A DNA stretch of 64,000 bases. Origin: Spinacia oleracea. Taxonomy: Eukaryota > Streptophyta > Magnoliopsida > Caryophyllales > Amaranthaceae. Positions 1-64,000 of the stretch are shown one piece after another. The stretch covers positions 20,761,449 through 20,825,448 of the forward strand of contig NC_079491.1 of the NCBI RefSeq assembly GCF_020520425.1. Reading direction: 5' to 3'. Made by a program: the position numbers and the translations under genes. Below the pieces are notes generated by a model, which was not told the DNA's origin, did not search any database, and saw nothing but the letters and a program-made list of their open reading frames with translations. How positions within the stretch are numbered: the first letter of the stretch is position 1; each line of letters begins with the position of its first letter.

Positions 1-2384
1 TCTCCTCCCTTTTCTCTGTCTGCGTTTTCTTTTCTCCTCCCATTTTTGTACTATATCTATCTATCTATTCCTAGTTCCTAGTATTTAAAAAGTGAAACCT
101 TAAATGCCACGTGCCCCTTCCCTTTTTTCTCTTTGTTAAACAGTTTTATTTACAAACTTTTTTATTATGTTATCTCGTTCAGCCTTCCCCGTTGCATTGC
201 CTTCATCCCTCCTTCAAACTTGCGAACTTAATTCAATTCCCCATTTTTAATTCCCCTTTCATCTTCTCCCCTTCAATACACAAACTTAATTCACTTTCAC
301 ACTTAATTCGGTTCCCCACTTAATTAAATCATATTTCCTTAATCATGCTTGTTAGAATTGGCTTCCATAGTCACTCTTTGGATTCCACCTTCCATCTCTT
401 AATGAAATTCAAACTCAATAAAATCTATTTATCATCTTTGCTGTTTCAATTTATTCTTAAGCGTTGCTTCACAAATGGTTCACTGAATTCTTAATTCACA
501 ATTTGATTACTCTTCAACATCTTCGCTAAAGTAGTATTGAATCAATGAGAGTTTAGTTACTTACTTACTTTCACATTTGAATGTCTCTTTTATTTTTCTT
601 CGTGTTTCTCTTTTGAGGTCAATTTTAAGAATTTGGCTTCACATTGTTTGTTGTATATTTGAGTTTGAATTTGCTTTCAATTATTTTTGATGATTTGTTT
701 TAAAGGAATTGATCGGCAAATGTGGATGCATTATTGATTTCAAAAATCTATAACACTTGCGAGTCTTATTGAGAGAATGGTAATTGTCGTCCCTTTGGCA
801 TGGCTTCATTGTACTCCGTATAAGTTAGCTTGTCCTTGACAACGTCCAGGTTTAACCTGTTGGATAAATGTGCTAACGTCGCATCTTCGTATAGCCAATA
901 ACTGACCAAGTAGAATCTAGTGATGATCATTAAGCCAGCACAAGCTGGCAAAGAATCTCATAATAAATCCTACACGTTCTTATCATTTGATTCTTTAATC
1001 ACGTGTTTGTATTATTTTATTACAATTCCATCCTGTAAATACCATATAACACTGTTCAGTAATCACTTTTCTGTCTATTTCTAATGGAGATCAATGGTTT
1101 ACTGTTCATAACTTCATATACTATATCAAAATGGCTCAAAGAACCATTTCTTTTGGAAAGATAATTTATTTTTAATTATTTAATAGTAATACGTGGCTAA
1201 TACCTTACCACAAAATAATCATTATGAAGACGAAGGAATCCTCTTAAAACTTTAAAGTACATGTAGGGCATCTAACATGTTAGAAATGCATTGGATGGCA
1301 ATATGGCACAAACCACCAAAACTAAGTCACGAGACGATTCTGTAACACCTTCATCAGTCCACTTCATGACCATTATATATAAGATATGTTCATTAAGGTT
1401 AACCGAAGCACCTCAATCACTGAAAAAAAACGCACACGTCGCTAAAGCATCTTTTGTTCTTTACTCCCCTGGAAACCAATTTAATTCTCCTGTAGATGAC
1501 GTCATTAATGAAGTACGAATTTTAACCCAACCAAAACTCCACTTTTAAACTGAAAATCCTATGTGATATACTCCCTCCGTTTTGTTATGATACTTTCACT
1601 TTCCTGTTTTGGACGTTTCAAACTGGAACGCTTTTACTTTTCCATTTTAGGGTATATGGCCCCCCTTATTTAATTATTTTCCTCTCAAATTTTGCCCACT
1701 CTACTTACAACATTCATCTCTAACCTATTATTTTTTATTCTTTTCTTTCAACACACTGCTCAACCTACTTCATTTATTATTCTTTTCTTGCTATATTCCA
1801 CTTTACCTTTTTTTTATTCCTCTTTTCTCTACATTCCACTTTTCCATGCCTGTTTCTTTCCAATCATTTTTCTTTGGTGTTGTGAAAAGCTCAAGTGTAA
1901 CAATCATAATGAAACATAGGTAGTAGTACAATAGAATTCTAGTATTTTTCCTTAGTAATTGTGTAGGAGCTAGGGTGTTGGCTGGATTTAGAGACTTCCC
2001 TTGCTTTCTAAAAAAATATGCCCTCTTTGACTTTTTGTATTACGTTGATCTGATAGAAGAAATTTTTGAAGATCTTTTTGTTAGAATGAAGGTAGGAATG
2101 AAAGGCAAGACCTATTCATTTACTATTACAAATGCCACAATTATTTTGTCCCTATGATGTGGATCCTATCAAGATTTTCTCTCTTTTACTCTAACCAGCA
2201 GAGCTACCTTCTTTTCAATTAAGGGCTTGATGTAGTGATTAGTTAAGTGCGAATCTGAAGTTCCAACTTCCAACTGCCCCTAATGAAAAAAGAGCTGGTG
2301 TTCTAGAGTTATTTAGAATTAAGTTTTTTTCTTCTTCTTATCTAATAGTTAGAATTAGTAATGGTGATGACATTTTCTGTTTAG
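1..2384. other. Flank or intron upstream of the first visible helicase exon
   Basis: No convincing coding exon is seen in this AT-rich stretch. The first recognisable helicase exon starts at 2385 behind an AG acceptor, so most of this region is probably an intron of that gene, whose N-terminal exon(s) would lie to the left of the window. The only structured element noted is a diverged Stowaway-type MITE at 1571-1923. Short open frames here show no familiar protein pattern. Confidence 0.5.
1571..1923. mobile_element. Diverged Stowaway-type MITE
   Basis: The left end CTCCCTCCGTTTTG follows a TA. The right end, read in reverse complement, gives a diverged CTACCTATGTTTCATTATGA and is followed by TA. 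The roughly 350 bp length and lack of coding potential fit a non-autonomous mariner-derived MITE. The terminal match is imperfect, so the exact right boundary is uncertain. Confidence 0.55.
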
Positions 2385-5300
2385 GATTCACCGGAAGGTC
2401 AGAAGATGCTAGAACTTCGAAGAAGTCTACCTGCATACAAGGAGAGGGATGCTCTATTGAAGGCCATCTCAGAAAACCAGGTTTGAAAATCATATTTTGT
2501 TGGTGTTCTCTTTGGTTATATGTTTTAGACTTCAAGTTATGACAAGACATCAATTTTTTATATTGCATTAGGCCTGGTTATCGGGCGGGGCGGGTCAGGG
2601 TCGGTATGGGTCAAAAGAGGGTCGGGTATTGAAAGGGTCATTTTTAGAGGGTCGATAATGGGCGGGTCAAAAGCGGGTCGCGGATCAATAGCGGGTCATT
2701 ATTGGGCGGGTCAATAAACGAGCAATGAAAAATGAAAAACAAAAGAGCCATGTGCAAGTACAAGTAAATACGAAGCTATGCATGTAATTTTTTGTATCAT
2801 TACTATTTTTATTTTCAAACTAATTGTAGTATAAGTTTGACCCTATAATAACCCTGTCCAATAAAGGCCCTGTCCAATAAGAGCCCTGCCCAATAAAAGC
2901 CCTATTAACTTGACCCTAACCCTATATCCATTGGACTACCCTGTCCAATAACCAGGTCTATATTGCATTATTCAAATGCATGCTTAAAAACTCTGTACCA
3001 GCATATCGATACCCCAATATTTCCAACGAGGCTTTCAAATGGGGCGGAGTATGGAGAGCTTATGCAAACTACCTGTATTATAGCTGCTCTGACAGCTCTG
3101 TTGAATATGGACTAGTCGCTTCAAAACTTTTGTGTAGATATTTGTTTCGTTTCTTTGACATTTATTTAGTCAGCATCTTTTAACAATTATAATACTAAAC
3201 ACTTTCCAATTAAATAGGAAAACAATTGACCTTTTATGTTTAGCTGAGGAAACACCCTTTTAGTCTAAAACTGGACGAATATTGGTTAAAGATTTTCTAA
3301 TCAAAATGTTTGCCTGTTTTTATGCACACTGTTTGTTTTTCTTGATAAGAAAGCAGTGATTCTGCACAGAATTCACTGCCACCTCCAGCCTCCTCCCCCC
3401 TCCCCCTACTGGAGGTGGGGGGAGTGGTTTTACCAAGGAAAAAGATTAACTTGTAAACAGAAATGAAGTACAGGAAACCATCATAGTTGATAAATTGCTG
3501 ATTCGCATCTTGTTTTCTGTTGGAAATGGATTCCTGTTTGTGCTCTTACTCCCATATAACATACTCCTTTTTTTTAACTTTTTTTTAATCTAGTATGTCT
3601 TTGAAAATGATTTTGTCTCCACATAAAAATATGCAGGTAGTGGTTGTCTCTGGTGAAACGGGTTGTGGTAAGACAACTCAACTTCCCCAGTACATTTTAG
3701 AGTCTGAAATTGAAGCAGCTCGTGGAGCTAGTTGTAGCCTTATATGTACGCAGCCGAGAAGAATATCAGCTATGTCTGTTTCAGAGAGGGTTGCTGCCGA
3801 ACGAGGGGAACAACTTGGAGAATCAGTGAGTTTCCAATTTTCGTTCTAAGATCATCATTCTACATGGTGCTCTGACCTGTACATCTTTTCCGGACCAACC
3901 TCTAGCTGGCCTGCAAGTCTCTTTCCCTTCTGTTAATGTAAACAATAAATGTTGATCCGAGACCAAGAGGAAAAATTAAATTTTAGTCTATGAGAATGTG
4001 GGCCAGAAATTGTATCATGTGATTTTGTTCTCATGATGTTGACAGGTTGGCTACAAAATTAGATTGGAAGGGATTAAAGGAAAGGATACACGACTTCTCT
4101 TCTGCACTACTGGTATACTGTTGAGGAGACTGCTTGTTGATAGAGATTTAAGGGGTGTGACCCATGTCATTGTTGATGAAATTCATGAACGTGGCATGAA
4201 TGAAGGTAATGCTTGCACAGTTGCACTTTCACAGTTTTACCGATTCACTTCACCCGTAGTGGAACAGGGAAAGTCTTACTTGATGCTGAATCTGTGCTAG
4301 ATTTTCTCCTGATTGTCTTGAAAGATCTCCTACCTCGTCGACCAGATTTGAGGCTGATTTTGATGAGCGCAACTCTTAATGCTGAGCTATTTTCCTCTTA
4401 CTTTGGTGGAGCTCCTACGCTACATATTCCTGTAAGTTTAAGGTTTTAAAGAAGTGTTGTATACATTTTAATTTGCGACGTTTTTTTCCCGAAATACTAT
4501 GGTATATTTCCTCCATTTAAAATATTTGCAACCGAGGTCCTTGGGCGCAATTTATGAAAGAGAATGGAGAGGATATTAGACAAATTAATCAAAATAACTC
4601 TAACAACAGTAAGAGAGATGGGTTGGGTTATTTTATAAGTTATTGGAAAATGTGCCAATTACTACCTATCGTATATACCCCTTTGTCACTTACTACCTAA
4701 CAAAAAGTTGTAAATTACCTCCTACAAACCTCCTCATGATTACTATTGCTAGCCAAGTCAACATTTCGGGTATAGGCTGGACCGTGACGTCATATTTGGC
4801 CTTAAATCGCTGAAGGTGACTTTAAGTAATCAAAAACAAAAATAAATCCCTAAAAAATTCAATTAAGTGCTCCTTTTCTTTAATATCATTCATCCATTGA
4901 AATGTATGCTTCCTTTATGATTCGTTTGGGGTAAAAATAAAAAACAATCTGACTCAATAATATCATCAGTATAGAAATTGAACACAAGAAATAATCAAAT
5001 TTTCTGGGTTATATTGAAGAACATGACGAACCCTTGCTCGAAAAAAAAGGGGAAAACTTCAAGAGATTAGAAAGAATATACAAGTTAATGGGGTTAAGTT
5101 GAGATTCTAGATTTTTTTATATGAAAAACTTACCGGATATGGTTATGTAGCGAACTAGCGATTTATGTGGATATAGAAATTGTCAATTTATATACTCCGT
5201 AATTGGATTTGTTGGAAAACCATTCAATTCAATGAAGCACCGAATCATGTGCTTTTTGTGAAACTGTTGTTTGGTTATCCACAATTCTTTGGAAAATTCA

Positions 5301-7104
5301 GTATTTCAATTACGAGTACTAGATTTCTATGGATGCTTTGCATGCTTATAACTTAAAAATGCGCACACAATAATACTTACCCTTTTGGTTAATTCCTAGT
5401 TTTAATATTTGGTTATTTTGGTAAATATCTTTTAAGTCAATTCCCTTTTATGTTGTAATATAAAATGTTTTGTGTTAAGTTACTTTTATTTTTCTGATTC
5501 AAGTAGAAGATAAAATAGGCATTCACTTTTTTGACGACGCCGCAGGCGTTCCCTTATATAATTACGAGTATAGTATTGATCATTCATCATTATCATTATC
5601 ATTACCCCTTGCCTCAAAGAGGCTCCCGCAAGAAGCGGGGTAAGGGGGGTTCGGGTGTACGCAACCTTACCCCTGCAATTGCAGAGAGGTTGTTTCCAAT
5701 GGACCCAAAAGCGATAACGGGACGACAACGGGACGACCATCTCCTACTTCATGGAAAGGAAGCGAAGAGGTTTTAAGAGCCATTTTGATTTAGTCCATTA
5801 CATCCCACAACCAAAAGAACAAATGAATCTTTGACTCCATCGGAAATGGACATGAGTATAGTATTGATCTTTAAAAAAAAATCAGTAAATCATACATATT
5901 GTTCTTGTTAGTTTTCCACTATTGAAAATACAATCTCATCTTTCAATTAAAAAATCAGTATTGGTAAACTCTGTCGTCTTCTCTCTCCACAAAGTTCTTA
6001 TGTGTTTTCTTCTCTTACTTGGTTTGCCAGTCAGACCTTCTAAAAGATAAAATTTAGAAGTAGAAATGATCGTCTATGTCAAAGTAATAGTTACTTTAGC
6101 TTAGGGAGAAATGAGAGGAACTGTTTTCCTTGCGAAGAAAATTACATTCTAATGTATATGTAGTGATCTGCTCCTACTTACCAAAATTTCTCACGGTCTT
6201 GTTTACCCTGCATGAAGTTATCCCATAATCAAACAGCCCATGAAGAAGACGACAGAAATGAATTATGATTTGTTAAGGCATTACCTTAAATCTATGTATA
6301 TTGGAGATGCCACATTTAGATGCTGGAAATAACAATCTGCTTCCCCATTAAAGTCATAGACTAAATCCAGTGTCAAAGAAAGTGATCAGTGTGAAAGCAC
6401 TCTCCAATCAACTTATGATTGCTTATATCTGGTTAAATCTCAATATCTGAATCAGCATACGAGTTTTGTTGATAAAAGGAAACACGCAACATCTAAGTCA
6501 AGATGCAAGGATGTAGGAAATAAAATCACACGAACGCTCATTAATACTTGATTTTCAGGGTTTCACATACCCCGTTCGAGCTCACTTTCTGGAGAATATC
6601 TTGGAAACAACTGGATATAGGCTGACCTCCTATAATCAGATTGATGATTATGGTCAAGAAAAGGTATGGAAAATGCAGAAACAAGCTCAGAGGAAGAAAA
6701 AGACACAAATTGCTTCAACAGTTGAGGTATGTAAGATTCTTGTGCCATTTATAGACAGCATTCATTTACCAATTTTTTTTTTACTGCTGAAATTGTTTCT
6801 TTATTGAACATGGGGCAGGATACACTAGAAGCTGCTAATTTTAATCGGTATAGTCATTGGACTCGAGATTCATTGTCCTGCTGGAACCCTGATTCTATTG
6901 GTTTTAATCTCATTGAGCATGTGTTATCCCATATATGTAAGAATGAAAGACCTGGTGCAGTTTTAGTATTTATGACTGGTTGGGAGGATATTAATTCTTT
7001 GAAGGACCAGCTTCAATCTCATCCTGTACTTGGAGATCCGAGCAGGGTTTTGTTGCTTGCTTGCCATGGTTCCATGGCTAGTTCCGAACAGGTAATATTA
7101 TTGG

Positions 7105-7170
<66 letters not shown>

Positions 7171-10100
7171 AATGAGATACTGCAAAGTTTTGATAAAACA
7201 TGTAATTGAAACAAAACACATGGCCAGAGACTTTCCTTTAACGAAAATAGTCCTCTCCCCAGTGAATCAAGCATTCCTCAATGTAGTTCAGCTGACACTG
7301 TTTTGAGAAAGGTGAAAACAGTGGCTTAGTTTTGTAAATCTAAAATTCCATTAACTCTTGCTAGTTTAGAGAAACCAGCTCTATTAACAAAGCTTTGTTT
7401 CTCAACTGTTTAAAAAGCTGGAGTTTATTCCTAGGAAAGTTTGTAAAAAATAATCCAATCCTGGTCTTCTAAAATCAGTCCCATCTTTTAATAACCTAAG
7501 AATAATCCAAGGTTTCGGGGGTATCTTTCCTAAATGATCCTTGACCTGTTGGTAACCGGATTAATAAGTTTATATGGCACGTCTCTCTCTAATTGGTCTA
7601 GTTTCGTTGATTTTCATTTTAACTTTAACTTCAATTCCAGTTTTAACTTTTTAAAAATTTCTCTTTCTCTTCCTCCATATCCATGGCCGCCATCCTCTCT
7701 CCTCCTATCTGATATATGTTAAAGCTGTAAAATGTTTATTTACTGATTTAAGCAAGAAAAATGAGATCGAACCGATGATGATTGTATTTCTCGATGCAGT
7801 TAAATCATCGGTGGTGGAATACAACTTAGGTAGAGAGAGAAAATAGAAACAACAGAATACTCAATCGCGTCAACCTGTTACTCCCTCTGTCCCGGATTAC
7901 TTTTTACACTTTTCATTTTAATCCGTCATAGATTAGTTTTTACGCTTTTATTTTGGGAAAAACCCCACAATTATTTTAATACATCTCTCTTTCCACCACC
8001 ATAAAGTAGGGGTCTCACTCTCTCTCACATTGCAATTAAAATAAACATCCCACTATCTACTTTTCAATAAAGTACTACCTCGCTATCTACTTTCCCATCT
8101 ACTTTTCTAATAAAATAATATTTGATAACCAAACAACAACCTATCTCCTAAAACTATGTGCCCTGATAAGTGTCAAAACTAATCTTGGACAGAAGGAGTA
8201 TATGTTAAAGCTGTAAAATGTTTATTTACTGATTTGAGCAAGAAAAATGAGACCGAACAAATGAAGATTGTATTTCTCGATGCAATTAAATCATCGGTGG
8301 TGGAATACAACTTAGGCTGAGAGAGAAAATAGAAACAACAGAACACTCAACGTGATATTCCCTTAGTGATGCATTACACAACCCCTCTCTTTATGCCTTT
8401 TATATCTAGGATCTTAAACTTCTTTTTTAACTTTTTTTAACATTCACCTTTTATATCTAGGATCTTAAACTTATTTTTTAACTTTTTTTAACATTCTTTT
8501 TGTAATTGGGTGAATCACCCCCTTTTGTGAGATGATGAAGACGAGGGCTTGAAGATATACCTTATGGAGTTTGATGAAGCCCTCTATCCAAAAGGTTTCT
8601 TAAAATGGGTAATTTCCATGGAAGGGTTTCTTAACAAGGCCTGCAACTTTGGAAAGAGCTTCATGCTAGCAACTTTGGAAAGAGCTTCATAGCAACTTTG
8701 GAGCTTTAAGAACATGCTTTTTTAGAAACATTGGAGCACAAGCCATGGTTCAAAATTAGGAGAACTTCTAAAATGCACATGAACAGGTTTTCCTAATAAT
8801 TATGTATGAGCTTGCTACATCAAATTAACCACCCTAAGCTGAAGCTCTTAGAGTGTAAATGAATCGTTTAACCATTTATTTATTCCATCTTAGAAATGTG
8901 GAGATTTATCCATTCTACTGGTTTGAATCTAACTTTTATCATCCGTCTTAGTGCATTTCGCACTTTGGCTTTGTTTAGACATTGTGGTCACGCTCATGAG
9001 TTAATTAACTGATTTGCATGCAGAGGCTGATATTTGATAGGCCTCCAGAAGGGGTGCGGAAAATAGTACTTGCCACAAATATGGCAGAGACTAGTATCAC
9101 CATAAATGATGTGGTCTTTGTTGTTGATTGTGGTAAGGCAAAAGAGACATCATATGATGCACTGAACAACACTCCCTGTCTGCTACCTTCGTGGATCTCA
9201 AAAGCTGCTGCTCGGCAGGTAAACCATAATGTTTGATGTTAAATGTTCAACCATGTTTCTTGTTCACGCATTATACTTTTTCTGAAGCTGTTTAATTACC
9301 GTTATCATTATCACCAGAACTTTCCTTGGCTTGCTTGTTGTGTGCAGTTCAATATTTTTGTGCTAATTACAATTTCACAACTCTTAAACTAATGTGTATT
9401 CTCCCAGGAAGCTGTAATATTGTGAATATTTCAAAATATAGTTTTTATTTTCTATGTTAATGCTAATTATTTTCACTACTTGTAGAGAAGAGGTAGAGCT
9501 GGTCGTGTTCAGTCAGGGGAGTGTTACCATCTTTACCCCAAATGTGTCTACGATGCATTCAGTGATTATCAGATACCAGAACTTTTGAGGACACCCCTAC
9601 AGTCCCTCTGTCTTCAGATTAAAAGCTTAGACCTTGGTGGTGTTTCAGAGTTTCTGTCAAAAGCTTTGCAACCACCAGAGCCATTATCGGTATTCCCTCC
9701 TGATTTTCATGGGTGATTTAGATCTTGTTTTTGAACAGTGCATGCATGGTTTTAGGCATGGAAAAACTATTATTTTATTTCTGATTTTAATAGTTTCTAT
9801 TTGGTGTTTGAGGTCTTCGCGGATTCGATTGAAGTTCAATTAATTTACTATTGTTTTCGTTTTTACTGTAGGTACAAAATGCTATTGATTTTTTGAAGGT
9901 CATTGGAGCTCTGGATGAAAATGAAAATCTTACTGTGCTCGGTAAGGAGTTCAGAAATATTCTCTGTTGTTCACAATTATTCACTCTTGTTCTCTTATTT
10001 GACGGATAGCTCCTGTTATTCGCCTTCCTGTCTTTAGAAACTATTGGGAGTCAGATTAGAGATCTTTCATTACGGAACTGTATAACCCTTGTTATCATAC

Positions 10101-12496
10101 AGGTCAAAACTTGTCTGTGCTTCCTGTGGAGCCCAAACTAGGGAAGATGCTAATATTGGGGGCTATTTTCAAATGCCTAGACCCGGTAATGACTGTTGTT
10201 GCTGGTTTAAGTGGTAGAGACCCCTTCATGACGCCATTTGACAAGAAGGATGTAAGTTATCAATAATTGCGGGAGTTTTCTTTGATTTTTGGTTTCTGAC
10301 TGTCTTTCAAAATCTCATATATAAGTAATTTAAGCTGTGCATCAACTTGTGCTGAAATGAATGTTTTATTTTATATGGCTTCATCCTGCAAAGGGCTTAA
10401 ATTCATGCTTATTGCTTGTTTTATGCAGCTCGCAGAGTCAGCAAAGGCTCAGTTCTCTGGTCGTGAGTTCAGTGACCATCTTACCCTTATTCGAGCTTAT
10501 GAAGGATGGAAACATGCTGAAAGACAACAGTCTGGTTATGAATATTGTTGGACAAATTTTTTGTCCTCCCAGACTTTGAGAGCTATTGATTCCTTGCGGA
10601 AGCAGTTTTTCTCGTTACTCAAAGATACAGGACTTGTTGATACCGATAATGAAAGCCGTAACAAGTGGAGCCATGATGAGCACCTTGTTCGGGCAATAAT
10701 TTGTGCGGGTATGTTCCCTGGTGTTTGCTCAGTTGGGGTAAGTCACTTGTTCGAAATTTATGGTATTTTTCTCTCAACTATGTCCCCCTTGTGTTCTCTG
10801 ACTTGAGGAACTGTCTTGGATAGTTTTGTGGATCAACATGGCCTGCAGTAAAAATTAGTTTTTCTGCAAAGAGAGTGAACCTTCTTTAAGACCACTACGA
10901 TAGAAGTAGTTGGATATTGGAATCATGAGGTACTTAGTATACCATTGATAGGAGCTAAAATTTGTTATTGTCGTACAGAATAAAGAGAGGTCAATAACGC
11001 TGAAAACAATGGAAGATGGACAAGTTCTTCTGTATTCGGTAAGATTTTTCCATCGAGTGCAAATGCTGGAATACTGAAATTAAATATTCAGGTTCTGTTA
11101 ACCCTGTACTTTTTTTTCCATACAGAATTCAGTGAATGCACAAGAACCAAAAATACCATATCCATGGCTTGTCTTCAATGAGAAGATAAAGGTCAATTCT
11201 GTCTTCCTGAGGGATTCAACGGCCGTGTCAGATTCTGTGTTGTTACTGTTTGGAGGAAACATTTCTAGGGGTAGACAGGTAAGATTTATCTTTTTCCCAT
11301 TGTTCCTGAGGCTGCAGAAATTTAATGTTTCTTACTGATTTCTGGCTTTTCTTTAGGATGGACACTTGAAAATGCTGGGAGGATACCTGGAGTTCTTTAT
11401 GAAACCTGGCTTAGCAGACATCTACCTGTCCTTGAAAAGAGAACTTGAGGAACTAATTCATTGCAAGGTGAGGAATGCTAGAAAATTATTAATCTCTTAA
11501 AAAGCATAGATAGATATGGATCTTCTTCTATCCTAAGTTTTTATTTATGATATCGTGCCTTTTATGCTACTTGTTTTGATCATGGTATCATTTTTGGCTT
11601 GATTTTTCACACTAGTTTGCTCTTTTTGCGAGTCATAGTTTTGATATTCTTTCTTTTTTATGAGAAGCAAGAAAAATTGTGTTACTTGTGTCAAAATGGA
11701 TTACAACCTAACAAACAACAAAGGGAGGCAAACCTTCTAGGAAGGACCCGCTGCCCTTTGCTATTCATTTTGGAACTGAAAAGGGGTAGAGTGGGGGAGG
11801 GGGGGGGGGGGGGGGGGGGTTGATATTCTTTCTTTTTTATGAGAAGCAAGAAAAATTGTGTTACTTGTGTCAAAATGGATTACAACCTAACAAACAACAA
11901 AGGGAGGCAAACCTAGGACCCGCTGCCCTTTGCTATTCATTTTGGAACTGAAAAGGGGTAAGAGTGGGGGAGGGGGGGGGGGGGGGGTAAGCCAGAGATT
12001 CCATTGTCATGCTACTTATATCTATTATTGTATCATTCAGCTTGTGGATCCCAAGTTGGACATCCACAGATTCGTGGACCTTTTATCTGCAACAAGATTG
12101 CTGATATCAGAAGACCAACGTGAGGGTAGATTTGTGTACGGTCGTCAACTGCCAACACCATCAAAAAAGGCAGGTAAAGAGACAAGTGTGCAGGGTGGTA
12201 AAATCAGTGGTGATGATAATTCCAAGAACCAATTGCAAACTTTGCTTGCAAGGGCAGGGCATGAAGCACCTGCGTACAGGACAAGACCACTGAACAACAA
12301 GTTTCGTGCTACTGTAAATTTCAACGGCTTGGAATTTGTTGGTAAACCTTGTAACAATAAGAAGCTAGCAGAAAAGGATGCTGCTGCAGAAGCTGTTAAA
12401 TGGTTGATGGGTGATACCCCTTCATTCCGGGGAGATATAGACCATTTGTCAATGTTCATGAAAAACAGCAAGAAGAAACATGGTAAAGGAACGTAG
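2385..12496 (+). CDS. DExH-box ATP-dependent RNA helicase, DExH3/DHX36-like (3' 15 exons)
   Basis: Fifteen exons join in frame with GT-AG splice sites: 2385-2480, 3637-3825, 4046-4205, 4301-4431, 6559-6726, 6819-7091, 9024-9218, 9486-9689, 9872-9941, 10103-10251, 10429-10737, 10979-11038, 11126-11278, 11357-11467 and 12041-12496. They encode about 907 residues ending in TAG. Seen in order: motif [29 protein letters not shown], the motif V block [18 protein letters not shown] (split by an intron), helicase-associated and OB-fold regions, then a double-stranded-RNA-binding-like C-terminus around [11 protein letters not shown]. The sequence resembles Arabidopsis DExH3 more than DExH1 at the C-terminus (from memory). 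The family unwinds RNA or RNA/DNA structures, including G-quadruplexes in animal DHX36. The N-terminal part (roughly 250-300 residues in relatives) is not in the window. Introns carry several MITEs, a long TC repeat and a G-rich tandem duplication. Identification is secure; substrate is unknown. Confidence 0.96.
2571..2958. mobile_element. Small TIR element, GGGTC-rich, in helicase intron
   Basis: The ends GGCCTGGTTAT and ATAACCAGGTC are inverted repeats. The 12 bases TATATTGCATTA lie directly outside both ends (2559-2570 and 2959-2970) as a target-site duplication. The inside is rich in GGGTC/GACCC words and has no gene. A duplication of about 9-12 bp suggests a Mutator-like element. Class assignment is inference. 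Confidence 0.65.
5600..5720 (+). repeat. SINE-like fragment in helicase intron
   Basis: The stretch includes GAGGCTCCCGCAAGAAGCGG, a run of CCTTACCCC, and GCAGAGAGGTTGTTTCC. Similar words occur in plant tRNA-derived SINEs. No clear A box, tail or target duplication was found, so only a fragment is proposed. Confidence 0.35.
7107..7165. repeat. (TC)n microsatellite in helicase intron
   Basis: An almost uninterrupted TC dinucleotide run of about 59 bases begins 15 bases after the donor site of the exon ending at 7091. On the sense strand it is a long pyrimidine tract near the 5' splice site. Confidence 0.95.
7713..8350. repeat. Direct repeat of about 152 bp flanking a MITE
   Basis: Copy 1 (7713-7864) and copy 2 (8199-8350) are nearly identical, sharing TATATGTTAAAGCTGTAAAA and the following bases. 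The MITE at 7881-8198 lies between them and touches copy 2 exactly at its TA. This fits a tandem duplication later hit by the MITE at the junction, all within a helicase intron. Confidence 0.85.
7881..8198. mobile_element. Stowaway-type MITE
   Basis: The left end CTCCCTCTGTCC and the right end GGACAGAAGGAG are inverted repeats. TA flanks both sides. The element is 318 bp with no coding potential, inside a helicase intron. Confidence 0.8.
8393..8497. repeat. Two-copy tandem repeat of about 50 bp
   Basis: The unit beginning CTTTTATATCTAGGATCTTA occurs twice in a row, each followed by a T-rich tract ending TTTAACATTC. It is intronic and otherwise unremarkable. Confidence 0.8.
11640..11987 (+). 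repeat. Tandem duplication with two long poly-G tracts in the last intron
   Basis: Two copies (11640-11819 and 11820-11987) share the same sequence from TTGATATTC to a G run. The runs are about 21 G (11799-11819) and about 16 G (11972-11987), each preceded by shorter G runs. Copy 2 lacks a short piece near its middle (CCTTCTAGGAAGG versus CCTAGG). The G tracts are on the sense strand, so the pre-mRNA of this helicase would contain them, about 50-220 bases upstream of the last acceptor. Confidence 0.9.
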
Positions 12497-13355
12497 ATGT
12501 GTTGCTGTGGAACATGTCCTTTCTACCTCTGAAGAATTGAATCGCTTCTCCCCTGCATCATATGGTGCTCAGTATAAACAGCTTGAAATTGCAAACAGAA
12601 TTTCCTGTTACTGGTATGGCCTTCTCAACCTTGGTTTTCACGATAGCAAATTCGCAACAAGTTCGATTATCAGTTCATGATAAGGGTGATCGACCTAATA
12701 CGAGACATCTCATATATAGGTGACTATTTTGGGCGACTGTTTTGGGGCGAATATGTTGGGTGACATCTCATATATAGGTGACTATTTTTGGGTGGCTGTT
12801 TTGGCTAGAACTTTACGAGCTTCAACTCACCCCTTCCTGCCACAGTAAATGTGAATTGACCTGTAAAGATGAAGGGTTCATGTTGGTGATGGTTTGTAGA
12901 TAGAAACTAAATGATCAACATACCACATTAGATTCTTTTCAAGGAAAGTTGAGTGCTGTCTATAAAAATATGATATGTTCTAGATTCGCATTTTTGTCTT
13001 TTGTTCAGCAGCAAATGTAATGGATGGGTTTATCAAGGCAGGGAGATGCTCTTAGTTCTGGCCTCTCATCATCAAAAGAGTTGACGAGGGACAGACGAAG
13101 AGGGTTAACATTGATAGCTTCTATAACATTATTCACTTCCAACTTTTTTGGACGACGTAGCATGGTGAAAGGTTTTCATGGGAGGACTTGGTTCTTTTAG
13201 TTGAGATTCGTCATACAGAACACATTTTATTTGAATTTAGTGCAAGGAAAAGATGACCTTGATTGTCACTTTTTTGTAATTTTATTAGGTTCATATTGTA
13301 TTAGTTGCAATATGTGCCTAGTTGATGGTTAAACTTACTTTGAGCATATTTAATA
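12497..13355 (+). other. Helicase 3' UTR and downstream region
   Basis: Non-coding sequence follows the TAG at 12494-12496. A two-copy repeat around CATCTCATATATAGGTGACT lies at about 12704-12790. No further exon was recognised. The poly(A) site cannot be fixed from sequence alone. Confidence 0.5.
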
Positions 13356-13775
13356 CTCTCTCCCTTTTGAAATAAGGGTTATACTTTTCCATTTTGACCG
13401 TTTATGAAAATAGTTAGACTTCAGCTCTTATATATAAAATGTATCTTTATCTAGTTGCACCCGAGAGTATTTTCCCCTCATTCTTTTTCCCCCTTTACTT
13501 AAAGACTTTGTTATATTTACCTTGTCCTTATTGCTTATTAAATCAGATCAGATTAGCGCGGAAAAGATAAAAAACACTCACATAAAACATTTAGACGAGA
13601 TCAGATAAGAAACTAGAAAAATTAGATCAGATCAAGTGAAATTTTGCCATTCGGCTTTTTCTTTTTCTCTTACAAGGTTTCTTTTTTTTTCATTCATCCC
13701 TCTTACTTTCCAACCATTTATTTGGTGTTGATGAAAATTGAATGGCGACTAAAGTATTATTTTGGACGAATGGAG
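13356..13775. mobile_element. Diverged Stowaway-type MITE
   Basis: The left end CTCTCTCCCTTTTGAAAT follows TA at 13354-13355. The right end GGACGAATGGAG is followed by TA at 13776-13777. There is no coding potential. The ends are more diverged than in other copies in the window. Confidence 0.5.
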
Positions 13776-14160
13776 TAGTATTTTTTTAGAAAGGAAAAAA
13801 CACGAATGTAGTACTTGTATGGCCTGTAAACTTATCATGTCCATTCATGCTTTTATTTTTTTAGTGTAAGAGAGGAGTACAACTCCAAGAGAAGAAAAGC
13901 TAGAACAAAACTAGAATTAGTTCAACCCTAAAAAAAAAAAAAGAACTAGAAACAATTCAATGGTTTATGCCTTTACAAAGTTTAGGGTTTACATCTATCT
14001 GGATGTAGAGGCAAGAGTTCCCGAGTCTATAATAAAAGAATAAAATGTAGTACAGAGTACTATGTAATATTGTAATATCGTTTGATTTGTGAATAAAATA
14101 ATGTGCTCTAATCGTTTCAATTTAGTATACTTTTTTTGTTCAAAAGGTCTTGCGCGCACA

Positions 14161-14435
14161 AGGTGTACAATAAATTTATCGTACACCAAGATAACCTTTA
14201 CCCATTTATTTGTAACTTTAACCTAGTTTTGATTAACTTTTATATTAGTAAAAAAAAGTTGATAGATAAAGGGTTAAATGATTAATTTTATACATTATTA
14301 GTGATTTTGAAGAAATAAATTTTACTAAAATAAAAAAAAATTATCACTAAAAAATAGATAACTTTTATATAAGCTTAACTTTTAAGCATTTTAAATTAAC
14401 TCTTACTTCGGTGTACAATATTTATTGTACACCCC
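14161..14435. mobile_element. MITE with self-palindromic ends
   Basis: Both ends contain GGTGTACAATAAA and its complement a few bases later (TCGTACACC on the left, ATTGTACACC on the right). Each end can therefore fold on itself and also pair with the other end. The interior is AT-rich with no gene. The target duplication is not clear, so the superfamily is not assigned. Confidence 0.6.
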
Positions 14436-14600
14436 TTATAATGAATTTGTGTTTTTTGTTTTACCTAACACAATTTAGTTTTTGCTTTTTATATTTTATG
14501 TCTTTGACATAGATCTACTGTCACATCCTCTTTTATTCATTTTTCTTTATACTTTTCAAGAAATATTGCTTCTGTTTTTTTAAATGTATCACTTGCATAT

Positions 14601-14944
14601 AAAGATGGCCATGGGCCAGATCGGGTTGGGTTTCGGGCCGAGCCCACGAGCCGGATTCACGCCAGGCTCACTATGCATCGTGTCGTATGGGTCTGGGCTG
14701 AAAAGTTCAAAACAGGGCACAGGCCCACGGACTATCCTGCCGTGCCAGGCCGCCGTGCCTAAGCCTGATTTTACTAAATTTAGCGTGCTTTCATACCGGG
14801 TCGAGTTATATCGTTCCTTGTCGTGCTTTTTCAAAAAAAAAAATACGACCGAGATCTGACCCACGGCTACGACTTCGTACTTGTGTCGGGCCGTGCTTTT
14901 TTCGTGTCGGGTCGAGCCTCGATTCGGCCCGACCCACGAACCAT
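14601..14944. mobile_element. Non-autonomous Mutator-like element, GGCCC/GGGTC-rich
   Basis: The 9 bases CTTGCATAT occur immediately outside both ends (14592-14600 and 14945-14953). The ends resemble each other in inverted orientation (ATGGCCATGGGCC against ATGGTTCGTGGGTC). The 9 bp duplication fits Mutator-like elements. Open frames inside are by-products of GC-rich repeats. Confidence 0.6.
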
Positions 14945-14977
14945 CTTGCATATGCGCGGAGTTTCAGGAGAGTATGT

Positions 14978-16030
14978 AGGGCTGTCAAAAATTGACCCGA
15001 TCCGAGAAACCGACCGAAACCGACCGACATCCGAACCGAATATATCCGAGAAGTAGAGGCTCTTGAAACCGAACCGAACCGATCCGACATTGATCCGAAA
15101 TCCGATTTGACCCGTAAATCAAAGACCCGAACCCGATCCGCTAACAATCCGAGGACACCCGTGACCCGATTAGTATCCGATTAGTTTTAACCGAACCGAA
15201 CCCGCATCCGACCCGGTAGCAATCCGAAATTCGATTTTACCCGATAACTACTCGACCCGACCCGATAAAACCCGATATCCGATTTAACCCGGATTGGTGT
15301 TGACCCGGTCTGAATGAACCCGTAACCGACTTTCAACCAAAATTTGGACCGAGGGAGTAGAATTCTAAAAAATTAGTATTTGACATCTAATATTAGAATT
15401 ATAAAGTGATATGAATTTGATAGTGAACTCGAGAGCTACTCGATCCATACAACATAAGAATCTTGCCAACCTGATCTTAGCCCGAACCACAAACCGCAAA
15501 CTCAATCTGTAATAGACCCCGGTCGGAGGTGCGACCACTCCGAACTTGACCCGAACCCGAGACTCACGATCAAACTTAACCCTAACCCGAGACTATATCC
15601 GATCTAGACATGACCCATTCTCGCTGTAAATCAGTTAAAATAGTAAATGAATCCGACATACACCCGAATTCGAGACTTATCCGATCCGGACACCACCCGT
15701 ACCCCCAGTAAGCCGGTAAAAATAACAACTGTATCCGACATACACCCGAACCGAACTAGACCCGAACCAAATTAAACCGATACAAAACCGTTTTAAACCC
15801 GAACCGGTTCAAACCGAACCCGAGATTTAACCGAACCGAAATTACCCGAACCGAAACCGACTCGAAACCGAAACATCATATTAACCGACTTCATCCGAAA
15901 CCGAAGTTATCCGAACCGATCCGAATTGACCCGGATAGAAACATTAACCCGACATTATCCGATTTCGACAAGACCCGAACCGTTTATAACCGATCCGAAA
16001 CCGATCCGATGACCCGATTTGACACCCCTA
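14978..16030. mobile_element. About 1.05 kb element made almost wholly of CCGA-type repeats
   Basis: AGAGTATGT flanks both sides (14969-14977 and 16031-16039), a 9 bp target duplication. The left end AGGGCTGTCAAAA and the reverse complement of the right end AGGGGTGTCAAA are inverted repeats. Nearly all the interior consists of degenerate words such as ACCCGA, TCCGAA and CCGAACC, in a locally GC-rich island within AT-rich DNA. A non-autonomous Mutator-like element is the best guess. No protein is encoded. Confidence 0.7.
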
Positions 16031-16410
16031 AGAGTATGTTTGTTTGTGATAGTGTTATGTGTATAAGTGGGCAAGTTGGTGATTTAACTAATCTAATAAA
16101 TAACAATGGAAACCATGATAACATGTGAGAGACTATTATCAAGGTTTTACCAGATACTTGTTGGAAGTAAAGTTTGGAAAAAGCTTCGTCTGGTAGTACC
16201 GGCCGGGTGGAGTGGATCGATCGGGCGAATTTACCTGTTAATTTATTTTTGAACGCGCGTCCGACCGGTCTAGCTAGACCAATCTGCTCGGGCGAGGCCA
16301 ATAGTTGGTTTTCCTTGTGATTATAATTATAGTGATTCCCTTTTATGGATTGGTCGGGCCGTCGGGGGTTACATTCATTTCATGTTCTTGAGTTAAAGAT
16401 ATCATTACAC

Positions 16411-19214
16411 TGTAATCCCCCGTAATTTTATACATTTTATTCATATATTTTAACGAATATTTAATATATTTAATATATATTTAAACATAAATTACGGATT
16501 TTAGAAACGAATATGTAATTGAAATGTAATTATTTTATTTCATTTGGAATACTTTTAATGATTTACGAAATCAAAATGTATTTTTGAATTTTACGTTAAA
16601 ACGAATTCGAATTTCGAAATCACGTTTGATTGAAATTACCGAGCAATCCTAACCATTTTGGATTCAATAACCAATCCTACTCCTAGCCCAATTGGGTAAA
16701 GCCCAAACCACTAAAACCCAAAACAAATACTCCCTCCCCTTTGTTATTCACGTGAACCCCAAAAAGAAACCAAAGAAAAAAAAAAGAAAACCCTCCCCTT
16801 CTCTCTACTCTTCACGTGAAAACCAAAAGAAAGGAAACCAAAACCCTCTTTCACTATTCACGTACATTGCAAACCTTCAAGAACTCTCTCTCCTTCCTTC
16901 ACGCCGTCGCACTTCCTCTGCCGCCGACCCACTGCCGCCGCCGGACCGCCGGTAGTCTCTCCTCCTTCCTCTTCTTCTTTCTTTTTCTTTTCTGTTATTT
17001 TTGTACTCGTTCCCCTTCCCTCTCGTGGCTGATTTTCTGATTCGCGCAGCCACCGCAAAGCACCACCGTGTGCCGCCGTGCTCAGCCCTGCCGCAAGCCA
17101 CCTCTGTCCGCCAGCTGTTGCTCTCTCTCTCCTCCTTCTTGAATTGGTTACTTTCTTAAACCCTAAGTAACTAATTATTTTAAATTAAAGTTTGTTAATT
17201 TAGATTATGTTCTTAAATTAAATTTATTATTTTTATGGTAAATATGATTTTCAGATTTGATGTTGAGATTAAAAACGAATTAATTTTCAGTTTTGATTAA
17301 TTAAAATTAAGATTAGGGCTTAATCATAATTTATTAACTTGAATTATGTTTTCTTGAATTAAAGTTATGGGTTTTGTGATTTAAATTATAAATTTGAGAT
17401 TATATGAATTTTATAATAAAGTTATTAATTTTCAGATTATCTAATTACATTGAAATATTGGTTTTTGATTGTTTAAAGTATGAAATTCAAAGTTTTTATG
17501 ATTATTAATCATGATAGGTTGAGTATGGATCATTGAATTGGTTGTGTTGAGATACTAGGAACGTAGATTGACCATGGTGAAGCTTTTAAATGAATTTATA
17601 TTGCTGAAAATTTAAAGTACGATGTTTGCAAAAGTTTTCAACGAATTTCAATCACTAGGTCAATAATTATGATGCTAGGAAATCAAATGTTTAAGTTTTG
17701 ATATTGGGGAAGGCTCTAAATATGTTTAGGATACATTTAGAATGCTTTATTATGGTTGCCAATGATTAGAGGTTGATTGGGATTACTTGTTGGTTGTTTT
17801 AGGCGGAGAATTCTCTTTAGGCGACTTTTGAAAGTGTTAAAGTGGCCTATCAGTTTGTTTACACAAGGTACGTACATACCTGTGTGCTTGGAATGTGTGC
17901 TAATTGTTGAAACCATGTTGAATTGTTGATGAACTTGGTTATGTTAATGTTGTTGATGAACTTAGTCAGGTTGAAATTGCATGTTTGATACTGTTGGATG
18001 AACATATTAAACCTTTATTGCATTTTGAGGATTATAACATGTTAGTATGGAAGATTGATGCAAACATGTTTGATTGGGAACACTAGATTATTCAGTATAT
18101 AATTCAGATCAGTTAATTGTTGTTCCCTTTTAGCTTTTCACTACTTTATGAGGGCGGAGGACCTTATTTAGTAAGTTGAAACCTTATACCCATATTCAGG
18201 GGTTGATCAGTATTAAAGAAAAGATTGGAGTTAATTGGAATGAGTCTTGTTTGATGCCTTTGTGATCACTTACTCAATTCCAAGATAAAAACAGTTGTAA
18301 ATAAATGTGAGTTGCATGCCTTATGTGATTGTTGAGTCATAACAGGGTGTCAATTTGTAAATCATGTAAAGTGAAACTGAGTAGCAATAGCTTTAGACTG
18401 TGCACGTCTAAAGTGACGGACAAACAGGAGTTGGGGTTCATGGTGGTAGCCCATGGCCTTTCATTCGGACCGGATTGATCACCGCGTCCTATTTTCAGTC
18501 AAACGTTCCTCGATATCGCAGGTCACTGAGGTTACGGAGTCGCGCCCGTACCTCGTCTTCCTTAGTGAAGACCTCTAGCTAGAAAACTCGGTCCATTGCC
18601 TATTTCAATTAAAACAATATTATTGTTATAAAAGTCCAGTCCAGTCTAGCCTAGCCTAGTTAAGTATGGTCGTTAAATTACCATATTTTGTCCGCCCTTG
18701 TTTATGTTCATTAGTATCATGTTAGGGTTGTTCGTTATTAGTATCATATTAGGATTATTATTGTGTTAGTATGTAGTACTCAGCTTTGCTGATTACGTGC
18801 TTTGTTTGTGTGTGTTGATCATGGCTATGCCTTATTGATCCTGTGATGACCCATCTTTGGTGAGCAGTCTCTAAGGATCAATAAGCGTTGCCCATCTACA
18901 GGTTTGAAGATGATGCATCATTGGGATCGGGATTAGAGAGCTTGTAGTTATATTTTCTTTATTAAGTGATTTGGTTTGTTAACTTAAATTTGAAATTTGT
19001 CGTACTATTCGTATTTCCTTATTTCAGTTAATTGGTTTTGGACCTAATATGTAATAAGATTATTTATGAACCTAAAAGTTAGTTTTATGTTTTCCGCTGC
19101 AAAATTCTGAATAAGCCGTACGTTTTCACACGGGCGATAATACTTTGATAATTCCCCACAGTTATATTTAAAAAAAGGGTTATTTTAGAAAATGGGAATT
19201 GTCGGGGTGTTACA
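16411..19214 (+). mobile_element. Solo LTR of a long-LTR retrotransposon, copy 1
   Basis: The unit starts TGTAATCCCC and ends GGGGTGTTACA. It is flanked by a perfect 5 bp duplication TACAC (16406-16410 and 19215-19219). At 2.8 kb it shares the block GTACTCAGCTTTGCTGA and the following bases (18776 onward) with the LTR at 22389-25265. No gag or pol is nearby, so it is a solo LTR left by recombination. Gypsy membership is inference from LTR length and style. Confidence 0.85.
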
Positions 19215-20463
19215 TACACTCTCTTAATTATATTGGTTTCTTATGGTCTTTGGTCATATTTGGTTGTTACAAATTGATGCTTCCCCTTCTTCTTCTTTTC
19301 TGATTTTACGAGTTAGTTGATGGTTATTATCCTTGTTTAAGGATATAACCAGAGGCGGAGACGGGGGTAGGGGCGGCTGCCCCCCAAAGATAAAAAAAAA
19401 TAAGCTATATGTATTAATAACTGTAAGAATAAACCATCAATTTCCCTTTGCTCTAGTGGTCAAAGGTTCATATTTGAACCCCTTGATACAAGGTTTGAGC
19501 CCCATCTCCAGCATAACTACCTTTTTTTTTTCTCAAACTTATAAAATGTTAACATTTTTGATGTAAAATTGTCGCCCCCCCAACCTACAAATCCTGGCTC
19601 CGCCAATGGAAATAACATAACATAACTCTTCACTTTTCATGAATTGATTCTCTTGATTAAATTGGTCATTAATCTCTATAGATCTTTGGACATCTTTTTA
19701 GTGGTTGGTTTTTCCCCCAAAACTTTTATATATTCTTTCATTTGGAAAAACAACAAGAGATGATCATATACACTTCATTTGATTTCATGAGACGTATCAA
19801 TTTGTCTTTGATACTAGATGATCTATACTTTTCTCTAAGCCATTTTTCATTCCTTATTCTTTTTTGGGCATAAGTTTATGTGGTTTCATCTCATCGTCCA
19901 AAAGTGCTTTTGTGTGTTGAGGGTTGTGTAAAGCTTAGGGAATGAATCGGTTAAATCAATTGTGCACCCCGGTTGCACCGAATCTCGTTTTCAAGGCAAT
20001 GGTTTGTTTACCACGGGGAAACAATTTTCTAAACTCGTTCTTATTCTTGTTCTAGTATTTTGTCTTGAAACCCCATATGTACAACAATACTAGTAGACGT
20101 AATAAAGCTTATAAGATGCAATGTTTCACCTTTGGGATGACACACTCTTAACTGTGATGGAGCAGCAAGAGGCTTGTCATGACCAGCAGGAGGGGTAGGT
20201 TTGATACTCAGGGTTGTATTGAACAGTTTGGGGGCCCTGTGCAAATTACAAATTAAGGCCCCAAACAAAATATGTTCTTATTATTAATACACTCTCGTTT
20301 GACCAACTTACTAATTTATATGTAATGAAAAACGTAGTCATACATGCGATATTTTTAGATGCGTCTCAATGAATATTTTTTAAATATCAAATTTCTATAT
20401 TTTTTTACTTTCATACAATGAAAGATGTTAATGAACAAATATAACGTTAATGGATTACCGGGA
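19215..20463. other. Intergenic region with old repeat remnants
   Basis: No gene is seen. Sequences at about 19350-19610 begin AGGCGGAGACGGGG and end CTGGCTCCGCCAATGG, resembling a worn inverted-repeat element whose target duplication was not found. A phrase GGTTCATATTTGAACCCC inside it resembles a tRNA B box, but no tRNA is formed. Confidence 0.4.
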
Positions 20464-20467
20464 AAAT

Positions 20468-20604
20468 TTTAGGAAAATCGTTTTTGGCGGGAAAATTTTG
20501 CACCAGAAAGTGACACGTGTCATTCCTGACGTCTGTTTTAGTATAAATGACACGTGTTACTTCCTGGTGCAAAATTTTCCCGTCAAAAACGATTTTCCTA
20601 AAAA
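20468..20604. repeat. Large imperfect palindrome in Helitron-like DNA
   Basis: Two arms of about 53 bases, beginning GGAAAATCGTTTTTGGCGGG and ending in its near complement, are separated by a short spacer around CTGACGTCTGTTTTAG. The arms contain GTGACACGTGTCA and CCTGGTGCAAAATTTT. A half copy of the same sequence lies at 26632-26700 inside another Helitron-like element. Confidence 0.9.
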
Positions 20605-20931
20605 AAAAAATTTGTTTTATTTTATTTGTACTCTCTATATTTTTTTTTATAAGCTATTTACGTATGGAAAAATATTAGTTTATAAATTATGGCAATAATA
20701 AATACTCCATAATAATAATTTTGCTAAATATTTTTTGATAATATTTTAGTCAAATCGTTAATGTTAATATGGAAAACATATTCATTCGATATGTTGGTCA
20801 CATTAGCATATTACACATATAATATGCATATTAGATGAATACAATTAAATGAGTTATATTCAAAATTTTATAATTATGCAGTAGTTGGGGATATTCAGTT
20901 TAAATATTTTTTGTAAAAAACTGTTCATAAT

Positions 20932-20958
20932 CTGTGCGTGCACGGGATCTAATCTAGT
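20932..20958 (+). mobile_element. Helitron 3' terminus
   Basis: A short hairpin CTGTGC-GT-GCACGG is followed 8 bases later by CTAG and then T, as expected for the 3' end of a Helitron inserted between A and T. The same terminus occurs in reverse orientation at 26239. The 5' end of this copy was not fixed; the body probably includes the palindrome at 20468-20604. Confidence 0.65.
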
Positions 20959-21904
20959 ATATTATATATGAAACATGCCAGTAGATTTGGTTTCTTAAAA
21001 TAAAGAAATATAATTATAATATAATTTTTGAAAATTTATTTCAGCCATGTAATATGAATAGAATGAGGTGTATGTTGTTTGTTAGGAAAAAAGATTAATA
21101 AAAATGTTACTACATACTAAATACACATCATCAAGCAATATGAATGTTAAATACATAGTTTTGCTCACATAATATTGACGTATAATATATTATATCCTCC
21201 CACTTTTCTAAATTCTACAATCTTTATTTAGAATACTTTTTAAAAAAAACCATTTTGGAAAATTTTATTTCAATTACTACAATTGAGAATTGGTATTTAT
21301 GTAAGATATGCACTTTTGATTGATTTTGTTACTAAATGTGTGACGTCGGTTACATATACTTATATGTTAAGTTTTTATTTTTCTTTTTTTTTGTTGACAT
21401 TCTTATGTGATGATCAATGGTGGACATTTAATCAAGTATAAGCAACGGTCTACAGTCTCAAATGCGTGAGATTGCTTAGATTAGTTTTTGCTCCACTCTC
21501 AATTGATTTCACTTTGCTTTAATAATATAGATATCTTTAATATTATTTCACATTAAGTTTGACAAATTAATGCATAATTTGATCCATGCATGAGCTTCAT
21601 CAAAGGATAACAAAAACGTAAAAATGTTTAATAAACAACAAACTTGATTAAGTCTTGCAAACATGATATAGCTAAAACATAGATAAACTCCTAAAATAAA
21701 CTAAAATGTGACATAAAGAAAACACACTTAATAAATAAACTCCTAAAATATTCACTAAAACATTCAAATAAAAATATTCTACTGAGTTTGAACCCCGGTT
21801 AAGCAAGTTACATTCTCAATTATCAAGACATTCCATACTTAGACCTTTATACTTCACATACTTGTTCATAATTTTTTCTTACTCTTTCATCCATATTCGA
21901 AGTA
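20959..21904. other. AT-rich intergenic DNA
   Basis: No gene, inverted-repeat element or other structure could be supported in this stretch. Confidence 0.5.
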
Positions 21905-21907
21905 TCC

Positions 21908-24900
21908 TTACAATCTCCTCTTAGCCAAATCTTCAAATTTTGTCCACGTGTCGACAACAACATCATTGCCTTTCTTCTTATTAATCTTCTTTCTTGCCGC
22001 TTCTTTAGCCGTCTTCTGACCTATAGGACGTTTATCTAATATTTCTACGTCTTCAGTTTCTATTGTTTCGGGGTGGGAGGAGGAAGAATTTTCAGCACAT
22101 GTTCTTGATTTTTTTTCTCTTGGACGACTCACCCTCTCTCCGTACGAATTCTTGCCACTTTGGGTCGTTTCTAAGGATTTGCCAAGCATGTAGATAAGAT
22201 TTTTTTTCCACTACGGGTAACATATAGCTCTAACGCCTTGTTTATAATGTCGGCTTCATTATGGCCGCTCAGATGGCTATCTTTTATTACTATGTAGCAT
22301 CCATTAAACTTATTAACATGACAACTCAGTTTGTACCAGTGGTTGGAAGCTTTATCAACAGGTACTATCAGATCTTCTCGTCTCTACGTGTAATACCTCG
22401 TATTTTTCGAAATTTATAAATATATTTTATTATATATTTATAGGAATTTTTATGAATTTAATTTCATTTAATGAGAATTAAATGTGTTTTTATTTTTATT
22501 AATTTAATTATTAATTATTTACGAAAAACCGTATTTTCATTAAATAAATTCAACGAATTTATCTAATCGGGATTTGTTGGGTCGTATTTTGAAAACGAAT
22601 TTAATTTCATCAAAGCCCAGTTAAATTCCATGATCAAACCCAACAAGGCTTGCAAGGAATTAATATTAAACAAGCCCGTAGGCAAACCCAACCTTAAACC
22701 CTAAAACCTAGCCCATGAAGGGATGAGAACCAATAAATACCCCTCCCCTTCATGAGATCCCCAACCTAAAAATTCTGAATTTTCTCTCTCTCCTTTTTCG
22801 TCCGCCCTTTTCTTCAGCCACAAGGCACGAGCCTCGTGCTCGAGTGCCTGCCCGTGTGTCAGCCGCGCCTCACGTGCACCTTCGCTGCCCCTCTCGCCCT
22901 CGCCCTCGCAGCCAACGCCCAGCGCTCGTGCACACTGCTGCTGCTGCTGTGTGCGCACCTCGCGTGCCCTCTCCCTCTCGCCCAGCGCCCAGCCCCCTCG
23001 CCCACTCGCCCACACACGCAGCATTGTCGCTGCTGTGTTGCGCGCTGCTCGTGCGGGTGCCGTGTTGTGTTGTTGTTGCCTCCGTCGCTCCCACACACAC
23101 AACACATCAATTGTTGTGTGTGTGTGTGTGTTGTTGATTGTTGATAATCAAATTGTATACTTTCAAACTTTTCAATTTTTCAGTTTTAAATTGTTTTAAT
23201 TATTTAATTGCGATTATTTAATTATTTGGATTATTTAAATTGATTGGAACGGTTATGAACACCGTGTTTAATATTTAGTATTTGAATTGATGAGATTGGT
23301 TTTGATTCAAAAGAATTATAATTTTCAGATTTATAGGTTAATTAAAGTGTCAATTTTTAAGGTCAAAACATGATTTTATTAATGATCTATTAGTAGGATT
23401 TTAATTCCGATAGTTCAATCGATGGATTCACATAATTTAATGACAATTTAAATTATGGGAATCAACTTAAATTTTCAGATTTATTATTAAGCTTTAAAGG
23501 GTTGATTTTAATGATTATTACAGCTAAAAAAAGTCAATGTTTTATGCTAGGACTTGAGTTGACTATTTGAGACTATTAAATTAATGAATAACGATTAATT
23601 TCTAATTAAACCAAGGGTTTTAGTTTCTTAAATAGTTGCTGGAAATTTAGTAAACATGATTAATAATTAATTTTCTCCTTTGTGTTTATAGGAGTTGATT
23701 TCTAGTGAGTCGTGATTCGCACAGTGGCCCCCGTACTTAGGTATTCCAGGTACGTACAAGACTAGGGTGACCACCCATCCCTTGAGGACCTTATGAAGTG
23801 AATTGAATGCGAATGATGTGAACTTATGTGTTGGGAATTCATGTTTGATGTGTAGACAAGCATGTGAGAATTATAATTGAATCTATGTGAACGAGCATGT
23901 TATGAATTGATTTATGCTTTATAGATTCTGTTGAACTATCATGTTATGGACTATCGTTGAATTATGTCAAGCATGTTGTTCAAGTTGGTATGCATGTATG
24001 AGTGTTGCGCATGCAAGTTATTATGATTATGCTATAGTACGTGATGTCTAGCACACTTTGAGCCTATTGAATATTGCCGGAGTGCATTGTTTATTCTACC
24101 GCAAGTGTAGAATATGTTTAGAGAGTCTATGTGAATTGAACTAAGGACTATTCGTGCTAAGGGCACACCCCGCTTTTTAATAGGCAATGTCGGGTTATCT
24201 CAAACAATGTTTTTGAGAAGAAACAATGGGAGTAATTTCACTTGAGTCCTATGTTTGATCACAAGTCCTAAAGGATTAAAATGAAGCGTCATTGTTGGAT
24301 TGTTTAATTGTTTAATTGGTTGCGTGTTATGTCTTGTGTAGAGTCTTGAGTCGCCTTGAACATAACATACTAATTAACGTAAAGTGCAACCCGAATGAGC
24401 TTCAAAACTCTTGGAACGTATATACCTCGAGTATGAACAATGGGGGGAGTCTTGCCGGAAAACTTGTACTCCTTGAATGATACAAGACGTTGTTTCATTC
24501 TTCTTTTTATGTTGTTATGCATTGGAATTCCATCGGTATGGCCCGACTATCGGTAGGAGTCCGACTTATTATTATTTGGTGTATGGTTGGCTCCCATCAC
24601 CATCTTCTTTCATTTTGAGGATACTTTATTTTACCCGTTCGAAGCTACTTCTTTATTAAACTGTGAGTCAAGAGTCGTGTCAAGTGTCGAGTCTTGTCTC
24701 CATGTTTACTTGTTTATTAAATGGCTTTTGCATGTGGATTATTAATTCGTTGAGTGAAGCATGTTAGGATAGAACGTTATTCTAGCTTGTTCGTACTCAG
24801 CTTTTGCTGACTTCGTGCTTCATGTCTTTTGGTCATGGCTTTCGCCTTAATGACCCTATGATGATCCATCATTGCATTTGCGTTGTTGGGGAGTAGATTT

Positions 24901-25791
24901 TAATAAAGCAGGTTTGTAGAGATAACTTGCGGGAGAAGTTATCTTGGGATTCGTGTTTGGGAGTTTATTTCTCTTCCGTACTTTATAAACTCTACTGTTA
25001 TTTTCTAGTCATGACTACTTAATTTATTGAAATTATAGTTAATGGATTTTAAATTATTTAATACTTTGGTTTTGGGCCTTAGTGGTTCCAAGTTGTTAAT
25101 TGACCATTAACTATTTAATACGTTTTGAAAGTTAGTTAAATTCCGCTGCGTAATTTTGGTAAATAGCCTTAGCCATTATCACGGTGGCGGTAATATCTTG
25201 GTAATTCCTTTGTTTTAAGTTGGAAAATGTTTTATAAAAAGCAAGAAAATTATTAGGGTGTTACACCACGTGTTGTAGTATTCAACGATATTTTTCCAAT
25301 ACAATTCCTTAGTTTGATAATTTCCTTTTATTGGATCTATCGAAATGGTAATCCAACTTTTACATAAATCAACATCTTTTACTTGGCTCCACCTTAACTT
25401 AGTACTTTTTCCGTTGTCTTGTTGATTATTGATCTCCTCCGAGTCAGCTTCATTTTGAGAAGATTGAGATTCGACAACCAACCTAGGAGTTAGAGACTCC
25501 GAGTGGGTAGGAGTCGTAGGACGACTACCCGACCTAACCATTGGAGTATTATAATACCCATAGTGATAATTCATTTGAGGGTTGGGTGGATACAAAATAC
25601 TTGAATCATAAGGATTTTCACGATGTTGATTGACATCTATTGATGAATAATTATACAGAGTTGGTTGGAAACTTGGAATGGAGATGTATGGGGATTTGAG
25701 AAATTTAGAGGAGGTGTTTGAGGATTTTGATCATTATTCTTTTGGAAATTTCCTATATAACTGTAATAGGGACTATATATATCTTCATCAG
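21908..25791 (-). pseudogene. NAM/Myb-SANT-like gene (PIF/Harbinger ORF1-type) split by a solo LTR
   Basis: The minus strand reads an N-terminal part (25791-25266) with KLRWSQVKDVDLCKSWIT and ends at KNIVEYYNTW. After the LTR it resumes at 22388 with RREDLIVPVDKASNHWYKLS and runs to GQKTAKEAARKK and a stop at 21908-21910. This is the pattern of plant proteins with a SANT-like domain followed by a NAM-associated C-terminal region, many of them linked to PIF/Harbinger transposons. Removing the LTR and one target-duplication copy restores the same frame across the junction. Two further breaks are seen: a frame change near 25660 and one at an A run at about 22200-22207. The gene is therefore dead. 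Function is unknown; nuclear DNA binding is inferred from the domain only. Confidence 0.75.
22389..25265 (+). mobile_element. Solo LTR of the same retrotransposon family, copy 2
   Basis: It starts TGTAATACC and ends GGGTGTTACA, is 2.88 kb long, and is flanked by CTACG (22384-22388) and CCACG (25266-25270), a 5 bp duplication with one change. It shares the GTACTCAGCTTTTGCTGA block with the LTR at 16411-19214 and its last 160 bases with the minus-strand copy at 57219. It interrupts a NAM/Myb-like gene. The GC-rich block at 22800-23100 gives several open frames that are not genes. Confidence 0.87.
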
Positions 25792-25860
25792 GCATATGAA
25801 AATCAAATAGAAGTAGGATAAATATATTGTAGAAACACAAACTTTACTCTTTACTCGTTA

Positions 25861-26185
25861 CTCCTTCGTCCCTTAATACTCGCACTGCTTTCTTTTTCGA
25901 GTCGTTCCTTAATACTTGCACCGCTTCTATAAATGAAACTTTTTACCAATATTATATTATTTCTCGCACTTACCTACTAACCCACCTACACCCCTACTCC
26001 CTACAAAAAATCATTTAAAAATTCACATCCCCCACTCACCACTCCCCACCCCTTACACATTTTCCACTAACAATATTAAAAAAATACTCCACTATCAACT
26101 AAAACCCATTAAATTAATAAGTCAATTCAAGTGTCTTAAACACCGCACCCGTTAAACCGGTGCGAGTATTAAGGGACGGAGGGAG
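25861..26185. mobile_element. Stowaway MITE (325 bp subfamily)
   Basis: The ends CTCCTTCGTCCCTTAATACT and its complement GTATTAAGGGACGGAGGGAG are flanked by TA. The length is identical to the copy at 43743-44067. It lies in the promoter-side flank of the NAM-like pseudogene. Confidence 0.9.
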
Positions 26186-26238
26186 TATATATCAAGGAAT
26201 GTATGAAAAGGAGGTGTACGACCTGTTTGTAGTATCTA

Positions 26239-26723
26239 CTAGATTAGGTCCCGTGCACGCACGGATATTTAAAAATTATTATTTGACCATCTTTTTTATA
26301 AAAAAATTCATTGAATTATTTATACCTTAAATCTATTGTGTAATTAATAATCTCCAATGTACTCATTTTATCATATTTTAACTTACTACGTATTATATAT
26401 TTTATATGTTTAATATGATGATCTGACTAAAATATTTGATATATTTAATATGTTAATTTGACCAAAATATCGAGTAAGAATATTTTCTATTATTGATATG
26501 ACAGTTTGACTAAAATTTTACCAAAATTTTAATAATAGCATATTCCATAATCCTATATTTTCTTTTCATATATAAACATTTATACAAAAGGAGAGAAAAT
26601 AAAAAAAAAGAATAAAATAAATATATTTTTAGGAAAGAGTTTTTGACGGATTTTTTTTCACCAGGAAGTGACACGTGTCATTCCTAATGTCTATTTTAGT
26701 ATATATAGTAATAGATAGATAGA
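26239..26723 (-). mobile_element. Short non-autonomous Helitron
   Basis: On the minus strand the element starts TCTATCTATC and ends with a hairpin CCGTGC-AC-GCACGG and CTAG, followed by T. This is the Helitron layout (5' TC, 3' hairpin then CTAG, insertion between A and T). The inside contains the same GTGACACGTGTCA and CCAGGAAGTG words as the palindrome at 20468-20604. It has no coding capacity. Confidence 0.65.
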
Positions 26724-26956
26724 TTACTAACGAATGCACTAAGCCTATTTATATTGGTTGATTGTAACAAAGAAGAATATATTTTGCATAAAAAAACTAA
26801 ATATAAGATATTAATAAAAATATCTCAACAAGCAAACTCATTAACTATATTCTACAATAAATACGGAGTGAATATCTACATATATGAAAAAAGAAGAAGA
26901 TAAATATGAAAAATAAGCTTCTTGGAAATACAAAAAGTCACTTAAATATCAGCTAA

Positions 26957-27239
26957 GAGCAACTCCAATGGTTACAAAATGGACATGTTCACAAAAAAAA
27001 AAAAGAGTATGTGAGCAAGTAGCCCACCATTGGTACAATAATGACATAAGCAACTGATAAATACGGAGCTCAAAAAAAAATATCTCAAATAAATAAATTA
27101 TTTAAATTAAATATGATAGGGAGCTACAAAGTATTGTAGCTCACCAATGTGATAATTTGTAGCTTTAATCAATTGTAGTTAGAAATTTGTTGTGGCAAAG
27201 TTAGCCACAACATTTTGTAGCTTAGCATTGGAGTTGCTC
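26957..27239. mobile_element. PIF/Harbinger-type (Tourist-like) MITE
   Basis: The inverted ends GAGCAACTCCAATG and CATTGGAGTTGCTC are perfect and flanked by TAA on both sides (26954-26956 and 27240-27242). Length 283 bp, no gene. The 3 bp TAA duplication is the PIF/Harbinger signature. Confidence 0.9.
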
Positions 27240-27937
27240 TAATGACTATAGAGTATTCCTACTTTTCATGACCACATGCACGAAAATAGAAAAGAGAAGT
27301 GACAATAAATTAAAAATAAAATAAAGGAAGCTATTTGAAGCGCTTGAGTCTCACGAACATGTATCTTGAAGCAACGTCCCACTCACGCATTTGAAGGAGA
27401 TGTTTACAGGATTTTGTGTAAAATGGTCAAGCGAATTAGCTTAAATAAGCGAATTAGCTTAACTAAGCGAATTTGTAATTTTCCTCCAAAGATTAGAGGA
27501 GTCGCTTGATATTTTAATAAATTGCAAGCAAATCCTTACATTAAAATCAAAATTAATAGCCAAAGATCATATAGGCATTGTCAAAAGTCAAAATACTTTG
27601 AAGGGTGGAAATATACAAATGAATCAAACTCCAAATCGCGCACTCGCACTCGCACTCGCACTCGCGTCTGCTCCTCCTCCCGGTTCCCCTCCACATAGAA
27701 GTTAACCCTCCAACAAAAGCGGCATCTTTTGTATCACCACCTCTACTCGGCGGCGCCTCTCCAACTACCTCCTTCTCTGCCGCCACTATTCTCGGTATGT
27801 ACTCTCTTCGCTAATCTGTATATTTCTGATATGTTTTGGTTTGAAATTGTTAAATATATTCTGTTGGGTTTGTTGCGGTGTTGTTTTATGTCTAATTAGT
27901 GTATACCCATTTCATTATTTGAATTCAAGCATCGAAG

Positions 27938-30900
27938 ATGAAGGTGTTTGATGTTGAGGCTCATTCTCTCTGTCTTTTCCTCTTCACCGGCGTCACCAAT
28001 TCCAAGTAATTTCTCCTTCTTTTTCTGTTTCCTGTTTTCAGTTTGTTTGATGAACCTTAAAACAACATTTATGATTGATTGGAACTTATAGTTGGGAATT
28101 ACGTAGTATTGAAGATTAGTAAAGGAATGCTATATATTCTGTCTAGTGCGGACATTGTATCTAAATGTTCAGTGAAAATGTTGTATGAGGGAGTTATTGT
28201 TACTGTTGAAGTAAAAATGGATGCCAATTGGTTGAACCCCATCTACATCATTGCCTTTTGGCTCTCTCTACACCAAAAAGTAAGTAAAGCAAAAACACAG
28301 AATTTTGCTATTTCGGATGTGGAGTACTAGGATGGATTGAGAATTTTGATTTTCGTGCACGGATTATATTGTGGTTGATGAGAACTTTACCCTACTTTGT
28401 AGGTGGAACCTTTGCTAGCAAGATGAAAAAGTAAACTTCCTCTAGAGCAGGCTTCTATCATGCCTTACTGATGAGCTTTTTCTTGTTCCCCCACTTTCTA
28501 GGTCTTAACATGACAACAAAGGATGAAATTTCCATATTCTTGCTTCTTCACAACCATCAAAAAACGCTTCAAAAACGCTTTAGTTGTCCTGCACTCCTTC
28601 TTGGGGCGTTGCTGCGCTTGAGTGTTCTTGGTCATCAAGATGTTGTCTTGATTGCTATGAATGTAGATTTTGTTGCTTCCAATCGCTCTTTTCCAGCCAA
28701 TCATAATTTGGACAAATCGCTCACAAATAAGGCAAATGTGATAGTTCTTTACTTGTAAATGCTGCTATTGGTACTGTAGTGCAAACTTGGTCAATATTCT
28801 TTACTTTCGTTACACCATCTTAATTTGCTTCTACAATCCTAAGGATACTTAGATCCTAAAAACTACTCGAGGGAGCATTTCAAACTCTGCTTTCTGTGTG
28901 ACTGTTTGTAACACTTGTTAGTTAAATGTGTTGCAGTTTCTTCCTTAATACTTCGTAGATGACATCAATTTTGGTCTTGAGGAGGTTACTCATTTTTACT
29001 CCCAATTACAACTGGTTTCCCTGTTTTGCTATTTTCTTAGATTTTGTTGCATATCTGTACAAATACAGCTGCATAGTTAAATTAAAAGACTGACCAAGTT
29101 GAATTAATATGTATTTTATCAGTACTTTTGGTTTAAATTAGAGAAGCGTTCAATCTTTTGTAATTACCATAAAAAGTAATATGGTTTCATTGGTTTGTGT
29201 TAGTTCCTCAGTGAGATTCTACTGAACCTTCTGAGGTTTGTTTCCTTTGTGATCTTAGTGTATGTTTATTGTACACTGGGCCTATGAATCCTCATGTCCA
29301 GAGGTGGAAGAGAAGTATCTTTTATCTTTGGACTGATTCTGCTAAGGGTTTTTTGTGTTTCCCTTTTTCTTGGGAGGGGGGATGCATTGTGGTATCTAGA
29401 GCTTATTTTTTCATGTTATTGATATCAAATCATGCCGGCGTGAGATGTAGACAGCTGAAATCATGTGATTGTTTCCTAGAGAAGAAAGTTTATAAATGAC
29501 CTGTCTGTAAAGCTTGAGATTTTCTTTTCGATCTTAGCTCAATCCCCTTAATGATTCCATAGTTAAATGTTTATGGACTTAATGAACATTATGAGCTATT
29601 GGGAACCATTGAGGTTGCTTCAAGGTCAGCATCTCTGCTGGTTTTGAGATTTTTCCTCATGATGTATTCTATCTTCTGACCATCAATATAATTAGGGGCT
29701 ACTCCCTCCGTCCCTTAATCTTGCCCCGGTTTGACCGGCACAAAGTTTTAGGCAATTTAATTGACTTATTAATTTATTAAGTGGTAGTTTGCATTTTTTT
29801 TAATATAGTTAGTGGGAAATGTGACAAATAAAGGGGTGGGGTGTGGGTGGGGTTGAATATTTTAATGTTTTTTTAGGGAGTATGAATATATGTGGGTTCT
29901 TGGGTAGGTGAGAGAAATGATATAATATTAGTAAAAGTATGTCATTTATAGAAACGTGGCGAGTATTAAGGGACGGCTTTATAAGGAAAGCGGGGCGAGT
30001 ATTAAGGGACGGAGGGAGTATATGTTTCGTCTCTGTGTGAACTTTTCCTTTCTGCGAGGCTGTGTGCTTATCGACTGCAGGTCTGCAGCTCTATGGTCGT
30101 AGGAACTAGGAAGAGATGCGGGCAGACGGGCAGTTGATCTCCCCCTCCCCGCTCGAAATTGTGCTTTAAATATCTAGTTATGATAAACATGTAATCTAAT
30201 ACACAGATCATGCAGTTTCTAACTCTGGAAAATAATGAAACCATTTTTCAATGCTGGTGTTGACAGAGAACTTTTGGAACTTATGCAATCAGGAAAGTTG
30301 GAGCCAGAAGCTGCTTTTCTTAATGCCTCTCTTGTGAGTTTCTGTGAATCTCTGCTTATATTCTCTGTTTTTAGCGAGGTTTGCTGCTTTGCTTATCTTT
30401 CAACCAACTGTTTATTTTGTTTCTTGAAACAGATTCCTGATGTCTTCCCTGTTCTAGCAGCTGCCCACAAGGCTCTACTGTCGAAAGCACGGGAGTCTCT
30501 AACTACAAGGACACTACATTCTGAGCTAGTTTACAATTATTCAGGATCTAAGCATGTAATCATCTGTTGTTGCTAATAAATACCTAATGCTCCCTACATA
30601 CCCGCTCTTCCCCTTTACTGCCCCAAATAGAATGCGTTGAAGAGCTTTAATATTAACGAGTTCATGTTGATAGATTACAGAATCTTTAAAAAGGTGTGGC
30701 ATTTCTGATAGTTGCACCTATATCCTTGCTGCATGTTTCGATGCTTCAGTAAATGAGGTGAGCCGTTATCCATTTATTTATTAATTGTTTCAGCAGTGGC
30801 TCTGAAATGTTGAGCATATATGACTGGATTTGGAATGTTCATAGATTAAAGCCATCCAAGACCTAATCAAGGGAAAGGAGATTGGTTTGGAGGAGCTGGC

Positions 30901-31127
30901 AGGAAGAGCAAATCAAAGCCAAATTATAAAGGTAGGCTACTTTTATGCTTTTGATTCAGTTACTTGATAGTTGATACCAATAGGTTTCTTCATTCACCAA
31001 CATATGGTATAAGTGTATAACACATCTGATCTTTGGTCAGCATTACAAAATTTCAAGCTTGGAATTGGGATTAGGCTCGCTTGCAGATGCCATTACATGT
31101 CGAATTGCTGCTCGTGATGCTTTATAA
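27938..31127 (+). CDS. KEOPS/EKC complex subunit CGI121 (TPRKB homologue)
   Basis: Six exons join in frame: 27938-28005, 30267-30333, 30433-30555, 30674-30757, 30845-30931 and 31041-31127, giving 171 residues from ATG to TAA. The protein starts MKVFDVEAHSLCL and includes IPDVFPVLAAAHKALL, TRTLHSELVYNYSGSKHITE, LKRCGISDSCTYILA and a C-terminal ITCRIAARDAL. This matches the CGI121/TPRKB family over its full usual length. In yeast and animals this subunit binds the Bud32/TP53RK kinase and helps present tRNA for the threonylcarbamoyl-adenosine (t6A) modification at position 37. The first intron is 2.26 kb and holds a Stowaway MITE (29702-30018). The start is the only ATG that gives the family N-terminus. 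Identification by sequence pattern is strong; the plant role is inferred. Confidence 0.95.
29702..30018. mobile_element. Stowaway MITE in CGI121 intron 1
   Basis: The ends CTCCCTCCGTCCCTTAAT and ATTAAGGGACGGAGGGAG are inverted repeats flanked by TA. It belongs to the same subfamily as 25861-26185 and 43743-44067. It carries a small internal repetition of the right-end sequence near 29960-30000. Confidence 0.92.
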
Positions 31128-31243
31128 AGACAGGGACTCGTTCGATGCCATAGCTTTTCATTTTGTGTTACCCTACAATGTACCTTACTTTATGTGAGTA
31201 CATTGTATAAATCAACTTTGAGATTTTGACATTAACTATTGTA

Positions 31244-31852
31244 CTCCCTTCGTCTCTTTTTGTTTTTTACGTTTGGTATTTTTCACGCGTTTTAACGACT
31301 AATTAATATGCATTGAGATTTTTCTAAGTTTTTCATGTAAACGAGGAAACTTAGTTTATTTATAATGTTTTTACTCTTATCAAAATTCTGATATTGGGAA
31401 AATGAGAAAAAGTTATATGGAAAAGTGTGAGGGATTAAATGACTCAATTGATTTAATTGGTTAATACTCCCTCCGTCCCTTAATACTCGCACCGTTTTGA
31501 ATCGACACGTTTGCCAATGCACAATTTTGACCCCCAATATCTTTAACTACATATTATAAAAACTTATAAAAATATTAATATTTTGAAAATATATATTAAG
31601 ATAAACCAACAATATATTATATACTAATATTTGTTTTCATATACTATATATAAAATAGGGTCAAAGTGAATTATGTGAATAGTGCAAAAAGTCAAAACGG
31701 TGCGAGTATTAAGGGACAAAGGGAGTGTAATAATTGGGTACAAATTTTGATAGAGTATTAAATCATTTATGTGATAATATAAAAGGAAATGTAAAGAACA
31801 TTTTGAAACACCCAAAAAGGAAAACGTAAAAAACAAAAAGAGACGGAGGGAG
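31244..31852. mobile_element. Stowaway MITE interrupted by another MITE
   Basis: The ends CTCCCTTCGTCTCTTTTTG and CAAAAAGAGACGGAGGGAG are inverted repeats with TA on both sides. Internal arms continue to match (TTTTTTACGTTTGG against AAAACGTAAAAA). A second MITE sits at 31467-31725, so the original element was about 350 bp. It begins about 115 bases after the CGI121 stop codon and may lie in its 3' UTR. Confidence 0.9.
31467..31725. mobile_element. Nested Stowaway MITE (CGCACCGTTTTGA subfamily)
   Basis: The ends CTCCCTCCGTCCCTTAATAC and GTATTAAGGGACAAAGGGAG are inverted repeats. The left flank is TA and the right flank TG. It lies wholly inside the MITE at 31244-31852 and resembles the element at 51949. 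Confidence 0.88.
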
Positions 31853-32928
31853 TATTAATCATTGATCATTACTAACTAGAGTAAACTAATACTTCAGGGT
31901 TATGCGCCGTTTTTCACCATGTTTTGCTTTTCTCACTTTTGGGATGAGCAAAACCAATAAGAGTAAAACCAGTGGATGACAAAAAAGAATTGGTCATCAA
32001 ATAAATAAAATTTATCTCTTATATTTTACTCATGACCAACTCTCATGTCCGATCATGATCACTAACCCCTACTGAATGACCAATTAAATTTAGTCATTTT
32101 TTTTTCTCTTTAACACTTTTATCCTACCCATACCAAATAAAGAAATAAATAATAAACAATCTTATTTCCACTTGTCTTCTCTATATTCTATGACCAAGAA
32201 TTAATTTTGGTCATGGGCATGATCAGATCATGTTTCTCTCACTTCCCTACTTATCTCTCTTATTTCTTTATTGATTTTAATGCTCACTCCCTCCTATGGC
32301 CAAGCCATGATTAATGGCTGGGTACACTCTAAAAAGAACTTGTGGTAATTCCTCTGTCCCTTTTTATGATTTACGTTTGGTATCATGCATGCGATTTAAC
32401 AAAAAATTAATGTGGGCAAAGATTATTTTTATTTTATTTTTTTACTTACATGATGTAATTTACATTTAACAATAATGTTTTCACTTTTGCCCCTCATCTG
32501 ACATTGGAAGAGTGAGAGAGATTTAATGCCCTAACGAAAAAGTGTGAGAAATTCAATACCTCAATAAATTTTACGAAACATATTGTGATACTATAAATCA
32601 TAAGGTCCTAATAATTCATACACGTGAATTTATTGGTCAAAATAAGTTTAGATCAATCTAAATAACATGTGTTTACGAAATGCCTCTCAAAAAAAAGTTT
32701 GCAAATTAATTCTAGTAGAATAGAATCTTATTGATTGAAACTAAGACACGAAGGCACGGCATAAGAGCACGTGAGCTTTGGCCATCCTTTTGAAAATTCA
32801 CCGCACCAACACGGTTCGACATGAAACAAATGTGCTTGACGTGAGTTGAGCCCATTCGGCACGAAACACGGCCCACAGTCATCTTTAGTCAATAGGTAAG
32901 TATGATTGCCGACCTTGCCTACAAAGTA
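31853..32928. other. Intergenic DNA left of the mariner element
   Basis: No gene is seen. A degraded Stowaway relative of the 31244 family starts at 32348 (ATTCCTCTGTCCCTTTTTAT) and fades near 32620. The stretch 32750-32880 holds GC-rich words (CACGAAACACGGCCCAC) like those of the element at 14601-14944. Confidence 0.45.
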
Positions 32929-32954
32929 CTCCCTCCATTCCTTTTTGTTCTTCC
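32929..32954 (+). repeat. Left terminal inverted repeat of the mariner element
   Basis: It matches the complement of 40054-40079 with two differences. A second partial copy of TTCTTTTTGTTCTTCCC lies 40 bases further in, a possible internal transposase-binding repeat. Confidence 0.92.
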
Positions 32955-33439
32955 CATTTCCTTTTTTAGCATTTCTTTTTGTTCTTCCCCTACTGAATTT
33001 TTACTATTTTTGGCCATAGTTTTTTCACCAATTTACCCTAAGATTCCCCACTATTTACCAAAAAAAACCCTAAGATTCTACCCATTCCCACCCACTTTTA
33101 CCCCATCCACCTTATTTAATTATTTAACCTAACCCCACCCCCCCTCCCTTTATAAACTGTCCCTATCTCCCTTTCACTCTCCCACCTCTCATTCTGATTT
33201 CTCTCTCTCACCTCTTCGGATCTCTCTCTCTCTCTTAAAATCCCTCCCCTGTTCTTGAGAAAACCCTAGGTTTTCCGCCTCTGTTTTGGGTTTTCCTCTC
33301 CAAATCTCTCAAATCTGAAACGTTTTCGCTTAAATACTTTCATAAAAATTACTCAGATTCATATTCCAAGCAGATCCCCTCTATTTTTGTCCCCTTTTTG
33401 GTCCCTAATCGTCGCTGATCTTTGTTTTTCTGGTACGTG

Positions 33440-34713
33440 ATGGGTTCTTCTTTGTCTAGAACTCGAGGTGATTCTGGGGTGGGAACTTCCGGTCAAAGAA
33501 TCCCCGATTCCAACTGTGATTGGGGATCCAAGTGCAACTGTCCCAACAACGAGCATTCCTACTCCGGCGAGTATAAAAACAATCTATATTTGGCCCAAAA
33601 AGAAAATACGAGTACTCGAAACTATTTGAAAGAATGGTTTGAGAAGAGGGAAGTGGAGCCAGGAGAGGAGGTTGAGTCAAAATATGACGATCGGAAACCC
33701 ACACCCTCAGATCTGCGTTTTTTCGGTGAAGGAGATTCCGATGAGGTATTACTTTTGATTTTTTGCGATTTATTTAGGGTTATTTATGTCGGTTTTATTA
33801 AAATGGGTTGATGATTGTTTGCATGTCTAAAAATGTGGGATTTGATAAATTTTGGAATTTTTTGGAGTATTGTTCATTGTACTCGGATTATTTATTGGAT
33901 AAGTTTCTCTGATTTCCCATTGCATGTGTTAAAAATGCAGATCTGATATTATTTCGAATTTGTTGGGAATTTTTTGGAGATTTGTTAGAATAAATCGGGC
34001 TTTTTATGTTATTTTGTGCTCTGTTTTCTCATTTCATGTTGTTAAAATTGAGTTATGAATTTATTTGGATATATTTGGAAATTATTTGAATTAAATCGGA
34101 ATATTCATGTGTTTTGTTGATCTGTTTTCCCATTGCATGTGGTAAAAAATGGGATCTGGATGTATTTGGAAATTTATATTGAAATTTTTTGGGTAAAAGT
34201 GGTTTGCTCTCATTAGTTGGATTATAATGGAATTATTTTGTGGTTTGCTCTCATTTATCTCATTGCATGTGGTAAAAAATGGGATCTGGATGTATTTGGA
34301 AATTTATTTTGATTTTTACAATTTTTGTTGGATTTTAATGGAATTATTTTGTGGTTTGCTCTCATTTATCTCATTGTATGTGGTAACCATGGTGATCTGA
34401 AATTATTTGGAACTTTATTTTGAGTTGTTTGATTAAATCGGATTAATTTTTGATTGATAATGGTGTGAAATATTGATCTGATTTTAATTCATGGTCCCCT
34501 GTTATTTTATGATGGCACTAATCATGTTGTTTGTCCCCTATTGATTGCAAGGAACCAAGTGGGTCTGATTCATTTGATCTGGTGTATGTTGGAGAGTGTG
34601 AAAATGAGAATGGTGATGCTATTGGGTCTCCAAGGCAACGTTCATCTGGTTATCCCTCCTCAAAGAAAGTTGAAAAGGGAAAAAACTCGGCTTCAGGATC
34701 TGATGATGCTTAG
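33440..34713 (+). CDS. Small two-exon protein carried by the mariner element, function unknown
   Basis: The exons 33440-33745 and 34552-34713 are joined by a GT-AG intron (GAG|GTATTA and TTGCAAG|GAACC) and keep frame, giving about 155 residues ending in TAG. The N-terminus MGSSLS fits the N-myristoylation pattern (Gly2, Ser6), and a short Cys cluster CDWGSKCNC lies near residue 27. The rest is acidic and Ser-rich (SGSDSFDLVYVGECENENG), likely disordered. It starts about 510 bp inside the left TIR, in the opposite orientation to the transposase. It could be an accessory transposon protein or a captured host fragment. The splice structure and clean frame support a real gene, but no family was recognised. 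Confidence 0.6.
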
Positions 34714-35206
34714 ATAAGTCTGTCTCCTTTCTTCCTTTTAAATTTTATTGAATGCTGGCTAGCTGTGGAGTCATAAGGTGGATGCCAACAACTGTAATCT
34801 GTTGTTGGCCAGGGGCGTTGTTGTTTGGATGATGATGTTGTGATTAGTTGTATGGATGTTGATGTTAGATAATGATGTTGGTATAATGATATTGATAATG
34901 ATGATTAGATGATGGTGTTGCCATATGGTTTTAATAATGATGTGGAATGTTGTCTGTGTGATGAACATGATTTGATGGCTTAATGTCCCCTGTTTTATGG
35001 TATGTTTTGTGTATGATAAATATGATGCTTTGGCGAGTATGATATTTGATCAGTATAACTATGTTTTGGATTAGTAAGAGCATGAAATGAATATAATTTG
35101 GGGATAGGGTTTGAGTTATTTAAGTCCTCTCAATGTGGCCTTGTGTTGAATGCTTAATGTCCAAGTATGTCCCTTTAGGATAAAGTAATGTCCCTTTATT
35201 TATTGT

Positions 35207-35356
35207 GATCGATGATGAGTCTTTTTAATGCTGAGGAACAAGTCTTATTAACCACAAATGCTCGTGCTGCCATTAGTATCAGTAATGATATTTCTCGGGC
35301 GCTAAGTGTTTGTGGTTTGGATTTGTTTTAATGATGCTTGGGGACATTTTGAGATC
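35207..35356 (+). ncRNA. Hairpin module A1 with box C-like and degenerate box D-like ends
   Basis: It starts GATC followed by ATGATGA (35212-35218) and ends GGGGACATTTTGA then GATC. The expected CTGA is TTGA here. The inner arms pair AACCACAAA with TTTGTGGTT. Confidence 0.45.
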
Positions 35357-35725
35357 AATATTAGGAGGTTTGTGATGTTCAATGATGTGATTGTTGATAT
35401 TCTGAGATCTATGTTTTAATAATTGTCCTTTAACTTCTTTTGTCCAACGGAGTGAATGTCATTTCACACAATCAAATGTGAATATCAATCATTCCATTGG
35501 GCAGAAGAACGTTAAAGATATGATAGTATTGAAACTAGTTGATCAATGATGTGTGTCAATATATCTGAGAAATGAAACCCTACATGTTAATGATCTGTTT
35601 AATGCTTCATGTCCCATGAATCAGTGGAGGTCTGTGATGAGTCTTTCATTTGATGAGGTTCAAACCCTATGTTTTGATCAGTTCATGTTTCATTTGATGC
35701 ATTGTTAATTGTTATTGTTATGCTT

Positions 35726-35870
35726 GATCTGTGATGAGTCATCATTTGCTGAGACTTAAACCCAATGTTCCAATAACACTTGTGCACCATTAGCATCATT
35801 GATGCTCTTCCGGAGCTAAGTGTTAGGGGATAGGGTTTGTGTCAATGATGCTTGGGGACATTCTGAGATC
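35726..35870 (+). ncRNA. Hairpin module A2 with box C/D-like ends and closing stem
   Basis: It starts GATCT then GTGATGA (35731-35737) and ends CTGA (35863-35866) then GATC. The outer bases GATCT and AGATC pair. A further CTGA follows box C at 35750. Inner arms pair AACACTT with AAGTGTT and AAACCC with GGGTTT. A conserved TTGGGGACATT lies just before the last CTGA. Confidence 0.5.
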
Positions 35871-36355
35871 TTATGTCATGTTATATATGTTGTGTTAATG
35901 ATTTATTTTGGCTTTCCCGTCTTTTGCCAGTTTTAATGTTGTTAGGATACAATGAAATTGAATCCTTCACATATAAACTGGCATTAGACAGGAGAGGCAA
36001 TTCATGTCTTGCAAAACAACATGTATGATTGTGGGGTTAATGATATTCAATGATATTAGTGTTGATATTCTGTGATGTATGCGTTGATAACCTGAGATAT
36101 TTGTTTCTAAACATGTCCTTCATCACCAATTACAAAAGGGAATACAGATCATTTCACATCATTGAGTGATCATGTATCCCCTTTGGTAAATTGGTGATGA
36201 GGTTGTAATCATTTAGAAACAAATTTGTCAATGATGTAAATCAACTTAACTGAGATTCAACCTTGTGCATTCTTGCCTTGTGCATTGTTGCCTTGTTCAT
36301 TGCTTCCTTGTTTTTGCTGCTTTGTTCTTGTTTTCTTGTCCATTACATCTTTTGG

Positions 36356-36432
36356 CACATCGGCATCCAAATGGGAAGAATTTCCATCTGAAAATGATGT
36401 GATATGCATTCTTTCCATTTGGATGCCGATGT
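36356..36432 (+). ncRNA. Hairpin B4, near-perfect 27-29 bp stem
   Basis: The left arm CACATCGGCATCCAAATGGG and the right arm CCATTTGGATGCCGATGTG are complementary through AAGAAT, with only G:U exceptions on the plus strand. The loop of about 22 bases (CCATCTGAAAATGATGTGAT and neighbours) is identical in B5 and B6. Stem length and small loop are within the range of plant MIRNA foldbacks. Confidence 0.65.
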
Positions 36433-36475
36433 GTTTAGAGATGTGATGTGATAAAGTTATGTACTTTTGCCTTGT

Positions 36476-36622
36476 GATCTGTGATGAGTCTTCATTTTAT
36501 GAGTGTCAAACCCTATGTTTTTCAATCAAACTCATGCACCATTAGCATCCATGATGTTTTTCAGGAGCTAAGTTTAATTGGAAAGGGTTTGATTCAATGA
36601 TTTTTGGGGACATTCTGAGATA
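36476..36622 (+). ncRNA. Hairpin module A3 with box C/D-like ends
   Basis: It starts GATCT then GTGATGA (36481-36487) and ends TTGGGGACATT, CTGA (36615-36618) and GATA. The inner arms pair TCAAACCC with GGGTTTGA. Its length of 147 nt matches modules A1 and A2. Confidence 0.5.
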
Positions 36623-36677
36623 TTTATGATTCTTTAAGAACACTTTGTTTATGTGAGGCATATTCCATGTGTTATCA

Positions 36678-36826
36678 ATGATGAAATGATTGTTTTTGTC
36701 AAAATTACTTCTTTCGACGCATCGATTTCTAAGTGGGAATAATTTCCATCTGAAAATGATGTGATATTATTATTTATTTCCATTTAGAAGCCGATGTGTT
36801 TAGAGTTGCGATTTTGTATGTCCTGA
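36678..36826 (+). ncRNA. Hairpin B5 with C, D'/C' and D-like boxes
   Basis: ATGATGA (36678-36684) and CTGA (36823-36826) bracket a stem of about 25 bp (left arm near 36717-36743, right arm near 36770-36799). The loop contains CTGA followed two bases later by AATGATGT, the order of D' and C' boxes. Four G:U pairs and one A:C mismatch are seen on the plus strand. Confidence 0.55.
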
Positions 36827-37067
36827 GTTTCTTGGGCCCTTAGTATCCTCTGTCAAATGGAGTCAGTTTCCTTATCCTTTTTAAATTGTGTTAGTAATTT
36901 TCTCCATTTGGGAGTAGGATATTAATGTCATAAGATTCAATGATGACAAACAACTTATAACTGAGAATAACAACTAGGATTAAATTATGTCCCCTTGATC
37001 ATTCATGTTGTAATTCACTACCTTGCCTCTGCTGCCTTGTTCTTCCCTTGTCTTTCATTTGTTATCA

Positions 37068-37217
37068 ATGATGAAATGGTTGTTTAAGTCAAATTTTACT
37101 TCTTTTGACGCATCGGTTTCGGAGTGGGAAGAATTTCCATCTGAAAATGATGTGATTTTATTATTTCTTTCCACTTCGAAGCCGATGTGTTTATAGTTGT
37201 GAATTTGTATGTCCTGA
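37068..37217 (+). ncRNA. Hairpin B6 with C, D'/C' and D-like boxes
   Basis: ATGATGA (37068-37074) and CTGA (37214-37217) bracket a 25 bp stem (37108-37133 with 37165-37189). All four stem differences are G:U pairs on the plus strand. Loop and flanks match B5, and the B5 plus C1 pair and the B6 plus C2 pair form a tandem unit of about 390-400 bp. Confidence 0.55.
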
Positions 37218-37432
37218 GTTTCTTAGGCCCTTAGTATCATTTGCTTAATGGAGTCAGTTTCCTTAACCTTTTTAAATTGTGTTAGTAATTTGCTCCATTA
37301 GGCAAGAGGATATTAATGTCATAAGATTCAATGATGAAAATCAACTTGTAACTGAGAATAACAATTAGATTGACTGTTGTTTATGTTTGCATGTCCCCTT
37401 GCCTCTACTGCCTATTTGTTGCCTTGCCTCTG

Positions 37433-37640
37433 CTGCCTTGTTCATGGTTTGCCAATGCTGCCTTGTTCTTGTTTTGCCAATATTGCCTTGTTCTTGTTTT
37501 GCCAATGCTGCCTTACCTCTTCTGCCTTGTTCTTGTTCTGCCAATGCTGCCTTGTTCATGTTTTGCCAATGCTGCCTTGTTCTTGTTAATGCTGTCTTGT
37601 TCTTGTTTTGCCAATGATGCCTTGTTCTTGTTATGTACTT
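37433..37640. repeat. Minisatellite of about 24 bp in the mariner element
   Basis: The unit GCCTTGTTCTTGTTTTGCCA with AATGCT recurs about eight times with small changes. Fragments also occur at 36263-36335 and 37019-37050. It produces open frames in several phases that are not genes. Confidence 0.9.
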
Positions 37641-37979
37641 CTTCCTTGTTTATTGCCTTGCCTTGATTAGTCTATTTTGATGTGAATAAGAAAGATGAAA
37701 AAACTTTACTAAACTTAAACATGAGATTCATTCATTGATGCTTCCAAAAGATATGCTTACAAAATGTTTTGCCTGCATGTTATGCTTGCATTTAAGCTTA
37801 CAAAAGTGACACATTGGTTTTACTTGTCAATTTAAAAACATGTCCCCAAAACACAAAAAGTTATCTAATTGTTTGCTCTTTGCTTCACTGGTTTGCTTTC
37901 CATTCATCATAGAGTTGCATGCATTCATTAACTGCCCATATAGGCGCCTTGACTTGCTCTGGCAGTCTGCCTTCATCTT

Positions 37980-39530
37980 CTAGAATCTTCTTCTTGTTGT
38001 GTGGAAGTTGGTAATCATTGTGCCCTTGTGTTTAAGAATCTCATTAGAAGCAAACTGTAATGTCATCCACACATTAGACAATGTCTTAGGATGCAATTCA
38101 TTAAAAGAATCATACACTGCTCCACTTAAGTCCTCCACAGTTTTAGGCATTTTCTTGTGCATAAGTGATTGAATGGACCTGAAAAATCCCAAGTCCAAGA
38201 TGTTGCAATCTGGACTGTTTGCTGGCTGTTGAGTCAACACAAAAGTGAACCCATCTTGTTTGTAGTGTAGTTGCCATTCAGGATCATCTTGCAATATATG
38301 TGCCTTTGCATTATCTTGAATAATATAGATGACCTTTTCCCCTTCATGTGGTGGCCACTTTGCCTTGATTGCTGGAATTAGCATGTTGATCATCATTGCC
38401 CTTGTTTCAATTTGATTCACAGACTTCACTGGCTTTGTTTCAATGGTCCCCTTTACTCTGTTTTTTGATGTCCTCTTGGCTGCAACTGCATTTGTGAATG
38501 GAAATATGCCTATTTTACCATCAAATTCACAATTCCCATTTTCACCCCACCTTGGTCTGGCTACTGCTGCCATGAACATGAATTTTGGTATCTTGGTTCT
38601 TGAACTTGCACTTCTATGTGGATAGGGTTCATTGTTTGCAAGATAAACTCTCTGGTTTTTTTGAGTCAAATAAAACCACTTCTCATCAATATGAATGAAG
38701 TCATACATGCTGTAATATGTTGGTTCTTGTGGTATAGTGTAATCCATTATTAGTCTGAGTACCCACCTCATCCTTGCCATTTTGCATGCTTCTGAAATGC
38801 CTGGATGCAAGGGACTTGAGTGTGGCTTAATAATTTTTCTCTTGATGAGCCTCCATACTGTTGTTGGTCCCAAATTGAACATTTTTGCAAGATCTACAAT
38901 GCATGTTCTGTCCCCCATGGCTATTTGTGCAATAGAGTCATATGTGACTTGAACCTTTTTCCTGCCACACTTGTGATACTTACTTTCCACCACATATGAA
39001 TTCATTGCTGCCTTCTGCTTCTTTGCTTTGTCCCATATTGTTCCTATGGTTTTTCTGTTGTAATCAAATTCTATGGCTGCATCCCTTATTGTCCCAAATA
39101 AAAGAGTTTCTGAATCTGGAATTTTTCTATTCAGCAGGAACACCAAAATTTCAAGCCTCAATTCATTATTTATTCTAGGAGTCCTGGGCTTATGATGATC
39201 TGTTCTTTGTGTTGCTGTTTGATGATGATGAGGTGATGCATTTTCTGATGGTGGTGGAAAGTTCAAATCAAAAAGAAATGGTACCTCTTGAAAGTTGGTA
39301 TTTTGCTGTTGCCCTTCCCCTTCTACTTCTGGTACCTGTTGTACATCTTCAGTAATGTTTGGTACATCTTCATTAAACTCAAAGTCCCCAAAATCAGCAG
39401 CAGTATTTTCAGAAGCTTGTACCAAGTCAGCAGCATCATCACCTTCCTCCGAGTCAGAATCGGAGTTAATGCCGTCGCCTTCATCATCAGAAAATCCGAG
39501 GAAATCGTCATCCTCTTGATCTGAAGCCAT
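37980..39530 (-). CDS. Mariner-like (DD39D) transposase
   Basis: A single uninterrupted 516-residue frame runs from ATG at 39530 to TAG at 37980. Residues 1-115 are acidic and low in complexity. Residues 120-235 form the helix-turn-helix DNA-binding region. The catalytic domain shows HIDEKWFYL (Asp282), IIQDNAKAH (Asp406) and ILDLGFF (Asp446). The spacing between the last two is exactly 39 residues, the plant mariner DD39D signature. The frame has no stop or shift, all three aspartates are present, and it starts about 550 bp inside a well-kept TIR, so the element may be recently or currently active. The enzyme would cut and paste DNA at TA sites and could mobilise related Stowaway MITEs. Plant mariner transposases are usually somewhat shorter; the long acidic N-terminus is unusual. 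Confidence 0.95.
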   Translation of the reverse strand: MASDQEDDDFLGFSDDEGDGINSDSDSEEGDDAADLVQASENTAADFGDFEFNEDVPNITEDVQQVPEVEGEGQQQNTNFQEVPFLFDLNFPPPSENASPHHHQTATQRTDHHKPRTPRINNELRLEILVFLLNRKIPDSETLLFGTIRDAAIEFDYNRKTIGTIWDKAKKQKAAMNSYVVESKYHKCGRKKVQVTYDSIAQIAMGDRTCIVDLAKMFNLGPTTVWRLIKRKIIKPHSSPLHPGISEACKMARMRWVLRLIMDYTIPQEPTYYSMYDFIHIDEKWFYLTQKNQRVYLANNEPYPHRSASSRTKIPKFMFMAAVARPRWGENGNCEFDGKIGIFPFTNAVAAKRTSKNRVKGTIETKPVKSVNQIETRAMMINMLIPAIKAKWPPHEGEKVIYIIQDNAKAHILQDDPEWQLHYKQDGFTFVLTQQPANSPDCNILDLGFFRSIQSLMHKKMPKTVEDLSGAVYDSFNELHPKTLSNVWMTLQFASNEILKHKGTMITNFHTTRRRF

Positions 39531-40053
39531 TAAGTCCCCTGTTTTTTTGCTATTTAATGTTGAATTGAGGAAGAAATTTTGGTGTTTTCCTTGTATTTAT
39601 TGAACTTGGTTAGAGTCAGATTTTTGTCTTTTGTGGGGGAAAGTGACCCTATTTATAAAGGGAATTCACTATTTCAACCTCTAAAAAATTTGGAGGGAAA
39701 ATGAAAATCCCCTGTTTTTTTATTTGGGGAAAAATTTGGAGTGAAATCTGAAAGTCAATTATTTGGGCAAAATTTCCAGCTAAAAAAAACGTGAGTCATT
39801 GTTAAACTTGTTTCTGATTGGTCCATGTAAGAGCAGATGGGTCCCATAGCCCCATGTGACTGAAAAATGTATGTTGATTTATTTCATTACTTTAATAAAA
39901 TATCTATTTTTCTCCCTATTAATTTAATACTTTCTATCTCTTTATTTTATTCAATCTCTTACACCCAATCATTATTCTTACACCCAATCATTACTCATAT
40001 CCCAATACAAACCAAGATTCAATTTTCTTAAACCACACCCAACATTATTTAGG

Positions 40054-40079
40054 GGAAGAATAAAAGGGAATGGAGGGAG
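40054..40079 (-). repeat. Right terminal inverted repeat of the mariner element
   Basis: The end GAATGGAGGGAG is reached before TA at 40080-40081. The adjacent subterminal region (39955-40000) has two copies of CTTACACCCAATCATTA. The next gene starts 45 bases beyond this end. Confidence 0.92.
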
Positions 40080-40124
40080 TACAACCCAGTAGTGTACAAG
40101 TCTAGGCTACGAAAAGCTGATAAA

Positions 40125-43100
40125 ATGGACAAACAAGAAAACCCATCAACGACTCTCCCTCTTCTTAGCACCTCACGCTCACTCACTGGAGAAGCAATAG
40201 AAGAAGGTATTCAGATTGAAAGAAACATAAATGAATTTAAACATGATCAACTTAGGGCTTGTTTGGTTCAGCAAGGTAAATATAATAATTGGGGAAAAAG
40301 GGTTTTTGTAGAAGAAGCAAAGAAACAAGTATGGTTAGCAGGTCCATTGATATTAGTGGGTCTGTTAACATTTTCGTTGCATATAATATCTCTAATGATG
40401 GTGGGTCACCTCGGCGAGTTAGCTCTCTCTGCAGCTTCCATGGCTACCTCTTTTGCATATGTTACTGGATTCAGCTTCTTGGTTAGTTGCTTTTTTCCAT
40501 TTTATTATTCTAGTCTTTTTTATATGTTACCTTTGCTTTAGCCGAAACACTTTCATTTTAAGGTGCAATATTTTGATTTTTGCACTTTCTCATATTTAAG
40601 GAAAAATTCCTTTCAATATATATTTTCATGTTAAAGTATGAATGTATATATGATGAAGCAATCAATAGTAATGCTATAAACTCTTTTGTGGGATGAATAT
40701 TGTATTCTTGTCCACCCTTTTTTATTACCCTATGTGACAGGAAAAAGTCGTATGAAACGGTTGCACAATAACCTAACCAAAACGTTGTCGTTTCTTTTTA
40801 TAATTAAGGGTGCCTTTTTTTTACTAGAAAATTTTAAGGTCGATTTAATATTTAATCTGTCGGAATATATTAAATAAATTAATGTGAGCCAGTCGCGTAA
40901 GACTTTGATGAAATATTTTTGAAAATCCGGTTACACAAAAGATGAAATTTGTACAGTAAATTTGTATCTCTCATAAATGTTACAGTAGAATAGATCTACG
41001 TGAGACAATCTCACATAAGACTTTCTCAAGTTGTTGAAAATTGAGACAGTCTAAACTCAACAGTTTATATCTGTGTGAGCATGCAGCTAGGAATGGCGAG
41101 TGCGCTAGAGACGATATGTGGGCAGTCATATGGTGCAGAGCAATACGAAATGGTAGGCATACACACACAGAGAGCCATGGTTTTGCTGTTATTGATAAGC
41201 ATCCCCATCAGTGTAATATGGTCATTTACTGAACCAATTTTGGTGGCTTTAGGACAGAACCATGATATTGCAGCTGAAGCTGCTCCTTATGCCCAATTTA
41301 TGATCCCTAGTCTTTTTGCATATAGTATTCTTCAATGCCTTATCAGATTCTTTCAAACCCAAAATATAGTCTTCCCAATGCTGCTGACTTCTGGAATCAC
41401 TACTCTACTGCACATATTAGTCTGTTGGTTATTGGTGTTCAAATCTGGCCTAGGAAGTAAAGGAGCTGCCCTTGCAAATACTATATCATACTGCATTAAT
41501 TGTATGCTGTTAGCAGCTTATGTTAAATTTTCTTCGTCGTGTTCAAGAACTTGGACAAGTAGCTTCTCAAAAGCATCATTTCAAGGTATCCCAGCTCTAC
41601 TCAGGCTCGCTATACCATCAGCTGTCATGGTCTGGTAAGGTTCTTTTTTATGTTCCTACAGAAAGGACTTACAGTTTTCTCATTTCAATTGTTACACAAG
41701 GATGCAACTCATGCAAGGATGTCAGATACTAAATTTTGTTTGATATGATCTTTGATCTTGTTTCTGTTGCATGTGGAGATTAAGGACTTTTTTGTTGCTG
41801 TGATTGAAACAGCTTGGAAATGTGGTCTTTTGAAATGATTGTTCTGTTGTCTGGTCTTCTACCAAACCCAGCACTAGAAACTTCAGTGCTTTCCATCAGG
41901 TTTGCACTTTGCTCTTCAACTAAAGATTTCTTGTCTTTTTTTATAATGACATTTAATAGCATAAAACTGCATATCTAAAGATGATAGATTATAAAGAGGG
42001 TGAACTGTCATCACAGCAATCATATAATGACACCGGCACTGAATCACGGCACAGTATGAGTTACACTGTTAAAACAGGATTATCAGTTTGTTATACTAAT
42101 CTATTAGTCTATTGGAACTCTAGTAGAGTGATGACCTATTCTGTAATGCAACTTGATGCAGCCTCAATACTACCTCACTTGTTTGGGTTATTCCTGAAGG
42201 TTTCAGTGGTGCAGTAAGGTGATCTTTTGTTTGCTTTCATAAACATTGATATTATCTTATCTGTTTTAAGATCCGTATATAATATTTGGCTTTCGCAAAC
42301 ATAACTAATTTTTTACTTAAATTTATCTTAAAGAACTGAATTGTTTTCAAGAGGAAATTAAAGGAAACACAAAAATGTACAAGTAGCCTCTGAATTCTGT
42401 TTGGGCTTGTCTGTCTACAGTACGAGGGTCTCTAATGAATTGGGAGCTGGGAAGCCAGAAGCTGCAAGAACAGCAGTATATGTCGTTTTATGCATGACAG
42501 TTTCCGAGAGCATTGTTATGGGGTTAATCCTTATACTGATACGAAATGCCTGGGGTTATGCTTATAGTAGCGAGATGGAAGTGGTGACATATTTAGCTTC
42601 CATGATGCCCCTACTTGCATTAACCAATTTCGTTGACGGACTCACATGCGTCCTCTCCGGTAACACACTTACATTATTGCCAAAGGTTTATTTTTTCAAA
42701 CCTGGAAAACAGGCTACAGCTTGCTCTGGTATATATTTATGAAAAATTCCCTGAATGATTTATTTTAATTTAATTTTTATATATTTCTGTGAACATTATA
42801 TTCAGGGACAGCTAGAGGATGTGGTTGGCAAAAGATAGGTGCATATATCAATCTAGGATCATTTTATATTGTGGGTCTTCCAGTTGCTATCCTGTTAGCA
42901 TTTTACCTGCACATTGGAGGGAAAGTAATTATTCACTCCTTTATACTCTACTTAAACGACATAATTAACTACTGTCTTTGAAGTTAATTAACCACGCTTT
43001 TGTTATTGAATCTCTTGTTAAAGGGTCTCTGGTTAGGAATTTTATGCGCAATCACCCTTCAAGTTATCGCCTTCCTTGTCATTACACTGAAAACAGACTG

Positions 43101-43257
43101 GGAGCAACAAGTAAGTAATGCCATTACAACCAACTTTGTAATTTCTTTTTAATTGAAGTATTATTACATTGATGATGATCCTGTGATTCATCTCTAGGCC
43201 AAGAAAGCTACGGAGAGAGTCTACGAATCCAAAGTTGTCAAAGAGATGGTTTTCTGA
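40125..43257 (+). CDS. MATE family efflux transporter (DETOXIFICATION/DTX type)
   Basis: Eight exons join in frame: 40125-40481, 41087-41634, 41813-41899, 42162-42218, 42421-42659, 42806-42924, 43024-43110 and 43198-43257, giving 517 residues ending TGA. Conserved blocks include KKQVWLAGPLI, MVGHLGELALSAASMA, ICGQSYGAEQYEM, TRVSNELGAGKPEAARTA and GTARGCGWQKIGAYINLGSF, typical of plant MATE proteins with twelve membrane helices. The small exon 42162-42218 (LNTTSLVWVIPEGFSGAVS) is needed to link the fourth and fifth helix blocks. The family exports organic compounds using a cation gradient at plasma or vacuole membrane. The N-terminal tail of about 75 residues is long. The coding start lies 43 bases past the TA flanking the mariner element, so its promoter or 5' UTR has been displaced or provided by the transposon. 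A second MATE exon lies at 52476. Confidence 0.95.
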
Positions 43258-43742
43258 AGAGACTGTTGTGGATGGTGAAAAGTGAAAACATCCATCTCTA
43301 ATTGGAAATTAAGAATTTGGAACTAAGTTATAATGCTTGCTTCTTAAACACAGGCAAAGATGAAAGAATCATCCAAGTACCGGATGCTTATCAATGTTGA
43401 ATGCCAACGCATTTTGAGTTGGAGATACTTGCTTGGTGAAATAGTGGCGTAAGCGTGTTTTTTTCATTCAGAAGAACCTCAACTGCAGAAAGATACATAT
43501 GACATACAGAATCAGATTTTCATTCAGTTGTCTCCCAATTTATGTATCCCTTGTTTGGTTAATTGTAAGCTGAATTGAAATTTTCATGTTTCATATAAGG
43601 ATTATCTGAGTTTTATGGCTCTAGACTTCTAGAGGTTACACAGTAGGCAAGGCTGCAGGGTTTAGCCCTCGTCTGAAACACCTTTTTGCTCCTGGCGTTG
43701 ACCTGTATTATCAATGATCTTTACACTTTCCAATTTAGTCTA

Positions 43743-44067
43743 TTCCCTCCGTCCCTTAATACTCGCACCGGTTTGACCGGTGCGGAGTTTAAGACATTTA
43801 AATTGACTTATTACTTTAATGGGTGTTAGTTGATAGTGGAGTATTTTTTTAATATAGTTAGTGGGAAATGGGTAAGAGGTGGAGAGTGGTGAGTTGGGGT
43901 GTGAATTTTTGAATGATTTTTTGTAGGGAATAGGGATGTAGTGGGGTTAGTAAGTAAGTGTGAGAAATAATATAATATTGGTATAAATTTCCATTTATAG
44001 AAGCGGTGCAAGTATTAAGGGATAGCCCGAAAAGGAAAGCGGTGCGAGTATTAAGGGACGGAGGGAG
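43743..44067. mobile_element. Stowaway MITE (325 bp subfamily)
   Basis: The ends TTCCCTCCGTCCCTTAATAC and GTATTAAGGGACGGAGGGAG are inverted repeats flanked by TA. Same length and internal sequence type as 25861-26185. Confidence 0.92.
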
Positions 44068-44106
44068 TATTTCTTAATGTTATTTACACTTTGTTTTATT
44101 CTATTA

Positions 44107-44386
44107 CTCCCTCCATATTATTTAAGGGATACACTTGTCATTTTTAGTAATTTATCAACTCCACCATCTAATTAAATAATACATCTAATTTACCATATGA
44201 CCCACCATCCTATTAAACAAATAAACCCACCCACCTCCCACCCCCCAACATGATATGGTCTCCACTTGTTTACTTATTAAAATATCTACCCAACCCCACT
44301 TGCTTTATTATTTTATTTCATTCAATTTTTTTTTCTTAATACCCGTGTCCGGCCAAAGTGTATCCCTTAAATAAATACAGAGGGAG
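44107..44386. mobile_element. Stowaway-like MITE (second subfamily)
   Basis: The left end CTCCCTCCATATTATTTAAG and the right end CTTAAATAAATACAGAGGGAG are inverted repeats. TA precedes the left end; the right flank has changed to AA. Arms continue to pair (GGGATACACTT against AAGTGTATCCC). No gene. Confidence 0.82.
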
Positions 44387-45099
44387 AACTAGACATGAAA
44401 ATTTACTACCTTATCTTTCTTACCCCCACAACATTTACAATTTTCCATTCACTTTCTCTTACTTTATTCATTTTTTCTTACACCCACCCACATTTTCCTT
44501 ACTTTATCCATATTTTATTATATTCAACCAACTTTTCTATTTTGGTCTTAATATTTGTGCAAACAGTAACTGTAAAAATCTTTATGAAACGGAGAGGATT
44601 ACTATGTTCATGTTTAGGTTCATTTAACTTAATCGAGCTCAAGCTAGAGATTATAATGTACTCAAGCTTTGTTCGTTAAGGAAATAAAGCGGTCAAATTC
44701 TGTTAATTTGTCTATCTACCCCAAGATAATCCAGATACAGAGTACTTTTCTTTTATAGCCTTTGGGAGTTAATAATTACATAAACAAACTTCATACTTCA
44801 GTATCACATTTAATTGTAACAAAACAGATTAAATACTTACATGTTTTTAAGCTGGTTGTAAAGTAAACATCGATAAAACAATCGGGTAATAACTTTATCA
44901 CAGTTGAGTTATAGAAAACAAACATACATATAAAAAGATGCACTTCTTATTAACTTTTAATTTGCTCACAAGTTACAAGAATCAAATACACCATAATTCT
45001 AATTTTGTAATGAAAAAAGAGAAAACAGTGGAATTGCAATATGTAAAATGGTACAATGGTAGAGAGTACTTGTGTAAATGGTCTTCAAAAATGGGCATG
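44387..45099. other. Intergenic region between MATE and PAT genes
   Basis: The first 210 bases end in AACTGTAAAAATCTTTATGAAACGGAG, a motif also seen at about 51690-51727, and look like a worn MITE. The remainder probably includes the 3' UTR of the PAT gene on the minus strand. Nothing else is supported. Confidence 0.45.
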
Positions 45100-50455
<5,356 letters not shown>

Positions 50456-50823
50456 ATTGGTGTCTTACTGTCTTGTCCACGTGTGCTGTTAGGTGGAGTG
50501 GATGGGGGAAACACACTCGTAGAGTCTTTGGTCCGTTTTTAAATGAGGAGTACAAATTCTTGGTTAAAGCGGGGTTGGTAGTTTCACCACTTTGGTTACT
50601 ACTACATTCCTACAACCAGTCCTGCGTTTAACTTAAAGAAATAGAGTCAAAGAAATACAAATATTTAAAATTCCCATAAATGCAATAATTAAACATATTG
50701 ATCACGGGTGAGAAATAATCTGAATCGGAACATATTATAACCAGTATTAGATAACACAATGTGATTTTAAAAATCACATTGTGGAACATATTGATCACGG
50801 GTGAGAAATAAATAGAGGAAGTA
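50456..50823. other. Upstream flank of the PAT gene
   Basis: This holds the likely promoter and 5' UTR of PAT on the minus strand. A short direct repeat around ATATTGATCACGGGTGAGAA occurs at 50695 and 50788. No further gene. Confidence 0.5.
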
Positions 50824-51573
50824 CTCCCCCCATTCCTTTTTGTTCTTCCTTTTTGGAATCCGGGAGGGGATTAAGAAAAATTGAAATCTTGGTATGATTG
50901 GGTGTAAGAGTAATGATTGGGTCTAAGAGAAAGTAATAAATAAATGAAGGAAAGAGAAGATATTTTTATTAAAGTAATAAAAATCAGAAAAGGGGGTGGG
51001 TGGGTGAATGGTGAATGGTGAATGTGAATGAACTAAATAAGGGATGGTGGAGAAATTTAGGCTACGTTTGGTAGGACGTAAAACATTTTCCTAGAAAACA
51101 GTTTTCCTCCATTATCAATTTTATATTGTTTGGTTTGAAAATGAGTGTAAAACTATTTTTCCTAGAATTAAAATTGTTCTCACAATGATGGAAAACCATT
51201 TTCTCTTCAGAATGAAGGGAAAATTGTTTTCCTTCCTTTTCCTTATCTCTCTTGTACGCTTCTCTCACTGCCTGCTTACTTTCCCTTTCATTTTCCTTTC
51301 GTTTCATCATTTTTCTTACATGAAACCAAACAACAGAAAACTACTTTTGGAATTGTGTTTTTCTTGAAAATCATTTTACGCTAAAAATGTTTTACCCAAC
51401 GGAGCCTTGTGGTAGAATATGTATAGATTCTTAGATTTTTTGGTAATTAGAAAGATAAATAAGGTTATTTTGAATAAAAAAATCATGTCCAAAAATAGTA
51501 TAGATTCCAAACAGGAAGAACAAAAAGGAACGTCATTTCGAAAAACAGGAAGAACAAAAGGAAATGGAGGGAG
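50824..51573. mobile_element. MITE derived by internal deletion from the mariner element
   Basis: The ends CTCCCCCCATTCCTTTTTG and, reversed, CTCCCTCCATTTCCTTTTG match the mariner TIR, with TA on both sides. The left part (ATTGGGTGTAAGAGTAATGA and TTTTTATTAAAGTAATAAAA) matches the subterminal right end of the mariner element near 39890-40020. The right part matches its subterminal left end (TACTATTTTTGG near 33000). Another MITE is inserted at 51060-51406. Confidence 0.9.
51060..51406. mobile_element. Nested MITE, hAT-like ends
   Basis: The left end GGCTACGTTTGGTAGGACG and the complement of the right end GGCTCCGTTGGGTAAAAC are inverted repeats. Arms continue with AAAACATTTTCC. It lies inside the mariner-derived MITE. 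The target duplication is not clear. Confidence 0.7.
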
Positions 51574-51948
51574 TAACACTTATAACTTTTCACTCAATTT
51601 CTCAATTTCTTACAACCACTCACCATTTTACACTACTTTACTTTATTTTATTAAACTCACCTTATTCCGCATTTGTTTTAATATTTTTGCAAATAATAAC
51701 TGTAAATATCATTATGAAACGGAGGTAATAATAAAACAATTTAACCTCATTTTTAAAAAAATTAACTATAGTATAACAATAAGCCCAAAGCATAAAACAA
51801 TCAAAACTCAAATCATATCTTAGTTTATTTTTTAAATGAATTTGCAACAATTTAGTTAAATCTATAAAATGACAGTGTAACCGAAACCGGGATTTTTCTG
51901 CTTCTAATTTTCATGAACCCGTTGCTAACATGTAATAGTTCTGATTTA
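51574..51948. other. Intergenic AT-rich stretch
   Basis: The first 150 bases end in GTAAATATCATTATGAAACGGAGG, resembling the worn MITE end at 44560-44600. No gene is seen. Confidence 0.4.
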
Positions 51949-52216
51949 CTCCCTCCGTCCTGGAATAGTCGCGCCGTTTTGATTAGACACGCTTGCCAAA
52001 TGCACAACTTTGCCCACCAATATCTTGAACTACATAAAATACAAACTTATCAAATGTTAATATTTTAAAAATGTATATTAAGATAAAGTCAACAATATAT
52101 TATATAATAACATTTGTTTTCATATAACAGAAATAAATTAAGGTCAAAGTGAATTATTTGAATAGTATAAAAAGTCAAAACAGTGCGAGTATTGCGGGAT
52201 AAAATTTGGACAGTAG
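51949..52216. mobile_element. Stowaway MITE with decayed right end
   Basis: The left end CTCCCTCCGTCCTGGAATAG follows TA. The right side CAGTGCGAGTATTGCGGGAT is a damaged version of the usual end. It is closest to the nested MITE at 31467-31725. It lies about 260 bases upstream of the second MATE exon. Confidence 0.7.
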
Positions 52217-52475
52217 GTAGTAGATGTTTAAATCGAAATTAAATAAGGATTGATGGGTTTGATTTGAAGTTTCAAAATGGAACACGTCTATTGTATCTCC
52301 TTTTTTTTGTTTAACATATACTCCAACATATACAAAGTTATATACTATACTCATCCCATGACAAATATGACTATATATATTACGGACTACGGAGTAGTGT
52401 AGAATTGTCAAAGCTACTACAAAGAAGGAGAAAGAAAAGGGAGTGAGAGAGAGACCAACAAAAATAAAAAAAAAA

Positions 52476-52706
52476 ATGGAAACACCACTTATCAATCAAA
52501 GAGATGAAAATGAGAAGTGGAAAAAAGGTGCGATTGAAGAGGTGAAGAAACAAGTATGGTTAGCAGGACCATTGATATGTGTAAACATATTGCTGTTTAG
52601 TTTGCAGTTGATATCTGTTATGTTTGTTGGTCATCTTGGTGAGTTACCACTTGCTGGTGCTTCCATGGCTACTTCTTTTGCTACTGTCACTGGTTTCAGC
52701 TTGTTG
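52476..52706 (+). pseudogene. Exon 1 of a second MATE transporter; rest not found
   Basis: 77 codons from ATG to a GT donor (TTGTTG|GTAAG) encode METPLINQ followed by EEVKKQVWLAGPLI and FVGHLGELPLAGASMATSFA, the first two membrane helices of a MATE protein, aligned with exon 1 of the gene at 40125. The next exon should start with LGMASALE and span about 550 bp. Nothing like it is present in the following 11 kb, which is filled with transposons and other genes. Either the gene is truncated or its next intron is extremely long. The purine-rich 5' leader looks normal. Confidence 0.75.
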
Positions 52707-54302
52707 GTAAGTTTTCCTTATTACCACATTTATTCTTCGTTTAATTTTTCCAGAATGTATCGTATTTTTTTGGCTTATCTTCTTTATGGGTAGTTCATCA
52801 TTCCTACGTCATCTTTATTGTTGCCCAAGACCGCGAATAACATGGAGTTTTAGAACCACTTAATAATATTTCACAACTGACATTTTTTTTCTTCTAAGCA
52901 CCCGGTTCAACTTTAGGGTTAATTCGGATTCGGGATGAGTTTTAGGTGAATAGGTTCCAGTCTTCTCCCAATTGTTGTTGCAGGGATTGAACATGAATTA
53001 TCCCTACTAAGTTCAGCCTCAATCACCACTGAATCAACAAAAATTGGTACAACTGACATCTTTAACGATTCATTGCTTTTTTCCCTTAAAAAAAATATAA
53101 TAAATAATACTTCGTAATAAATAAATAAAAAGAAATTCATTGTTTTTTAACTTGTACCCGGAAGAAAAGAAAAAGTATGTGAGAATATTTTTTAGTAAAC
53201 AAAATATCCCAATTGACAATCAAATATGTATAATAGATCAAACATGAGATCTAAGCCTAGTAATTGGTTAAAATTGAGAATATGTGTATGATAATAAGTG
53301 TCAAATTCGAATCCTCCGACCTTATTTTTAATTTATACGGCCCATTCGCATCAACAAATAGATATGCATGATAGATGGAGACATGTGTGTTATTTTATTT
53401 GAGATTTCATTCTTTTACTAATTTATTTAGGTGTCACGTAACATTGAAAATGGAAGAAGAAAAACGAGAGGATCCACAATACTAACAACTGTAGATCATT
53501 TATTAGACGGGTCTCTAGCCATTTTTTGTACTCACTTGTTAGTTGTCTTATTGCATAATTTGAGTGGTTTAAAAAATAACTAGCTAATCACTATTTTGGG
53601 CGATATCTCGGTAATTATGGCTCTGTTTGTTTTGAAGGAAAACACATCTCTGGAAAATAATTTTTCCATTTCCTTTGTTTATTTAAGGGTGGAAAACAAT
53701 TTTTCTAAAGATGAAAAACAAATTTCTTTAGAGGAAAACTAACTTTCCTCTTGAAATGAAGGAATGCCACATTTTCCACTCCAATCCCTTACAGTTCTTT
53801 TTTTCTCCTCTCATTTCCACTTCTATGTTCTTTTTCTTTATAATTTTTTCTTGTAACGAAACAAACAAAGGAAATTACTTTCCCTTGAAAATTGTTTCCA
53901 TAGTAAATCATTTTCGTTTGAAAATATTTTCCGCCGAAACAAGTGGAGCCTATATGTAATTTGAGAATTTTCCGTCGAAAAAAAAGTAATTTGAGAAATA
54001 ATCGTGATAAAAATTGAGTTAAGTAAAAAGAATTACAATAATTTGATATTTAAATACTTTTTTTTTAGGGGTGATATTTAAATACTTACACATAATATGA
54101 GATAAATATTTCTTTTTTTTAAGGGTGATTAAATAAAAAATTTGGTTAAAAATCTTATGCTCCATTCTTTTCGATTTATTTTGACTGAACTTATCTGAAA
54201 TTAACTGAACTTATCTGAACTTAACTGAACTTATAACTTATTTTGTCTGAAATAAGTCAAAATAAGTCGATCAGAACTGAGCCTTAATATGCTAAATTTA
54301 AA
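52707..54302. other. Non-coding DNA after the MATE exon
   Basis: Searched by eye for MATE exons without success. It contains the MITE at 53619-53950 and, at about 54160-54285, a short hAT-like repeat with AACTTATCTGAA words related to the element at 49188-49842. Confidence 0.5.
53619..53950. mobile_element. hAT-like MITE
   Basis: The left end GGCTCTGTTTGTTTTGAAGG and the complement of the right end GGCTCCACTTGTTTCGGCGG are inverted repeats, and GGAAAA/TTTTCC words recur through the arms. No gene. It resembles the nested MITE at 51060-51406 in style. Confidence 0.65.
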
Positions 54303-54425
54303 CTAGTTTTTACCCCGTGTGATGCACGAGTATCTTAATGTAAAAAACGGTTACATCATTTATGTAATATAAAGTAGGATACATCGTTTATGTAATACTA
54401 GTCTTATATGCACATGCTGCGTGCG
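54303..54425 (-). mobile_element. Two Helitron-like 3' termini in close succession
   Basis: On the minus strand, hairpins CGTG-CATCA-CACG (about 54315-54328) and GCAC-GCAGCAT-GTGC (about 54410-54424) are each followed by CTAG and T (CTAG at 54303-54306 and 54398-54401). This suggests two nested or tandem Helitron ends. Bodies and 5' ends were not fixed. Confidence 0.45.
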
Positions 54426-54684
54426 AGATTATACACAATCAGGTTGACCTTGGCCTGGATGATTTAACTTCATTCGTTGCACCTTTGCCAGATTTCTCTC
54501 CCTCTCCTTTACATGCATACAACATATCATTTTCTTCCATCAATCCGATCAACATACTTGAGTAATAAGTGTTGATAGCATTTATGATAGAATCTCTATT
54601 ATATAATCAATAATCTTTAGCATTTATTTTGTAATTAAATGTAATAATTCGGTTACCATAATTGTAGCTTCCGCTCATTCATTA

Positions 54685-55444
54685 GAGTAAGATTATTGGA
54701 GAGGATTTATATATCCTCTCTTCAACTCTCTCTCCTTTTCTCCTTTTGACACATCATGTTCTCTTTCTTCCACATCATTTCTCACTATCTCCTTCCTCTT
54801 CATTTTCCTATTTCTATTTTTTTCCACACATCAAAGAGGATCCTCTCTTGTTTCCTCTCTCTTACTTTACATACTCCACTATATATTATCTTTCTTATTA
54901 AAATAATTAATTTAGGGATACTTTCAAGTGTTTAAAAAATAAATTAGCCTAATTAATTATTTTTCTATTACTATTGATAAAATAAATCGATTTGTAACCT
55001 TGACAATAATAAATTTTGTTAAAATAACATTAATAATATTACAATACAATACAATGACAGTAATTAACTAACAATGTGTGCTTCAAGTACATCATGAAAA
55101 AGATGCGATGTATGAAATATGGTTAAAATTAGGTTCATTTTATAGAGAAAAAATATATATAATCGTTGGTGTTTTTTTTATTTACAAATAAGTTACCGTT
55201 TCTTATTTATTACCGTTATAAATTTATAACCGCATGTAAATTGTTTAAAACTACCCAATTATTAAATGACACGTAGCTTAATATATCCTCTCCCAATTAC
55301 CATATATCCTCTTCACATGGAGGATATATTGTAATCCTCTACCAAGGTAGTATCCTCTCTTCCATTTCTACATCAAAGAGGATACTACTTTGGAGGAGAG
55401 AGAGTGTAAGGGAGGATGATATATCCTCCCCAATGTTCATGCTC
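54685..55444. mobile_element. PIF/Harbinger-type MITE, 760 bp
   Basis: The ends GAGTAAGATTATTGGAGAGG and, reversed, GAGCATGAACATTGGGGAGG are inverted repeats with ATATATCC following in both. TTA flanks both sides (54682-54684 and 55445-55447). The inside is AT-rich, with the word TATCCTCT repeated in both orientations near the ends. Confidence 0.85.
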
Positions 55445-55447
55445 TTA

Positions 55448-56113
55448 GGAGTGAGAAAATCCTTGCACAGAAGTTCACAGGCCTCGAGTGAACTTCTAAC
55501 ATAGGCTATATGTCTTATTTTTACTTCAACTGTTCAGAATCTTTGATAAAAGCAATCAAAAGCTTAAATTGATAAGTCTATTCCCGATTTTGATATAATT
55601 TCAAAAAGGCCTAAAATCCCACAAAAAAATTACAGTCATCTTTCTCATTCTACCAATATTTTTTGTTTCTAATTTCGCTCACTTGACAATAGTTATACAA
55701 TCTAAGTTAATGCTACATTATGATTCATGCTGGTGTAAAGAACAATCGCATTTTGATCAATCACAATAGTTATCAAATGAGTGATTCAACATGTGCAAGA
55801 ACAACTCTCATATCCCTAACCTCAATTCATTCAATTCTAATCACCTATAAAAATAGGTCATTTTCCTACAAGATTACTTGAAATTCATCAAACCTAGTCA
55901 CAAGTATCACCAAGAATCTAATCTTATACACAAAAATTTCACCTAACCTAATCACAAACACCAAAATCCACCTAACCTAGTCATTAAACACCAAAATTTC
56001 AACTTCAATACAAAATTAACCAACCAAATCCATCATCAACATCATGCATCATGATCAAAAACAACAAACATAATAATCAAATCAAATTAAATGGAAGAAA
56101 AGGTAAATATCAC
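55448..56113. other. Putative intron of the DUF7054-like gene
   Basis: If the exon at 56114-56333 belongs to a working gene, this is its intron on the minus strand. It holds tandem words around CACCTAACCTAGTCA (55900-56000). No second exon was recognised. Confidence 0.4.
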
Positions 56114-56333
56114 CTGATCCGGCAATAGGGCAATAATGAAGGAAATCATTGAGATTCGAGCCAAGAATAAGAAGACGACCTTCACGAGCATAATATTTCA
56201 ACGCCATATCAATCACATAAGCCACAATCTCCCTCTTATTCACCATAAACCTCAAAGGGCCCGCGCTTCCAACCACGTTAACAGATTTTAACACCCGATT
56301 ATCCTTCGCATTCTTCTGCTTGCTTAGCAACAT
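56114..56333 (-). CDS. Exon 1 of an At4g22758-like (DUF7054) protein, partial
   Basis: From ATG at 56333 the frame reads 73 residues plus one base to a GT donor at 56113-56112. It starts MLLSKQKNAKDNRVL, continues SVNVVGSAGPLRFMVN and ends with LNDFLHYCPIAGS. This is the conserved start of a plant family of unknown function often annotated as At4g22758-like. Relatives end with a short second exon containing a GSFGARNFVLCKK-like motif. That exon was not found in the 3.4 kb to the left up to the MATE exon. The gene may have a long intron or be truncated by the transposons there. Confidence 0.75.
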
Positions 56334-57218
56334 TTTTTTTTCGATATTTGATTTTTAAAAAATTCTCTCACATAAAAAACAATAACTAAAAATTGATTTG
56401 TAATAAAATAAAAACAGAGGATTTGTTTTCTCAAATCAAAATAATAATTTCAAAATTTTCCAGATCGAAAAATTGATTGATTGAACTATATCGTAATTTG
56501 GGGATTTAGGATCAAGGCTAAGGCAACGGTAGTACTAGCCTTCCATGCAAGAACAGAAAGCGAAAGAAGAAGCAGAGGGAGAGGGAGTGAGCGACGATCT
56601 CCCTTAATTGTAGCTTCCACCCATTTCTGTTTTTTTTTTAATAATTTGTTTTTCAATTACCAAGGGTATAATGGACTATACTAAGTGGGACAACAAAAAT
56701 GGTTTTACGAAAATAACCTCAACTCTTCACGTATATAACAGAGATAAAGTAGGATACGCAGATTTTGAAAAAATAAAATGTGAAGTGTTGTGGGATCTTT
56801 TACGGTGATGACGTGTCACGCGTTCCTCGGAGGTATCAAGTATGAGCTGGCACGAACTTCTGGCAACCTGCAAAACAAGAATATTCCCGTAGGAATATTC
56901 CCTCCGATGCCTAAGTAAGTATAGGCTAGGGAGAGAAGTAATTTTAGAGAGAAGGCAGAGCTAAAATAGTTTAGGTAGGTGAGAATTAATTGAATGCCCC
57001 TTCTACCTAGGGATCTGCACTATTTATAGTGCTAGGGTTTCTTGGAAATTGATCCCTCATTCCTACTTGCATGATTGGATGCTTTGTAAGATTGGGACAC
57101 GTGTCCGATAGTAGGAGACTTGATTAGACCTGGTGGGCCTCTTGAGCGTGGGCTTTTAGGCATAATGGATCAGGATCCTTCCAGGCAAATAGGTCTCATG
57201 ACCTAGTGATGGGTCTTG
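56334..57218. other. Upstream flank and probable repeat remnant
   Basis: 56334-56640 is the likely 5' UTR and promoter of the DUF7054-like gene. From 56690 the sequence changes character (GATGACGTGTCACGCGTTCC, TCCCGTAGGAATATTCCCTC, CTATTTATAGTGC) and resembles an LTR promoter region, but no boundaries were found. Confidence 0.4.
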
Positions 57219-58201
57219 TGTAACACCCTAATAATTCATTGCTTTTATAAAATCATTTTCCAACTTAAAATAAAGGAATTACTAAAGTATTACCGCCACC
57301 GTGATAACGGTTAAGGCTATTACCAGAATTACGCAACGGAATTTAATGTCAACTAACTTTTGAAAACATAATTAATAAATATCGAGGCCTCCTACAATTT
57401 GGAACCATACTGGCCCAAAACCCAAAGTATAAATAATTTAAACATTTCAAACATAATTAAAGTAAAGTTAAATAGTTCAAAATACGAAAACATGCAACTC
57501 TCTCGATCATCCCAAGCCACATGATTCCGATCAACCAACCTGCTATTTTATTCTACTCCCCATCAATGCAAGTGCAAATGGTAGATCATCATAGGGTCAT
57601 TAAGGCAAAGCCCATGACCAGAACACACAAAGCACGTAGTCAGCAAAAGCTGAGTACTTACAAGAATAGAGTGAGATGAAACTAATACATGCATCACTCG
57701 CTAAGTACTAATCATCATGCGAAAGCCATATAATAATTAACAACCTATCATGAATACAAGACTCGACACTTGACTCGACTCTTGACTCACAATTTAATTA
57801 GAATAAGCTTCGAACGGGCCAAAAGAATATTCTACAAAGGGAAAAGGTGATGGGAGCCAACCATACACCAAATAATAAATAATAAAATCGGGCCATACCG
57901 AGTGTCGGGCCATACCGACGGAATTCCTGCGCATAATATAAATGAAACAACGTCTTGTATCATTAGTAGGAGTACGAGCTTTCCGGCAAGACTCCCCCCA
58001 TTGTTCATACTCAAGGTATATACGTTCCAAGAGTTTTGAAGCTTGTTCTGGTTGCAGTTTACGTTTATTAATATTTTATTAAAGGCGAACTCAAGACTCA
58101 CCCATCATGCACACATACAATTAATAAACAACAACCAAAACAATCTTATTTTAAATGCTTTAGAACTTGTGATCAACGAAGAAAAACACTTGTGATATTA
58201 C
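57219..58201 (-). mobile_element. LTR fragment, copy 3 of the 22389-25265 family
   Basis: It begins TGTAACACCCTAATAATT, the reverse complement of the end of the LTR at 22389-25265, and continues to match it in reverse through AAGCACGTAGTCAGCAAAAG and TATATACGTTCCAAGAGTTT. The match stops at 58201, where another retrotransposon begins, so it was cut by that insertion or by a deletion. Confidence 0.85.
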
Positions 58202-58990
58202 TGATAGGTTGTCGTACACCTGTCAAAAATAAAATCCTAACGAATCCTCCTAACAATGTAGTAGGGTAAGTAGGGTCGAATCCACAGAGAGATGGCTATT
58301 TAAATCTAGCTTTCAAAGTACGGTGAAACTAACGATGTCACGAAATTTAGGATTGAAGGTTTAAACTAAAATAAAAAGGAAAACAAATTAAAAGATCTAG
58401 GGCAATGGTTCACCATGTTTATAGTTCAAAATCAATCAAAACATCATCAACAATTCAAGTATTCAGAGTATCTAGAGCACGAGTTAATCCTACGGTCGGG
58501 TCTTAACGCTCTCAATTCAACATATGCAGTACGGTCGCTAACATAATCAGAATTGCTAGTTGTAGGTAAGCTTCTAAAATTTGATCTTTCGATTCTAAAT
58601 CCTATTAGCATGATTTAATCAAACAATTGATCAGATTGCAAAGATTAACAATATAAACCTAATCAACTAGAAATATCAATGAATAATCAAACCATCAACA
58701 ATAATAATAAGGATTCATAATATAAACATGGATTCCCAAACCCTAGAAAGCGAACTACTCAATCATGAAATAAACAATGAAAACCAAATCTAAGAATGAA
58801 AACATAATTAAAAGCAATAAATAAAATAAAGAGAAAATTCGATAATACCTCAAAGAGTTACATTAATGGAGTTTGAAGAAAATCTAGGGTTCACGAAGGA
58901 GAAGAGAAAAAGAATGTGAAAGAGGAGTTCTAAGGGAATTGAAAACGTAAAGGAAAATAAAAAGCATGAGGGAAAAATAATTCCCTTCAA

Positions 58991-59000
58991 GTATTTATAG
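58991..59000 (-). promoter_or_regulatory. Putative TATA box in the LTR
   Basis: CTATAAATAC on the minus strand, repeated in the other LTR at 63744-63753. It lies about 910 bp into the LTR, a usual distance for a long U3. Confidence 0.6.
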
Positions 59001-59146
59001 TTTTCTATTTTCTAAAATAAAAAGTAAATATAAGAAAATAAGAAAATAAAGTAGAAGTCGTCAATGATTGGTCGAGGGCGTGATGACGTGGCGATGAAAA
59101 ACCCGACGGCGAGAGAGACGTACGCAATGTGGTATTCGTCGACTTG

Positions 59147-59450
59147 GGTGCACTGTGGGCGCAGCCTTGCGCTGTGAGCAGACCAGCAACCGCTTAGTGA
59201 AGCGTGAGTGAGATGTGGGCGCAGCGATGTTGCTGTGGGCGCATCACTTGGGCTGTGGGCGCATCGAAGAAGAAAATGTGAGCTGTGGGCGCAGCACATC
59301 GCTGTGAGCAGGTCAGGCGCTTGGCAATGCTAGCGAGGGAGTGATGTGGGCGCAGCGCGCTCAGGTACCTCGCAGCTAGGGGGATGTGGGCGCATCGTTG
59401 TGAGATGAGGGCGCAGCGTTGTGGGCTGTGGGCGCATCTCACATTCGTGT
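59147..59450. repeat. Minisatellite-like cluster in LTR U3
   Basis: About a dozen copies of GCTGTGGGCGCAGC or close forms (TGTGGGCGCATC) occur at irregular spacing. The word is a near palindrome (GCTG/CAGC arms). A matching cluster starts at 63900 in the other LTR. Confidence 0.85.
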
Positions 59451-59911
59451 CACCTTTGTTTATGTCATAACTCTCGTTCTACAATGCCCCTAGGGACGTG
59501 TGACCTATCGTTGGAAAGCTCTTTAAGTCTACTTTCTAGCCCAATTAAAATCGTCTCATTTTGATATGTAGAACTTGAGAAATCATCAAAAGAGTGAACG
59601 CTTGTCCGATTTGATGCTTAGAAAAATAACGTTTAGCTTCATTGTTGACTCAAGATTATTTCTAGAGACATGTAGTGATCCTCAAGTCAACATCTCATCC
59701 GTTCATCATCCAAATCAACTATGAACACTCCGAAAGCATCCAAATGATCATAAAATCACCTGAAATATTAAAGAAAACACAAACGGGGCGTAATAGAGTA
59801 CAATAACGACAACTTATGCAAATGTGACTCTAAATGCAACTAAAATGAGATGAATGCCTAGAAATGCAACCTAAAAGCGCCTAAAATACCCTATACAAAT
59901 AAGATTCATCA

Positions 59912-59925
59912 AATTCCCCCAAGCT
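59912..59925 (-). other. Polypurine tract
   Basis: On the minus strand AGCTTGGGGGAATT lies directly before the LTR start TGATGAATC. The same AGCTTGGGGGAG phrase recurs at about 60783 and 61434 in the internal region. Confidence 0.7.
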
Positions 59926-61733
59926 AGACTGTTGCTTGTCCCCAAGCAACACTAAATCGAAGACAGAGAAATGAGACACACACATGACTTTCAATGAACC
60001 TGAACAAACCTACTCAACTCTCGGGTAAACAATTAAACAAAGTTATTGAGACAGAAATTTAGCTCGGATACAAATAGAACCACGAGACATCATGATCCAC
60101 AATTGAAACAACCAAGCTTAGCCACAAACTGTTCTCAATCAAGCTAGTCGTCGCCGCATACCTTGTAGAATATAAATATATGATGCAACATGGGGTAAGA
60201 TGACAATAGCAAGAAACAATTTTTGCTCAATCACAAAATAAACATGCCGATCAAGAGGTCTTTATAATAAGCTTGTAATGGGGCTAGGTAAAAAGAAAGG
60301 ATAGGACATAATTTGGGTAAAAGTGAGAGTAATGTCCAACTTGGGGAGCAAAGGTGAACTATATGTGTCGGCGTGATAATGCCGAAAATCCAACTCCATC
60401 GAACCATGAACTCGAACAATCAACCAAGTTATAACCAAGGGGAAGAACATAATATAATGTCAATGATCTTTCTTCAATCCCCTTTCCTTGCCTTCAAATT
60501 ATATACAAGAACGAAAGACATACATTTTTTTGATTTTTCTTTGATTTTCTCTTTGATTTTCTTTTTTTTTTCTTTTTTTTTTCTATTTTTTCGTGTATGA
60601 AAATGAAACTAAATAATGAAATCGAAAGTACATAAATAAATCTAATGCTAACTGTTACAAGCTTGGGTGCCAACAATAATATACACCATTTCTGAACCAC
60701 AAATCCAAACATAGCCTAACCACGAACTATTGGCTTAGTGTGCCAATCAATCAACATCAATGAAACCATTACGAACACCGAAGCTCCCCCAAGCTAGACT
60801 CGGGACAAGTAACCAACGGGGCTAATAAGGCTCAATTTTGTGGAGTTAAAAGAATAAACGGACAAGGCTACAACATGGGTATGAAAGGCAGGAACTGATG
60901 TTTCTAAATTCGTCTGAAGGCTTCCTAAGAGAATGGCCTCTGTCATACGCGGCATGCGTGAGTTGCAACTAAGCTACTAATGAATCTCAAGCCAAAATCA
61001 TACGGTAACAAGTCACATCAATCACACAAACACATAGTAAGGTGACCTACAAGATAATTGGCTAGCTATTCTTGACACGAGACCAACATCTTACCGCATA
61101 CCATTCAATTGGTTCACACAATGCCAAGCAGTTATCAATGTATAACATGACCGACTGAATTTCAGAATCATAACTAAGTTTAAAAGAAGCTCAAGAGAGT
61201 CAAATAAAGCCCAAACACGGTTTGAAAGTCGAATGCAGGACACAAAGGCGCACGAATGAAAATGAAATGCAACTAGAATAAAATATTAATATTAAGAAAG
61301 CAATACATTTTTTTCGTTGTACGTAAACTCCCACCCCTAGTGAGTGGTACAAAGCGCACAACACCTATTAAACAATAAAACTAGACTAAAGTGCAACTAA
61401 CATGCGCAAACTGATGATGACAAATATCCTCCCCCAAGCTAAACAACACATTGTCCTCAATGTGAACAAAGAGGATGCAAAAAACAACATGAGAATAGGG
61501 GAGAAAGACAACTCACAAACAAGGAGCTTAGCACCAAAGGCTTTTGACGTCACTGCCATGATGTGGAAATGAAACTAGCCAAGAAACCTGACAATGCTTG
61601 TACCTAGAGAGATATTTCGTCACTTAAGCACACATTAGGTGGTTAGTAATAAAAAAAGGAATTAAAACAGTAAGCCAGGTTGCCTCCCGGTAAGCGCTGG
61701 TTTTTAAGGTCCCGCTCGACCCTACTCAAATTG
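59926..61733 (-). other. Internal non-coding region of the retrotransposon
   Basis: No pol-like frame is present. There is a T-rich block at 60521-60590. Close to the end of the gag frame is GCTTACCGGGAGGCAACC on the minus strand (61679-61696), a phrase familiar from Athila-type elements. Confidence 0.5.
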
Positions 61734-62828
61734 TTAATCAGAAGAATCCAACGCCTTTAGTAATTTATCAAATGCCCCTGCAAACATGTCATTGAGCACT
61801 ACATATGGCTTAATTAAAACCACATTAATCCTCTCAAATAGGGTATTAGATAAACAAGCAGAAAAATCAAAAGAAAAAGAAAAACAGTTAGAAGAAAGAG
61901 AAGAAAAATCAAAAGAAAAAGAAGAATGTTTACAACTTCCCTCTAATTGCTCCTCGGGCAATGTAAACGATTTAGAATGAGCATCAAGGTCGGTAAGGTC
62001 AAATGTATCTTGGAATGGAGACCTATTGATAAAGTTCGAAAGACTTAACATGGGGGATGAAGGAACAAGATCAAGCCTCCGCGAGAACGGGACATAGGTG
62101 GGAGGAGATATAGGCTCAACATTAATGCTTTTACCTATAATTCCACCCTCGTGAATTAACTTGTCACTAAAATCTTCAACCAAAAGTTTCGCAACCTATG
62201 GTTTCTCAACCAAAGATTCTACAACCTTTAGCGATTCTTCATCCTCCAAAGTCTCCGTTATGTCCAACGTTTCCTCATCAGTACCAAAAGTCAAATGACA
62301 ACCTTCCTCTAATGAACTAACATTCTCAACAAATCCACCATCATCATCATCATCATTATAAAGGATTTTCATGTCACAATAAGATGGTTCGAGTTGGAAA
62401 TTTTGCATATCAAATCGAAGGAAAGGGTTGACAGTACTAACATATGACTCGTTATAGGGACAAAGAGAAGTATCATGGTCATGACAATGACAATAAGAAC
62501 AATAATACGGGGGAGGGGTGTGAGTTTGAGGAATAGGAAAAGAGAAATTTTGCAGAATAGGTTCAACAAACATTGTCATCTCCCACTCATATGTATCCCT
62601 AACTAATTGCTCAATCAAATCCCAACACTCTTCTGGAGTCTTCTCCGCAAATATATAACTACTCATGGAATCCAACACAAATCTTGTATCTTCATTCAAT
62701 CCCTCATAAATCACCATACATAGTTCCCATTGTTCAAAAATATGATTTGGACCAAGAAAATCTCCAAGCCTATAATAATATCTCCAAAACACTTCATTCT
62801 CAAATTGAGGAAAACAAATAGAAGCCAT
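61734..62828 (-). pseudogene. Gag-like protein interrupted by one in-frame TAG
   Basis: A frame from ATG at 62828 runs 210 codons to a TAG at 62198-62196, then stays open in the same frame to 61734. Residues 15-85 (FWRYYYRLGDF, FEQWELCMVIYEGLN, PEECWDLIEQL) resemble the capsid part of Athila-type gag. C110, C113, H118 and C123 form a perfect CX2CX4HX4C zinc knuckle. After it come an Asp-run (DDDDD) and acidic repeats. Either the stop is a recent inactivating mutation or the product is a 210-residue gag with a separate tail. No polymerase follows. Confidence 0.75.
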
Positions 62829-62931
62829 TTTATATTAAAAAAAAAAAGGGAAATTTTATACACAAACGAAAAAAAATATATACAATGTAGCCTCACCAAA
62901 AATAAAAGCTAAAAAGAAAAATAAAACCGTC

Positions 62932-62949
62932 TCCCCGGCAACGGCGCCA
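62932..62949 (-). other. Primer-binding site, tRNA-Asp type
   Basis: On the minus strand TGGCGCCGTTGCCGGGGA lies five bases after the end of the right-hand LTR. This is the PBS commonly assigned to tRNA-Asp in Athila/Tat-type plant retrotransposons (from general knowledge). Confidence 0.85.
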
Positions 62950-62954
62950 AAATT

Positions 62955-64000
62955 TGATAGGTTGTCGTACACCTGTCAAAAATAAAATCCTAACGAATCC
63001 TCCTAACAATGTAGTAGGGTAAGTAGGGTCGAATCCACAGAGAGATGGCTATTTAAATCTAGCTTTCAAAGTACGGTGAAACTAACGATGTCACGAAATT
63101 TAGGATTGAAGGTTTAAACTAAAATAAAAAGGAAAACAAATTAAAAGATCTAGGGCAATGGTTCACCATGTTTATAGTTCAAAATCAATCAAAACATCAT
63201 CAACAATTCAAGTATTCAGAGTATCTAGAGCACGAGTTAATCCTACGGTCGGGTCTTAACGCTCTCAATTCAACATATGCAGTACGGTCGCTAACATAAT
63301 CAGAATTGCTAGTTGTAGGTAAGCTTCTAAAATTTGATCTTTCGATTCTAAATCCTATTAGCATGATTTAATCAAACAATTGATCAGATTGCAAAGATTA
63401 ACAATATAAACCTAATCAACTAGAAATATCAATGAATAATCAAACCATCAACAATAATAATAAGGATTCATAATATAAACATGGATTCCCAAACCCTAGA
63501 AAGCGAACTACTCAATCATGAAATAAACAATGAAAACCAAATCTAAGAATGAAAACATAATTAAAAGCAATAAATAAAATAAAGAGAAAATTCGATAATA
63601 CCTCAAAGAGTTACATTAATGGAGTTTGAAGAAAATCTAGGGTTCACGAAGGAGAAGAGAAAAAGAATGTGAAAGAGGAGTTCTAAGGGAATTGAAAACG
63701 TAAAGGAAAATAAAAAGCATGAGGGAAAAATAATTCCCTTCAAGTATTTATAGTTTTCTATTTTCTAAAATAAAAAGTAAATATAAGAAAATAAGAAAAT
63801 AAAGTAGAAGTCGGCAATGATTGGTCGAGGGCGTGATGGCGTGGCGATGAAAAACCCGACGGCGAGAGAGACGTACGCAATGTGGTATTCGTCGACTTGG
63901 GCGCACTGTGGGCGCAGCCTTGCGCTGTGAGCAGGCCAGCAACCGCTTAGTGAAGCGTGAGTGAGATGTGGGCGCAGCGATGTTGCCGTGGGCGCAGCAC
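62955..64000 (-). repeat. 5' LTR of the retrotransposon, cut by the window end
   Basis: It matches 58202-59247 over 1046 bases with only about six differences noticed by eye, most after 63800. By comparison with the other copy it should continue to about position 64664. Confidence 0.88.

Follow-up and report, generated by a model that had tools for sequence, protein, structure and literature searches.

A mariner-type transposon of spinach holds an array of candidate structured RNA units with box C/D-like architecture

Introduction

Eukaryotic cut-and-paste transposons are usually thought to need little beyond a transposase and their ends, and to our knowledge the known plant mariner-like elements hold little besides the transposase. 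Rice CACTA transposons carry miR820, a microRNA against a host gene (as stated in one part of PMC3459959). Nop-domain proteins link the box C/D-type guides of TIGR arrays and IS110 bridge RNAs to mobile or viral systems of prokaryotes, and clustered snoRNA arrays occur in plants (both in passages of PMC12045711). At the structural level, the U:U and G:C positions of human box C/D kink-turns are strongly conserved (according to an excerpt of PMC5689011).

The window analysed here, a stretch of 64,000 nt from Spinacia oleracea (contig NC_079491.1), contains a transposon with an array of hairpin units that can be set beside each of these systems. Like box C/D snoRNAs and archaeal C/D sRNAs, the units display boxes C and D with internal counterparts C' and D', as well as closure by a terminal stem and the kink-turn offset. 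They differ from box C/D snoRNAs in their length of about 140-300 nt, in the long hairpin between D' and C', in their location inside a transposon, and in having neither an Rfam match at cut-off nor a known guide. The likeness to miR820 is that of a plant DNA transposon with its own non-coding RNA hairpin; in contrast to that microRNA (partial text of PMC3459959), the spinach array comprises about ten units and keeps boxes rather than an arm. TIGR and IS110 systems also present box C/D-type RNAs tied to mobile or viral elements, in long tandem arrays in the case of TIGR, but they are prokaryotic and need their own Nop-domain protein (within the same passages of PMC12045711). A Pfam scan of the two proteins of the spinach element, ORF1 and the transposase, revealed no Nop domain, which sets the element apart from TIGR systems. 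With plant mariner-like and Stowaway elements it shares CTCCCTCC-type termini and TA ends, its transposase is probably of the IS630/Tc1/mariner kind, and it differs from them in its size, its second gene and its RNA array. Among the papers listed from the open PMC literature, no title or abstract opening dealt with a box C/D array in a transposon. The RNA units are of a known kind, and the aspect that is new to us is their placement as an array inside such an element.

The transposon and its genes

Counted with its two terminal TA dinucleotides, the transposon spans positions 32927..40081 of the window and has termini TACTCCCTCCATTCC... of Stowaway/mariner type. As in the IS630/Tc1/mariner group, it has terminal inverted repeats and a TA target site, identified by eye, and eight of 20 copies selected by similarity to the array align from 32924-32927 to 40081 or beyond. 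Within its 7.2 kb, ORF1 and the hairpin array occupy the + strand and the transposase the minus strand. ORF1 (33440..34713, + strand; 10-1136 in the sister copy L036) is split into exon 1 at 33440-33745 and exon 2 at about 34552-34713, with splice sites placed by eye, and encodes a small protein that starts with MGSS, carries a CDWGSKCxCP motif and travels with the array. Its exon 1 is 82% identical to that of a sister subfamily, and exon 2 shows a dN/dS of 0.41 over 53 codons between the window and L036, a copy of that subfamily. At least 150 genomic matches to ORF1 were obtained (scored among 499 candidates), including the sister group at 80-82% identity. Against Pfam no family reached its cut-off, the single match having E = 0.11.

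The transposase (37980..39530, minus strand, 516 aa) matches the IS630 model with E = 1.2e-6, but with 28.2 bits against a cut-off of 100, and Pfam DDE_3 with E = 0.035; comparison with solved structures gave no match at E up to 1. Three acidic motifs are present, HIDEKW, QDNA and SPDCNILDLGFF. The second and third catalytic aspartates are separated by 34 residues; DD39D is the type known for plant mariner elements. Of 671 candidates from a genome search 83 were scored; none of these falls below 92% identity, and 75 are free of internal stops. Compared with its counterpart in L036, the window transposase shows a dN/dS of 0.086 (270 codons) with a pS of 0.64, a value at which synonymous sites are near saturation. 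The match of other copies is confined to residues 1-504, mostly in longer open frames, and the C-terminal end of the window transposase therefore looks altered.

An array of hairpins between the two genes

The original prediction, drawn from the letters of this stretch alone, had described at least eleven RNA-like hairpins following one another over some 2.1 kb, and this description is borne out by eleven hairpins within 35.2-37.4 kb. When 120 windows of 150 nt spanning 32900-40189 were folded, each against 60 dinucleotide shuffles, 12 of them showed z below -3 on at least one strand. All 12 lie inside the array (starts 35180 to 37220, with a minimum z of -13.0 at 36320), so that this region folds better than shuffled sequence, and in 11 of the 12 it is the + strand that has the lower z. 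A strand-symmetric alignment of 11 segments, chosen by hand from predicted folds, yielded 11 hairpins with 33-68 aligned positions each and outermost ends at 35237 and 37326; the last unit of the array ends near 37363. The arms had been held to be largely unique to each hairpin or subgroup. This is so in part, as the hairpins also fall into the paralogous groups H1/H4/H8, H7/H9/H11 and H10/H12.

Units of the array, all on the + strand, are of several types. Type A is represented by U1, U4 and U8. U1 (35206..35357) has a terminal stem TGATC/GATCA, box C at 35213, the end of D' at 35234 and hairpin H1, after which come C' and a degenerate box D (TTGA) ending at 35352. U4 (35726..35870) has a GATC/GATC terminal stem, boxes at 35732-35752 and 35846-35866 and hairpin H4, whereas U8 (36476..36621, hairpin H8) has degenerate D' (ATGA) and C' (TGATT) boxes. 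A remnant of a type A 5' half, U3 (35632..35700, direct repeats D16), is devoid of a strong fold, its window z being above -1. U2 (35378..35571) carries C and D' at 35383-35405 and C' and D at 35547-35568, on either side of hairpin H2, and in U6 (36046..36256, hairpin H6) box C has degenerated to TGATATT, while D', C' and a box D ending at 36253 are also present. The type B hairpin H7 constitutes U7 (36336..36454), the strongest foldback of the array (z -13.0), with CTGA-AA-ATGATG in its loop and long arms with few mismatches, which in the predicted fold include an apparent near-perfect 21-nt duplex. U9 (36671..36971) is a composite of a terminal stem GTTAT/ATAAC, box C at 36679, type B hairpin H9, D' and hairpin H10, followed by C' and D at 36941-36964; U10 (37060..37363) is its duplicate, with hairpins H11 and H12 and C' and D at 37332-37355. 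A single consensus loop, TTTCCATCTGAAAATGATGTGA, is common to H7, H9 and H11, whose arms differ. U5 (35883..36026) consists of hairpin H5, which folds and is recovered by the strand-symmetric alignment, with no clear box set. Its slot is occupied by a hairpin 83-91% identical in the sister copies L037-L039 (91% in L037) and, in L036 (2008-2107), by an unrelated hairpin, as if swapped.

Rfam returned no match at gathering score for the whole window. With E up to 5 there were 13 matches in 34700-37800 of the window and 22 in 1100-3600 of L036, none of which attained the family cut-off. MIR1509, the best MIR match (41.3 bits of 87), was rejected as a homologue upon residue-by-residue inspection. 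Homology to snoR31 was likewise rejected; this model matched the U9 unit of the sister copy with 31.3 of 45 bits (E = 0.01, with 341 bases searched), in an alignment that depends mainly on the boxes.

Box C/D-like boxes and kink-turn geometry

The recurring linker words pointed out by the original prediction are real, and they had not been recognised there for what they resemble. They explain the hairpins of the array: CAATGATG behaves like box C and CTGAG like box D, and along each boxed unit the order is C, D', hairpin, C', D. In seven window units the four boxes C, D', C' and D accompany an internal hairpin, and a terminal stem closes the unit. Near the ends of these units stand box C (RUGAUGA) and box D (CUGA), in degenerate form in U1 (TTGA) and U6 (TGATATT). 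The hairpin or remnant units U3, U5 and U7 do not have the full box set, which counts against the box C/D reading. In the whole window, the array (35205-37370) holds nine of the 12 occurrences of TGATG-N8-15-CTGA on the + strand and neither of the two on the minus strand. The pattern ATGATG-N8-16-CTGA occurs nine times in the window, where shuffles give 1.6, and seven of the nine lie inside the array. The TGATG-to-CTGA distance is 12-14 nt from C to D' in U1, U2, U4 and U8, and 12-15 nt from C' to D in all seven boxed units (boxes of U8 and U1 degenerate). From C to D' it is longer in U6, and in U9 and U10 a second hairpin lies inside it.

Pairing across the boxes was compared at 30 offsets in 12 units, seven of the window and five of L036, with box positions set by hand. 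Not among these 12 are the window's U3, U5 and U7, three features of L036 (the hairpin 2008-2107, a truncated unit near 2413-2433 and a type B hairpin standing alone near 2660-2820) and any unit of L037, L038 or L039. Degenerate boxes were accepted in five of the 12 units (U1, U6, U8, L036a and L036c), which counts against the box C/D reading. For both stems pairing was best, among the 30 offsets, when it began 2 nt ahead of TGATG and directly behind CTGA (0 nt), equivalent to a 3-nt bulge, and this is the kink-turn arrangement of three bulged nucleotides on the C strand and none on the D strand. At this offset contiguous pairing averages 4.00 bp in the terminal stem and 3.75 bp in the internal hairpin stem of the C'/D' motif across the 12 units. 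When the 3' flanks were re-dealt among units, the terminal sum of 48 fell to 36.5 (p = 0.012) and the internal sum of 45 to 22.8 (0 of 20,000), p-values that are optimistic because several of the tested units are paralogues; a looser terminal-stem test gave p = 0.00045. The terminal stems vary yet pair. At the offset they read TGATC/GATCA, GGTC/GACC, CATC/GATG, AATC/GATT and GTTGTTC/GAACAAC; the GTTAT/ATAAC stem of U9 and U10 pairs beyond a bulged base. Against the geometry count the exact-offset terminal stems of U6, U9 and U10, with just 2 bp each, although in U9 and U10 these 2 bp are followed by the bulged base and then by 5 bp. The internal stem at the exact offset is reduced to 1 bp in U8, U9 and U10 and to 1-2 bp in L036-9. 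The U:U and G:C positions of the kink-turn are present here because TGATG and CTGA supply them. On this basis the units are classed as box C/D-like in predicted architecture and not as confirmed snoRNAs.

Conservation of the array across copies and subfamilies

That the array belongs to the transposon, as had been supposed, is upheld by its distribution. It is present in all 20 copies fetched by array similarity (L011 being a fragment), with whole units missing in some, in five of six loci picked by transposase alone and in four of five sister-subfamily loci picked by ORF1 alone. All of the copies compared come from a single species. Two loci were set aside from the unit comparisons: L035, which has an insertion of other DNA after ORF1, and L033, in which the 3.3 kb examined hold no array. 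Missing stretches follow subgroups, with 35884-35983 and 36817 to about 37450-37521 absent from L023-L032 and 36831-36984 absent from L017-L022; since subgroups miss whole hairpin units, these appear to come and go as modules.

Nucleotide diversity (pi) in the 20 array-selected copies is 0.034 in the array against 0.065 in the transposase, which makes the array the most conserved large region, a comparison biased by the choice of copies for array similarity and for which the sister subfamily was relied on instead. Array units are 79-92% identical between the window and the sister. Jukes-Cantor (JC) distances for seven array stretches are 0.08-0.24 (six against L036 and U5 against L037), compared with 0.70-0.95 for the intron and two spacers against L036 in forced alignments that are close to unalignable. 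The array thus diverges far less between subfamilies than do the intron, the spacers and the synonymous sites. The units U1, U2, U4 and U9 differ between the window and L036 at one of 68 box-core sites, as against 62 of 419 stem sites, 23 of 98 spacer sites and 61 of 229 remaining sites (p = 2e-5 for cores versus all other sites; core letters defined on the window copy, and U10 omitted from the sum for sharing its L036 partner with U9). The spacers between boxes vary between subfamilies in U2 (11 of 27 sites) and U9 (7 of 18), which casts doubt on free guides.

Strand asymmetry and compensatory changes

Non-Watson-Crick positions in the stems of the 11 hairpins comprise 39 G.T, 8 A.C and 54 others. 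As the composition predicts a G.T:A.C ratio of 1.5, there is an excess of G.T (p = 0.0006, with paralogous hairpins that are not independent), which points to selection on a + strand RNA. Among close copies the asymmetry is weak, with 34 changes producing G.T and 22 producing A.C (p = 0.14), and this counts against it; seven distinct double changes from one Watson-Crick pair to another were observed in the same copies.

Conservation of the pairing in other copies, which had been named as a check on the hairpins, is seen in compensating double changes. In an alignment of 14 type A units taken from the window and eight loci, both sides have changed with pairing kept at 17 of 38 pairs, 94.5% of the cells pair, and five of five measures exceed 500/500 shuffles. 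Sliding this alignment by 1 to 3 columns reduces pairing to 33-47%, a control biased towards the structure, since the latter was predicted from the very alignment that was counted. The U9/U10 alignment (10 sequences; 67 of the 86 predicted pairs counted, those of the hairpins) has 97.9% of its cells paired and five pairs with double changes. Three of its five measures lie above every shuffle; the other two fail to do so (93/500 and 148/500), which counts against covariation in this group. Together with the boxes, these patterns indicate that purifying selection maintains the boxes and the pairing of the units.

The GGGGAC spacer and its complement

An invariant TTGGGGACA, which includes GGGGAC, precedes box D in all 14 type A units. 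The GAC of this spacer pairs with a GTC after box C, so the spacer is partly structural. Because the U2 and U9 spacers vary and the type A spacer partly pairs with the other spacer, free guides are doubtful. The complement of GGGGAC, GTCCCC, was chosen from the spacer prior to the ranking of hexamers, and it ranks first of 1916 on the + strand of the window element outside the array (11 occurrences against 1.4 expected), a rank that needs masking of array and repeats and is 8 without it. Outside the array of L036 it again ranks first, of 1456 (9 against 0.5 expected). On the other strand of both the window and L036, GTCCCC is confined to three unit spacers. Most copies have the + strand sites intact, with no clear excess of conservation over their regions (20 changes against 23 expected). 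This complementarity hints that + strand transcripts of the element may pair with themselves or with one another, a form of self-targeting. The second most over-represented hexamer on the masked + strand of the window element is GAGTCA, with 8 occurrences against 0.6.

Interpretation and alternative explanations

The reading preferred here, and considered rather probable, sees in the region about ten structured RNA units arrayed on the + strand. Most are box C/D-like and kept by selection, and the units would be transcribed and serve the transposon. Of the possibilities raised by the original prediction, that of structured non-coding RNAs of the element is the one favoured by the boxes, the kink-turn offset, the covariation and the conservation between subfamilies. 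In the proposed mechanism, the array would most likely be transcribed with or downstream of ORF1, either in a single + strand transcript through both or from a start of its own. Each of the seven boxed units has the architecture for two predicted kink-turns: the terminal C/D motif sits on a short closing stem, and the long hairpin caps the D'/C' motif inside. Host 15.5K could bind these kink-turns and be joined by Nop56, Nop58 and fibrillarin, as in plant clustered snoRNAs. The likeliest service of such RNPs would be to act on RNA of the element, the GGGGAC spacer of type A units pairing with GTCCCC on the element's own + strand; alternatively, they may retain element RNA in a nuclear compartment. 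The more specific proposal that a mariner-type element encodes box C/D-type RNPs, borrowing host Nop56, Nop58 and fibrillarin and guided through GGGGAC to its own GTCCCC sites in + strand RNA or DNA, is advanced tentatively and is held to be unlikely.

The main rival, to which a minor probability is likewise given, assumes that a host snoRNA gene cluster was captured and diversified, its RNAs, if active, being ordinary methylation guides for rRNA or snRNA. It would account for the box C/D architecture of the units and for their clustering, given that clustered snoRNA arrays are known in plants (in the passages of PMC12045711 cited above), and the weak match of plant snoR31 to the sister U9 unit fits it. 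However, no Rfam family is matched at cut-off and the snoR31 alignment consists mainly of boxes, long hairpins separate D' and C', and the units are under strong selection within a transposon in two subfamilies.

A distinctly less probable alternative is that the hairpins are microRNA or siRNA precursors through which the transposon regulates host genes. The precedent of miR820 in rice CACTA elements (PMC3459959, partial text), the long arms of H7 with their few mismatches and weak MIR matches, the best of them to MIR1509, lend themselves to this reading, which the original prediction had also entertained for the array and which is now disfavoured. A miRNA precursor is expected to keep an arm, whereas here the boxes are kept, their cores nearly unchanged, while the arms drift, often in compensation. 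In addition, H7, H9 and H11 share a loop consensus despite differing arms, no Rfam miRNA model is matched at gathering score, and regular C/D boxes and terminal stems are foreign to such a model. Least probable of all is that the foldbacks are features of the DNA, either binding sites for transposase or host proteins or a secondary outcome of duplications, inverted and tandem. The gain and loss of whole units between copies and the origin of U9/U10 by tandem duplication agree with it, but the strand asymmetry sets it at odds with the data, with 39 G.T against 8 A.C in the stems and box pairs of the array on the + strand, so that the earlier suggestion of transposase sites is disfavoured as well. 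The linkers, moreover, are direct rather than inverted, and neither the kink-turn offset nor the double changes with G.U intermediates are in keeping with a DNA-level feature.

If the preferred reading of a selected snoRNA-type array is correct, it would imply that a cut-and-paste transposon recruits host RNP machinery. This would bear on the persistence of such elements in genomes and on the origin of new snoRNA-like RNAs, as well as on whether Nop-domain RNA-guided mobile elements, with TIGR and IS110 as the parallel, have a eukaryotic counterpart.

Repeats within and around the element

Downstream of the last unit, a TGCCTTGTT-rich tandem repeat with a period of about 25 (37397..37660, + strand, direct-repeat family D1) separates the array from the transposase gene. 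Repeats of this type, pyrimidine-rich on the + strand, border the array in both subfamilies (37397-37660 in the window; about 1310-1430 and 3370-3490 in L036). The intron of ORF1 contains, at 33818-34430, repeats around ATTGCATGT belonging to families D4 and D7, and the otherwise unalignable intron of L036 shows, by eye, a similar AATTGCATGT repeat at about 450-840. Outside the transposon, Stowaway-like short elements with CTCCCTCCGTCCC-type ends were recognised by eye at 29700-30022 and 31243-31855, the latter with another element apparently nested inside it at about 31465-31729.
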